Part shown: one piece after another, positions 1 through 48,994 of the stretch | Layout: each line of letters opens with the position of its first letter | Numbering within the stretch: the first letter of the stretch is position 1 | Assembly (NCBI GenBank): GCA_947259495.1 | Contig: CAMYLV010000038.1 | Span: 1,789-50,782, forward strand | Length of the DNA: 48,994 bases | From: an uncultured Desulfobacterales bacterium | GTDB lineage: Bacteria; Desulfobacterota; Desulfobacteria; Desulfobacterales; JAHEIW01 | Direction: 5' to 3' | Made by a program: the position numbers and the translations under genes | The notes under the pieces: model-generated | Told to the model about the DNA's origin: nothing | Seen by the model: the letters and a program-made list of their open reading frames with translations, nothing else | Databases searched by the model: none

Positions 1-61
1 CCTCCGCTATTTCATTCCTTGAATGGTTGATCGGTGCCTCATGACTTAAATTTCCCGGTTT

Positions 62-160
62 ACGCCGCTTTTCCTAATAATGTTCCCAATTACGGAATTG
101 GGGTATAAGTGGTTGCAAAAAAACGTTGGAATAACGGGGCGTTTTTGACAACCAATATAA
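62..160. repeat. Dispersed palindromic element, copy 1
   Basis: About 100 bp related to segments at 2444-2547, 20024-20190 and 48727-48826. All share a leader (CCGCTTTNC, AATAATGTTCC), then a GGGTTGT/A-rich arm, a short loop and the complementary arm ending in ACAACCC. This is the most diverged copy. The stem plus T-runs could terminate transcription in both directions (inference). Confidence 0.75.
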
Positions 161-220
161 ATTGGTGTGAAACCAAAGCCTATTATGTGCTGAAAGAAAA
201 TCAAAATTTAATAAACCACT

Positions 221-295
221 CAACAGGCGGCTGTATCCCTGAACAGCAGCGCTGAGAATGGCAGCGAGTTTACGTCCAAAACCTTCATCTGCCAT
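221..295 (-). pseudogene. N-terminal remnant of a class III adenylate/guanylate cyclase-type protein
   Basis: About 25 residues on the minus strand (MADEGFGRKLAAILSA, then VQGYSRLL) match the characteristic N-terminus of class III cyclase proteins (MADEGFxRKLAAILSADVxGYSRL). The usual Asp after SA, a metal-binding residue of the cyclase core, is Ala here. Homology stops after GYSRLL and no cyclase domain follows, so this is a truncated, dead fragment. It lies about 60 bp from a palindromic repeat element. Recognition rests on memory of the motif. Confidence 0.55.
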
Positions 296-582
296 ATGGC
301 ATCCCCGGTTTTTAGATTGCAAACAGATGAACTCAGTATGTGGAGTATTCGAAGGATCGCGAAAATCGCACGAGAAATCGGATGTGATTCCGAAAATGGA
401 GAGCCGTTACGGGTCAGTTGGAATAGGAAATTCAGAAATAAATTATCTATGTTTATACCCAAATCGATGGGATTTAGTCAATCAAAATCGAGAATACCGG
501 CGGGTGGTGACTTATTGAGAGATTGTCGAAAAAGTCCAAAAATTGTGATTTTAGCAAATTGCCCACAAGTTTAGGAATTCAT

Positions 583-723
583 TCCCACTGCCGGTGCATT
601 GATGACCTGTCTGGGTCCCGGTGAAGAATCTTCCGATGCCAAACGCAAAAACAAGGCGATCACCAAAACCGATAACAGCCGCTGCGGGAAGGCGATCATT
701 GAATCGGTTCAGCATTATTAAAT
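583..723 (+). pseudogene. C-terminal remnant of an IS110-family transposase
   Basis: The plus-strand frame ending at the TAA near 721 reads ALMTCLGPGEESSDAKRKNK, then AITKTDNSRCGKAIIESVQHY. This matches the C-terminal transposase_20 region of IS110-family transposases (LGLVPSEHSSG..RRQGGITKTGN..RRLLVEAAWHY). No start codon or N-terminal DEDD domain is present upstream, so only the tail of an insertion sequence survives. Confidence 0.6.
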
Positions 724-881
724 TAGAACAGCTATACAAATAGTAATCATGTAGAAATAAGTATCCAAATCTATGTAATTCTCTTCACATATGACATGCT
801 TTTGCTTGACAATCTAAGCAATTGTTAACTACATAGATTCTAATATTCTGAAATCATTCAAAATATAAAAATATACAAATA

Positions 882-897
882 TGGCATCATTTTTGCT
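882..897 (+). promoter_or_regulatory. Sigma-54 promoter of the PEP-CTERM gene
   Basis: TGGCATCATTTTTGCT fits the -24/-12 consensus TGGCAC-N5-TTGCW with exact spacing and one mismatch in the -24 element. It lies about 85 bp before the start at 983. PEP-CTERM proteins are known in other bacteria to be controlled by the sigma-54 PrsK/PrsR system, which supports the site. A weaker sigma-70-like pair (TTGACA at 806, TACATA at 830, 18-bp spacer) also exists. Confidence 0.65.
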
Positions 898-982
898 TCA
901 AATATAATCAAGAAATGCTGAATAGCGATGCTGAGTAAGTCATATAAAAACTGATGCTAATAAATATCAGGAGGTGAAGAAC

Positions 983-1666
983 ATGAGTAAAACACTACAA
1001 TTTCTAAAAATGTCCGCCGTTTTTTTATGCGTCTTGCTTTTAGGCTTTACGGCTGCCTATGCAACTCCAGTCACGGTCGAAAATGCCTCATTTGAGTTTT
1101 CTTCCGGAACGACATTCCGATCAAAGTATTCACTCGGCACCTGGTCGCTTAGAGATATGGACGGATGGACTCATTCTGGCGGCAATGACTCGTGGGGAAT
1201 ATGGGATCCGAATCCCTCCGTATTCAGCAGTGTCCCTGATGGAAATTATATAGGGTATTTAGACGGAGGAAGTCTATTTCAGGAACTTGACCGGAGTGTC
1301 GTTGCCAATAATACCCTGACGATGCAAATTGATATTGGGAACTATCTAAACGTCGACCAACCTGCATACAGCGTAGAACTATGGGCTGATAACGACTTAT
1401 TAGTATCAGATGGCTCAGTGGTGCCGATTGACGGTGAGTTTTCGACACTGACACTTTTATATAATGTATTAGACGGAGATCCACATATTGGCAAATCATT
1501 GGGTATCAAAATTGTTTCAGGGGGCGAGAATTTAACGTTTGATAACGTGCGATTTTCTAACGACGCTAATAATTCACCAGTTCCCGAACCGGCCACAATG
1601 CTGCTTTTAGGGTCCGGATTAGCGTGCTTAGCAGGTTTTGGTCGAAAGAAATTTTTAAAAAAATAA
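983..1666 (+). CDS. PEP-CTERM sorting domain protein
   Basis: A 227-residue exported protein. Residues 1-30 form a signal peptide with a hydrophobic core (VFLCVLLLGF) and a likely cleavage after AYA. The middle looks like a beta-rich extracellular domain starting PVTVENASFE; I do not recognise a catalytic site. The C-terminus is a textbook PEP-CTERM signal: VPEPAT, a short hydrophobic helix (MLLLGSGLACLAGF), then a basic tail. Such proteins are processed by exosortase (EpsH/XrtA-type) and are linked to exopolysaccharide production; no exosortase gene lies in the window. I chose ATG 983, 7 bp after AGGAGG, over the GTG at 974, which overlaps that ribosome binding site. The gene is single, with a sigma-54 promoter upstream and a terminator downstream. 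Confidence 0.9.
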   Translation: MSKTLQFLKMSAVFLCVLLLGFTAAYATPVTVENASFEFSSGTTFRSKYSLGTWSLRDMDGWTHSGGNDSWGIWDPNPSVFSSVPDGNYIGYLDGGSLFQELDRSVVANNTLTMQIDIGNYLNVDQPAYSVELWADNDLLVSDGSVVPIDGEFSTLTLLYNVLDGDPHIGKSLGIKIVSGGENLTFDNVRFSNDANNSPVPEPATMLLLGSGLACLAGFGRKKFLKK

Positions 1667-1726
1667 GTTTATCAGAGATAAAATTATAATTTATCCTATC
1701 AATTCAATTATCACCTCCTCTAAACA

Positions 1727-1767
1727 AAAAAAGGTTCGGGAGTCTGTTTGAAGATCTCGAACCTTTT
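1727..1767 (+). terminator. Rho-independent terminator after the PEP-CTERM gene
   Basis: An imperfect hairpin (AAAGGTTCGGGAG ... ATCTCGAACCTTT) is followed by a T-rich run. It lies about 60 bp past the stop of the PEP-CTERM gene and isolates it as a single transcription unit. The A-run on the left makes it potentially bidirectional. Confidence 0.75.
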
Positions 1768-1782
1768 TTATTTTTAGACCCC

Positions 1783-1840
1783 CGTGGAATTCTCCTTCGG
1801 AGGGGTCGCTGAGCGGCAACCCGCGGGGCAGGTCTCGAGT
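1783..1840. repeat. GC-rich hairpin repeat (GTGGAATTC-CCTTCGG type), copy 1
   Basis: Contains GTGGAATTCTCCTTCGGAGG followed by a GC-rich second hairpin. A related element (TTGTGGAATTCCGCCTTCGG, then a GCCGC/GCGGC hairpin) lies at 29658-29700. The rest of 1841-2059 shows no gene I can support. Confidence 0.45.
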
Positions 1841-2059
1841 TCTAACTTAGCAAGTGGTGTAAAAACTGGGGGCAAGTCAATGTCGATAGCACAATGACAA
1901 ATATGCAAAATTCCAGTCTATCACCACTTGTGGACTACGCGCCTGATGATGAAATTTTGAAGGGCAGAAAATTTATTTGATGTTTTGACGCAATATTAAA
2001 TTTAGCGATTTTGCAGGTTAGGTTTGAATCGGATTCAACCAGATAATCAGCCAACCCAA

Positions 2060-2263
2060 TCACTTATCGCTGGATTTTTCGCTGTTGTCCTTCGGCGAGG
2101 GTTCAGCGCTGCCGTAGACCTCGACATAGGCGTTGTGGGAGATGCAGCCTTTCTCCCAGTGCTTTCTCACTTTCTTGCCGATAAATGAATCCGGATATTT
2201 ACGTCCGATGTTGCAGCCGGGACAGATCTTGTTCCATCCTGCCAGAAATTTTTTCATTTCCAT
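2060..2263 (-). CDS. Small CPGC-motif protein of unknown function
   Basis: A 67-residue protein with a well-placed AAAGGAG ribosome binding site 7-8 bp before ATG, which is the main reason to believe it. It has a CPGC pair near residue 15, a basic middle (GKKVRKHWEKGC) and a charged Ser/Lys-rich tail. The third Cys (about 40) could complete a metal site, but only three cysteines are present. I do not recognise the family. It stands alone between repeat-rich intergenic stretches. Confidence 0.6.
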   Translation of the reverse strand: MEMKKFLAGWNKICPGCNIGRKYPDSFIGKKVRKHWEKGCISHNAYVEVYGSAEPSPKDNSEKSSDK

Positions 2264-2329
2264 GATGGTCTCCTTTTTTAGTGTATTTTACGAATCACTC
2301 TTTAATCACCAGGGTATTCCTTTGATTGA

Positions 2330-2443
2330 TTATTTGACATTCTGCCGGGTTGGAATCTTGGATTCGCAGGGTGCTTTCGTCCGGCATAACCCGCAACCGT
2401 GACCGTCGAAGCCGTAATGAGTTTTTACATATTTAATCTGCGT
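2330..2443 (-). pseudogene. C-terminal remnant of a 4Fe-4S double-cluster (QueG-like) protein
   Basis: On the minus strand an open stretch reads THYGFDGHGCGLCRTKAPCE and then SKIPTR, ending in TAA at 2330. This resembles the C-terminal segment of short 4Fe-4S double-cluster-binding proteins (GYGCGLCQTGVPCESRIP). There is no start codon or upstream domain: the frame runs straight into the palindromic element whose edge is at 2444, so the gene appears cut at the repeat boundary. Family recognition is from memory. Confidence 0.5.
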
Positions 2444-2547
2444 TTATACCGCTTTTCATAATAATGTTCCGTAAAACGGATGTGCGGCATAAGGGGTTGT
2501 ATAAAAAAACGTTCGAGTACCGGACGTTTTTTTGACAATCCCTATAA
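2444..2547. repeat. Dispersed palindromic element, copy 2
   Basis: Same element as at 62-160, 20024-20190 and 48727-48826: TATACCGCTTTTCATAATAA leader, AAGGGGTTGT plus A-run arm, and the complementary T-run/ACAATCCCT arm. It sits between the Fe-S remnant (which it truncates) and the end of the MBL-fold gene, where its stem and T-runs could act as a terminator. Confidence 0.8.
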
Positions 2548-3663
2548 GTTCTGAATATGGGTTTCAAATTGCGTGCCGCCGCTGGCAGCATAGCGGTTAT
2601 CGTCCTTACGAATGACATCCCCGCTTTCCATCAGCAATTCACAATGGCTGATAATTTCATTGGCGGCCATCAGTATACCGTATCCTTCCAGCAACCGGTC
2701 TTCAAAATATTCTGCAGCAATCTCCTCGGCGGCTTTGGGCTTGCTATTTAAAATTTGGACAATGGCGCCGCAGCGCTCAATGTGGTGTGCCAGCAGTTGC
2801 CTGGCTCTGCTTGCCAGATCGACTGGATTCCAGCGGTCATTGTAGTAGAGACGATGGGCCGGCAGAACCAGTAACTCCGGATGGTCATGGGCGATCCGAA
2901 TTAACTTTTTAAGGGATTGGATATAACAGCTCAAACCAAAAATGGCCGCCGCATCCGTGTAGGCCGGTCTGATGACCTGAGCCACTTCATCGAACATCGC
3001 TTTGCGGGTCGGCCAGGGGGAAATATCCGGTAAAATTATATCGCCCACGATGAGGGCCTCGTCACCCAGCCGGACGGCCAGACAGTCCGGACTGTGACCC
3101 GGCAGGTGGTAGGTGTGGACATCCGGGCCCAGTTGGGTTTGGCCATTGCCGATCACATTTACCGTTAAGCCCTGCAGCACCCGGTGATATTCAAAGCAAT
3201 TTTTGGAATAAAAAGACTCCGGCATAAAACAATGCCAGCATTTGGCCGGAAAATCTTTCTTTTTGACTTCCGGTGATTGGGCCGGATATTGTCGAATCAG
3301 GTGATCATAAATGGCATGGGCTTTCACGTCGAGTTGAGTTGCTTCGATCAGCTCGGCCAGACCGCCATCATGGTCTTCATGACTGTGGCTGATTAAAACA
3401 AAATCAAGATCGGTGTCTGAGATGCTTACTGCTTTCATCATTGCCAGCAGCCGATTGCCCTGGCCAAATTTTCCCGCGTCCACCAGAAACGGTCTGTCGG
3501 CCAGTACGGCATAATTCCAGGTTGGCCCCAGATCCCAGTGGCCGCCGTAAAAATTTTTGGTCGGCAGGCCGTAAATCTCGAGCCCGGACGGCAGCCGAAA
3601 GCGCACCGCCATCTCGTTGCCGCTCCGATCGCCCCTGTGTATCACTTCAGCATGTTCAATCAA
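2542..3663 (-). CDS. MBL-fold metallo-hydrolase
   Basis: A 373-residue metallo-beta-lactamase-fold protein. The metal motif is clear: SHSHEDHDGG gives H93, H95, D97 and H98. Later metal ligands are suggested by the His of LPGHSPD, the Asp of VGDIILPD and the His of LPAHR near residue 265. The C-terminal ~100 residues look like the helical/winged extension of LACTB2-like hydrolases. Substrate unknown. The start is TTG at 3663, preceded by an AAAGGAAA site; no ATG fits better. It follows pepA on the same strand after a repeat-bearing gap, so it may be expressed separately. The last bases overlap a palindromic repeat element. Confidence 0.85.
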   Translation of the reverse strand: MIEHAEVIHRGDRSGNEMAVRFRLPSGLEIYGLPTKNFYGGHWDLGPTWNYAVLADRPFLVDAGKFGQGNRLLAMMKAVSISDTDLDFVLISHSHEDHDGGLAELIEATQLDVKAHAIYDHLIRQYPAQSPEVKKKDFPAKCWHCFMPESFYSKNCFEYHRVLQGLTVNVIGNGQTQLGPDVHTYHLPGHSPDCLAVRLGDEALIVGDIILPDISPWPTRKAMFDEVAQVIRPAYTDAAAIFGLSCYIQSLKKLIRIAHDHPELLVLPAHRLYYNDRWNPVDLASRARQLLAHHIERCGAIVQILNSKPKAAEEIAAEYFEDRLLEGYGILMAANEIISHCELLMESGDVIRKDDNRYAASGGTQFETHIQNL

Positions 3664-3711
3664 GTCAGTTTCCTTTCGATTTCAAACGGCAACTTCACCG
3701 TCTAAGGCTTA

Positions 3712-3795
3712 TCAAATGGCAAAGGGCTAAAAAACTTGAAAATGCATTTCAATTTATTCAACCCTTTGCCCTATGCCCCATGCGCTATGCCATAT
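3712..3795. repeat. Inverted word repeat between the MBL-fold gene and pepA
   Basis: Left arm ATGGCAAAGGGCT faces a right arm CCCTTTGCCCTATGCCCCAT. The right-arm words recur at 10402-10435, also facing an inverted partner. No coding potential is seen here. Confidence 0.45.
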
Positions 3796-3850
3796 TTAAC
3801 GCGGAGATCGAAACTTGCCCTAAAAATCAGAATTTCCACCAGGCAACGAT

Positions 3851-5320
3851 TTATAGCTTTTGGATCAGGTCGCACAACAGCCGCACCCCAAACCCGGTGC
3901 CGCCCGGGCCGCAATAAGCATCGCCTTTTTTGTTGTAAGCCGGACCGGCTATATCGATATGGGCCCAGCGGGTATCGCCGCTAAATTCAGATAAAAATAA
4001 AGCGGCTGTAATGGCACCACCCCAGCGGGAGTTGGGCATGTTGTTGAGATCGGCAAAATCGCTTTTAAGAAGCTCTTTATAATCCTCCGGTAGCGGCATC
4101 GGCCAGCAGCGCTCATGGGTTTTGTCGCCGGATGCCTGAATGGCTTCCGCCAGCCGATCATCCGTTGTAAAAACCCCGGCGATTTTTTCCCCCAGGGCGA
4201 CCACGCAAGCACCGGTAAGCGTCGCCAAATCAATCATAATCTTGGGTTTATGTTTTTTCACGACATAAGCCATCGCGTCAATTAAAATAAGGCGTCCTTC
4301 GGCATCCGTGTTACCGATTTCAATGGTTTTGCCCGCATAGCTGCGCACAATGTCGCCGGGTCGGGTGGCCTTGCCCGAGGGCATATTCTCGACAATTGGG
4401 ATGACGCCGATGACGTGCGTTCGGGTTTTAAGTCGGGCCTGGGTGATCAGGGTGGCGGCCACCACCGCGGCACCCGACATATCGGCTTTCATGCCGGCCA
4501 TGCTGCCGCCGGTCTTGATGTTGAGGCCTCCGGAATCAAATGTGACTCCTTTTCCGACCAGCGCCAGTGTTTGTTTAGCGTTGGGCGGCTTATGCTCCAA
4601 TACCACCATACTGGGTTTGCTCTGGCTGCCGGCTGCTACCGCCAGCAAGGCGCCAAACTTATTCTGCTTTAACTCTTTTTCTCGCAACACGCGGGTTTTG
4701 AGACCGTATTTGCGGGCCTGTGAGACAATTGAGCGGGTAAACTGTTCCGGTGTTTTTTCGTTAGATGGCATACTGATCCACTCGCGCGCCAGGATGGTGC
4801 CGGCGCAAATGGTGCTGACTTTTGGCGCGATTTTCCGCAGTTTGCCCGCAGTTTGCGGTTTGATCCAAAAGTTAATTTGTTTGAGTGGCTTGTGTTTCTT
4901 TTCCTGTTTGTATTTGTCAAATACATGATTTCCCAAACAGGCGCCTTCCATCATGGATTCGATAAGTTCCGGCAGTTCCATCTTAAGCTTTTCGGCTGAC
5001 GGCACCGCCACCCAGATTCTTTCAAAATCGGCTTGAATACATCTGCCGACAGCCGCGCCGCAAAATGACCGTAAAATTTCTTGATCGATTTTTTTTAGCT
5101 TTCCCAGCCCAACACAGATAATACGTTCGGCAGCAAGACCCTTAAAATCATAGAGCGTGACCACATCCCCTGTTTCGGCCTTGAATTCTTTGAGTTTTAG
5201 AGTCTTTTGGATGATTGCTTTAATAACGCGGTCATCGTGGATTTTTTTGTCCGCGCACACCGGCACGATAAGCGTATCGATTTTTTGAGTCTTCAGATCC
5301 ACTGCTTTTAGACCTAACAT
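3851..5320 (-). CDS. pepA: Leucyl (cytosol) aminopeptidase, M17 family
   Basis: 489 residues, the normal length for PepA. The C-terminal catalytic domain carries the M17 signature NTDAEGRL, the upstream Lys/Asp metal motif (VGKGVTFDSGG) and KADMSGAA. It removes N-terminal amino acids from peptides using two divalent metals and acts as a cytoplasmic hexamer; some homologues also bind DNA. The N-terminal ~170 residues are the variable macro-like domain. ATG 5320 is preceded by AAGGAGAG. It lies downstream of the radical SAM gene on the same strand with about 100 bp between them; I see no functional link. Confidence 0.95.
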   Translation of the reverse strand: MLGLKAVDLKTQKIDTLIVPVCADKKIHDDRVIKAIIQKTLKLKEFKAETGDVVTLYDFKGLAAERIICVGLGKLKKIDQEILRSFCGAAVGRCIQADFERIWVAVPSAEKLKMELPELIESMMEGACLGNHVFDKYKQEKKHKPLKQINFWIKPQTAGKLRKIAPKVSTICAGTILAREWISMPSNEKTPEQFTRSIVSQARKYGLKTRVLREKELKQNKFGALLAVAAGSQSKPSMVVLEHKPPNAKQTLALVGKGVTFDSGGLNIKTGGSMAGMKADMSGAAVVAATLITQARLKTRTHVIGVIPIVENMPSGKATRPGDIVRSYAGKTIEIGNTDAEGRLILIDAMAYVVKKHKPKIMIDLATLTGACVVALGEKIAGVFTTDDRLAEAIQASGDKTHERCWPMPLPEDYKELLKSDFADLNNMPNSRWGGAITAALFLSEFSGDTRWAHIDIAGPAYNKKGDAYCGPGGTGFGVRLLCDLIQKL

Positions 5321-5428
5321 TTTTCTTCTCTCCTTATCATTGCTGCAAATTTGGGGTAGGCTTTTCGATCGTCCATTAAGGCTGTCTCTGCTATTGAGTG
5401 ACTATGAATGGGCGGCTTCACAGAGACT

Positions 5429-6781
5429 TTATTCCGTGTTAGAACCAGAAGCAAGTTCTTTTAAAGCGGTGACGGTCTCCCAGTTAAATGCCTCAGATTG
5501 GCAGGGAATGATTGAATTATTCGTAAAAATTGGATCTGCCGCCAGGTCGTAACGGGATGCGCTTACCGCCGATTGCCACAGTGCGGTGTGCGGAATCGGT
5601 GAGTAGTAGGCTAAAATCGGCGTTACTCCCGTGGCTTGAACCGCGCGAATCGAACGTTCAACGCTGGCCAATTCCTGTCCCGGCAACCCCATTAGCAAAT
5701 AGGCACCCACCTGCTGTTTTGCAAAACCGGCTTCTTTCAAGTACCTGGCAGCTTGCTTGAAATCGTCCTGTGTCACCTTGCGGTCGATGTCCTTACGCGT
5801 TTCGAATTCAGCCGTTTCCAGCCCCAAACGCAGAGTTTTAAATCCGGCACTAAACAACAGCCGTGCCGTTTCAGCAGTTATGCCACGAATATGGACGGCA
5901 TTGGGGGTGTGAAAACGAAGGTTGAGGTCGGCCTGAATTATTTTTTCCAGAAGCGGCTGTGCATGCCGTTCAGCGTCGACTAAAAAGGCGTCATCATACA
6001 GCACGAAATCTGAGATCCGATGGGCGTGCTGCCAGTACTTTATTTCTTCGATGACCGAATCCGGGCTGCGCCACAGCCGGGTAGGGCTCAGGAAATGCGA
6101 AGCGCAGTAGGCGCATTTAAACGGACAGCCGCGCGAGGTTAACAGGGGGATATAATTGATGCGGTTTTGAAGATCGAAGGCAGGGTAGGGGTAGGTGTCG
6201 AGTTCTAGCGGGTCAAAACAGGCTGTCGTCTTGAACCCCGTGTGCCGGGCGACAATGTCAAAGACGGCTTCCTCGGCCGGTCCCGCGACGATGTCGTCCG
6301 CGCCGGCGTGCTTGCGCGCATGATCGGTGCACAGGCTGGCGTAAATGCCCCCTAAAATGATGGCGGTTTTCGGAAAAATCGCACGCAAAATGGCGATGGT
6401 TTCCTGAACGCCGGTATACCAGTAGGTCATCAAAGAGGTTATCAGGATCAGGTCCGGTACCGGCATAGATTGAAGGTCTTCTGCAAACCAGCGGGGCGTG
6501 ATACCGTATCGGCAAAAGCGGCGGCGAACATCTTCAAGGCCGCGGGGTCTGGTTGTCTGTGACTTTAAATAGGGGCCCCGACCGCAGCGTGCTGATGGGT
6601 CGGCGGGCGGTGCTTTGGGGTGGAACCGGTCGAGACAATCAATGTAGGATAGCGATATGCCATGGGATCTGAGAAAAGCAGCCAGGGTAAGCAATCCCAG
6701 CGGTTTGGCCCAGAAATCATAGGCAGCGAAATCATGAATCCAGGGGTTGATCAGAAGAATATGGGGTGAATTTTTTGTCAT
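5429..6781 (-). CDS. B12-binding domain radical SAM protein
   Basis: 450 residues. The N-terminal ~180 residues resemble a cobalamin-binding Rossmann domain (ILLINPWIHDFAAYDFW, then ILGGIYASL), and the radical SAM core begins at residue 211 with the cluster motif CPFKCAYC (C219, C223, C226). The domain order is that of the B12-dependent class, which includes methyltransferases and BchE-like cyclases; the substrate cannot be read from sequence. The insert at about residues 52-100 is basic and variable. It is not AhbC or AhbD, although an AhbB-like gene lies upstream on the same strand. The ribosome binding site is weak. Confidence 0.85.
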   Translation of the reverse strand: MTKNSPHILLINPWIHDFAAYDFWAKPLGLLTLAAFLRSHGISLSYIDCLDRFHPKAPPADPSARCGRGPYLKSQTTRPRGLEDVRRRFCRYGITPRWFAEDLQSMPVPDLILITSLMTYWYTGVQETIAILRAIFPKTAIILGGIYASLCTDHARKHAGADDIVAGPAEEAVFDIVARHTGFKTTACFDPLELDTYPYPAFDLQNRINYIPLLTSRGCPFKCAYCASHFLSPTRLWRSPDSVIEEIKYWQHAHRISDFVLYDDAFLVDAERHAQPLLEKIIQADLNLRFHTPNAVHIRGITAETARLLFSAGFKTLRLGLETAEFETRKDIDRKVTQDDFKQAARYLKEAGFAKQQVGAYLLMGLPGQELASVERSIRAVQATGVTPILAYYSPIPHTALWQSAVSASRYDLAADPIFTNNSIIPCQSEAFNWETVTALKELASGSNTE

Positions 6782-6957
6782 AGACTTGGCGTTTTCTTCA
6801 GCAATCTATATTCCAAATATCGGGGCACTGCGTCGCTTGCGCATAAACCATCCGCAGATCGCCTACCAGAAAATAACATGCCCGCCTTGAAGCTTGAGCC
6901 TACGCGGCATCTAAGCGACAAGACCATTTCCGTCAGAAGGATTTTTGAAACCGGTTT

Positions 6958-7440
6958 TTAGTTGTCTTCATCGGAGGGAAAATACACCATTGATGTTTTT
7001 TTCAATTCTTCACGACTGAACAGCAGAGTGTAATCTTGCACAGATGTGGCTCTGGACATTTTCTGCGCCGTCTCATGGCACGCCTGTTCATTGTTGGCAT
7101 GCACCATGGTGTATAGGTTATACGGCCAGTCAGCGGTGGGATTGCGCCGGTAACAGTGAGACACCTGATGAAAAGTTGCCATTTTCTGTCCAACTTCTTC
7201 GACGCGATCCTCATCAACCTTCCAGGCCACCATTGCATTGGCGCTAAATCCAGCGCGTTGATGCCGCAAAGTGGCCCCGAAGCGCCGGATAACACCGCGC
7301 CGGCTGAGATCTTTTAACCGTTCGAGCAGTTCTGCTTCTGTTATATTGATTTTCTCGGCAATAGCACGATACGGGCGCGTGCAAACGGCCATATCTTCCT
7401 GGATCGATGCGATTATTCTTTTTTCTAAATCAGTTAACAT
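6958..7440 (-). CDS. ahbB: Siroheme decarboxylase subunit, AhbB-like (AsnC/Lrp fold)
   Basis: 160 residues: an N-terminal AsnC-type winged helix (DLEKRIIASIQEDM ... GVIRRFGATLRHQRAGF) and a C-terminal alpha/beta domain with VAWKVDED and SHCYRRNPTADWPYNLYTMV. The RRFGA-LRH and WPYNLYTM signatures are those of the AhbA/AhbB proteins, which decarboxylate siroheme to didecarboxysiroheme in the alternative heme pathway of sulfate reducers and methanogens. Only one subunit gene is present, and ahbC/ahbD are not in the window. A generic Lrp regulator is the alternative, but those residues argue against it. Confidence 0.8.
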   Translation of the reverse strand: MLTDLEKRIIASIQEDMAVCTRPYRAIAEKINITEAELLERLKDLSRRGVIRRFGATLRHQRAGFSANAMVAWKVDEDRVEEVGQKMATFHQVSHCYRRNPTADWPYNLYTMVHANNEQACHETAQKMSRATSVQDYTLLFSREELKKTSMVYFPSDEDN

Positions 7441-7547
7441 GATCGTAATTTAATAATCTGGTTGGAGAATTGTCAAGACTCATGAACTGAAATGCTATCG
7501 TCATAATTATTTTTAATATAAAAAACTGGTATTAAAATCTCAGATTA

Positions 7548-7648
7548 TTTTCGAGGGGTAGGCTTAATTCGATTCTAAAACGGAGCGTACACGCCAGTAC
7601 GCGAGTATTTTGAATCGGATTATAACACCGCCCTCGGGAAAAATATGG
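7548..7648. repeat. Nested imperfect inverted repeat between mtnA and ahbB
   Basis: The inner hairpin has a 20-base arm at 7571-7590 (GATTCTAAAACGGAGCGTAC), a 6-base loop and its imperfect complement at 7597-7616. An outer pair (TTATTTTCGAGGG near 7549 and CCCTCGGGAAAAATA near 7633) extends the structure to about 100 bp. It follows the mtnA stop and may act as a terminator or be a dispersed repeat. Confidence 0.65.
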
Positions 7649-7664
7649 GCATTTTAACCCAGTT

Positions 7665-8768
7665 TTAAAATTGTTCCGGGAATAACCGTTTAATACCCTC
7701 CTGGGTCGCTTCGCAGATACCGCGTTCGGTTATAAAGCCGGTGACCAGCCTTGATGGTGTAACATCAAATGCATAATTGGCGGCAGCGCTCTCGGCCGGG
7801 CATATCAGCACACGCTCGTTTTTGCCGTTTGCGCGTCCATCGATATAGCGAATCTCATCCGGGTCCCGCTCTTCGATGGGGATTTCTTTGATACCATCTT
7901 TGAGATTCCAGTCGAATGTGCTGGAGGGCAGGGCGACGTAAAAGGGGATCTTGTTGTCTCTGGCGGCCAGTGCTTTTAGATAGGTTCCGATTTTGTTGGC
8001 GACATCTCCGGTTGCGGTCGTGCGGTCCGTTCCAACAATGACGATATCCACCTTTCCCTGTTGCATTAAATAACCGCCGGCATTGTCGGTGATGATGGTG
8101 TGTTTGACACCATGCTTGCCCAGCTCCCAGGCGGTCAGGCGGTTACCCTGGTTTAGCGGCCGGGTTTCATCCACCCAGACATGCAGATCAATACCCTGGT
8201 CAAATGCAGCATAGATGGGGGCGGTGGCGGTACCGTGCTCGATACAGGCCAGCCAGCCGGCATTGCAGTGGGTCAGCACGTTGACCGTTTGGCCCTGTTT
8301 GCGTCGTCTGATCGCATCGATCAGCGGCAACCCGTGTTCGCCGATTTTTTTGCACCGTTCAACTTCCTGTTCAGTAATACAGGCGGCCTGATCTCTGGCG
8401 GTGGCAATGCGTTTATCAGGCTGGTTTTCTTTCAATACTTCGGCCAGGATGCTGTCTACCGCCCAGGCGAGATTTACCGCCGTGGGCCGGGCTGATTTGA
8501 GGCGATCGCATTCGGTCATCAAAAAATTGTCTTCGATCGTATGCCGGGGGGTGTTCAAGGTGGCCAGATAGACACCGTAAGCGCCGGTGGCACCAATCAG
8601 AGGCGCACCGCGTACGGCCATGTCTTTGATGGCTGTGATTGCATCATCAACGGTTTCTAGATCAATCAGCACCAATTCATGCGGCAGGCGCCGTTGGTCT
8701 ATGATCTTAACCGTTTTTTCATCGGGGTCCAGCCAGATTGTCCTGAGATCTTTTCCATCAACTTTCAT
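7665..8768 (-). CDS. mtnA: S-methyl-5-thioribose-1-phosphate isomerase
   Basis: 367 residues, close to the ~350 typical for MtnA. Visible signatures include AVRGAPLIGATGAYG, NVLTHCNAGWLA (catalytic Cys), WVDETRPLNQG, DNAGGYLMQQGKVD and IVGTDRTTATGDVANKIGTY (catalytic Asp). It converts 5-methylthioribose-1-phosphate to methylthioribulose-1-phosphate. The partner steps are upstream on the same strand: a nucleoside phosphorylase (18725) and MTA/SAH deaminases (15892, 17428). No later methionine-salvage genes (mtnB, C, D) are present, so the fate of the sugar is open. ATG 8768 has an AAAAGG site. A 320-bp repeat-filled gap separates it from the 2Fe-2S gene. Confidence 0.95.
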   Translation of the reverse strand: MKVDGKDLRTIWLDPDEKTVKIIDQRRLPHELVLIDLETVDDAITAIKDMAVRGAPLIGATGAYGVYLATLNTPRHTIEDNFLMTECDRLKSARPTAVNLAWAVDSILAEVLKENQPDKRIATARDQAACITEQEVERCKKIGEHGLPLIDAIRRRKQGQTVNVLTHCNAGWLACIEHGTATAPIYAAFDQGIDLHVWVDETRPLNQGNRLTAWELGKHGVKHTIITDNAGGYLMQQGKVDIVIVGTDRTTATGDVANKIGTYLKALAARDNKIPFYVALPSSTFDWNLKDGIKEIPIEERDPDEIRYIDGRANGKNERVLICPAESAAANYAFDVTPSRLVTGFITERGICEATQEGIKRLFPEQF

Positions 8769-8775
8769 ATAAAAC

Positions 8776-9030
8776 CTTTTTGGGGTTCAGCGTTCAGGGC
8801 TCAAGGGTTCAGGGTTCGGCGGTTCGTTGCCACCCGATAGCTGACCATTTGGCGTCAGAGTTCGAATGCAAGGCAGGGCATCAATTTTCCAAGTTTTGAA
8901 TATCGAATATCGAACAAGGAATTTCGATTGAAGAATTTTTCTTATACTTCGATATTCTGCAGTTCTCTGTTTTCTGACCTCTGTTATCTAACCTCTGAAC
9001 CTTTGAACGCTGAACCTCTGAACCAGCTTG
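8776..9030. repeat. Inverted word repeat, GGTTCAG/CTGAACC type
   Basis: The left arm (GGGGTTCAGCGTTCAGGGCT and variants, 8776-8822) is complemented by the right arm (AACCTTTGAACGCTGAACC, about 8990-9025). An inner pair of GAATATCGAATATCGAA and ACTTCGATATTC lies between them. Fills the gene-free stretch 8769-9090. Confidence 0.6.
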
Positions 9031-9090
9031 CTGAATCCAGAAACCTGTTAACAACTGCCTGCGAGCCGAGGACTTCGGACATTTACTTTA

Positions 9091-9459
9091 TTACATCTTC
9101 GCCAGGGCGAAATCGGTCTGGACTTCACCCAGCAGAACATGGCGCTTGAAAACCTGTCGCATTTTGTTGGCATCCATGAGTTTATAAACGATGGGTTCGC
9201 TGCTTTCGGACTCAATGGTGACATTGGGCTCACTGCTGCACATTCCCATACAGCCGGCGGCAACCACCCGAATATCCTGTCGGTCTGCTGTCGCCATCTC
9301 TTCCATCAGGGCACTCATGACATCGCGGGCTCCGGCTGCAATTCCGCAGGTTCCCATATGTACGGTGACTTTAATGCTTGCGGGACCATCTCGCAGCGAG
9401 GTTTCCTTGGCTGTTTTTTCCTTAATTTTTTTAAGATCATCAATTGTCAACTTTGCCAT
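9091..9459 (-). CDS. Thioredoxin-like [2Fe-2S] ferredoxin domain protein (HndB-like)
   Basis: About 122 residues. A leading helical segment (LTIDDLKKIKEKTAKE) precedes a thioredoxin-like ferredoxin fold with MGTCGIAAGARDVM and AAGCMGMCSSEP, the pattern of HndB/HydC-type subunits that accompany NuoE/NuoF-like proteins in [FeFe]-hydrogenase complexes. It is likely to pass electrons through a [2Fe-2S] centre. Two ATGs are adjacent; I prefer the second (9459) because GGAGGA is better spaced. It is the last gene of the redox/regulatory block, whose natural partners NuoE and NuoF lie at 20247-23030 on the other strand. Confidence 0.85.
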   Translation of the reverse strand: MAKLTIDDLKKIKEKTAKETSLRDGPASIKVTVHMGTCGIAAGARDVMSALMEEMATADRQDIRVVAAGCMGMCSSEPNVTIESESSEPIVYKLMDANKMRQVFKRHVLLGEVQTDFALAKM

Positions 9460-9553
9460 CATTTTCCTCCATTATACTGCTTTTTGACAACCACTATAAC
9501 AAGGGGTCATTTTACCTTATTTTCAGTGAATTTTATCGATCACTTTTGCTCCA

Positions 9554-10117
9554 TTAGGGTCCGGATAAGCCCTGTTTCGACGCCAGCTCTTTGAGCGACG
9601 ATCGGATCGATTCGGCTAAATGATGAACGACCACTGGATCAGACAAGGAAAGATCTTCCATTTCCGCACGAATTTCACGCGTATCCAGACTAAATTCCTT
9701 GCCATCGATCCAATGTGAATAGACAAAATCGATTCCGGGGTTCCCGATGATGAGGGTTGTAACAGTGGCTGCCATATCACCGAGTGGGGCGCGGTCGATA
9801 TGGCCATGCCGAAAGGTGGCTTCAACCTCGGTACCTTTCCCGGGTTCCGCGTCGACCCGTAAAGCCCCTTCGCAGCGCTCGGCTGCGGCGGCTAAAAGCG
9901 AAAGCCCCAGGCCTACTCTGCGTGTTGTACGGGAGGTTACAAAGGGATCGTTGATATTTTGCAGTTTTTCAACCGGCATCCCGCGACCGTTGTCGCGGAT
10001 CACGATTTTGAACTGGTCCGCTTTACGGTCTTCTTTAACTTCGATCCAGATGCAATTGCCCCCGGCGGTAATCCCGTTTTCGACGACATCTAAAATATGT
10101 AGCGATAGCTCGCGCAT
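9554..10117 (-). CDS. GHKL (HATPase_c) ATP-binding protein
   Basis: 187 residues: a stand-alone histidine-kinase-type ATPase domain. N box DVVENGITAGG, G1 box DNGRGMP, and the glycine-rich RRVGLGLSLL with a PGKGTEV strand. There is no dimerisation/His domain or sensor. The remaining ~70 residues (from GDMAATVTT) form a small C-terminal domain. Stand-alone GHKL proteins of this type accompany DRTGG, PHP and hydrogenase-like genes near NuoEF clusters in anaerobes and are presumed regulatory; the target is unknown. It lies about 90 bp upstream of the 2Fe-2S gene on the same strand. Confidence 0.85.
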   Translation of the reverse strand: MRELSLHILDVVENGITAGGNCIWIEVKEDRKADQFKIVIRDNGRGMPVEKLQNINDPFVTSRTTRRVGLGLSLLAAAAERCEGALRVDAEPGKGTEVEATFRHGHIDRAPLGDMAATVTTLIIGNPGIDFVYSHWIDGKEFSLDTREIRAEMEDLSLSDPVVVHHLAESIRSSLKELASKQGLSGP

Positions 10118-10164
10118 TTATAGCAACATTTTTTACCAATTTCCAATGATTGGTGATTTTCACC

Positions 10165-10320
10165 GACTGACGACTTTTTATCCACCACAAAGCACACGAA
10201 GCGGCACAAAGAATGAGGCAAGATCATTTTTGATTTCACCACAAAGGCACAAAGGTCACAAAGAAAGCATTCATTGTTATTTTGCATAAACTTTGTGGTC
10301 TTCGTGTTCTTCGTGGTAAA
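10165..10320. repeat. Inverted word repeat, CACGAAG/CTTCGTG type
   Basis: The left side has CCACCACAAAGCACACGAAG and a second CACCACAAAGGCACAAAGG run. The right side has ACTTTGTGGTCTTCGTGTTC, then TTCGTGGT. The arms are complementary with mismatches. The same words appear at 27775-27860. No gene is seen in 10118-10491. Confidence 0.6.
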
Positions 10321-10354
10321 AAAAATAAAATACGAAAAATCTTATGTCTTCAGC

Positions 10355-10437
10355 GCAAAGTGCATAGCGTAAATTATTAAATTCCGTTTCTCTTAATCAA
10401 AACGCTTTGCCCTATGCGCCATGCGCTATGCTCTGTT
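10355..10437. repeat. Inverted word repeat, GCGCAAAGTGCATAGCG type
   Basis: Left arm CAGCGCAAAGTGCATAGCG near 10350-10372 faces a right arm CTTTGCCCTATGCGCCATGC plus GCTATGCTCTG near 10402-10435. The right-arm words match those at 3765-3790. Confidence 0.5.
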
Positions 10438-10491
10438 TGTCGCAGAGAGCGCTGCTGCACGGAATTCACCGGAGTGCGGACCGAATGGAAA

Positions 10492-11229
10492 CTAATTAAC
10501 AATGTGGCGCCCATCTTTACCGGCCAGTGCCATAATAAGCTCTTCCAGGGAGGGCGCAGCTAAAATAAATTCCGTCCACACCTTGCCGATATCGTCTAAA
10601 AAATGGGCATCCGAAGACGTCACGCAAGGATAATTGCCGATGCCCGGAACTTCGGTGCGTGCTTTTTTAAGAGGCACGCGAAAAGACACCTCCACGGCGT
10701 CTAAATGCAGATTTTCTGGGATAAACCCAAGCTGACCAATTAAGCTATAGGATGGGCGGTCCACATGAGAACTGATACAAATACCGCCGAGGTGATGGGC
10801 TTTTTCCACAACATCAATGAGGCTAAGGCCGGTGGCACCGATCAACAGACGGGGATTTTCCCCCAGGACCTGGTCATGCTCATCTGCGACCACCTGATGC
10901 CCGAACACTTCCGGTTGATTGTTACCGTTCAGATGCTTGTAGATAAATTCCTGCATTTTCAAATCAGCTTCAATACTTTTAAAGAGTGTAACCAGATGCA
11001 CTTCTTCTCTGGAGCAGATTTCCATACCCGGCAAAACGGCAATGCCCTGCCGGGCGCCTTCCCGCATAATTGCGGCAACGTTCTCGGCGGTATTGTGGTC
11101 ACAGATGGCGATTAAATCCAGTTGCTGCTCAAGACTTTTTTGAACAATCTTTTTGGGGCTCATATCCCAGTCACTGCAGGGTGAAAGGCAAGAGTGAATG
11201 TGGAGGTCGGCTTTGATTTTTTTTAACAA
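10492..11229 (-). CDS. PHP domain metal-dependent phosphoesterase
   Basis: About 245 residues from TTG 11229. I chose this start because AGAAGG lies 9 bp before it and homologues begin just ahead of ADLHIHS; the frame stays open to a GTG at 11274 without a ribosome binding site. PHP motifs: DLHIHSCLSPC (HxH), ICDHNTAEN, PGMEICSREEVH and CVTSSDAHFLDD near the C-terminus, the expected metal ligands of a trinuclear phosphoesterase. Substrate unknown. It follows a DRTGG gene closely and is part of the regulatory block typical of NuoEF/[FeFe]-hydrogenase clusters. Confidence 0.85.
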   Translation of the reverse strand: MLKKIKADLHIHSCLSPCSDWDMSPKKIVQKSLEQQLDLIAICDHNTAENVAAIMREGARQGIAVLPGMEICSREEVHLVTLFKSIEADLKMQEFIYKHLNGNNQPEVFGHQVVADEHDQVLGENPRLLIGATGLSLIDVVEKAHHLGGICISSHVDRPSYSLIGQLGFIPENLHLDAVEVSFRVPLKKARTEVPGIGNYPCVTSSDAHFLDDIGKVWTEFILAAPSLEELIMALAGKDGRHIVN

Positions 11230-11285
11230 CGCATGAATCCTTCTACAGACATTACGCAAGGATTGTGCAAACACGTGCTCGCAAA

Positions 11286-11636
11286 TTATTCGCTTGCTGG
11301 ATTGCCGACCCCGGCGCTAAAAAGTCGGCCGGCCAGGCTGAATGACGAATCCGGCCACTGTAAAATTGGAATGCCTTCCTGGTCCGCTTTTTGGATGGTT
11401 TCCGCATCCGGTATCTGGCCGCCGGTAATAACAATAGCGGCCATTTCACGCAGCACGGCCACAGCCACAATATTTTGATGCCCCTGAACGGTCATCCAGG
11501 CACACCCTGCCGGGGCGTTTCCCATCACTTCGCTCAACAAATCGCCGCAGTACCCCTCGGTGACTTCGCGGTCAAGTCCACTTTTCCCGCCAGTCACTGC
11601 CAGATCGAATTTTTCCACTAGGTCTTTTACCAACAT
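11286..11636 (-). CDS. DRTGG domain protein (1 of 3)
   Basis: About 116 residues from ATG 11636, with AAAGG 12 bp upstream; an in-frame ATG at 11648 abuts that site. DRTGG-type signatures: LVKDLVEKFDLAVTGG, LDREVTEGYCGDLLSEVMG, WMTVQGHQNIVAVAVLRE and AAIVITGG. DRTGG domains occur in HPr kinase-related and CBS-linked proteins and are thought to bind ligands. It differs from the other two DRTGG proteins of the window (13490, 20759), which resemble each other more closely. Sits between the HydS-like gene and the PHP gene on the same strand. Confidence 0.85.
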   Translation of the reverse strand: MLVKDLVEKFDLAVTGGKSGLDREVTEGYCGDLLSEVMGNAPAGCAWMTVQGHQNIVAVAVLREMAAIVITGGQIPDAETIQKADQEGIPILQWPDSSFSLAGRLFSAGVGNPASE

Positions 11637-11680
11637 TTTTGGCAGCATCCTTTCTATCCGGATCACAGATAACAGGTGGA

Positions 11681-12991
11681 TTAGCGCTTTGTCTTGCTTT
11701 GCGCATCGATAAACAGACAATCTTTCAAGGCAGCTTGACCACGCACCACATCTTCAGCAAAGGTGCGGCAGTCCGGGGCGCCGCATGCTGTACAATCGGT
11801 CCCTTTAATCAATTGCCTAACTTTCTCAATTTCTTGCATGGCATCAATGGACAGCGCTTCTTTGCGGGCGCCGAACAGGTTGGTCAGTTTAGATGGATCT
11901 TTTTCAGTTTGAAACTCCCCTCGCTCATACATGCGTAAAATATTTTCGCGGTGCAAGCGTCTGCCGAGACCAAATCGTTTGATCATTTTTTGAACGGCGC
12001 CTTTGGCCAGATATTTATCAATAGCGTTTAACACACCACCCAGACAGCCTTCGCGACAGGTTCGAAATTCGATATACTCAATATTCTGAAACAGGCCCAT
12101 TTCGATTTTTTCAAGATAGTGAATGGTTTCCTCCATGCCCGAAACCGCCAGGGAGCGGTCGATATCCATGTCGGCGATTTCGCCGCCGGACATCCCCCAC
12201 ATGGATGCGTTGCCGGTGGCACAGGTTTCGTATTCAAAGCGTGTTTGATAGAACGGAATGCCGTCGGCCGCTTTAATCTGCTCCACATGTTTGATCAGTT
12301 GCGGATAGATATCGTTAATACCCAGGGCAACTTCAGCGGGTGCGGGCTCCTTACGAGCAGGCAAGCATGCTGGATCTTTTTTGGTCGGGCAGGGGTTGAT
12401 GTAGTATAAAACAACCGCCTGGCCCTTATCCTGATATTCGGGAATAAGGCGCTGCTTGACTTCGCGGGCCATCAGCGCCACCGGCCTTAAAACCGGCAAT
12501 ACGTTGGGCAACAGGCTGGGAAATTTAAACGCAATCAGCCGCACCACTATCGGACAAATCGGTGAGATCAGGGGCCAGGGGGCTTTGTTGGACGTTCGGT
12601 TACGACTGATGAATTCTTCAGTGGCACACTGGAACATTTCAAGAAAATAAGACATGTCGATGGTGTGTTGAAACCCCATCTGGCGAAGGCCCAACAGCAC
12701 ATCTTTGGGCATGACACCGGGAAACTGCGCGTAGAGAACCGGTGATACCAAAGCAATGGCAACGTGATCCTTGCCGAGCGTCTCGAGGCTTTCGGTGGCC
12801 GCGCTGACTGCTCGCTCGCGGCAGATGCGAATGCACTCGCCGCAACCAATGCATTGCTCAACAATCCGGGCGGCTTTCTTTTTTTTGATCCGGATGGCTT
12901 TGGTGGGGCAAACCCTCAGACACGACCCATGGCCGGCACAGAGGTCTTTATCAAAGCGGACGAAGCAGGTTGAGGTCAGTTTTTTGCTCAA
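11681..12991 (-). CDS. HydS-like [FeFe]-hydrogenase-related Fe-S protein
   Basis: 436 residues. Residues 14-60 hold two ferredoxin motifs; the first reads CAGHGSCLRVC, so the second ligand position is His21 instead of Cys, while the second motif (C47, C50, C53, C57) is complete. The core resembles the [FeFe]-hydrogenase large domain, with cysteines at the H-cluster positions: SPICP (C146), NPCPTKK (C201) and TCREGC (C312, C316). The usual TSC, MPC and GGGQP sequences are not kept. A C-terminal Fes-type 4Fe-4S domain follows (C400, C403, C408, C425). This is the architecture of putative sensory HydS-type proteins, not of a catalytic hydrogenase. It overlaps the GHKL gene upstream by 4 bp. Confidence 0.8.
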   Translation of the reverse strand: MSKKLTSTCFVRFDKDLCAGHGSCLRVCPTKAIRIKKKKAARIVEQCIGCGECIRICRERAVSAATESLETLGKDHVAIALVSPVLYAQFPGVMPKDVLLGLRQMGFQHTIDMSYFLEMFQCATEEFISRNRTSNKAPWPLISPICPIVVRLIAFKFPSLLPNVLPVLRPVALMAREVKQRLIPEYQDKGQAVVLYYINPCPTKKDPACLPARKEPAPAEVALGINDIYPQLIKHVEQIKAADGIPFYQTRFEYETCATGNASMWGMSGGEIADMDIDRSLAVSGMEETIHYLEKIEMGLFQNIEYIEFRTCREGCLGGVLNAIDKYLAKGAVQKMIKRFGLGRRLHRENILRMYERGEFQTEKDPSKLTNLFGARKEALSIDAMQEIEKVRQLIKGTDCTACGAPDCRTFAEDVVRGQAALKDCLFIDAQSKTKR

Positions 12992-13428
12992 TCTGTTTCT
13001 CCTTTCTCAGGAATGAAAAAAATCATTCGAACCAAAGTGCCATCATCTTTTTTGGAATCAACCTGAATCCGGTCTGAATTTTTTTTCATATTCGGCAATC
13101 CCATGCCGGCGCCAAAGCCCATCTCACGATGGTCATCGTTAGCTGTCGAATAGCCGGCCTGCATGGCCAAATCAATATCCTCGATACCCGGACCATCATC
13201 GGTTATTTCTAAAATCAGCCTGTCACTGTCCACTTCAATACTCAGGGTGCCGTCCCCGCCATGCATCACCACATTCATTTCGCTTTCATACCCGCAGATA
13301 GCGACCCGCCGAATCAAGCTCGGGTCGAAATCCATTGATTTGAGAAGGTTTTGAATATTAATCGAAGCCTCACCGGCACGGATAAAATCTCGGCTTTTGA
13401 TATGAAAACTTTTTTTTAGTTGGGACAT
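12988..13428 (-). CDS. RsbW/anti-sigma-type GHKL ATPase
   Basis: 146 residues from ATG 13428. The frame stays open further upstream but would overlap the DRTGG gene, and the domain begins right after this Met. The N box (YESEMNVVMHGGDG), G1 box (DDGPGIEDID) and G2 region (GFGAGMGLPNMKK) are intact. Single-domain kinases of this shape control partner proteins by phosphorylation, as SpoIIAB/RsbW do for anti-sigma antagonists; no such antagonist is encoded nearby. It overlaps the HydS-like gene by 4 bp, so the two are translationally coupled and probably form one sensor unit. Confidence 0.85.
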   Translation of the reverse strand: MSQLKKSFHIKSRDFIRAGEASINIQNLLKSMDFDPSLIRRVAICGYESEMNVVMHGGDGTLSIEVDSDRLILEITDDGPGIEDIDLAMQAGYSTANDDHREMGFGAGMGLPNMKKNSDRIQVDSKKDDGTLVRMIFFIPEKGETD

Positions 13429-13489
13429 GTGTTTAAAATTTTCGGATGGTGCGGTTATCCGGGCCGGACGGGCATTGATCAATGGCAGG

Positions 13490-13843
13490 TTATCGTTTTC
13501 CGTCAAGCCCGGTAAGGTTGCAAGCATGCAGTCTGCCGCAGGAGACAAACATGGAATACGGGCTCGATATCAGGGGTATGCCCTGGTCTTTGGCCATATC
13601 GATCACTTCCTGGGGCGGTTTCTTTTTTCTGACGAAGACCACTGCCCCGACGCCGGCCACTATGGCGGTGCGGATGACCTGCACGGTTGTCAAACCGGTT
13701 AATAAGACACAATCTTCAGAAACTGCGGCCAGCACGTCACTCATCAGGTCGCTGGCGCCGCATCTCGTAATGCTTTTATCCAGTTTATCCTCTCCGATTA
13801 AAAGCGTCGCATCCAGGGCATCAACAATTTCTGATAGCTTCAT
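13490..13843 (-). CDS. DRTGG domain protein (2 of 3)
   Basis: 117 residues. Starts MKLSEIVDALDATLL and contains GASDLMSDVLAAVSEDCVLL, TGLTTVQVIRTA and GAVVFVRKKKPP. It is a clear paralogue of the plus-strand protein at 20759, sharing LTGLTT-QV-RTA, AAVVFVR and a closing GLDG. It is the first gene of the sensor block (DRTGG, GHKL, HydS-like, DRTGG, PHP, GHKL, 2Fe-2S), separated from ade by about 160 bp. Ligand unknown. Confidence 0.85.
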   Translation of the reverse strand: MKLSEIVDALDATLLIGEDKLDKSITRCGASDLMSDVLAAVSEDCVLLTGLTTVQVIRTAIVAGVGAVVFVRKKKPPQEVIDMAKDQGIPLISSPYSMFVSCGRLHACNLTGLDGKR

Positions 13844-14004
13844 ATACCGATTCCATTATTCCATTCAGTTTTTTATGATCGTTTTTGTTTAACGCCAGTT
13901 ATTTGAAAAAGACAAAAATGAAACATACCGAACACTTAAGGCCAGCAAAGTATAATGTAAAGGTTCGGTTGTGTCAATGGTAAGTCGGGCGGGCCACTGA
14001 GGCC

Positions 14005-15714
14005 TCACACAAATAAAGGGACAACCTCAAACTTGTTCACATCGATCAGGCCCCTGTCTGTCAGCTTTAATGCGGGTATGACCGGCAGCGCCAAAAAGGA
14101 AAGCGTCATAAAAGGATCGGTTAAGACGCTTCCCATTGCATGCGCGATTTTGATCAACCGGTCCAGCTGCTGGCGCACCCGGCTGACCGGTTCAAAAGAC
14201 ATCAGACCGGCAAGGGGTAATGCCAGACGGGCCAGAACCTTTTGGTCTGAAACCGCTGCCAAACCACCGCCCATTTGCACGACCGCTTGCAATGCAGCTT
14301 GCATGTCCGCGTCTGTTGTGCCCACGATGATGATATTGTGAGAATCATGGGCGACACTGGAGGCGAGGGCGCCGTGCTTGAGGCCGAAGCCTTTGACAAA
14401 ACCCTTGCCAATATTGCCGGTGTTCCTGTGACGCTCGACAACAGCGATTTTGAGCAGATCCCGCGATGGGTCGCTTACGGTCTGACGGTTCTTAACGGCC
14501 GATTGCTCGATGCGTTCACGGGTAATCAACTGATCCGCTACGATTTCAATGACCCGCATGTTTTTCTTTTCAGCCGCTATGCTGAAATCAACCTTTTGCA
14601 GATCCACATGCATCGACGGGGCGATTGCAGCAGATGACGGCGCTTGAATTTGCGGTAAGATCTTTCCGTTTTCAGCCGTCAAGATGCCGCGGCAGTATAC
14701 CTGTTCGATGAGCGGGTTTTGAATATCGGAAAATACGACCAGATCGGCCTGCCTGCCGAGCGCAATAGCGCCCAGGTGATCCAGTCGGAAGTATTCTGCC
14801 GGGTTTATTGTGGCCATCTGAATGGCTAAAATCGGATCCAGGCCGGATTGAATGGCTTCGCGCACGATCGAATCGATATGGCCCTCTGAGATCAGATCAT
14901 GGGGGTGGCGATCATCGGTACACCACATCATTCGTCTGGCCGTTCGTTCATTTACCGCCCCGAGCAGGGCCTGTAAATTTTTTGCGCCGGTCCCCTGACG
15001 GATCATAATGTGCATCCCGGCAGCGAGTTTCTCTCTGGCTTCTTGCGCGGTGGTGCATTCATGATCACTTTGGACCCCCGCGGCGATATACGCATAAAGC
15101 GCCTGCCCCTCGAGCCCGGGCGCATGCCCATCGACCGGCTTACGGTGCAGTTTGGCCGCGCTTATTTTGGCCAGAACATCCGGATCGCACAAGATGACTC
15201 CCGGGTAATTCATCATTTCAGCCAGCGCCACTATTCTCTCATGGTTAAAAAAAGGCTCAAGATCCCCGGCGGTCAGGCGGGCACCGGCGGTTTCCATATC
15301 GGTTGCCGGCACGCAGGAAGGCAGTGTGAAATAAATATTGATGGGTTGTTCTTCTGCCGATTGCAGCATATAAGCAATACCGTCTGAACCCAGCACATTG
15401 GCAATTTCATGGGGATCGGCGGCTACGGTCGTGGTGCCGTGCACCACGATTGCCCGGGCAAATTCGGATATGCATGTCATGGCGCTTTCGATATGAACGT
15501 GGGAATCAATAAAGCCGGGCGCGACAAAGCGGTTGTTTAAATCCAAAACCGCTTTGGCTTTATATTGGCCGAAACCAACCAGGATTCCATCGCTGATGGC
15601 AACTGCCTGCGGTATAATTTCACCGGTTAGAACATTGACAACGCGTGCATTGGTTAAAAGCAAATCAACGGGTCTGTCGCCGTGAGCGGCTTTGATAATG
15701 TTATTCAAATTCAT
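14005..15714 (-). CDS. ade: Adenine deaminase
   Basis: About 569 residues from ATG 15714, preceded at 8 bp by AAAGGAAA; an upstream in-frame start at 15756 lacks a site. Amidohydrolase metal motifs are visible: FIDSHVHIESAM, VDGHAPGLEGQALYAY, QSDHECTT and CTDDRHPHD. The C-terminal half carries the adenine deaminase domain (GKGFVKGFGLKHGALASSVA, then HDSHNIIIVG). It converts adenine to hypoxanthine in the cytoplasm. Its neighbours are two MTA/SAH deaminases and a nucleoside phosphorylase, so it belongs to a purine and methylthioadenosine salvage set. An inverted repeat separates it from the deaminase upstream. Confidence 0.95.
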   Translation of the reverse strand: MNLNNIIKAAHGDRPVDLLLTNARVVNVLTGEIIPQAVAISDGILVGFGQYKAKAVLDLNNRFVAPGFIDSHVHIESAMTCISEFARAIVVHGTTTVAADPHEIANVLGSDGIAYMLQSAEEQPINIYFTLPSCVPATDMETAGARLTAGDLEPFFNHERIVALAEMMNYPGVILCDPDVLAKISAAKLHRKPVDGHAPGLEGQALYAYIAAGVQSDHECTTAQEAREKLAAGMHIMIRQGTGAKNLQALLGAVNERTARRMMWCTDDRHPHDLISEGHIDSIVREAIQSGLDPILAIQMATINPAEYFRLDHLGAIALGRQADLVVFSDIQNPLIEQVYCRGILTAENGKILPQIQAPSSAAIAPSMHVDLQKVDFSIAAEKKNMRVIEIVADQLITRERIEQSAVKNRQTVSDPSRDLLKIAVVERHRNTGNIGKGFVKGFGLKHGALASSVAHDSHNIIIVGTTDADMQAALQAVVQMGGGLAAVSDQKVLARLALPLAGLMSFEPVSRVRQQLDRLIKIAHAMGSVLTDPFMTLSFLALPVIPALKLTDRGLIDVNKFEVVPLFV

Positions 15715-15767
15715 TTTAATATTTCCTTTGTTCTGGCTGCAAGCCGCTGTTATCAAGCCAAGGTGTC

Positions 15768-15888
15768 AGGTTTCAGATCAGTAAACAGATAACAGACAAC
15801 AGAGGACAGACAGGTCGCTTCATCTTGCAGGTTTTCATCTGTCTTCTGTCGTCTGTCTTCTGAAACCTGACACCTGAAACCGAAAAAA
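15768..15888. repeat. Inverted word repeat, GGTGTCAGGTTTCAG type
   Basis: The outer arms are near-perfect: GGTGTCAGGTTTCAG (from 15770) against CTGAAACCTGACACC (to about 15882). Inner arms built of ACAGA/CAGACAACAGAGGACAG words face CTGTCTTCTGTCGTCTGTC. It sits between ade and the upstream deaminase and could attenuate or terminate transcription. Confidence 0.7.
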
Positions 15889-15891
15889 CGA

Positions 15892-17211
15892 TCAGCGGCC
15901 TTTATTGATTTGATCGGCAATCTCGCAAACGTTGGCCATGATTTGCTCGACATCCAGGCTGAGAACGGTTCGATTGCGCACCAGGACGCGTCCGGCGACC
16001 ACCACATCGCGCACATCAGCGCTTTTAGCGGCGTAGACGATATGGGACGCCGGATGATACAGTGGTGTCAGGTGCGGGCTGCGGTTATCGATGATGACCA
16101 CATCGGCCTGTTTGCCCACTTCCAGGGAGCCGATCTGGTGATCCAGACCAATGGCCCGGGCGCCACCGATGGTTGCCATCTCAACCACGGTTCTGGCGTC
16201 CATTGTAGTGGGATCATGTGTTTCAGCCTTGTGGATTTTGGCGGTGATGTCCATTTCGTGGAACAAATCCAGGTTGTTGTTGCTGGCGCACCCATCGGTG
16301 CCGAGGCCAAGTGCAATGCCGGTTTTTAAAAGTTTGGGCGCCGGCGCAATTCCGGCGGCCAATTTGGCATTGCTTTCGGGGTTATGGGAAATGCTGGCCT
16401 TACGCGCGGCGATCAGCTCAATATCCGTATCATCGAGCCAAACACAATGGACCAATAAGGTATTTTCATCCAGTATCCCCAGGCGATCCAAATAACCGAT
16501 GGGTGTGGTTTTATATTTTTGGCGAATCTGCCGGCACTCGTTTTGGGTTTCGGCCGCATGAATTTGAAAGCGCAATCCAGCTTTTCCACTCAGAGCTTTG
16601 GCTTTTTTCAAGGTTTCGCCGCTGCAGGTGTATGCTGAATGGCAAAATACCGACGGGGTGATCAAAGCGGACGCGTGCTGCCACCTGGCAACGAACGCCC
16701 GGGCAATCTTTATATTTTCTTTTGGATCCGGCACCCCGGGCGCCGGAAAATCAATCACCCCCTGGGCTAATACTGCCCGCATGCCACTGGTATCGACGGC
16801 CGCTGCCACCTGGTCTTCAAGAAAATAACCATCGCAGCAGGTGGTGGTGCCGCCAAGCAGCATTTCAGCGCATGCCAGCAGGGCTCCCCAGCGTACATTA
16901 TCCGGCTGCAGGTAAGCGCCTTCAGCCGGAAAGATATGTTTGTTTAACCAGGTGTCCAGCGGCAGGTCATCGGCCAAACCGCGAAACAGGGTCATGGGAA
17001 GATGGGTGTGGCTGTTTACCAGGCCCGGCAGCACGAGTCCGCCGCTGGCATCAATGGTTTCAGTTGCCGCAGGCGGTGATTGATCGGCGCCCAGGGCTTC
17101 GACGCGTTCAAGCTTGCCCGTTTTTACGCAGAGCAGGCCATTGGGGAGCATATCAAAGCGCTCATTAACGGTCACAATGGTTCCGTTGTGGATGACAAGA
17201 TCATAGGTCAT
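15892..17211 (-). CDS. MTA/SAH deaminase-type amidohydrolase (1 of 2)
   Basis: 439 residues. TrzF/MtaD-type amidohydrolase: LVNSHTHLPMTLFRGLADDL (HxH), then IHAAETQNE, the metal His of LLVHCVW, HNPESNAKLAAGIAP and GLGTDGCASNNNLDLF (catalytic Asp). The family deaminates 5'-methylthioadenosine and S-adenosylhomocysteine to their inosine forms. The context of mtnA and a nucleoside phosphorylase favours MTA, giving methylthioinosine. It is paralogous to the protein encoded at 17428-18744. Around 200 bp with inverted repeats separates it from that gene. Confidence 0.9.
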   Translation of the reverse strand: MTYDLVIHNGTIVTVNERFDMLPNGLLCVKTGKLERVEALGADQSPPAATETIDASGGLVLPGLVNSHTHLPMTLFRGLADDLPLDTWLNKHIFPAEGAYLQPDNVRWGALLACAEMLLGGTTTCCDGYFLEDQVAAAVDTSGMRAVLAQGVIDFPAPGVPDPKENIKIARAFVARWQHASALITPSVFCHSAYTCSGETLKKAKALSGKAGLRFQIHAAETQNECRQIRQKYKTTPIGYLDRLGILDENTLLVHCVWLDDTDIELIAARKASISHNPESNAKLAAGIAPAPKLLKTGIALGLGTDGCASNNNLDLFHEMDITAKIHKAETHDPTTMDARTVVEMATIGGARAIGLDHQIGSLEVGKQADVVIIDNRSPHLTPLYHPASHIVYAAKSADVRDVVVAGRVLVRNRTVLSLDVEQIMANVCEIADQINKGR

Positions 17212-17289
17212 GGGGTCACCGTATTCATACTAGAGTCCGATTCGGTTTCATCGGAAAAAAAGCGATTTCTCAGTGAAAACAGGTGGGCG

Positions 17290-17390
17290 TGTTGGAGTGA
17301 TGGCCTACTGGAGTGTTGGGAAAAATTGAATTTAATCGAGAATGGGGCATATGAGTCCATCAGTACTCCAATACTCCACTACTGCAAATA
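17290..17390. repeat. Inverted word repeat, GGAGT/ACTCC type
   Basis: The left part has GTGTTGGAGTGATGG and CTACTGGAGTGTTGG. The right part has CAGTACTCCAATACTCCACT. The arms are partly complementary. Lies between the two deaminase genes. Confidence 0.4.
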
Positions 17391-17427
17391 CTCATTAAAC
17401 AAGTATGCGCAATCTTCCTGTCAATAC

Positions 17428-18744
17428 CTATGCTGCCGCGATTTCTTTTGCGATTTGGTTGACGTCATCTATAACGCTGCGGAGGTCAATGGTTTTAAGC
17501 TGGTAGTCTTCCATAACGACGGTACCATTAATGATCACGGTGGTGACATCGCTGCCCCGCGCCGCATACACCATGTGAGAAACCGGGTTGTACATGGGGG
17601 TCAGATGGGGTTGGGCGGTGTCGACAATAATCAAATCGGCTTTTTTGCCCGTCTCAAGCGAACCGATAAACGACTCAAGGCCCAAAGCCTGTGCGCTCAT
17701 GATGGTGGCCATTTTTAACACCGTCTGCGCGTCCATAACGGTGGGGTCCAAAGTTTTGGCCTTATGGATTTTGGCCACCGTATCCATTTCCAGAAAAAGG
17801 TCCAGGTTGTTGTTACTGGCACAACCATCCGTTCCCAATCCAACGCAAATGCCCTCATCTAACAACCTGGGGACCGGTGCCACGCCGGACGCCAGTTTCA
17901 TGTTGCTTTCCGCATTGTGTGCGACCTTGACATCGAAGCGCTTCAGCAAGGCGATATCGTTTTCCGTAAGTTCGACACAATGGCAGGCCACCACATTTGG
18001 GGCCAGAAGCCCGAGTTGAGCCAGATGTTCCACCGGTGTTCGATCAAACCGTTCTTTAACTTGAGCAACTTCACTTTTGGATTCGGCCAGATGGATCACC
18101 AGCGGCAGCGAGTAATCTCGGGCAAGATCAAATGCCTTTTGCAGCAATCCAGGTGCGCACAAATAGGTTGAATGCGGCTCCACTGCAATGGACACCAGGG
18201 GGTGTTCCTGCCAGGTATCGATCATTTTGCGGGTGTATTCGAATCCTTTGGCGATGGGGCCATAATTGGGTGAATCAAAATCATACAGGACTTCTCCGAC
18301 AACCGCCCGCATACCGGCATCGCAGGCGGCCCGGGCAACTGCATCTTCAAACAAATACATATCGCAAAAACAGGTGGTGCCCGACATGATCATCTCCGCG
18401 CAGGCCAGCAGGGCGCCGGAATAGACTTTTTGTTCATCCAGTTTGGCTTCGGCCGGGAAAATATGCTCATTGAGCCAGGTCATCAATTGAAGGTCGTCTG
18501 CCAGTCCTCTAAAGCAGGTCATGGCGGCGTGGGTGTGAGTGTTGATCAAACCCGGCATGATGATTCCGCCGCCGGCATCAATAACGCGGGGTGCCCGCCA
18601 GTCCGAAAATTCTGCGGCCGGCCCGATGGCGGCAATACGGTCCCGGGCGATGGCAATCCCGCCGTTGATCAGAGGGGTCTGGTTGGCATCCATCGTCAGG
18701 ATGGTTCCGTTCACGATCAGAATATCAGCTGATTTCGGTTTCAT
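17428..18744 (-). CDS. MTA/SAH deaminase-type amidohydrolase (2 of 2)
   Basis: 438 residues from ATG 18744, overlapping the end of the phosphorylase gene by 20 bp. An in-frame start at 18759 would overlap further. Metal and active-site motifs: LINTHTHAAMTCFRGLADDL, VIHLAESKSE, VVACHCVEL, HNAESNMKLASGVAP and GLGTDGCASNNNLDLF. Overlap with the phosphorylase implies coupled translation, which fits a deaminase feeding methylthioinosine to it. Two paralogues may split the MTA and SAH activities, or one may act on another adenosine derivative; sequence alone does not decide. Confidence 0.9.
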   Translation of the reverse strand: MKPKSADILIVNGTILTMDANQTPLINGGIAIARDRIAAIGPAAEFSDWRAPRVIDAGGGIIMPGLINTHTHAAMTCFRGLADDLQLMTWLNEHIFPAEAKLDEQKVYSGALLACAEMIMSGTTCFCDMYLFEDAVARAACDAGMRAVVGEVLYDFDSPNYGPIAKGFEYTRKMIDTWQEHPLVSIAVEPHSTYLCAPGLLQKAFDLARDYSLPLVIHLAESKSEVAQVKERFDRTPVEHLAQLGLLAPNVVACHCVELTENDIALLKRFDVKVAHNAESNMKLASGVAPVPRLLDEGICVGLGTDGCASNNNLDLFLEMDTVAKIHKAKTLDPTVMDAQTVLKMATIMSAQALGLESFIGSLETGKKADLIIVDTAQPHLTPMYNPVSHMVYAARGSDVTTVIINGTVVMEDYQLKTIDLRSVIDDVNQIAKEIAAA

Positions 18745-19564
18745 ATATTTTCTTGGCAACTCCTTCCAGAATCGTTTCCAGCAACGGTGCAGCCTTTTGG
18801 GCTACTTCAATGATTTCTTCAACGCTGGCCGGAACCGGATCGGCGGGGTTGTGAACATTGGTAATTGTCGACAGCCCAAGCACCCGCAGGCCACCGTGGA
18901 CGGCGGCGATAACTTCCTGTACGGTAGAAAAGCCGACGGCTTCCGCTCCGATGGTTTGCAAAAATTTTACTTCCGCCGGCGTTTCAAGTGCCGGTCCGGT
19001 GAGGCCGACATAAATTCCTTTTCGCAATTTTAATCCGGCCGCCCGGGCGGCGCTTTCGGCGGCAGCGATAAGCTCCGGGTTATAGGCGCGGGACATATCC
19101 GGAAACCGGATGCCCCAGCTGTCATCATTGGGACCCATAAGCGGGTTTGTTGCAGTAAGATTGATATGGTCGTTGATTAGCATAATGTCGCCGGGGTTAA
19201 ATTTCGGATTCAGTCCGCCGGCTGCATTAGAAAGGAACAGAATCTTTACGCCAAGTTGCTGCATCAGCCGGATCGGGTAGGTGACATCCAGCGGGCTATA
19301 ACCTTCATAGAGATGAAAGCGGCCCTGCATGGCGACAATCGGGCAACCGCTCAGTTCACCGGCGAGCAAGCGGCCCTTGTGGGTTTGAACCGTTGACAGC
19401 GGAAAATGGGGGATATTCTGATATGCAACGGTTGTCTCGATCGTCATTGATTCGGCACTTTCACCCAGACCGGTACCGGTTAGGTAACCGATATACGGCG
19501 CAACCCGGAGCTTGCTTTTGATAAACGCGGTGGTTTCCGCTAGACGCTGTAATAAATTTTGCAT
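18725..19564 (-). CDS. Purine nucleoside phosphorylase / methylthioinosine phosphorylase
   Basis: 279 residues, PNP/MTAP family (trimeric type). Motifs: GYLTGTGLG (phosphate loop), THKGRLL, GRFHLYEGYSP, LFLSNAAGGLN, LINDHINLT, GPALETPAEVKFL, AVGFSTVQEV and STITNVHNPADP. The usual GMSTVPE Met is Phe here, in the base/sugar pocket. With deaminases directly downstream and mtnA in the same gene set, it probably cleaves methylthioinosine, or inosine and guanosine, to a sugar-1-phosphate plus base. First gene of the salvage operon; AGAGGA lies 5 bp before ATG. Confidence 0.9.
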   Translation of the reverse strand: MQNLLQRLAETTAFIKSKLRVAPYIGYLTGTGLGESAESMTIETTVAYQNIPHFPLSTVQTHKGRLLAGELSGCPIVAMQGRFHLYEGYSPLDVTYPIRLMQQLGVKILFLSNAAGGLNPKFNPGDIMLINDHINLTATNPLMGPNDDSWGIRFPDMSRAYNPELIAAAESAARAAGLKLRKGIYVGLTGPALETPAEVKFLQTIGAEAVGFSTVQEVIAAVHGGLRVLGLSTITNVHNPADPVPASVEEIIEVAQKAAPLLETILEGVAKKIYETEIS

Positions 19565-19576
19565 GGGAGTCCTCTT

Positions 19577-19620
19577 AAATACCTGAATATTGCATGAAAA
19601 TTAATGAGAAATTACAATTA
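19577..19620. repeat. AATACCTGAAT-TTGCATGAAAATTAATG repeat, copy 1
   Basis: About 44 bp (AATACCTGAATATTGCATG, AAAATTAATGAGAA, ATTACAATTA) recur at 29580-29628 with few changes. Within the gene-free stretch 19565-20246 there are also GC-rich inverted words (GCCCGCC near 19757, GGCGGGC near 19787) and a hairpin at 19801-19823 (GAAGCATAGT / ACTATTGCTTC). Confidence 0.5.
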
Positions 19621-20023
19621 ATTTTTATGACATCAAGTCGAGTAAACTATCGTCATAAATCACATTCTTTACCAAGTATAAAGGATGAAAGTCATTTTAT
19701 TTCATTAATTTTCACCCTTCGGGCGAGCCGGAGGCTTCCATCTGCTGCGTTACCTGCCCGCCATCGCGAACCGCTCAGGCGAGGCGGGCGGGTTAAGAGC
19801 GAAGCATAGTTCACTATTGCTTCGCCCTTAAGTGTCCCGTTCCGTTGGATGACGCATCTGATTTTTTAATATTAAGGTGCGCCTCCTTGCAGATGAAAGC
19901 CTCCGACTTGTCCGCCTCTGGAGGGCTCGTGCAAAATTCAGGACGTAATGGTTTTTAAAAGATTGGGAAAGAGATCATTTTAGTGCAGTAAATTGACGCC
20001 GTCAAGCCGACAGATATGACGGT

Positions 20024-20190
20024 TATACCGCTTTCCATAATAGTGTCCCGATATACGGAAGTGGGGCATAAGTGGTTGTAGAAAAAAACGTTTGTACCGT
20101 TTTCCATAATCATGTTCCGAAATACAGAAGTGCGGCATAAGGGGTTGTAGAAAAAAACGTTTGAATACCGGAACGTTTTTTAACAACCCC
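20024..20190. repeat. Dispersed palindromic element, copy 3 (tandem 1.5 units)
   Basis: A truncated unit (20024-20093) runs directly into a full unit (about 20094-20190). Both carry the leader TACCGNTTTCCATAATNNTG and the GGTTGTAGAAAAAAACGTTT arm; only the second has the closing arm ending ACAACCCC. It ends about 57 bp before the nuoE start. Confidence 0.8.
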
Positions 20191-20246
20191 ACGATTTAGC
20201 TCAATCGTATCCGTCATAAACACGAGCAAACGAGGGAGATCTGCAT

Positions 20247-20741
20247 ATGGTACCTGACATCCGTCCCGAACATTCCGATATTTCAGATGAAATGTGGCCT
20301 AAAATCGATGATATCATTACTGCCAACTGCGATATTCCAGGTTCGATTATCGGTGTTTTGCGCGAATGCCAGGACGTTGTCGGCTGGCTGCCGGTCGAGT
20401 TGATTGATTATATTAGCGACGGTCTCAATCTGCCTCGCAGTGAAGTTTTCGGGGTCGCCTCTTTTTATTCACTGTTTTCCATGACCCCCAAAGGCAGGCA
20501 CCAGATAAAGGCATGCATGGGCACTGCCTGTTATGTGAAAGGCATTAAAGAAGTGATCAGCCGTATCGGCAACGAATACCAGCTTAAAGAAGGTTGCACC
20601 ACTGAAGATCGGCGTTTTACGTTGGACGCCGTCCGATGTTTAGGGGCATGCGGATTGGCACCTGTAGTGGTGGTGGATCAGGATACCTACGGTGATGTCA
20701 AAGCCGATAAGGTCATCGAAGTGCTGGAAAAATACGAGTAG
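20247..20741 (+). CDS. nuoE: NuoE/HndA-like [2Fe-2S] subunit
   Basis: 164 residues, the usual NuoE length. The thioredoxin-like [2Fe-2S] domain has C90 and C95 (ACMGTACYVKG) and C131 and C135 (RCLGACGLAP). The N-terminal helical domain carries DVVGWLPVELIDYIS and FGVASFYSLFSMTP. It carries electrons to or from the NuoF flavin. ATG is 8 bp after GAGGGAG. First gene of a plus-strand operon with DRTGG, nuoF and rnfB; no membrane Nuo subunits follow, so this is a soluble-type module and not complex I. Confidence 0.92.
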   Translation: MVPDIRPEHSDISDEMWPKIDDIITANCDIPGSIIGVLRECQDVVGWLPVELIDYISDGLNLPRSEVFGVASFYSLFSMTPKGRHQIKACMGTACYVKGIKEVISRIGNEYQLKEGCTTEDRRFTLDAVRCLGACGLAPVVVVDQDTYGDVKADKVIEVLEKYE

Positions 20742-20758
20742 CATGCGGTTTGGAGCTG

Positions 20759-21112
20759 ATGAAAATATCTGAAATTCAAAATATCTTAGATGCCACTGTT
20801 TTAACGGGAGAAGACCAGCTCGATCGCAACGTGGTGGGTGCCGGCGGTGCTGATTTAATGGCGGATGTGTTGTCGGCGGTTGCCAAAGATGCGGTGTTGC
20901 TCACCGGTCTGACCACCGAACAGGTTTTGCGAACCGCCAAAGTTGCCGATGTGGCGGCGGTCGTCTTTGTCAGAGGTAAACAACCCGATACGCCCGTCAT
21001 CGAACTGGCAAAATTCTATCAACTGCCCGCGATGTTAACAAAATACTCTCTGTTTGTTGCCAGCGGCCGATTGTATGTCAACGGACTGCGGGGACTGGAC
21101 GGTTCGTGGTAA
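20759..21112 (+). CDS. DRTGG domain protein (3 of 3)
   Basis: 117 residues from ATG 20759; TTG 20750 is possible, but GGAG sits just before the ATG. Paralogue of the minus-strand protein at 13490: both have a LDAT start, DLMxDVL, VLLTGLTT, RTA and AAVVFVR. Its position between nuoE and nuoF, and the occurrence of relatives beside the HydS-like gene, tie the two divergent blocks together functionally. It may sense a nucleotide or redox-related ligand for the NuoEF complex (inference). Confidence 0.85.
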   Translation: MKISEIQNILDATVLTGEDQLDRNVVGAGGADLMADVLSAVAKDAVLLTGLTTEQVLRTAKVADVAAVVFVRGKQPDTPVIELAKFYQLPAMLTKYSLFVASGRLYVNGLRGLDGSW

Positions 21113-21242
21113 TCGGTTCATGCGCTGGCGGAATTATATTATTTTATTTTCAAAGCTTTGGGGTAAATATTATTCATCAACCGTCAATTTTCAATTCGGC
21201 TGAAATCCTTAAATCGTCAATCATCGCATGCGGGAGTCCAGC

Positions 21243-23030
21243 ATGAATAAAGTTAGAACTCAGTTGATGTTGTGCGGCGGAACCGGCTGTCACGCATATA
21301 AGAGTGATGTATTTCAGGAAGAGCTTCAAAAGGAGTTAGAGCGCCAGGGACTTGTGGATGAAATTAAGATTATTGAGACCGGCTGCAACGGTTTTTGTGC
21401 GGTCGGGCCGGTTATGCTGGTTCAGCCCGAAGGAATTTTTTACCAGAAGCTGAAGGTTAAAGACATTCCGCACCTCGTCGAAGAACATTTTCTCAAAGGC
21501 CGCACCGTTAAAAAACTGTTATACGTCGAACCGGCCTCCAAAGAAACTATTCCCAATATGCATGAAATCCCTTTCTTCGAGCATCAGGTGTTCTGGGCCA
21601 TGCGCAACAAAGGAGCCATCGATCCGGAGGTCATTGACGAATACATTGCGCGAGACGGTTATTTTGGCGCCGCCAAGGCATTGCAGGAGATGCAGCCGGA
21701 ACAAATCATCGCCGAGGTAAAGAAATCGGGTTTACGAGGACGCGGTGGGGCGGGCTTCCCCACCGGGCTGAAATGGGAGTTTGCCAGCAAAAGCCCCGGT
21801 GACGTTAAATATGTTTTGTGCAATGCAGACGAAGGTGACCCGGGGGCTTTCATGGATCGAAGCATACTGGAATCCGATCCGCATGCCATCCTGGAAGGCA
21901 TGCTGATTGCCGCCCGGGCGATCAATGCCCGACACGGATATATTTACGCGCGTACAGAATATCCATTGGCCATTCGGAGGCTGGGAATTGCCATCCAGCA
22001 GGCCCGGGAATACGGATTGCTGGGCATCGACATCCTGGGGTCCGGTTTCGACTTCAACATTGACATTTACCAGGGCGCCGGCGCGTTTGTTTGCGGCGAA
22101 GAGACCGCTCTGATGCGTTCGATTGAGGGCAAGCGCGGGATGCCGCGTCCACGTCCCCCGTTTCCGGCGCTGAAAGGCTTATGGGAAAAACCTACAATTT
22201 TAAATAATGTCGAAACCCTGTCCAACATCGCCCAGATTATCCGCAAAGGCGGGGATTGGTATGCCAGTGTCGGCACGGAAAGCAGCAAGGGGACCAAAGT
22301 GTTTGCGCTTTCAGGCGATGTCAACAACATCGGTTTGGTTGAGGTGCCGATGGGCACAACTCTGAGAACGATGATTTATGACATCGGCGGCGGGGTCCCC
22401 AACAAGAAAAAATTTAAAGCCGTGCAGCTCGGCGGACCCTCCGGTGGATGCGTACCCGAACAACACCTGGATATCCCGATCGACTATGAGGAAATTGCCA
22501 AGGTCGGTGCCATTATGGGTTCGGGCGGTGCCATTGTGATGGACGAAAACACCTGTATGGTCGATATGGCGCGCTTTTTTATGGATTTTGTGCAGGATGA
22601 ATCCTGCGGGAAATGCACACCGTGTCGCGAAGGCACGCGGCGTCTGTTGCAGCTCCTGGAAAAAATCTGTGAAGGCCGGGGGGTACCTGAAGATATTGAG
22701 ACCATGCAGGAACTCTCCGGTACGATCAAAGAGGCGGCGTTGTGCGGTTTGGGTCAGACGGGGCCCAATCCGGTTCTTTCGACCCTGCGCTATTTTAAGG
22801 ATGAATACGAGGCCCACGTCCTTGAAAAACGATGTCCGGCCAAACGCTGTGTTGCGCTGTTGAAATTTGAGGTGCAACCGGAAATGTGCACCAAGTGCGG
22901 TATGTGCTTTCGGGCATGCCCGGTAGAGGCTATCACCTGGAAAAAGAAAGAAGTTGCGGTTATCGATAAGGAAAAATGCATCAAATGCATGACGTGTTTT
23001 GAGAAGTGTAAGTTCAATGCAATTGATTAG
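21243..23030 (+). CDS. nuoF: NuoF/HndC-like flavoprotein with added ferredoxin domains
   Basis: 595 residues from ATG 21243 (GGGAG 7 bp upstream; ATG 21228 overlaps that site). Domains in order: thioredoxin-like [2Fe-2S] (C11, C16, C48, C52), FMN/NADH-binding core (GRGGAGFPTGLKWE, NADEGDPGAFMDRS), SLBB domain, the N3-type 4Fe-4S motif (ESCGKCTPCREG) and a C-terminal two-cluster ferredoxin (CTKCGMCFRACP, CIKCMTCFEKCK). This matches the NADH-oxidising subunit of electron-bifurcating hydrogenases and relatives (HndC/HydB). The stop codon TAG is also the first three bases of a 98-bp repeat. Confidence 0.93.
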   Translation: MNKVRTQLMLCGGTGCHAYKSDVFQEELQKELERQGLVDEIKIIETGCNGFCAVGPVMLVQPEGIFYQKLKVKDIPHLVEEHFLKGRTVKKLLYVEPASKETIPNMHEIPFFEHQVFWAMRNKGAIDPEVIDEYIARDGYFGAAKALQEMQPEQIIAEVKKSGLRGRGGAGFPTGLKWEFASKSPGDVKYVLCNADEGDPGAFMDRSILESDPHAILEGMLIAARAINARHGYIYARTEYPLAIRRLGIAIQQAREYGLLGIDILGSGFDFNIDIYQGAGAFVCGEETALMRSIEGKRGMPRPRPPFPALKGLWEKPTILNNVETLSNIAQIIRKGGDWYASVGTESSKGTKVFALSGDVNNIGLVEVPMGTTLRTMIYDIGGGVPNKKKFKAVQLGGPSGGCVPEQHLDIPIDYEEIAKVGAIMGSGGAIVMDENTCMVDMARFFMDFVQDESCGKCTPCREGTRRLLQLLEKICEGRGVPEDIETMQELSGTIKEAALCGLGQTGPNPVLSTLRYFKDEYEAHVLEKRCPAKRCVALLKFEVQPEMCTKCGMCFRACPVEAITWKKKEVAVIDKEKCIKCMTCFEKCKFNAID

Positions 23031-23125
23031 AAGCCATTTCAAAACCCCGTTTCAGCCGATTTGCGGCTTTTGTAAAGCGCTAAGCTTGTTGCGCTAATCC
23101 GCCTGAGGCGGAGAAAACTCGGGCT
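23028..23125 (+). repeat. 98-bp structured repeat, copy 1
   Basis: Nearly identical (one visible difference, A/G at the fourth base) to 48892-48989. Begins TAGAAGCCATTTCAAAACC and ends GAAAACTCGGGCT. It contains internal hairpins (CCGATTTGCGG, AGCGCT...GCGCTA, TCCGCCTGAGGCGGA). Here it lies exactly between the end of nuoF and the start of rnfB. The high identity suggests recent mobility or gene conversion. Confidence 0.85.
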
Positions 23126-23136
23126 CAATCATCTTA

Positions 23137-25209
23137 ATGGGCGGCATGGGATTGGCCATTAGCATAATTCTGGCCGTCGCATCCAAGGTTTTCTACGTGT
23201 ATGTTGACCCCAAAATACTATCGATTGAAGAAGAGTTGCCCGGCGCCAATTGAGGCGGCTGCGGGCTGCCGGGTTGCAGCGCGAATGCAGAGGCCATCGT
23301 TGCCGGTCTTGCGGCACCAAATTCATGCGTGGCCGCCGGTCCGGAAGTGGCTGAAGCCGTTGCCAGCATTATGGGCGTTAAGGTCGAAGCTGTCGAACCG
23401 GATATCGCCCTGCCGGGCTGTTATTTCGGGGTTCAGGATGCGGATACGAAATATGTCTATAACGGTCTGGATGACTGCCGCGCAGTGGCACTGCTGGGCG
23501 GAGGCCAGAAAGTCTGCACCATCGGTTGCCTGGGCCTGGGGACCTGCGCCAGGGCCTGTCCGTTCGATGCCATCCGGATGGGACCAAAAGGTTTGCCAGT
23601 CGTGGTTGAGCAAAAGTGCACAGGCTGCGGAACCTGTGAACGGGTGTGCCCCAAGCACATTATAAACCTCTCATCGATTACCCGAAGGATCATCCGGGAA
23701 TACACCACCGATGAATGCACGACGCCATGCCAGCGGGGGTGCCCGGCCGGCATTAACATTCGGGAATACATTCGTCAAATTTCGCTGGGAAACAATCATC
23801 GCGCCGTTCAGGTCATCAAGGAGCGCAATCCCTTTCCAGCTGTGATCGGCCGGATCTGTCCGCGACCATGTGAACTTGAGTGCCGGCGAAATTATATTGA
23901 CGCGCCGGTGGCCATCAATTTTCTAAAGCGTTACGCTGCAGATTATGAAAAAGAAAGCGGCAAACGTATCCTGCCTTATAAGGCACCGGATACCGGCCGC
24001 AAAATTGCGGTTGTTGGCGGCGGTGTGCAGGGTTTGTCGGTTGCGTTTTTTACGGCGCGCCTGGGACACGATGCAACCGTCTTTGAAGCCACCGGAAAGC
24101 TGGGCGGACTGCTCAGGAGCGCGATTTCAAAAGATAGGCTGCCGGAGCAGATTCTGGATTGGGATATTGAAGGCATCATTGAAATGGGCGTTAAAGTCGA
24201 AACCCGGAAGGCTCTCGGCCGGGATTTCTCCATAAAATCAATGATTCAGGAAGGATTTGATGCAGTTTTTTTAGCTTCCGGTGGTTGGGACAGCCGTCTG
24301 GCACGCGGTGCAACAGATGATATGGAATCACCGATTCCCGGAACCTATATGCTGGTGGATCTCATGCGATTTGGAGCCCAGAAGCAAGAAGAGCTATCGA
24401 TTGCGTCTGATGTCGTCATTGTCGGCGGAGGCAAACTGGCGCTTGATGCCGCCAAAATTTCCAAAGAACGGGGCGCTACGACCATCACCGTTTTATTCCG
24501 CGAAAGCTGGGAAAACAGTCCTGTTTCGGATGCGGAACTGGAAAAACGAGGTATGACCGATCTCAACATTATTTACAATGCGGCCGTTAACCGCCTGATA
24601 GGAGAGGCTGATCGGCTCGAACAGGTGGAATTTATTGCAGCCGACACCTCCGAAATGACGATCATACCGGCTCAGACACTTGTGTTTGCCTCTGGCCGAT
24701 TTCCCGAACTGGTTTTTATGCGGCCAAAACCCGAAGGTGCTGAAGTCGAAGACGTGGAATTACCACCGGATTTGTCTCTGCGCTGGGAAGGTACGCAACC
24801 TTACAAACAACCGGTCTTCAAAGATGAGGTCGGTCTGTTCGCTGAGGGTGATGTGCTGGCGGATTATAGCGCAGCCATTAAAGCGATCGGTGCGGGCCGC
24901 CGGGCGGCCGCATCCATTCATCAGATTATGCATGGACTATCCCCGAGCCTGACTGAGCATGTGATCACTCCGCAATCTGCTCTACAAAATGTGCATCATG
25001 TCGAAAAGGTGCAAGCGAACCAGCGCCAGATCATGCCCATTTGTAGCGGCAAAGAGCTGGCGGTCTGCGGTGAGATCGAAAGAGGCTTTTCAGCAGATAT
25101 GGCGCAGGAAGAAGCGGATCGATGTCTTCAATGCGGCTTGATCTGCTATGTGCACACGGAAAGCGCAGGGACTGATGAAACCTCAGAATCGACAGAAGTT
25201 TCTGGATAA
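23137..25209 (+). CDS. rnfB: Selenocysteine RnfB fused to a GltD-like flavoprotein
   Basis: 690 residues when the in-frame TGA at 23251 is read as Sec39; without readthrough only a piece from GTG 23329 would be called. Residues 1-17 form the RnfB membrane anchor (GLAISIILAVASKVF). The Fes 4Fe-4S domain has U39, C42, C47 and C64 (LPGANU, GGCGLPGC), where RnfB normally has Cys at all four. Two ferredoxin motifs follow (CTIGCLGLGTC from 128, CTGCGTCERVCP from 162). From 198 comes a GltD/NfnB-like half: CQRGCPAGIN, FAD site VVGGGVQGLS near 292, pyridine-nucleotide site IVGGGKLALDA near 426. No rnfA, C, D, E or G is present. The start is uncertain: no clear ribosome binding site, and the 98-bp repeat ends 11 bp upstream. 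ATG 23146 is an alternative. Confidence 0.85.
23251..23280 (+). promoter_or_regulatory. Sec UGA codon and putative SECIS hairpin in rnfB
   Basis: UGA at 23251-23253. The arm GCTGCGG (23258-23264) pairs with TTGCAGC (23274-23280), allowing G-U pairs, around a 9-base loop GCTGCCGGG. The short distance after UGA fits bacterial SECIS elements read by SelB. Confidence 0.6.
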
Positions 25210-25274
25210 AATTCCTTCACTTTCTATAATATTTTTGTGGGACCTTAGAAAACGATCAGTGAGCGAGGTCACCA

Positions 25275-25706
25275 GTGGCTACTGAACAAGGCGTCGTTCT
25301 TCGGACCGACTCTGAAGCTGCCTGGGTCAAAACCACCCGGAGCAGCGCCTGTCAAGGCTGCACGGCAAGGAAATCGTGTCATACCCGGAGTGGCAGTCAG
25401 GACATGGAAGTCAAGGCGCTGAACATCGCCGGCGCCAGAGAAGGGGACCGGATTGTTTTAAGTTTTGAAACCCGCTCATTGTTAAAAGCCACATTTTTAA
25501 TCTATGTGTTCCCCATTATCTTTCTGATCGCCGGCGCTGCAATCGGGCAGATTTTGGCCCCGCTTATGGCATTTAACCCCTCGACGATATCTGTCCTCCT
25601 GGGATTTGCCTTCTTTTTCACCGCGCTGTTTATCATCAAAGCCCGGGCCAATAAAATGGCAAAAAAGAATGCTTACCAGCCCAAAATTACAAAAATACTA
25701 ACTTAA
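25275..25706 (+). CDS. RseC/MucC-like (SoxR-reducing system) membrane protein
   Basis: 143 residues from GTG 25275 (GAGG 6 bp upstream). N-terminal Cys-rich part with CQGCTARKSCH and an earlier ExGVV strand, followed by two hydrophobic segments (ATFLIYVFPIIFLIAGAAIG and VLLGFAFFFTALFII) and a basic cytoplasmic tail. This is the RseC/MucC layout, a family often found beside rnf genes and implicated in SoxR reduction or sigma-E control. Its location right after the RnfB fusion fits that association. Last gene of the operon. Confidence 0.85.
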   Translation: MATEQGVVLRTDSEAAWVKTTRSSACQGCTARKSCHTRSGSQDMEVKALNIAGAREGDRIVLSFETRSLLKATFLIYVFPIIFLIAGAAIGQILAPLMAFNPSTISVLLGFAFFFTALFIIKARANKMAKKNAYQPKITKILT

Positions 25707-25749
25707 CACGGTTTGTTTTATCAAATTCCAATGTCGATATCGGTTTGCA

Positions 25750-26016
25750 CTATTCTTCTTTTACAGGGAAAAGATCTTCGATTTCAACATTTTTTATTTT
25801 TTGGAGGCAATTTTCCAGCGCCGCTGCTTCCGTTTCGCCAGTGCCCTGAAAGTCCTGCCTGGCGACGATGTTAACCAGGTTGGGCACGGCCACAAATTTT
25901 CCTGCCAGATTTCCGGCTTTGGTTTCATGCACATCAATATAAACCAATTTTTCGTTGCGAATCAGATTATACCTGGAAATCTTTGTCAAAATATCATTTT
26001 CCTTCAATGACTGCAT
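25750..26016 (-). CDS. Conserved-looking 88-residue protein of unknown function
   Basis: A small soluble, mixed-charge protein, supported by AAAGGA 8 bp before ATG and by its tight 15-bp spacing after clpS. It begins MQSLKENDILTKISRYNL, contains VYIDVHETKAGN and ends with an acidic tail (EIEDLFPVKEE). No cysteines and no recognisable motif. Co-transcription with clpS is the only functional hint. Confidence 0.65.
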   Translation of the reverse strand: MQSLKENDILTKISRYNLIRNEKLVYIDVHETKAGNLAGKFVAVPNLVNIVARQDFQGTGETEAAALENCLQKIKNVEIEDLFPVKEE

Positions 26017-26031
26017 TTAAAAATCCTTTTT

Positions 26032-26346
26032 TTATTCTTTTTCCATGCTTGACTTAAGAGGAAAACCATTTTCCCGGGCGACCTTTGTCACAAGGTTTAT
26101 TTTCGTTTCGGCCATTTCATAAGGAAAGACACCACATACGCCGACACCGTTTCGATGCACCTGCCACATCAGACGCGCAGCCTCGTCTATGGACTTGTTA
26201 AAAATAACGATCAGAATTTCGACAACGAAGGCTTTTGTCGTGTAATCATCATTGTGAAGCAGCACCTTGTACATCGGCGGTTCAGTTGTTTTTTCATCAA
26301 TTTCTACCAGAATATCATCCTGATAATCAGGCTGTTTGGTACCCAC
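26032..26346 (-). CDS. clpS: ATP-dependent Clp protease adaptor
   Basis: 104 residues from GTG 26346 (GGAGG 9 bp upstream). Signature MYKVLLHNDDYTT (N-degron pocket residues), FVVEILIVIF, AARLMWQVHRNGVGVCGVF and a closing PYEMAETK segment. ClpS delivers substrates with N-terminal hydrophobic residues to ClpAP. clpA is not adjacent, which is common in this group. The 26347-26500 region upstream shows no further gene. Confidence 0.93.
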   Translation of the reverse strand: MGTKQPDYQDDILVEIDEKTTEPPMYKVLLHNDDYTTKAFVVEILIVIFNKSIDEAARLMWQVHRNGVGVCGVFPYEMAETKINLVTKVARENGFPLKSSMEKE

Positions 26347-26520
26347 TTTGATTGTCCTCCGTTTAGCACTCGCCCTGTGTTACCAATAGAAATTAAGGGC
26401 TGGCTAAAAGAAATCAAGCCATGCGGGATCAAAAACTAAGCTGACTACGGCACCCTGTCGGCGGGACGGATTACGGGTCTGGGTGCACCCAGGCGATATG
26501 GGCGAAAGGCAAATAAAAAA

Positions 26521-26564
26521 AAGGCAGCTTATCAGCTAACGGGTGCCGATAAGCTGCCTTTTCA
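26521..26564 (-). terminator. Rho-independent terminator of the HU gene
   Basis: A perfect 11-bp stem (GGCAGCTTATC at 26523 and GATAAGCTGCC ending about 26560) with an A-run to its left on the plus strand, i.e. a U-run on the minus-strand transcript. It lies just downstream of the HU stop codon. Confidence 0.85.
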
Positions 26565-26580
26565 AAAAGTACGAATCGAA

Positions 26581-26853
26581 TTAGATGGCAGCCTTTAAAC
26601 CTTTGCCGGCTTTAAATTTAACAACATTTTTGGCCTTAATTTTAATCGGTGCACCGGTCTGAGGATTGCGGCCTTTACGTGCTTTCTGATGCGCTTTCTG
26701 AAAGGTTCCAAAACCCACCAGAGTGACTTTCCCGTTCTTTTTCTTCAAAGCTTTGGTCACATTGCTCATGAAGGAATCAAGAACATTGCCGGCGGCAACT
26801 TTGGAAATTTTGGCGTCCTTTGCCATTTTGTTGATTAATTCTGCCTTTGTCAT
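26581..26853 (-). CDS. HU-family DNA-binding protein
   Basis: 90 residues, the normal HU length. Signatures: MTKAELINKMA start, GFGTFQKAHQKARKGRNPQT (the beta-arm lead) and IKAKNVVKFKAGKGLK. It dimerises and bends DNA as a nucleoid protein. Very strong ribosome binding site (AAGGAGG) 5-6 bp before ATG. It has its own promoter (26905-26933) and terminator (26521-26564), so it is a single highly expressed unit. Confidence 0.95.
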   Translation of the reverse strand: MTKAELINKMAKDAKISKVAAGNVLDSFMSNVTKALKKKNGKVTLVGFGTFQKAHQKARKGRNPQTGAPIKIKAKNVVKFKAGKGLKAAI

Positions 26854-26904
26854 TTAAGCCTCCTTCTTTTAGTTTTGGGTATATTTGATGGCGTTTTTTG
26901 AAAA

Positions 26905-26933
26905 AGTTTACAGCAAAACATTTTGAAAGTCAA
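26905..26933 (-). promoter_or_regulatory. Sigma-70 type promoter of the HU gene
   Basis: On the minus strand TTGACT (26928-26933) and TAAACT (26905-26910) are separated by 17 bp and sit about 50 bp before the HU ATG. The remaining gene-free DNA to 27220 shows only a partial palindromic element at about 27148-27176. Confidence 0.55.
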
Positions 26934-27147
26934 TAAATAAAAGCCCATTTTTACTGGCTTCACAAGAAGAAATCATTTTAAATGCTGATTCTTAGTCGGT
27001 TTGCCGGTTCTAGGAGTTCTAGATTTTAAAGTATGGGTTTATTCAATCGTTCTGGGTGCAGTGATTGTCAGGCACCATATTGCCCCGGACCAGATGCCCG
27101 CCCCTCCAAATATCGCTTTAAAAATGCAGGATTCTATGATAAAAATT

Positions 27148-27176
27148 AATGAACACTATTATGGAAAGCGGTGTAA
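27148..27176 (-). repeat. Partial palindromic element (leader only)
   Basis: The minus strand reads ACCGCTTTCCATAATAGTG, matching the first ~25 bp of the elements at 20024 and 48727, without the hairpin part. It looks like a decayed or truncated copy. Confidence 0.5.
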
Positions 27177-27220
27177 AATGCCTGCAGCTTGGCAGCAGCG
27201 TGTTTCCAAGGTTGAATTAA

Positions 27221-27697
27221 ATGAATCAGAAAGTTTATGTAACCAGCAAACAGATGGCGACGTTTTCCTGTCCGCAATGCACCCGGACGAAAACCGTTGA
27301 TGTTTCGAAATATGCAACCATTGATAAAGTGGTCAAGGTAAATGTCAAATGTCCATGCGGGCACGCGTACAAGGCAATTTTGGAAAAGAGAAGGCAATAT
27401 CGCAAGGAGACAAACCTGCCGGGGACCTACATCCATTTTATCGACGGCAAACCGCAGAACCGGGGCCTGATGACCATTGAAGACATCTCCACAACGGGGG
27501 TGAAACTTAAATTGAATGTGAAACAGAACTTTGCGATCGGTGATCAGATGAAAATTGAATTTCATCTTGACGACACCCGGCGCACATTGATCAAAAAGAC
27601 AGTCATTCTAAAAAATCAGCGCGACCAGTTTATTGGTGCCGAATTTGCGCCTTTTGAATCCGTTGACAAAGCATTGGGCTTCTACCTTTTTAGTTAA
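27221..27697 (+). CDS. PilZ domain protein with N-terminal zinc-ribbon-like segment
   Basis: 158 residues. The N-terminus has FSCPQC and VKCPCGH, a four-cysteine zinc-ribbon-like pair. The PilZ domain follows, with the basic RRQYRK motif (RxxxR, c-di-GMP contact) at about residues 55-60 and DISTTGVKL (DxSxxG) at about 88-96. It is therefore a probable c-di-GMP receptor. The ribosome binding site (AAGG, about 10 bp upstream) is weak. It stands alone, ahead of an inverted repeat and a tag remnant. Confidence 0.85.
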   Translation: MNQKVYVTSKQMATFSCPQCTRTKTVDVSKYATIDKVVKVNVKCPCGHAYKAILEKRRQYRKETNLPGTYIHFIDGKPQNRGLMTIEDISTTGVKLKLNVKQNFAIGDQMKIEFHLDDTRRTLIKKTVILKNQRDQFIGAEFAPFESVDKALGFYLFS

Positions 27698-27772
27698 CGA
27701 TATTTTGGCATATCCAAAAGCCTTCTTAGATTTTACATTGCGGTTATGCAGAAAGCCCAAGTTAGTCTCTTT

Positions 27773-27860
27773 CAACCACGAAGGGCACGAAGGACCCGAA
27801 GGGGGGGGCAATTTCTTCATCCTGCCTTTGTGATCTTCGTGATCTTCGTGGTGAGATCAC
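27773..27860. repeat. Inverted word repeat, CACGAAG/CTTCGTG type, copy 2
   Basis: Left arm ACCACGAAGGGCACGAAGGA faces right arm ATCTTCGTGATCTTCGTGGT across a G-rich loop. Same words as 10165-10320. Confidence 0.65.
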
Positions 27861-27953
27861 TATCGGACGTAAACGACTGGAACTTTCCAGATAACCACGT
27901 TTTACATTTTGCCCATTTCGCATGTCTTTGCTTGCCTGGCGGAAATTATCCCG

Positions 27954-28079
27954 ATGAAAAATAGATGCCCATGGGCATGAACCGACCCGATCTACATAAA
28001 GTATCATGACAACGAATGGGGGATTCCCCTGCACAGCGACCGCAAACTGTTTGAGTTTCTTTTGTTGGATGGTAAATGA
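27954..28079 (+). pseudogene. tag: DNA-3-methyladenine glycosylase I (tag) remnant
   Basis: The plus frame from ATG 27954 reads MKNRCPWA, then TGA, then TDPIYIKYHDNEWGIP and LHSDRKLFEFLLLDGK, then a stop. This is the N-terminus of Tag (RCxW..DPLYIxYHDxEWGVP..DDRKLFE). About 40 of the ~190 residues remain: one internal stop, and the rest lost after the DG where intact proteins continue into QAGLSW. Not a selenoprotein, since the interrupted position is variable in Tag and the gene is truncated. Confidence 0.75.
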
Positions 28080-28157
28080 TCATCTTGTCGACTGTTTTCG
28101 ATATCGTCAGGTCTAAACGGGCAGGAGCTGGATTAACAGATAAAGAAGGTAGGGACT

Positions 28158-29495
28158 ATGGCATACTGTTCAGGGTGCGGCAGGCACCATAACGTTGGCT
28201 TCATCTCAACCCGGTTTGCCGGAACAGACGGCGTTTCGCTGGAGACAGCAAAATGGGCCAGTGTTTTTCAAAAGGTTGGATTTACGTGCTTCTATTTTGC
28301 CGGTGAAATCGATCGACCGCCCGAGGTTTCTTATGTGGTCAAAGAAGCGCATTTTCAGCATCCGGACATCAAGGATATTTTTCGCAATTGCTTCGGAGCC
28401 AGCGTGCGCGGTCGCTTTGTGACCCGGAAGATCTATGAGATAAGGCAGCATCTTAAGGATCACCTTTACAAGTTTATCGAAAAATTTGAACTCGATCTAC
28501 TGGTTCCCGAAAATGCCTTAACCATACCGTTGAACATTCCGCTGGGGATTGCACTGACTGAAGTCATCTCTGAGACCGGCATGCCCACCATCGCACATCA
28601 CCATGATTTTTTCTGGGAAAGACAGAATTTCATGATCAATGCTTGTTGGGAATATTTGAATATGGCGTTTCCGCCGCATTTACCCTCAATTCAACACGTG
28701 GTGATCAACTCTTCAGCGGATAATCAATTGAGTTTGCGAACCGGAATTTCGGCTACAATTATACCCAACGTAATGGATTTTGATAATCCGCCGCCGGTGT
28801 CCGGTAATTTCGAGTCATGCGCGCTGGAGAGCGGTGAATCCCCCCCTGCCAATGATACATATGCTGCAGATGTACGCCAGGATCTGGGTGTTGCCGATGA
28901 TGAGCTGTTAATTCTCCAGCCTACCCGGGTCGTTAAACGTAAAGGCATCGAACATGCAATCGAACTGGTTCATCGCCTGGGCATGAAAGCCAAGCTCATC
29001 ATTTCGCATGCCTCCGGCGACGAAGGCTATGACTATGAACGCCGCGTAAGAGAATATTCCAAATTGCTGAAAGTGGATACTTATTTTGTCGCCAACATCA
29101 TCAATGAGGAAAGGGGTAAAACAAAAAACGGACGCACGGTTTATACTCTGGAAGATATTTATCCGCATGCGGATCTGGTGACGTATCCCTCTAATTTTGA
29201 GGGATTTGGCAATGCATTTCTTGAAGCGGTCTATTTTTGCCGTCCCATCGTTGTCAATACGTATTCGATATACACCATCGACATCAAACCCAAAGGGTTT
29301 TCGGTTATCGAAATCGATGGCTATGTGACCGATGAAGCGGTTCGCAAAACCAGAAAAGTTCTGACCAACTCTGAACTGCGCAAGAAGATGGTCACCCACA
29401 ATTATGAAACTGCTAAAAAATATTACTCCTATACGGTTCTGGGGAAAAAACTGAAAGACCTTATCTTCGACTGCACCGGTTGCCAGAAGCTCTAA
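28158..29495 (+). CDS. Glycosyltransferase family 4 (group 1)
   Basis: 445 residues, GT-B fold. N-terminal half: GFISTRFAGTDGVSLETAKW (acceptor-side glycine loop) and HHHDFFWERQNF. C-terminal half: LGVADDELLILQPTRVVKRK (nucleotide-sugar donor domain) and YPSNFEGFGNAFLEAVYF, the EGFGNxxLE retaining-GT4 motif. A YDYERRV segment lies between them. Donor and acceptor cannot be told from sequence. AAGAAGG precedes ATG. No other glycan genes are nearby; the isolated position after a repeat and a tag remnant suggests a rearranged junction. Confidence 0.88.
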   Translation: MAYCSGCGRHHNVGFISTRFAGTDGVSLETAKWASVFQKVGFTCFYFAGEIDRPPEVSYVVKEAHFQHPDIKDIFRNCFGASVRGRFVTRKIYEIRQHLKDHLYKFIEKFELDLLVPENALTIPLNIPLGIALTEVISETGMPTIAHHHDFFWERQNFMINACWEYLNMAFPPHLPSIQHVVINSSADNQLSLRTGISATIIPNVMDFDNPPPVSGNFESCALESGESPPANDTYAADVRQDLGVADDELLILQPTRVVKRKGIEHAIELVHRLGMKAKLIISHASGDEGYDYERRVREYSKLLKVDTYFVANIINEERGKTKNGRTVYTLEDIYPHADLVTYPSNFEGFGNAFLEAVYFCRPIVVNTYSIYTIDIKPKGFSVIEIDGYVTDEAVRKTRKVLTNSELRKKMVTHNYETAKKYYSYTVLGKKLKDLIFDCTGCQKL

Positions 29496-29579
29496 ATCCG
29501 GGCGTAAGCGCGAATTCAGATCGTCTCGACCAACAGGGATTGTGCGAAGCGTATTTGGGCAACAAGAACGCCTGAAGTT

Positions 29580-29700
29580 AATACCTGAATCTTGCATGAA
29601 AATTAATGCGAAGATAAGATTACAATTATCAAAAATCCGCAATCCGTATTTTTACGTTGTGGAATTCCGCCTTCGGCGGAGCCGCTTTTTGCGGCATTCT
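29580..29700. repeat. AATACCTGAAT repeat copy 2 followed by a GC-rich tandem hairpin
   Basis: 29580-29628 matches 19577-19620. At 29658-29700 GTGGAATTCCGCCTTCGGCG forms the hairpin TCCGCC/GGCGGA (29666-29680), followed by GCCGC-TTTTT-GCGGC (29681-29695). The second part resembles 1783-1840. It lies between convergent genes and could terminate both. Confidence 0.55.
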
Positions 29701-29723
29701 ACAGGGAAGGTCCAAAATCAAGC

Positions 29724-30194
29724 TTAGTCTCCCATTTTTGCCATATAATCATCATACATGGTTTCCAGCGCCAGCTTGTGTTTGGCTTCTTCCTGGCAAA
29801 GGATTTTAAACAGTTTTTTACTTTCATCCGTATCGGCTTGTTCAAGGAAATCATTATACAGTTTCAAGGCCTTTTCTTCCCTTTTCATCGCCAGCAACAG
29901 AATTTCATTGTAAGGCATGCCCTTTTCATAGCTCAAATCAACAAGATAATTACTGCGTTTAATATCGGTGATCCATTTTAACTGATACTCTTGCAAGCTC
30001 TTGGATATCCCTTCGGTTTTGAACTCCAGCAGTATCTTCTCGTGTTTTTGCTCTTCAGCGGCAAATTCGGCAAACATTTGTTTTGATCCTGCAAAGTCTT
30101 CCTCATCATCGCTTATTTTTTGATAAAATTCCGCCGCCTCCCGCTCCTTTTCAACTGCAAAATCGACGATCGCTTCCAAATTTTCAAATTCCAT
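29724..30194 (-). CDS. Ferritin-like/rubrerythrin-type diiron protein
   Basis: 156 residues forming a four-helix bundle. Diiron ligands are apparent in EREAAEFYQ, AAEEQKHEKIL, MKREEKALKLYND and CQEEAKHKLALE (two ExxH motifs plus two Glu). There is no C-terminal rubredoxin domain, so it is an erythrin-like protein and not full rubrerythrin. Probable role: peroxide detoxification or iron handling in an anaerobe. AAAGGAG lies 7 bp before ATG. Single gene. Confidence 0.9.
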   Translation of the reverse strand: MEFENLEAIVDFAVEKEREAAEFYQKISDDEEDFAGSKQMFAEFAAEEQKHEKILLEFKTEGISKSLQEYQLKWITDIKRSNYLVDLSYEKGMPYNEILLLAMKREEKALKLYNDFLEQADTDESKKLFKILCQEEAKHKLALETMYDDYMAKMGD

Positions 30195-30663
30195 TATGGT
30201 CTCCTTTCAATCAATAAGAATATCAAGATAAGTTTTAGCTAATACTTGCAACTTTGAAAATGCGTTAAATAAATTTATCTAATATAATAATTATTTTTTG
30301 AGTTTCACCCCTAAAAAGAGATCGGGCGAAACTTTTCGATTGCAACCCTGCGGCTCATACCAGGAATTGGACAAGATTTCAACTTCGTCACGATCCTGCC
30401 TGCATTTAAACCTGCGAGATGTGCATTCAGGTGACTGTTGAAAAACACAAAAACACTGCAGGAAAATTCAACACGCTTCTAAGTACTTGGAAAATTGTAT
30501 ATTCTTATACTTTGCGTTCAACTTAAAGGTGGTAAGAGTTAACGACTGTAGAATATTTCTACAGCGCCTTGATGCATGCAATTGCAGTGAATTATGATTC
30601 GTTATTTAAAAATATAATGTAATTTCTGACTGTTATAAAATTAGTGCCTCGCTCTGGATCGGT

Positions 30664-30679
30664 TGGCATATTGATTGCT
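30664..30679 (+). promoter_or_regulatory. Sigma-54 promoter of the GcvH-like pair
   Basis: TGGCATATTGATTGCT matches the -24/-12 consensus with exact GG-N10-GC spacing, 46 bp before the ATG at 30726. The 30195-30663 stretch upstream is AT-rich and gene-free and would hold any enhancer sites; I recognise no specific operator. Confidence 0.65.
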
Positions 30680-30725
30680 CTATAACATACCAAAATGAAA
30701 TAAATTATAGCAAAGGAGCGAGGAA

Positions 30726-31724
30726 ATGGCTGAAAAAAAGAAAAACACGCAGAGAAGTCAGGTGGGATTTGGATCGACCTACAAAAAAGCACAAGCCGGT
30801 AGCGGACAAGCGCAACAAGAGATTGAATCTGTTCTCGGCGGCCAGGTATGGCTGGTGAAGCCGGACAAGAAAGCCAAGTCCGCAACTCCCTGTCTTTGGA
30901 TGCAGGCCGGTGTCGTTAAATTCAAAAATTGTGACAACTATTATGACTGCACCAGCTGCAAATACGATCATGCCATGGATCTAAAAGTGGCCAAGGGCAA
31001 GCAAGTCAGCTGGCAGGAAGCGATGAAAAGACGACCGGACCTGGATCGGGTCTGTCGCCATAGCCTGACCAATCGCATTGATAAACGGATGTGTGCCTAT
31101 GACTATGAATGCGGCAAATGTGACTTTGACCAGTATTTTGAAGATATTTGGACCACCAAAACCAAAGCGCTGCCCGGCGAAATGCAACAGATTAAGGGTT
31201 TCGATGTCCCCATGGGCTACTATTTCCATAATGGACATGCCTGGGCGCGTATCGAAAGCGGGGGCTATATCCGCGTGGGCCTGGATGACTTTGCCCTGAA
31301 AATGCTGGGACAGGCCGATGCGCTCGATCTGCCTTTGATCGGCAAAGAACTGGACCAGAGTAAAGTAGGCTGGGGGTTGAAGCGCAAAGATAACCTGGCC
31401 GACGTGCTTTCGCCGATAGATGGGGTCATCATGGAGGTCAATTCCAAGGTCAGGGAAAATCCCAAGCTGGCGAATCATGAACCTTACGGCGACGGATGGC
31501 TGTTTATGGTACGCACACCGGATGTCAAGGACACCATGAAAAAATTGATGGTCGATCGGGACAGCCTGAGCTGGATGAATACGGAGGTCAACGAGCTGGA
31601 AAGCATGATTGAAGACGTTGCGGGTCCCCTGGCGGCCGATGGCGGTTATCTGGCGGATGACATCTACGGTAATCTGCCGGATTTGGGCTGGAAGAATTTG
31701 ACCCGGAAGTTCCTTCGAACATAG
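30726..31724 (+). CDS. GcvH-like domain protein with duplicated Cys4 module (1 of 2)
   Basis: 332 residues. Two cysteine modules with identical spacing C-x12-C-x5-C-x2-C: C56, C69, C75, C78 and C110, C123, C129, C132, each flanked by conserved aromatic/acidic residues (KYDHAM, DFDQYFED). A glycine-cleavage-H-like lipoyl domain follows from about residue 160 (GYYFHNGHAWARIE, VGLDDFALKMLG, LSPIDGVIMEVN) and then a helical tail ending TRKFLRT. The residue aligned with the lipoyl lysine of GcvH appears to be Asp, with Lys one place earlier (RKDNLADVLSP), so lipoylation is uncertain. The Cys4 modules may bind zinc or an Fe-S cluster. Expressed from a sigma-54 promoter together with its paralogue; no glycine cleavage genes nearby. 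Confidence 0.85.
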   Translation: MAEKKKNTQRSQVGFGSTYKKAQAGSGQAQQEIESVLGGQVWLVKPDKKAKSATPCLWMQAGVVKFKNCDNYYDCTSCKYDHAMDLKVAKGKQVSWQEAMKRRPDLDRVCRHSLTNRIDKRMCAYDYECGKCDFDQYFEDIWTTKTKALPGEMQQIKGFDVPMGYYFHNGHAWARIESGGYIRVGLDDFALKMLGQADALDLPLIGKELDQSKVGWGLKRKDNLADVLSPIDGVIMEVNSKVRENPKLANHEPYGDGWLFMVRTPDVKDTMKKLMVDRDSLSWMNTEVNELESMIEDVAGPLAADGGYLADDIYGNLPDLGWKNLTRKFLRT

Positions 31725-31823
31725 TTATTCGTTATGGGTAATTAATGGACGGCCAAAAGCTTCGCCTCTGATTACAAATAACCATTAACCAATAGCTGCT
31801 TGTTTCTGGCAGGGAGAATGAAC

Positions 31824-32750
31824 ATGGTTCCCACCCGAATGGAAGCTAAAGAGTCCGTAAACCACCCCCGGTGCATCTGGATGCAGGCGGGTGTAGTGCC
31901 CCATAAGTTTTGTCGGCTTGAATATCAGTGTGCGATCTGTGCCTATGACAGAGCCATGCGCCGCACGGCTGCTGAAAACAAGCGGCTTAGAGAAAAAGGC
32001 AGGATTCCGAGAGGCAAACGCGGCCGCATCGTTTTCTGGAAGGACAAATTTCGTGAGCGGCCGGTCTGGAAACAACCCTGTCTACACCACATGATCGGCC
32101 ACATTGAGTTCCGCTCGTGCACCCATGACTATCAATGCGGTAATTGCGAATTCGATCAATATTTCAATGATCAGTTTGCCGTGCACGCCGTGGTGCAGCC
32201 GGTGGATGTCTTGGACGTCAAAGGATTTAAGATTCCTCATGGATTTTACCTGCACCCGGGGCACACCTGGGTAAAAATCGAGGAAGGGTCGACGGTTCGC
32301 GTCGGCCTGGACGATTTTGCCCTGCGCCTGCTGGGGCCTCTGGATCAAATTGAAGCACCATTGATGGGCAAACAGCTGGAACAGGGTCGACAGGATATAT
32401 CGTTGAGGCGGAAAGGAAACGATGCCCGGTTGCTTTCTCCGGTCAGCGGGGTGGTAACCGATATTAATCCGGCGCTGCGCGAACGCGGCAGTCGGGGCAC
32501 TGATGATCCATACAGTGAGAGCTGGATTTTGCGGCTGCACTGCGCCAACCTGCGGCAGGACCTTAAAAACTTGATGATCGGCAGCCAGGCCAGTGAATAT
32601 ATTAATGAAGAAGTCAATCGTCTTTATGAAGTAATTGAGAAGACCGCCGGTCCGCTGGCCACTGACGGCGGATACCTGGGTGATGATATATTCGGCAATC
32701 TGCCTCAGCTCGGCTGGCAAAAACTGACCCGGGAATTCCTAAGAACTTAA
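31824..32750 (+). CDS. GcvH-like domain protein with duplicated Cys4 module (2 of 2)
   Basis: 308 residues from ATG 31824 (GGGAG 7 bp upstream; ATG 31818 is too close to it). Same architecture as the preceding gene: C17, C30, C36, C39 and C86, C99, C105, C108, again C-x12-C-x5-C-x2-C, with a basic linker (KGRIPRGKRGR) between the modules. The H-protein-like domain has GFYLHPGHTWVKIE, VGLDDFALRLLG and LSPVSGVVTDIN. The lipoyl-lysine position appears to be Gly with Lys next to it (RRKGNDARLL). Both end with DGGYLxDDIxGNLPxLGW and xFLRT. A tandem duplication, about 100 bp apart, probably co-transcribed. Confidence 0.85.
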   Translation: MVPTRMEAKESVNHPRCIWMQAGVVPHKFCRLEYQCAICAYDRAMRRTAAENKRLREKGRIPRGKRGRIVFWKDKFRERPVWKQPCLHHMIGHIEFRSCTHDYQCGNCEFDQYFNDQFAVHAVVQPVDVLDVKGFKIPHGFYLHPGHTWVKIEEGSTVRVGLDDFALRLLGPLDQIEAPLMGKQLEQGRQDISLRRKGNDARLLSPVSGVVTDINPALRERGSRGTDDPYSESWILRLHCANLRQDLKNLMIGSQASEYINEEVNRLYEVIEKTAGPLATDGGYLGDDIFGNLPQLGWQKLTREFLRT

Positions 32751-32958
32751 ATTTTTTTCAGCTATTGGGTCTTTCTTCCAGTGAATGGGTGATATTCATT
32801 TCATCGTTACTGTAAAATTGACAAGGCTTTTTGCTTTTAGTATCTGATCTTAAGCTGTGTTCTCCATATTTCCGGCACACCATCCTTTTGAATTATATTT
32901 TTGCCTAAATAGCAAGCTCCGATCATTTTATAACCCCAATTTACCATGGAGAAAAAGA

Positions 32959-33317
32959 ATGACGGTAGAAGCTAATTCGACTCTGGCGATTCTGATTGGA
33001 TTATTTGGTTTGCTAATCAAAACCAAATTACCGCCGGCTGCTATCTCTATGGGCGCGCTAACACTCGTTATCACTTTTCGTTTAGCTCCGCTGGAAGGAT
33101 GTCTGCGCGGATTTTCCAACTCCGGTATGTTGACCATCGGCGCCCTGTTCATGGTGACTGCCGGCATGTATACCACCGGCGCCATCGGGATGGTGTCCGA
33201 TGGTATACGGTCCCGGAGGATACAAATTCACCGATTTTTTTTAAAATCGGAATTCCACTCACCATTGTGGTGGGGATCGTCAGTGTGTTGCTGACACCTT
33301 TGTTCTTTAAATTTTAA
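32959..33317 (+). pseudogene. Deleted SLC13/DASS-type anion transporter
   Basis: ATG 32959 (GGAGAAAAAG upstream) opens the N-terminus of a divalent anion:sodium symporter (LPPAAISMGALTLVITFRLA, then FSNSGMLTIGALFMVTAGMY). After GMVSDG near 33198 the frame breaks. In another frame the sequence continues directly with the family's C-terminus (MVYGPGGYKFTDFF, KIGIPLTIVVGIVSVLLTP). Several hundred internal residues are missing. A run of eight T at about 33235-33242 adds a second frameshift. The two ends remain but the gene is dead. Confidence 0.8.
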
Positions 33318-33348
33318 ACGATGCACCAACTTAATCAGGAGGAAGATC

Positions 33349-34134
33349 ATGCTTGCAATCAAGGATTCAGTTGCGGTGATCACGGGCGGGGCCAGCGGTA
33401 TCGGCCTGTCTCTTTCTAAGTACTGGCTGGAGAACGGCGGCAAGGTGGTCATCGGCGATGTGGTCGAACCGGCCCTCAAGCAAGCCGCCGAGGAGCTCAC
33501 GGGCGATGTGGCCACGGTGCTGTGCAACGTGACCCAAGAGGAAGACTGCGGTCGGCTGGCGGACACGGCCATCGAGAAATTTGGCCAGATCAACTTGGTG
33601 GCGCCCTTTGCCGGAATCATCAAGGACGGCTTGATGGTGGCCCCGAACCGGGAAACCGGCAAAGTCACGAAGAAGATGCTGCTGGCCGATTTTAAGGCCG
33701 TAATCGATATCAACCTGACCGGCGTGTTTCTGACGGTGCGCGAGTGCGCCGAGCGCATGATCAACCACAATTGCAAGGGGCTGATCTGCCTGGTGTCCTC
33801 CACCGGCTCGCTGGGAACGGCTGGTCAGATCAACTACTCTTCGACCAAGGCGGCCATGTCGGTGATGCCCAAGGTGATCACGGCGGAGTTTTTCCGCCGC
33901 GGCCTGGCCGACAAAATCCGCTGCGTGGCGGTGGCGCCGGGTTACGTGGGCACGGCCATGGTCAAGGGCATGAATCAGAAGGTCCTGGACAAGATTTTGT
34001 CCCAGGTGCCCATCGGCCGGCTGATCGAGCCGGAAGAAGTGGCGGCCTTAGTAGGCGATATTTATCGCAATGAAGCCCTGGCCGGCGAGGTCTATTTCAT
34101 ACATGGCGGTCTGCGGCTCGGCTCGAAAGGATAG
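33349..34134 (+). CDS. SDR family oxidoreductase (FabG-like)
   Basis: 261 residues, classical short-chain dehydrogenase. Cofactor loop TGGASGIG (residues 12-19), VSSTGS catalytic Ser, YSSTK catalytic Tyr and Lys (about 162 and 166), and APGYVGTAM. The usual NNAG motif reads PFAGI, an unusual substitution that keeps only AG. The Asp after the second strand (IGDVV) suggests NAD(H) over NADPH. Substrate unknown. AGGAGGAAG precedes ATG. Codons are markedly richer in G/C than those of neighbouring genes, and it follows a deleted transporter, both of which suggest acquisition by transfer. Confidence 0.9.
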   Translation: MLAIKDSVAVITGGASGIGLSLSKYWLENGGKVVIGDVVEPALKQAAEELTGDVATVLCNVTQEEDCGRLADTAIEKFGQINLVAPFAGIIKDGLMVAPNRETGKVTKKMLLADFKAVIDINLTGVFLTVRECAERMINHNCKGLICLVSSTGSLGTAGQINYSSTKAAMSVMPKVITAEFFRRGLADKIRCVAVAPGYVGTAMVKGMNQKVLDKILSQVPIGRLIEPEEVAALVGDIYRNEALAGEVYFIHGGLRLGSKG

Positions 34135-34232
34135 ATCGTGCCCATACATCTCGACTATTCAGCTGGTGTGGCCGCCGCATTGAAGCAATAGTTTTAATTT
34201 CCCAAAATATTTTTTAAGGAAAGGAAGAGAAA

Positions 34233-34433
34233 ATGGTTGAGAAAAAATTCAAACAGATCTGTGAATGCACCAACTGCGGCAATGAAGCTGAAATGATGGT
34301 GTCATGCACCTTGGTAGAAGAAACCATAGAAACAGCCTCCCCCAAAATTGTACCTAAAGCGGAAGGAAAATCTAAAGGGCATGCGGTCTGCTCCCATTGC
34401 GGTAACGAAGCTGACATCTGGCTGGATGCCTGA
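34233..34433 (+). CDS. Small double CxxC zinc-ribbon-like protein
   Basis: 66 residues with two copies of a CxxCGNEA knuckle: CTNCGNEAEMM at about 12-22 and CSHCGNEADIW at about 53-63. The four cysteines could form one treble-clef or ribbon zinc site. The linker contains a Thr/Glu-rich stretch and a Lys-rich segment. Strong AAGGAAAGGAAG ribosome binding site. I do not recognise a named family; context gives no function. Confidence 0.7.
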   Translation: MVEKKFKQICECTNCGNEAEMMVSCTLVEETIETASPKIVPKAEGKSKGHAVCSHCGNEADIWLDA

Positions 34434-34546
34434 ATGCATACGAATGATGGGAAGGTTTTCACGCAAGCAAAGCCGGAGGCTCACTGATCGCAGCTACTGC
34501 GGGCTCATGCTCGGCCCTGTCGGCGGTCACAGTAAAACATTTTTAC

Positions 34547-35107
34547 TTATTTTACTTCCAGTCTTTTCATCTCATCTTCCAGCAGAACCTTGCAATAGCG
34601 GCACAGCTGGTCCGATTTGCGGTCGACATCACTCTCATTGCGGCAGTAATGCATCAAACAGGTATGTTCCCGGCAATGGCGCAAATTGAACGTATGGCCC
34701 AGTTCGTGGATGGCTTCCTTGATGATACGACCTAAATACGGTTCCTGGGTGTTCAGGGATCGATGCCCTTCATTGAGCCGAATCGTAGACACGATGCAGG
34801 CCGTGCCGCCCAGCTGGGCCTCACCGTAAACATGGGTTAAAATCGGAATGAACAGGTCCTCCTGAACCAGAGCCAGCACTTTGATCGCATCTGCCGGGGC
34901 TTTACGGGCCAATTCCTCCAGGATAGGAGTGGAATGGTATTGATTGCGATTGGGATTAAACGCAAATTCGAGATCCTCTAAAAGGGGTCGGACTTCAGTT
35001 GGGAATGCATAAATACGCTTAATTTCCGCTCTTATCAGATCCAATAATTCGGGTGTAAAGTCTCCGATGGGGGCAATGATGATGGTATGTGGGGATACGG
35101 GCGTCAA
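34547..35107 (-). CDS. Archaemetzincin-type zinc metallopeptidase
   Basis: 186 residues, close to archaemetzincin (AmzA) length. Catalytic zinc site HELGHTFNLRHC gives H134, E135, H138 and H144; the family's structural zinc cysteines are present as C145, C150, C169 and C172 (HCREHTCLM, LCRYCK). It is presumed to cleave small peptides; substrates are unknown for the family. It starts with a 4-bp ATGA overlap with the stop of the sigma-54 regulator gene, so its synthesis is coupled to a two-component system, an unusual partnership. Confidence 0.9.
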   Translation of the reverse strand: MTPVSPHTIIIAPIGDFTPELLDLIRAEIKRIYAFPTEVRPLLEDLEFAFNPNRNQYHSTPILEELARKAPADAIKVLALVQEDLFIPILTHVYGEAQLGGTACIVSTIRLNEGHRSLNTQEPYLGRIIKEAIHELGHTFNLRHCREHTCLMHYCRNESDVDRKSDQLCRYCKVLLEDEMKRLEVK

Positions 35108-36447
35108 GTTATCTTTTCAATATCATACCGTTTGATTTTGCTATAGAGGGTGGAGCGATCGATCCCCAGGATTTTAGCGCTTCTGGCGATATTCCATTGG
35201 TTTTCGGTGAGCACGCGTTCGATGTGGGTCTTTTCCACATCCTTTAGCGAATGGGCTTTGATCGCCGGTGCGGGTTCATGGCAAAAAATGGGCAAATTCT
35301 CGGGTAAAATTTCACGCTGCCGGCCGACCACGACGGCCCGCTCAATGGCGTTTTCCAGTTCACGGATATTTCCCGGCCAGTCATATATCATCATTTCATC
35401 CATGGCTTCGCGGCTGATGTTATCAATGGGTTTATTGGTTTCCTGGGAAAAACGATATAGAAAATGCTCGGCCAAAAGGGGAATGTCTTCTTTTCGCTGG
35501 CTTAATGAAGGCATCTTAAAGGAGATCACATTTAAACGGTAAAACAAATCTTTACGAAAATCACCTGATTTGATGGCCGCTTCCAGATCTCGATTGGTGG
35601 CGGCGATGACTCTGAAATCGGCTTCAATGGGCTGAGTGCCCCCCACGCGATAAAATACACGATCCTCCAGTACCCGCAAAAGGTCGATTTGCATCCGCAT
35701 GCTGATTTCACCGATTTCGTCCAAAAACAGGGTGCCGCCATGTGCCAATTCCAGCCGGCCTTTTTTGGTCTCCTTGGCATCGGTGAACGCACCTTTTTGA
35801 TGCCCAAACAATTCACTTTCCATCAGATGCTCCGGAATGGCGCCGCAATTGACCGTGACAAACGGGCCGTTGCGGCGGGGACTGTTTGTATGAATGGCTT
35901 TGGCAGCCAGCCCCTTTCCGGTACCGGTTTGGCCGGTGATCAGAACGGTTGAGTCCATGGGTGCCACGTCGCAAATGAGATCAAATATTGCCTGCATCGG
36001 CTTGGACTGACCAATCATGCTTTCAAAGCGGGTGCGATCCTTGTATTGCTCTTTCAGATATATGTTTTCACGTGCCTGTTCCTGGTGCTGGATGATTTTT
36101 TCGATCAGCACGCCCAGTTCGTTGGGATCAAACGGTTTGAGCATATAGTCGAAGGCGCCGTCTTTCATGGCCTCAATCGCCGTGGGGATGGAGCCATAGG
36201 CGGTGATCATGACGACTTCGGCATCCGGATCGGATTCTTTGACCTTGCGTAAGACATCCAGACCGCTGATGCCTTCCATTTTGATATCCACCAGAAGAAT
36301 GTCAAAATGGGCTGTTTTTATCTTCTCGAGGGCTTCTTCGCCGCTGGCGGCGGTCTGGACGGCATGACCGTCGCGCTCCAGCCAGCCTGCCAGTGATTCA
36401 CGCATGATTAACTCATCATCAACAATCAGGATCTTAATGTTGCTCAC
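35104..36447 (-). CDS. NtrC-family sigma-54 response regulator
   Basis: 447 residues from GTG 36447, 5-6 bp after AGGGAGG; an upstream TTG at 36468 lacks a site. Domains: receiver (VDDE near residue 10, phospho-Asp in LLVDIKM, Lys in LKPFD), sigma-54 AAA+ domain (Walker A TGQTGTGKG, GAFTDA loop, LFLDEIG) and C-terminal Fis-type HTH (LKDVEKTHIERVLTENQWN, then AKILGIDRSTLYSKI). It activates sigma-54 promoters when phosphorylated, presumably by the kinase encoded just upstream, with which it overlaps by 14 bp. The two sigma-54 promoters in this window are candidate targets (inference). Confidence 0.93.
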   Translation of the reverse strand: MSNIKILIVDDELIMRESLAGWLERDGHAVQTAASGEEALEKIKTAHFDILLVDIKMEGISGLDVLRKVKESDPDAEVVMITAYGSIPTAIEAMKDGAFDYMLKPFDPNELGVLIEKIIQHQEQARENIYLKEQYKDRTRFESMIGQSKPMQAIFDLICDVAPMDSTVLITGQTGTGKGLAAKAIHTNSPRRNGPFVTVNCGAIPEHLMESELFGHQKGAFTDAKETKKGRLELAHGGTLFLDEIGEISMRMQIDLLRVLEDRVFYRVGGTQPIEADFRVIAATNRDLEAAIKSGDFRKDLFYRLNVISFKMPSLSQRKEDIPLLAEHFLYRFSQETNKPIDNISREAMDEMMIYDWPGNIRELENAIERAVVVGRQREILPENLPIFCHEPAPAIKAHSLKDVEKTHIERVLTENQWNIARSAKILGIDRSTLYSKIKRYDIEKIT

Positions 36448-38011
36448 TGAGACCTCCCTGCGAGTCAAGTTTCACTGCGGCCGGCTTTAATGGCAACTTA
36501 ACGTTAAAACTTGTACCTTCACCGGCCGGTGATTCAACATAAATGGAACCGCCGTGTTCCTGTATAATTCCATAGGCCACTGAAAGGCCCAGCCCCACAC
36601 CCTTGCCCTTTTTTTTGGTCGTAAAAAAGGGCTCAAACAACTTTGATAAATTTTTTTCCGGAACGCCGACGCCGGTGTCTTTGAAATCGACCAGTAATTT
36701 GTCGTCGCGCAACGAATGCTGCGTTTCAATACGCAAGCGACCGCCGCCTTTGGCTTCCATGGCCTCGGCGGCATTTGAAACCAGATTCATGAACACCTGC
36801 TGGAGTTGATCCTCAGAGCCGATCAATTCCGGCAAGTCCGGATCAAGATGGGTTTCCACTTTTACGCCGCTGATCTTTAGCAGATTTGCATTTAAAAACA
36901 GCGTCTGTTCGATCAGCCGATTGATGCTGATCCGCTTGAGCTCCATTTTGGACTGGCGCGCGAAGGCCAAAAGATTGGACACAATTCGGCTGGTGCGCCG
37001 CGTTTCGGTTTCCATTAAGGTCAGATACTGGTTGAACTGATCAATCTGCGCCGGGCCGATGGTATCTTCCTCAACCATCCGTTTCATCAGCATGATCAAA
37101 TTGAGGATCCCGGCGATGGGGTTGTTGATCTCGTGGACCACTGAAGCAGAAAGTTTGCCCAATGACGCCATCTTGTCCTGATGGAGCAATTTTTTGTGGG
37201 TTTCTTTTAGTTGCCGGGTGCGGTCATCAACCATTTGTTCCAGGCGGTGGGTGATTTCCTCTTCTTCCTTCCTGCGTTGTGTGATATCGCGGCTGATGTG
37301 GATAAATTTGGAAACCTTGCCGTCTTTTTCCCAGATGGGGTATATGTTGACTTCATAATACCGGTTTTGACCGTCGGGCAAAATACGGGTCTGGATTTGA
37401 CGAACATGGCGTTTGTTACGCACCACATCCTGCAAGGGGCAATCCGTTCGGCCATCGTTACAGGGGTGATCCATTTTATAATAGACCTGGTGGCATTTTT
37501 TACCAATCACGTCGGCGGGGGTATAACCCATTTTATTTAAAAACGATGCGTTGGCCTCCAGAATTTCCATCTGCGGCGTAATCACCAGAATAAAATCATC
37601 GATACCGTTAAGGATGGTTTCCATTTCCTCGGTTCGGTCCCGCAATTTTTTTTCTTCCTGCCCGATGGCTTTCCAGAACATGCGAAACACCTGGTAGGCC
37701 AGGATTCGAATCCGGGAGGGCCGGGTATGCAAAATGTTTTCGAAAATTTCAGGTTCCGGGGTAAGGATGATTATCAGGTGGATGCTATAGCGGCGATCAT
37801 AAAGCTGCTTGTAGTCGTCAAACGTCAGAAGGCCAAATTGGCTGGCGAGTTTTCGGCCGGGGCTTTCGGGGTCCGGGTCGGCCACAGCTAAAATGGGGGC
37901 CACCATTTCGGCCTGTTCATAAACGGCAGTTGTTTTTTCAAGAATCTCTTTGCAAAGATCCCCGCCGCCGACCAGACCGATATTAATGATTGAAGGCTGT
38001 TTTTGTGGCAT
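36434..38011 (-). CDS. PAS-domain sensor histidine kinase
   Basis: 525 residues from ATG 38011 (GGAAAG upstream); a longer start at 38056 has no site. The N-terminal ~115 residues look like a Rossmann-type domain (INIGLVGGGDLCKEIL, VAPILAVADPDPES) that may bind a nucleotide or metabolite; there are no membrane segments, so sensing is cytoplasmic. A PAS domain follows (ILNGIDDFILVITPQMEILE), with three Cys (KKCHQVYY, HPCNDG, DCPLQD), then HisKA (SVVHEINNPIAG) and HATPase (NLVSNAAEAME, DTGVGVPE, GKGVGLGLSVAYGI). Partner of the NtrC-type regulator. A perfect 10-bp hairpin lies 46 bp upstream. Confidence 0.92.
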   Translation of the reverse strand: MPQKQPSIINIGLVGGGDLCKEILEKTTAVYEQAEMVAPILAVADPDPESPGRKLASQFGLLTFDDYKQLYDRRYSIHLIIILTPEPEIFENILHTRPSRIRILAYQVFRMFWKAIGQEEKKLRDRTEEMETILNGIDDFILVITPQMEILEANASFLNKMGYTPADVIGKKCHQVYYKMDHPCNDGRTDCPLQDVVRNKRHVRQIQTRILPDGQNRYYEVNIYPIWEKDGKVSKFIHISRDITQRRKEEEEITHRLEQMVDDRTRQLKETHKKLLHQDKMASLGKLSASVVHEINNPIAGILNLIMLMKRMVEEDTIGPAQIDQFNQYLTLMETETRRTSRIVSNLLAFARQSKMELKRISINRLIEQTLFLNANLLKISGVKVETHLDPDLPELIGSEDQLQQVFMNLVSNAAEAMEAKGGGRLRIETQHSLRDDKLLVDFKDTGVGVPEKNLSKLFEPFFTTKKKGKGVGLGLSVAYGIIQEHGGSIYVESPAGEGTSFNVKLPLKPAAVKLDSQGGLSEQH

Positions 38012-38057
38012 TAAATTGACTTTCCAAGTGTATCGGGCGATGCAGAAAATAGTCATT

Positions 38058-38084
38058 CACCGGCGTCTAAAGCTGACGCCGGTG
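38058..38084. promoter_or_regulatory. Perfect 10-bp inverted repeat upstream of the kinase gene
   Basis: CACCGGCGTC (38058-38067), 7-base loop TAAAGCT, GACGCCGGTG (38075-38084). It lies 46 bp before the kinase ATG in the divergent intergenic region with hdrA. There is no T-run, so it is more likely an operator or attenuator element than a terminator. Confidence 0.45.
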
Positions 38085-38212
38085 GTCCGGGTACATAAGG
38101 GCAAAAACGTATCACGCACCACTATCTGTTTCAAGCGCATTTTTGACTGTCAAGCACGTCAGCACAGTTTTGCAGGCGGCATTTCAGCGGGTGTATTTCG
38201 TGTAAATATCGG

Positions 38213-38241
38213 TTGACAAATTAAATGAAAACAAGTAAATT
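38213..38241 (+). promoter_or_regulatory. Possible sigma-70 promoter upstream of hdrA
   Basis: TTGACA (38213-38218), 17-bp spacer, TAAATT (38236-38241), about 260 bp before hdrA. The remaining leader to 38499 holds no gene I recognise. Confidence 0.35.
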
Positions 38242-38499
38242 CGCTCCTTCGCGCCGTCTTGGCGTGAAAGGCGACCATGCCCGACCGGGGCCCAAGAGCG
38301 CAGCTATCGCCCTAAAGACAAACATTCCAATAGGATCTAACCTATTGAATAATATATATTTTTAAGCATCACCTTTTTGCCTCGCCTCAAAGCGGCATGT
38401 TGTTGTTGAGTGATGGTTCATGAAAAATTGATTGTGAACGCGGATCATCTCTGTCAGATCATAAATCTAAATCAAATTCTGCGTAAGGAGTAAGGCGGC

Positions 38500-41400
38500 A
38501 TGACGGATAAAGTCCAAGGATCTGTAATGGTTGTCGGCGGTGGAATCGCCGGGATGCAGGCCTCGCTGGATCTGGCCAATTCCGGCTACCTGGTTCATCT
38601 GGTTGAAAAGTCATCTGCAATCGGCGGGTTGATGTCACAGCTCGACAAGACGTTTCCCACCAACGACTGTGCGATGTGAATCATTTCACCTAAACTGGTC
38701 GAGGTCGGCCGGCATCTCAACATCGAGCTTTTAACCGACAGTGAACTTTTAGAACTTGAAGGCGAACCCGGGAATTTTAAGGCCCGGATACGTCAAAATC
38801 CACGCTACATCGATCTTGATAAGTGTACCAGCTGTGGTGAGTGCACCACGGTCTGTCCGGTAGATCTTCCGAGCGAATACGACGAAGGTCTGTCAACCAA
38901 AAAAGCCACTTTCAAACGATACGCCCAGGCGATTCCCGGCGCCTATGCCATTCAGAAGGCCGATAAGGCCCCCTGTCGCCTGGCCTGTCCGGGTGGACTC
39001 AATGTGCAGGGCTACGTTCAGATGGTCAAGGAGGGCAAGTATAAAGAAGCCCTGGAGATCATCATGGAAGATCTTCCCTTACCCGGTGTGCTGGGTCGCA
39101 TATGCCCCCACGGGTGCGAGGATGCCTGCCGTCGTTGTGAGGTGGAATCGCCGGTGGCCATTCGGGATTTGAAGCGTCTGGCAGCCGACAAATTTGATCC
39201 GCGGCAGGTGGAAATTAAATGTGCGCCGCCGAAAAAGGAAAAAGTGGCCATAATCGGCTCTGGCCCTGCCGGGCTTTCCTGTGCCTATCACCTGGCGAAA
39301 AAAGGGGTTTTATCCTCTATATTTGAGTCCCTGCCGGAACCGGGCGGGATGCTCAGGGTCGGTATCCCGGCCCACCGTCTGCCCCGCGAAATTTTAGACC
39401 AGGAAATCGAAGTCATTACCAACCTGGGAGTGGATATTGAGACCAACACGGCGCTGGGCGGCGACGTCACCATCGATGGTTTGCTGCAAGACGGGTATAA
39501 AGCCGTCTATCTGGCGATCGGCGCCCATAAAGGGATTGAACTGGGTATCCCCGGGGAAAAGACCAATGGTGTGCGTCAGGGTGTCGAATTTCTCAGAGAG
39601 GTGAATCTGACCGGCAAGACCGATACCGGCAAAAAGGTAGCGATCATCGGTGGCGGTAACGTTGCCATTGATGTCGCTCGTTCAGCCGTCCGGCTGGGCG
39701 CCGAAACGGTCAACATCGTTTATCGGCGCACCCGCAATGAAATGCCGGCCTGGGCAGAAGAAATCCAGGCCGCCGAAGATGAAGGCGTTCAGATTTCCTA
39801 TCTGGCCGCACCTCAGGAAGTTTTAACCCGGGATGGCAAGGTGGTGGGTTTGCGCTGCATCCGTATGGAGCTCAGTGAACCCGACTCCTCCGGGCGCAAG
39901 CGTCCCATTCCGGTTCCCGGAAGCGAATATGAGATTGAAATCGACCAGCTGATTCCGGCCATCGGGCAGCGACCCGATTTATCCGCCCTGGAAGATATCA
40001 GCGGGCTGACCTATACCCGCTGGGGGACGACTGAAGTCAACTCGGTCACCTATGCCACCGAGCGCGATGGTGTGTTTGCCGGCGGCGACCTGCAGACGGG
40101 GCCCTGGGTGGCCATTGGTGCGATTGGTGCCGGCAAAGAGGCAGCCGAATCTATTCTGCGTTACATCGAAGGGCACGATATGGCTGAAGGCCGCGAGCCG
40201 GTGGTCAACGAGAATCCGGTTTATCGGCCCATTCCGGAAGACGAACCTGCAGTGGAGCGGGCCAGGATGCCCGAACTGGCCGTTAATAAGCGCCAGGGCA
40301 ATTTTGATGAAGTTGAACTGGGTTACGCCGAAGATGAAGGCCGGGCTGAAGCGGTCCGCTGCTTGAACTGCGGGTATTGCTGTGAGTGTTATCAATGCGT
40401 GGAGGCCTGTCTGGCCAATGCTGTTGACCACAGCCAGCAAGCCGAAGTTAAAGAAATTGAAGTCGGCTCCGTCATTCTGACGGCCGGCTGTGAACCCTAT
40501 GACCCCACCCATCTGGAAAACGTCTACCATTACAAAACCAGTCCTAATGTATTGACCAGCCTGGAATTCGAACGCATCCTGTCTGCCTCGGGGCCGACCA
40601 TGGGACATCTGCAGCGGCCCTCGGACGGCAAAGATCCCAAAAAGATTGCCTGGTTGCAATGCGTCGGCTCAAGAGACAGCAACCAATGCGGCAATAGCTA
40701 CTGTTCGTCAGTTTGCTGCATGTATGCCATCAAGGATTCCATGATTGCCAAAGAACATGCGGAAGAAGAGCTGGATTGTGTTGTGTTCAATATGGATATC
40801 CGGACCTTTGGCAAAGACTATGAGAAATATTACAATCGCGCTAAAGACGCCGGCATCCGTTTTATTAAATCCCGGATACATTCGATCGATGAAATCGGTG
40901 ATACCGGAAATTTAAGCGTTCGTTACATGGATGATGCCGGTCAATTGCAGATCGAGGAATTTGACATGGTCGTGCTGTCGGTCGGTCTGCAGGTGCCGGA
41001 AGCGACCGTCCAGCTGGCCGAGCGCCTGGGGGTCGAACTAGATGACTCGCGCTTTGCCGTTACCCATCCGTTTGCACCGGTCGAAACTTCCCGGCCCGGT
41101 GTGTATGCCTGCGGGGTGTTTCAGGAACCCAAGGACATTCCCAGCTCGGTTATTGAAGCCAGTGCGGCGGCATGCACCGCCGGTGCAAGTCTAAACACAG
41201 CGCGCAACACATTGACCCGCAGTGTCGAAATTCCGGAAGAAATTGATGTCACTGAGCAGGAAGCCCGGGTGGGGGTGTTCGTCTGCAATTGCGGGGTGAA
41301 TATCTCCAGCGTGGTGGACGTTAAGGGGGTGACCGAGTATGCCAAAACGCTGCCCAACGTGGTCCACGCCCAGGAAAATTTGTTTACCTGTTCCCAGGAT

Positions 41401-42930
41401 TCCCAGGATCAGATGAAAGAGATAATCAAGGAGCACAAGCTCAACCGGGTGGTGGTGGCGGCCTGCAGCCCCAAAACCCATGAGCCCATTTTCCAGGATA
41501 CCATGGAGTCCTGCGGGCTAAACAAATATCTGTTTGAAATGGCCAATATTCGCAACCAGGATTCCTGGGTGCATTCCGAAACCGCCGAAACAGCCTCAGA
41601 AAAAGCCAATGATCTGGTGCGCATGTCGGTGGCCCGGGCAGGCACGCTGCATCCCCTGCAGGAAAAGAAAATCCCGGTCGTTCAAAAAGGTCTGGTCATC
41701 GGCGGCGGCGTGGCCGGCATGAATGCCGCTCTGGGCCTGGCCGACCAGGGTTATGAGGTGGTATTGATTGAAAAGGAGGCCGAGCTGGGCGGATTGGCCA
41801 ATCGGTTGACGGCAACCATAGAAGGCGCCGATATCGGTGGCTACCTGAAAGATTTGACTTCAAAGGTAAAATCCCATGAAAAGGTCCAGGTGATCACCAA
41901 TGCGCTGGTTGTCGGTTTTTCGGGTTTTAAAGGCAACTTTACCACCGAGGTTCTGGTGGGGCCGGACATGGTGCAGCGTAAAATAGATCACGGCGCGATT
42001 ATTCTGGCCACCGGGGCCCATGAGTTTCGTCCCCAGGAATACCTTTACGGGGATGACCCGCGCGTCTTGACCCAGCTCGAGTTAGCCGAGCGGATGCAAA
42101 AAGGCGAACTGGAAGAGCCGCAACAGGTGGTCATGATCCAGTGCATCGGATCCCGGGATGAACAGAACCCCAACTGCTCCCGGGTATGTTGTCAGACGGC
42201 CGTTAAAAATGCACTGCACATCAAAGAAAAATATCCGGATGCCCAGATTTATGTCCTGTACCGCGATATTCGAACCTACGGCCTTCTGGAAGACTATTAC
42301 ACCGAAGCCCGTCGTCAGGGGGTATTCTTTTTCCGGTTTGATCCCGAAGATCCGCCGGTGGCCGCGGCAGTTAAAGACGGCATCGAGGTTACCTTTACCG
42401 ACCACGTGCTCAATCGAAAGCTGAAGGCGAGTACTGATTTGCTGGTACTCAGTGCCGGTATGGAAGCCGAAGATACCGAGGAGCTGTCGTCGATTGTGAA
42501 ACTGGCCCGCACCCCGGAAGGCTATTTCATGGAAGCGCATGTTAAATTGCGGCCGGTGGATATGGCCACCGAAGGGATTTTTGTGTGCGGTACGGCTCAC
42601 AGCCCCAAACTGATATCGGAAAGCATTGCCCAGGCATATGCGGCCGCTTCGCGGGCGGTTACATTTCTGTCCCAGACCCATTTAACGCTGTCGGCGGTTA
42701 CCGCGCAGGTTGAAGCCGACAAGTGCGCCTCCTGTTTGATCTGTGTGCGCTCCTGTCCGTATGATGTGCCCAAGATTAATGCGGATGGTGTCAGTGAAAT
42801 CGATGAGGCGCTCTGCCACGGCTGCGGCATCTGCACGGCGGAATGCCCGGCCAAGGCGATCCAACTGAACTGGTACGAAGATGATCAGATCATCTGCAAG
42901 GTGGATGCGCTTTTAGAGGGTGTCCTTTAG
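38500..42930 (+). CDS. hdrA: Selenocysteine HdrA-GltD-HdrA fusion flavoprotein
   Basis: 1476 residues reading the TGA at 38677 as Sec60. ATG 38500 follows GTAAGGAG. Order: HdrA FAD site (VVGGGIAGMQAS); Sec60 in NDCAMUIISPKLVEVGRH where most HdrAs have Cys; ferredoxin motif CTSCGECTTVCP near 109; GltD-like insertion (ACPGGLNVQGY, FAD IIGSGPAGLSC near 250, NAD(P) IIGGGNVAIDVA near 386); Cys-rich CLNCGYCCECYQC near 621; HdrA cluster region near 720 (GSRDSNQCGN...CC); a second HdrA module with FAD site VIGGGVAGMNAALG near 1065 and its own CC motif; two C-terminal 4Fe-4S motifs (near 1408 and 1441). HdrA-type flavins carry out electron bifurcation. There is no hdrB or hdrC; mvhD, metV and metF follow. 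Confidence 0.93.
38677..38712 (+). promoter_or_regulatory. Sec UGA codon and putative SECIS hairpin in hdrA
   Basis: UGA at 38677-38679. CTGGTC (38695-38700) pairs with GGCCGG (38707-38712), with two G-U pairs, around loop GAGGTC, 15 nt after the UGA. Position and G in the loop fit a bacterial SECIS element. Confidence 0.65.
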
Positions 42931-42979
42931 AAGACGAAAGTTGAAAATTCGGTATTTATCCAAGAAACTCAAAAAATCC

Positions 42980-43021
42980 GAGCCGCGAAGCACGAAACAC
43001 GAAACACGAAACACGAAATAA
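42980..43021 (+). repeat. Short tandem repeat ACGAAAC
   Basis: Four near-identical 9-bp units (CACGAAACA) in the hdrA-mvhD gap (42931-43083). The words resemble the CACGAAG-type intergenic repeats. Confidence 0.6.
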
Positions 43022-43083
43022 GTTGTAAATCTTAAATCCAAATAACGCTAAAGCATTGCAGCGTATTTAATTCTGGAGGAAAA

Positions 43084-43515
43084 ATGGCTGAGAATTTTGA
43101 TCCGATTATCATTGCCTTTTGCTGCAATTTCTGAGGGTACACAGCGGCGGACCTGGCAGGTTCGATGCGATTGCAATATCCGACAAATGTAAAAATTGTT
43201 CGGGTTCCCTGCACCGGAAAAGTCGATGTGATTCATATCATGCGGGCCTTTGAAAAAGGTGCCGACGGCGTTGCCGTCATCGGGTGCCTGGAGGGCGAGT
43301 GCCATTTCAACGCCGGCAACCTGATGGCACGCAGACGGGTGGAGCAGGCTCAGAAAGTATTGGAGACGGTCGGCGTCGGTGGCGAACGGGCCCAAATGTA
43401 TAATCTGTCATCCAGTGAGGGCCCCTTGTTTGCACAGTATGCGACCGCAATGACCGAAAAGATAAAAGCATTAGGCCCCAACCCGATCCGGACTGCGAAA
43501 AACAAGGCGGCCTGA
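43084..43515 (+). CDS. mvhD: Selenocysteine MvhD (hydrogenase iron-sulfur subunit)
   Basis: 143 residues with the TGA at 43132 read as Sec17. ATG 43084 follows CTGGAGGAAAA. The N-terminus FDPIIIAFCCNFUGYTAADL matches MvhD/VhuD (FCCNWCxYxxADL), the Sec replacing the third Cys; downstream are the conserved CTGKVDVIHIMRAFEKGADG, GCLEGECHFNAGN and RMEQAQ-like helix. MvhD carries a [2Fe-2S] cluster and links HdrA to its electron donor. VhuD of Methanococcus is a known selenoprotein, which supports readthrough. Conventional calling gives only a fragment from 43165. No hydrogenase mvhAG genes are present, so its partner is probably HdrA with MetVF. Confidence 0.93.
43132..43164 (+). promoter_or_regulatory. 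Sec UGA codon and putative SECIS hairpin in mvhD
   Basis: UGA at 43132-43134. CGGACC (43148-43153) pairs with GGTTCG (43159-43164), with one G-U pair, around loop TGGCA, 13 nt after UGA: a compact bacterial SECIS-like hairpin. Confidence 0.65.
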
Positions 43516-43641
43516 AGAAATACAGTGAATATTGACTATTGATTATTGAAGATTGACATGTGGGAAATAGTCAAATTTGAATTAGAAAATAGACAATTGT
43601 TTAAATCCTAAACGGACAATTGGAAAGAGAGGTCCTGTTCA

Positions 43642-44310
43642 ATGATTGTTGCGGATAAGAAACCAATTGAGGAAATCATCGAATACCTGAAAGATCACAA
43701 GAACATCCTGGTTCTGGGCTGCAACGAATGCGTGACCGTTTGCGAGGCCGGCGGCAAAAAAGAGGTGGGCGTTCTGGCTTCGGCCTTAAGGATGTATGCC
43801 AGCAAAGAGGGCAAAGAGGTCAAGATCGATGAAATGACCCTCGAACGACAGTGTGATCGTGAATATCTGGATGAACTACGGGATTCGATCGATCAGTATG
43901 ATGCTGTGGTTTCCCTTGCCTGTGGAGTCGGGGTTCAATTTACCGCCGAGCAATACCACGACAAGCCGGTGTACCCGGGCGTGAACACCTGTTTTATGGG
44001 TGCGACCGAAGAACGCGGTTTGTGGACCGAACGCTGCCAGGGCTGCGGACAGTGTATTCTGGCAACAACCGGGGGCATCTGCCCGGTGGCGCGCTGTGCT
44101 AAACGGCTATTCAACGGTCCCTGTGGGGGTTCGACCACCGGTCGATGTGAGATTAACACCGAGGTCGATTGCGCCTGGCAATTGATCGTTGATCGGCTCA
44201 AAGCCCTGGATAGACTTGACGAATACGAAGAGCTGTGCCCCCTGAAGGACTGGTCAACAGACAGGGCCGGGGGGCCCAGAAAAGTCGTAAGGGAGGATGT
44301 GCAGCAATGA
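43642..44310 (+). CDS. metV: MetV, zinc/Fe-S subunit of methylenetetrahydrofolate reductase
   Basis: 222 residues, MTHFR C-terminal (MetV) family. Cys-rich: LGCNECVTVCEAGGKKEVG near residue 25, SLACGVGVQFTAE, NTCFMGATE, then ERCQGCGQCILATTGGICPV with ARCAKRLFNGPCGGS. In Moorella and other acetogens MetV partners MetF, and the pair associates with HdrA/MvhD-type subunits. GAGAGG lies 9 bp before ATG. Its stop overlaps the metF start (ATGA). Confidence 0.93.
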   Translation: MIVADKKPIEEIIEYLKDHKNILVLGCNECVTVCEAGGKKEVGVLASALRMYASKEGKEVKIDEMTLERQCDREYLDELRDSIDQYDAVVSLACGVGVQFTAEQYHDKPVYPGVNTCFMGATEERGLWTERCQGCGQCILATTGGICPVARCAKRLFNGPCGGSTTGRCEINTEVDCAWQLIVDRLKALDRLDEYEELCPLKDWSTDRAGGPRKVVREDVQQ

Positions 44311-45239
44311 CAACAAAGACACCGAGTAAACTGGAAAAGATTCTCAGCGAAGGGCACCTGGCCGTTACTTCCGAGTGCGGTCCACCCCGCGGCAGCAATC
44401 CCGAGCACATCATTAAAAAAGGTGAGTTGATCAAAGATCATGTGGATGCCGTCAATATTACTGACAACCAGACCTCAATGACGCGCTTATGCAGTCTGGC
44501 CGCCTGCATCCGCCTGAAACTGATGGGTTTGGAACCGGTGCTGCAGATGGTCACGCGCGATCGCAACCGCATCGCACTGCAAAGCGACATTCTCGGTGCG
44601 GCTTCTTTTGACATCAACAACATTTTGTGTCTGTCCGGCGACCATCAAAGCTTCGGGGACTGCCCTCAGGGCCAGAATGTGCATGATATCGACTCAATTC
44701 AGCTGATTCAAGCTGTGCGGCACATGCGTGACGAGGGCAAATTTTTGGGCGGTGATGAACTTGAAGGCCGGCCCCAGATGTTCGTGGGCGCTGCGGCCAA
44801 CCCTTTTGCCGATCCCTTTGAGATCCGGGTGCCGCGCCTGGCCAAAAAGGTCGCCGCCGGGGTAGAATTCATCCAGACCCAGTGCATTTACAACCTGGAT
44901 AAATTTGAGGAGTGGATGAAAGGCGTGCGCGAGCGCGGTCTGCATAAGAAATGTTACATTCTGGCCGGCCTGACCCCCATGAAATCAGTGGGCATGGCCA
45001 AGTACATGCAAAAACGCGTACCGGGAATGGACGTGCCGGATGAGGTGATCAAGCGTCTGCAAGGGGTCGATAAAGGCAAGCAGGCTCAAGAGGGCGTAAA
45101 AATCTGCATCGAATCCATCCAGCGCCTGAAAGAATGTGAAGGCGTTGCCGGATTCCACGTTATGGCCATCGAGTGGGAAGAAAAAGTGCCCGAGATTGTG
45201 GAGGCCGCCGGCCTTTATCCCAGACCAAACGGCAATTAA
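44307..45239 (+). CDS. metF: 5,10-methylenetetrahydrofolate reductase
   Basis: 310 residues from ATG 44307, which overlaps the metV stop and follows GGGAGG at 10 bp; the longer frame from 44235 would run inside metV. TIM-barrel MTHFR with TSECGPPRGSNPEHI (catalytic Glu region), VNITDNQTSMTRLCSLAA, NILCLSGDHQSFGDCPQ, VGAAANPFADP, FIQTQCIYN and ILAGLTPMKSVGMA. It reduces methylene-THF to methyl-THF in the methyl branch of the Wood-Ljungdahl pathway, or the reverse during acetate oxidation. Shorter than NADH-dependent MetF with fused regulatory domains, as expected for the MetVF type. Confidence 0.95.
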   Translation: MTTKTPSKLEKILSEGHLAVTSECGPPRGSNPEHIIKKGELIKDHVDAVNITDNQTSMTRLCSLAACIRLKLMGLEPVLQMVTRDRNRIALQSDILGAASFDINNILCLSGDHQSFGDCPQGQNVHDIDSIQLIQAVRHMRDEGKFLGGDELEGRPQMFVGAAANPFADPFEIRVPRLAKKVAAGVEFIQTQCIYNLDKFEEWMKGVRERGLHKKCYILAGLTPMKSVGMAKYMQKRVPGMDVPDEVIKRLQGVDKGKQAQEGVKICIESIQRLKECEGVAGFHVMAIEWEEKVPEIVEAAGLYPRPNGN

Positions 45240-45323
45240 AATCAAATTATTCGTCTCGGCCTAATACACTTTTGATGTGAATATTCGCTATCATACCGAA
45301 CTTGATGTATGTGGCTTTGATAA

Positions 45324-45827
45324 TTATCTGGATGGGTCGGACGTGATCTTTGCCACCCCCCTGGACGCTATGCCAGGTTCGTTATTTTTAGCAGAGCCGA
45401 ATGGTACCTTTGACTTCCGGGTTGATTTCTTCGGTTTTGCCGTTTGCTCGGCGCTTGTTGACAGCATCTGGTCTGTTTGAGAAGCCGCATCTTCTTTGGG
45501 CTTGATTGTGCACTTACCTTCAAAAATGACCCCTGCATCAATTAGTACGACGGGCGCATCGAGGTCGCCATACACGCGCGCCGGGGGGTGAAGTTCAATG
45601 CGCTCTGTGGCGCGAACCGATCCTTTTATTTCACCTTTGATCGTGGCGGTTCGGACAAAAACGTCGGCATGAATCACGGCATCTTCGCCGACAACGATCG
45701 CACCGGCGCGGCTTTCAATGGAGCCCTTAGCATGGCCGTTCATAAACAATGAACCTTCGAATACAAGGTTTCCTTCCAGGACTACCTGCGGTCCCAGCAT
45801 TTGAATATCCTTGTCTATTTTTTTCAT
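45324..45827 (-). CDS. Bactofilin (polymer-forming cytoskeletal protein)
   Basis: 167 residues from ATG 45827, 10 bp after GGGAGG. The central ~100 residues are the bactofilin beta-helix with its regular short hydrophobic repeats (LEGNLVFEGSLFMNGHAKGS, VVGEDAVIHADVFV, ATIKGEIKGSVRATERIEL). The Lys/Ser-rich C-terminal tail is disordered. It polymerises without nucleotide and scaffolds cell-shape or envelope processes. It lies downstream of a MinD-like ATPase on the same strand with about 36 bp between them. Convergent with metF. Confidence 0.92.
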   Translation of the reverse strand: MKKIDKDIQMLGPQVVLEGNLVFEGSLFMNGHAKGSIESRAGAIVVGEDAVIHADVFVRTATIKGEIKGSVRATERIELHPPARVYGDLDAPVVLIDAGVIFEGKCTIKPKEDAASQTDQMLSTSAEQTAKPKKSTRKSKVPFGSAKNNEPGIASRGVAKITSDPSR

Positions 45828-45863
45828 ATGTCGCGTCCTCCCTTTCCGGCCATTCATATAGTG

Positions 45864-47141
45864 CTAATTTTTTTGGGAGAGAATGGCTGCAAAACGTGCT
45901 AGCGGTTGTTTGAACCTGACCTTTGGATCATAGGTCGCCTCCGGGTAAAAAAATCGTGTGGACATATGCTGTATGCTCCGGGCGGCCTTTATGCGTGGAG
46001 CGGCGAGAAGCAGGGGCCTTTTTTTTGCCTCTGCCGCACGCAGTGCGGCTCTTTCATAGGTGATGGCCCCCAGATATTCAGGTTTGATGCGAAATTTGCC
46101 TTCACGAGAATTGATCTTTTCATTAGCTGCTTTTGTGAGCGTATTAAAAAGTTTGAATCCCTGGCGAAGATTACTTACCTGGTTGATTACCAGCATCGGC
46201 GAAAAGATCAACTGAGGTTCATAATTGGAGAGCCTTTCTTCCAGTCTCTCTTCGATCTCTTTAAATCGGGAAAAACCGGCTTTTGTGCAGGCATAGCCAC
46301 TGATGAAGTCCTGGGGGGTGGTCACAATAATCGTATGGTCAGCGGCCAAGGCAAAATCCATCACCATACGGGATATGCCGGCTCCCAGGTCGAAGATGGC
46401 GAATTCGTATCGTTGACTTATTTTTTTAAAATGGTTGATAAATTTTACCTTCTGGGCATAGTAAAGATTCGCCAGTTTAAATTCTCCATACGAGCTGGCA
46501 ATAAAATCAAAGCCATACTTTGTGCGGAAAAGAAGCTCAGCCATATTTTTTTTATTTTCCAGGAAATCCATCAGGTGGCACTTTGGAAACATTCCCAGCT
46601 TGTTTGAGACATCCGCATTGCCCAGGTCAGCATCGATGAGCAGAACCTTGGCGCCTTTTTTAGCCAGGCAGTAGGCCATGTTGATGGCAATATGGGTTTT
46701 ACCGACACCTCCCTTATTTGAGATTACAGAGATAGTGCATGGCCCGCTTCTGTCCCCTTTGGTGGTTTTGGCGATAGTCTTAGGGGTTGTCTCAGGCTGG
46801 TGGTTTTTGACACCAAGCTCTCCAGCGTATCCGTTTCCATAATACCTTTTCAGTGCGATAGAGAGCGAATTTTGCGGGGCAACTGCAGGACGAACCCTGA
46901 ACCCGGTCAGCAATTCCAGGCTTTTAATTGCGACCGGCTCTTCCGGTGTCATCATTGCTACCAACAGAAAATTATCAACCACGCGGATGGGCAAGGCCTG
47001 GCGCCGTATAGCCATTTCCGGTGCAAGCAGGCTAAGCGCAGACGGTTCGATGGCTTCACGAAGCGGATCGACAAAGGGAGCCTTCAATCTTTGGGCCTTT
47101 ATCTTCGCTATTTTCGTGTCGTTCTCTGATCGCTCCGGCAT
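45864..47141 (-). CDS. MinD/FlhG-like ATPase with N-terminal MshEN-like domain
   Basis: About 425 residues from ATG 47141; the frame is open to 47270, and neither start has a strong ribosome binding site. The N-terminal ~100 residues (APFVDPLREAIEPSALSLLA, LPIRVVDNFLLVAMMTPEEP) match the MshEN/type II secretion E N-terminal fold, which can bind c-di-GMP. The ATPase follows with the deviant Walker A SNKGGVGKTH, IDADLGNADVSNKLGM and DLGAGISRMVMDFA. A basic C-terminal extension ends the protein. Probable spatial-positioning ATPase, perhaps for the bactofilin encoded next or for a pilus/secretion apparatus elsewhere. Confidence 0.85.
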   Translation of the reverse strand: MPERSENDTKIAKIKAQRLKAPFVDPLREAIEPSALSLLAPEMAIRRQALPIRVVDNFLLVAMMTPEEPVAIKSLELLTGFRVRPAVAPQNSLSIALKRYYGNGYAGELGVKNHQPETTPKTIAKTTKGDRSGPCTISVISNKGGVGKTHIAINMAYCLAKKGAKVLLIDADLGNADVSNKLGMFPKCHLMDFLENKKNMAELLFRTKYGFDFIASSYGEFKLANLYYAQKVKFINHFKKISQRYEFAIFDLGAGISRMVMDFALAADHTIIVTTPQDFISGYACTKAGFSRFKEIEERLEERLSNYEPQLIFSPMLVINQVSNLRQGFKLFNTLTKAANEKINSREGKFRIKPEYLGAITYERAALRAAEAKKRPLLLAAPRIKAARSIQHMSTRFFYPEATYDPKVRFKQPLARFAAILSQKN

Positions 47142-47544
47142 TGAATAAACTTTTGATCTTTGCTCAGAAAGTGCAGTGTTAGGCCAAGTTACAAAACTTT
47201 TTTGGGGGCCGTGGCTGTTTCGCTGAAGGATAAGGATAAGGACTTGCTTTCTGGAGACATGGTATGGCAAAGGTTTGTTTGTTTGTCAAGAAATTATCGC
47301 CACAACATGTGGTGTTGGCCGAAATGAGTTATGCGCTGCCGCCAATAACACTCGCCGCTTCATAACAGGTAGGAAAGGTCCGAGTATTTGTACCGCTTTT
47401 GGGCTAAATGGTTTGACAGAGGCCGGAGGCCTGAGGTAAATTTATGATATTCATCTAGTATCCACAATAATTACATTAATTCTAATAGCTTAGATTATAT
47501 CGAAATATCGAATTTGACCCCATCAGTCCGTGGAGCAGCATATC

Positions 47545-48693
47545 GTGGTTCGAATCGCGTCGTTCAATGTCGAAAACCTTTTCGAACGGCCCAAGGTGTT
47601 CAATACGACCGATTGGTCTATCGGGCGGTCAGCATTGAATGCTTATCAGAAAGTGAACACACTGTTTTCAAATCCGGTTTACAGCGTTGCTGATAAACGG
47701 CGAATTCTTGACTTACTAGTTGAGCTGGACATCTATTACATTAGCAGCAATGGAGCCATCCGGCGCAAACGCACTAAATCTCCTCGCTGGGCTTGGCTTA
47801 GAAAAAATCGAGGAAAGTTTGATCGGCAGCCCAAGGATAATTCCAAAAGCATCAAAATTATCGCAAACGGCCGTGATGATTGGATTGGCTGGGTCGAGTT
47901 GGCCAAGGAGCCGACAAATGAAATCAGTACACAGATGAAAGCAAGGGTTATCCGGGATGTTGGTGCCGACATCATCGCAATTGTTGAAGCTGAAGACCGA
48001 CCATCGCTCGCGTGGTTGAACAAAGAGCTGCTCGGGGAACTCTACAAGCACGTCATGCTGGTCGATGGAAATGACGAACGCGGAATTGACATTGGAATCA
48101 TGACGCGCAACAATTTCGAGGTTGAGTCAATTAAGTCCAATATCGACGCGGAAGATTCGCTCGGCACTGTTTTCAGCCGGGATTGCCCACAATACGAGGT
48201 GCGCACACCAAATGGTACGGTGATTCACGTTCTGGTGAATCATTTCAAATCTCAGACTGAGGGTGGAGGTCAGAAGCGCCAGCGCCAGGCCGCTGAGGTG
48301 CGCAGAATTGTTAATGACTTGGTTGCCCAAGGCCAACATGTCATTGTTCTTGGGGATCTCAACGAGGGTCCCGCGGCGGCTGGCCGGCAAGCAGAAAACT
48401 TGATTGGTCTATTCAACGATGATAGTCCGTTGGTCGACTGCTACTGGATTCCAGACTTCCAAATTGGCAATCGGCCTGGCACCTTCGACTCGTGCAGTTT
48501 ACGCAAAAGATTTGACTACATTCTGATTTCGCAGAGCTTACGGCTCAAATTCATTGGAGGGGGGGTATTTCGCAGAGGGCTATGGGGTAGCCGGAAAACC
48601 CGACCGACTGCCTGGAATACATACCAGAATATGACGAAATCCATAGAGCAAGCCTCTGATCATGCGGCCGTTTACATTGACCTGAATATTTAA
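47545..48693 (+). CDS. Endonuclease/exonuclease/phosphatase family protein
   Basis: 382 residues from GTG 47545, 9 bp after GGAG; GTG 47530 overlaps that site. EEP-fold motifs: ASFNVENLFERP, IIAIVEAEDRP (metal Glu), NHFKSQT, VIVLGDLNEGPA (Asp/Asn), KRFDYILIS and ASDHAAVYIDL (catalytic Asp-His). The family hydrolyses phosphodiesters in nucleic acids or phosphatidylinositides; this one has no signal peptide and an unusual insertion at about residues 60-125 with a basic SPRWAWLRKNRGKF segment. It stands between long AT-rich DNA and two repeat elements, which suggests recent insertion. Confidence 0.88.
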   Translation: MVRIASFNVENLFERPKVFNTTDWSIGRSALNAYQKVNTLFSNPVYSVADKRRILDLLVELDIYYISSNGAIRRKRTKSPRWAWLRKNRGKFDRQPKDNSKSIKIIANGRDDWIGWVELAKEPTNEISTQMKARVIRDVGADIIAIVEAEDRPSLAWLNKELLGELYKHVMLVDGNDERGIDIGIMTRNNFEVESIKSNIDAEDSLGTVFSRDCPQYEVRTPNGTVIHVLVNHFKSQTEGGGQKRQRQAAEVRRIVNDLVAQGQHVIVLGDLNEGPAAAGRQAENLIGLFNDDSPLVDCYWIPDFQIGNRPGTFDSCSLRKRFDYILISQSLRLKFIGGGVFRRGLWGSRKTRPTAWNTYQNMTKSIEQASDHAAVYIDLNI

Positions 48694-48726
48694 GCAAGCC
48701 AGGCAACCAGTCGGCTGAATCTTATT

Positions 48727-48826
48727 TATACCATTTCCCATAATAATGTTCCGGAATACGGAAGTGCGGCATAACGGGTTGTAAAAAAAACGTTTGGATA
48801 CCGGATCGTTTTTTAACAACCCCTAT
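48727..48826. repeat. Dispersed palindromic element, copy 4
   Basis: Full copy: TATACCATTTCCCATAATAA, TTCCGGAATACGGAA palindrome, GGGTTGT plus A-run arm, loop, T-run plus AACAACCC arm. Placed about 35 bp after the nuclease gene, where it could terminate transcription. Confidence 0.8.
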
Positions 48827-48891
48827 AAAATCCTTCCATTTTGATCTTTTGTGCTATCTGACTTGACTGTACAAAGCGAATTCTTATTATC

Positions 48892-48989
48892 TAGGAGCCA
48901 TTTCAAAACCCCGTTTCAGCCGATTTGCGGCTTTTGTAAAGCGCTAAGCTTGTTGCGCTAATCCGCCTGAGGCGGAGAAAACTCGGGCT
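48892..48989 (+). repeat. 98-bp structured repeat, copy 2
   Basis: Matches 23028-23125 with one visible difference (TAGG against TAGA at the start). Here it lies in intergenic DNA at the window edge. Sequence diverges immediately after the shared CTCGGGCT, defining the right boundary. Confidence 0.85.
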
Positions 48990-48994
48990 AAGGC

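Follow-up and report, generated by a model that had tools for sequence, protein, structure and literature searches.

The locus described here raises the question of whether an RnfB-type gene interrupted by a TGA codon, in an uncultured member of the Desulfobacterales, encodes a selenoprotein with selenium at an iron-sulfur cluster and, if so, in what kind of electron transfer such a protein would take part. The gene lies on the forward strand of the window, by which we mean the whole 48,994-nucleotide stretch of DNA that was analysed. When the TGA is read as selenocysteine (Sec, U), a single frame of 690 residues extends from an ATG at 23137 to position 25209 (+), and its sole internal stop is the TGA at 23251–23253 (+), the codon for residue 39. 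A FeS domain (PF04060) is matched at residues 34–65 (23236–23331, +; 41.6 bits against a cut-off of 23 with Cys written for Sec), and its ligand set reads U39-x2-C42-x4-C47-x16-C64, with U at the first position and Cys at the other three. These four residues align with cysteines of the solved RnfB chains 7zc6_B, 9eri_B and 8ahx_B, and C42, C47 and C64 are invariant in the 27 aligned rows. Further along, a ferredoxin-like 4Fe-4S dicluster region occupies residues 130–177 (23524–23667, +; domain search), followed at residues 192–671 (23710–25149, +) by a GltD/NfnB-like flavoprotein region, in which Fer4_20 and Pyr_redox_2 are matched at residues 194–275 and 373–537, respectively (Cys again written for Sec). 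The first-pass annotation had described a TGA at 23251 that interrupts an RnfB frame, its position on the first Cys of a C-x2-C-x4-C-x16-C motif and a C-terminal GltD-like flavoprotein, all of which are borne out.

The protein scores above the cut-off of the rnfB family TIGR01944 (85.1 versus 68.7 bits, Cys written for Sec) and below that of NF005503 (177.7 versus 252 bits), which places it outside the latter family. Compared with canonical RnfB, its FdI/FeS domain and ferredoxin region are alignable (residues 1–185 with 7zc6_B) and, by analogy with the solved structures, a single membrane helix would precede the FeS domain at the N-terminus, whereas the Sec in place of the first Cys, the lack of adjoining RnfACDEG and the C-terminal flavoprotein set it apart. 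For the flavoprotein part, the top structure matches are 9bov_A, 8oh5_C and 9n5u_A, with Foldseek TM-scores not exceeding 0.44. In an AlphaFold model computed from 27 rows, the FeS domain has a pLDDT below 50, and cluster geometry was accordingly not drawn from the model. The NADPH site of GltD/NfnB proteins is characterized by the motifs GGGNTAxD and YRRTRxEMPA. The Sec protein carries GGGKLALD and FRESWENSP at these places, which do not conform to the motifs, and retains the FAD motif; by contrast, its Cys-containing paralogue in the same genome, L104, displays intact GGGNTAID and YRRTRGEMPA. From the degeneration of the NADPH motif in the one protein and its preservation in the other, we infer that NADPH is no longer a substrate of the flavoprotein half and that NADH would enter through NuoF, encoded nearby.

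The identity of codon 39 was read across relatives of the gene. In the best 80 of 105 confirmed homologous loci from the genome collection, this codon is TGC in 59, TGT in 14 and TGA in seven, so that every one of the 80 carries either Cys or TGA; plain Cys is found in 73 of them. Homologues with neither residue, which the first-pass annotation had named as a refutation, were thus not encountered. Within the family to which the window belongs, five of the six genomes searched contain a TGA copy; the sixth, 79% complete, shows only a Cys paralogue. Across the order (389 genomes), TGA copies occur in at least 11 genomes among the matches listed, five from family f1 and six from genus g9 of family f8. 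On the strength of this recurrence in other genomes, which here takes the place of a resequenced codon, a sequencing error was rejected as the source of the TGA. Compared with the relative L001, the window copy has accumulated ten synonymous and no non-synonymous changes before the TGA, and after it the uncorrected non-synonymous to synonymous ratio is 0.16; as judged from this comparison, selection acts on both sides of the codon.

In a tree of 118 rows, obtained with a quick method, 12 Sec rows and a single Cys row, from genome G012, fall on one side of a branch with an SH-aLRT value of 100; given the missing root information and a G012 row that is 40% filled, the tree is compatible both with loss of Sec in G012 and with its branching before Sec arose. 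The G012 gene is a natural Cys twin, with TGC at codon 39, 86% identity over the first 180 residues and intact stem pairing downstream, and its existence demonstrates that Sec is not indispensable. This copy (L190/L135), located inside the Sec clade, retains all five stem pairs, and likely represents either a fossil SECIS or a pre-Sec state. Relatives with Cys might be thought to have lost the Sec machinery, but this does not apply to G012, where selA scores over the cut-off. A different departure is seen in G002, which harbours a second nuoE-nuoF-rnfB(TGA) cluster (L192), where the match to RnfB stops at about residue 127, with an aldehyde dehydrogenase gene behind it.

The start region of the window copy is anomalous. 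A partial copy of a dispersed repeat (23031–23124, +; 3' edge approximate) stands where the ribosome site and start codon would normally be found and, by its position, has displaced the start region of the gene; the ATG at 23137 is the first that remains in frame after the last upstream stop. Among the other large TGA copies, 10 have a readable 5' end, and in nine of these an ATG precedes the equivalent position by seven codons. As the usual start codon and ribosome site have been lost, expression of the window copy is uncertain, and it may be poorly expressed. At E 1e-3 or better, a search of the genome with this repeat yields 43 matches (the query counted among them), several of which reach 95–100% identity, and a further copy is present in the window at 48896–48989. 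TAG forms the left edge in five of the eight copies read, and seven places show a weaker inverted match at a distance of 34–82 bases, a configuration that may be MITE-like.

The genome encodes the machinery for Sec insertion, with selA, selB, tRNA-Sec (selC) and selD each scoring over its curated cut-off; the absence of these genes, another refutation named in the first-pass annotation, therefore does not apply. Its selD itself carries one TGA, as does each of three of its seven FlpD matches. Among 25 other genomes checked, selA is matched in 24 and exceeds the cut-off in 23, including all 10 others with a large TGA copy and genome G724 discussed below. We consider recoding of the TGA near certain and its decoding as Sec very probable; it is the clade, rather than the window copy alone, that makes the case.

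The first-pass annotation had also reported a hairpin behind the TGA. The candidate bSECIS element spans 23265–23280 (+), with a stem formed by 23265–23269 and 23276–23280 (GCUGC/GCAGC, bases 12–16 paired with 23–27 after the TGA) and the apical loop CGGGTT at 23270–23275 (CGGGUU in RNA). Pairing at all five positions is possible in 12 of the 13 distinct TGA contexts versus five of the 114 Cys contexts (G012 among the five), although the sequences within each set are related and the counts are not independent. In the 12 pairing TGA contexts, the loop is CGGGUU (11) or CGGGGU (1); the thirteenth context is that of the small RnfB L189. Bacterial SECIS elements have a G within the first two loop positions, as do these loops.

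The strongest signal comes from silent sites. The test drew on 11 of the 13 distinct Sec rows, in which the sequence continues for 560 residues or more past the Sec codon (L111 and L189 dropped; two of the 11 cut by the locus end). Their third positions differ by 53% on average, yet the mean synonymous entropy of codons +4 to +9, exactly the stretch across which the hairpin can form, is 0.073 bits, compared with a gene mean of 1.14, and is the lowest among 300 six-codon windows. In the 11 nearest of 105 Cys rows (57% diverged), the same codons have 1.28 bits and rank 151 of 203, and 200 random sets of 11 drawn from 47 Cys rows at 70% identity or more never fell below 0.92 bits. Judged by its silent sites, the region is constrained as RNA or DNA.

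Thermodynamic folding gives a mixed picture. Relative to shuffled sequences, the z-scores of folding energy are 0.21 for the window element, −1.17 for L193 and 0.05 for L196, and folding energy was rejected as proof of the hairpin on the strength of these three large copies; for L189, the z-score is −2.31. When 42 bases are folded, the stem is preferred in eight of the 12 distinct large TGA copies, whereas in L138, L140, L141 and L111 the 3' arm pairs instead with an upstream GCUGC. The preferred fold also depends on length, with the stem found in one of the 12 copies at 33 bases after the TGA and in eight at 45. Over the 40 bases that follow the codon, folding energy averages −16.6 kcal/mol for Sec (n = 13) versus −14.1 kcal/mol for Cys (n = 114), a contrast weakened by composition. 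Silent-site conservation as a whole does not decide for either of the two pairings; in the Sec rows, however, the freeze includes codons +4 and +5 but not +1 and +2, which, together with L189, favours the inner stem. An Rfam scan of the window yielded no matches at gathering scores. The proposed hairpin thus draws its support from silent-site conservation rather than from folding, which is ambiguous (z of 0.21 for the window element, and another fold preferred in four of 12 copies).

A second lineage has TGA at the same place. Genome G724, from another family of the same phylum, encodes a small RnfB (L189) with TGA at the same codon, the count from the G724 search being, like the order-wide one, a lower bound from the matches listed. 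L189 sits in a complete operon, rnfC-D-G-E-A-B, followed by apbE, and scores 444.4 bits for NF005503 (cut-off 252), which makes it a member of that family. The hairpin behind its TGA differs in stem sequence, with a stem of 8 bp, and carries the loop CGGGU. We take its Sec to be of presumably independent origin because the large RnfB of the same genome (L164) has Cys.

Proteins of this smaller kind have been tabulated before. A 'Fe-S cluster domain-containing protein' of family NF005503, with UxxC, is listed among the selenoproteins predicted with high confidence in the consulted part of PMC13188914, with citation of the 2008 GOS paper, and a table in PMC9312934 includes PRK07118 (UxxC, ABC78902.1) as a predicted selenoprotein. 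The NCBI name of the NF005503 family is RnfB, and a term search of the main text of the GOS paper retrieved no entry of the NF005503/PRK07118 type. These proteins (WP_258165141.1, ABC78902.1) are, likewise, RnfB-family members with Sec in UxxC, whereas the window protein scores below the family cut-off, is a 690-residue GltD fusion and is encoded beside nuoEF without rnfACDEG; that the Sec position is the same in the published accessions is suggested by the member L189, with its TGA at the identical position. Accordingly, the earlier suggestion that this is an unusual place for selenium may hold biochemically, but the place is not unrecorded. Term searches of the accessible text of PMC5029168, PMC12013277, PMC1794560 and PMC2702500 found no RnfB selenoprotein, although an RnfC selenoprotein family is listed in PMC5029168. 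Large RnfB proteins of about 700 amino acids with an added NAD-type domain are described from D. toluolica and D. multivorans in the relevant passages of PMC5109826, where the five Sec genes given for D. multivorans do not include an RnfB. In the open-licence literature, we found no report of a Sec form of the large RnfB-GltD protein. What was known, then, is a predicted Sec at UxxC in the smaller RnfB and an RnfB of about 700 residues; what appears to be new is the Sec form in the large RnfB-GltD architecture and in this gene setting.

That setting consists of genes on the same strand for a NuoE-like [2Fe-2S] subunit (20247–20741, +; PF01257), a DRTGG-domain protein (20750–21112, +; PF07085), a NuoF-like NADH/FMN subunit (21228–23030, +; profile matches) with an N-terminal [2Fe-2S] thioredoxin-like and a C-terminal ferredoxin domain and, downstream, an RseC/MucC-family protein (25275–25706, +; PF04246). 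The NuoE- and NuoF-like proteins are the likely partners of the RnfB-GltD protein. The window encodes one more DRTGG-like protein, at 13499–13843 (−), which shares 57% identity over 115 residues with the neighbour of nuoF. Both nuoE and nuoF lie upstream in eight of the nine distinct large-type TGA loci that were read (the window, L001, L002, L003, L006, L011, L072, L077 and L196). A count by side was confined to loci flanked by 3.5 kb or more upstream and by 7 kb or more downstream (five TGA, 37 Cys). In these, nuoE and nuoF are both upstream in four of five TGA versus 11 of 37 Cys loci, and RseC is downstream in four of five and 26 of 37, respectively. Genes for Rnf subunits, sought up to 6 kb upstream and 9 kb downstream, are absent from all five TGA loci and present in eight of the 37 Cys loci; in 17 of the 37 Cys loci, rnf genes and an upstream nuoF are both lacking. 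Hence, nuoEF is the setting of the Sec clade and not of every Cys relative. The first-pass annotation was also right that no RnfACDEG genes surround the gene in the window: nine Rnf queries, drawn from two operons, gave no match there at 1e-3 except for an RnfC query on nuoF. An rnfCDGEA operon of the Tol2 type is present elsewhere in the genome, accompanied by a Cys-type large RnfB of its own, which is 38% identical to the Sec protein and falls in a well-separated part of the tree.

Taken together, these data point to the following scheme, which we regard as probable in its entirety: a protein with a Sec-ligated FdI cluster that works with NuoEF. SelB and tRNA-Sec would insert Sec at the UGA at 23251, directed by a hairpin whose apical loop would begin 17 bases after it, and Sec would replace the first [4Fe-4S]-binding cysteine of the FdI/FeS domain, beside the single membrane helix. 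Together with the NuoE- and NuoF-like proteins, the RnfB-GltD protein would most likely form a membrane-anchored NADH/ferredoxin oxidoreductase, in which NADH would react at the NuoF FMN and electrons would then run along the iron-sulfur chain, with the mobile FdI domain passing them to or from a membrane partner. The FdI of Rnf is described in PMC9588780 as a mobile domain with a 'highly likely' [4Fe-4S] cluster, too mobile to be seen in the structure; the domain is proposed there to move back and forth from RnfB to the iron of RnfA/E. RnfA and RnfE, the known partner of FdI, are absent from the window, which speaks against the scheme; the partner could be a membrane acceptor other than RnfA/E, RseC or the distant Rnf complex. 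A Sec ligand would be expected to shift the potential or the reactivity of the shuttle cluster. By homology, we hold it likely that Sec serves as a ligand of the [4Fe-4S] cluster. Apart from a few proteins, what Sec binds, Fe-S clusters included, is deduced from Cys homologues according to PMC13188914. Cooperation of the RnfB-GltD protein with NuoEF is, in our estimation, somewhat less secure but still favoured.

Other readings of the locus have to be weighed against this scheme. If the TGA were a true stop or the gene had decayed, there would be either a GTG-started fragment of 626 residues or no protein at all; the loss of the start codon and ribosome site to a repeat and the second copy in G002, with its match ending near residue 127, would fit such decay, but the TGA recurs at one codon in two families, the frame being open on either side of it in their genomes, selection is evident before and after it and silently frozen codons lie behind it, making this highly improbable. 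Alternatively, Sec might be inserted without serving as a permanent ligand, forming instead a selenenylsulfide/thiol redox pair, U39-G-G-C42, with the cluster absent or ligated by three cysteines. The UGGC sequence does have the UxxC form of many redox selenoproteins in Table 1 of PMC13188914, and the cluster in this protein is a predicted one. Nevertheless, FeS spacing is kept at all four positions, the other three cysteines never vary in the aligned rows and homologues overwhelmingly have plain Cys at residue 39, in a domain for which PF04060 gives a putative Fe-S cluster, so that we view a redox pair as unlikely.

The remaining two readings accept Sec and differ in what the protein serves. 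It could belong to a reducing system of the Rsx-RseC kind, with RseC as the partner, rather than to an energy-converting oxidoreductase, as the RseC/MucC gene downstream in the window and in most loci of either type would suggest; among Cys loci, RseC is indeed a more constant neighbour than nuoEF. Rsx, however, requires membrane subunits of the RnfADE type, which are absent from the window, and NuoE and NuoF beside the TGA genes point to NADH chemistry; a system of this kind thus appears doubtful, if conceivable. Docking of the Sec protein on the separately encoded Rnf complex, where it would replace the Cys-type large RnfB, for example depending on selenium supply, would make use of the rnfCDGEA operon and recall the Vhc/Vhu switch mentioned in the accessible text of PMC2702500, another Cys/Sec paralogue pair. 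The low identity of the two paralogues, their separation in the tree and the location of the TGA genes next to nuoEF argue against such an exchange, for which we see little likelihood.

The closest counterparts of a Sec-ligated RnfB-GltD protein working with NuoEF differ from it in several respects. The large RnfB of the Desulfobacula toluolica Tol2 type shares the RnfB part and the added NAD-type domain, but belongs to an rnf operon, and the description seen in PMC5109826 reports no Sec RnfB there; its counterpart in the genome studied here is the Cys paralogue L104, with the NADPH motif kept. The StnABC and NfnABC transhydrogenases, like the putative complex, combine HydBC-like (NuoE/NuoF-type) subunits with a GltD/NfnB-like one, as described for StnABC in the consulted part of PMC10482914. 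StnC, however, has a NuoG domain, where the window protein has a membrane helix and RnfB domains along with the degenerate NADPH motif, and no NuoG domain is found among its Pfam matches at 1e-3, which sets it outside the Stn type.

Additional features of related kinds are present in the window. A second candidate selenoprotein gene, of the MvhD/VhuD type, lies at 43084–43515 (+), with an in-frame TGA (43132) in the motif CCNFU; it comes after a gene for a 1308-residue GltD-HdrA fusion (39004–42930) and is followed, past one further ORF, by a MetF-like gene at 44235, whose match is under the cut-off. Another FeS (PF04060) domain, uninterrupted by a stop, is encoded at 11711–11803 (−) in an open frame of 441 residues, the 436-aa ORF of which has no NCBIfam match at 1e-25.

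Automatic gene calling is expected to cut the RnfB-GltD protein at the TGA, thereby losing both the membrane anchor and the Sec. The small FdI domain, the Cys twin in G012 and the second lineage together would offer a clean system for studying the effect of selenium on a [4Fe-4S] cluster. As to why selenium should be at this place at all, it may be that NuoEF and the RnfB-GltD protein work through a selenolate-ligated shuttle [4Fe-4S] cluster and that the replacement was selected at least twice, in the Rnf complex of L189 and in the orphan system described here, as an adaptive tuning of the cluster rather than by accident, a proposition on which we are evenly divided.
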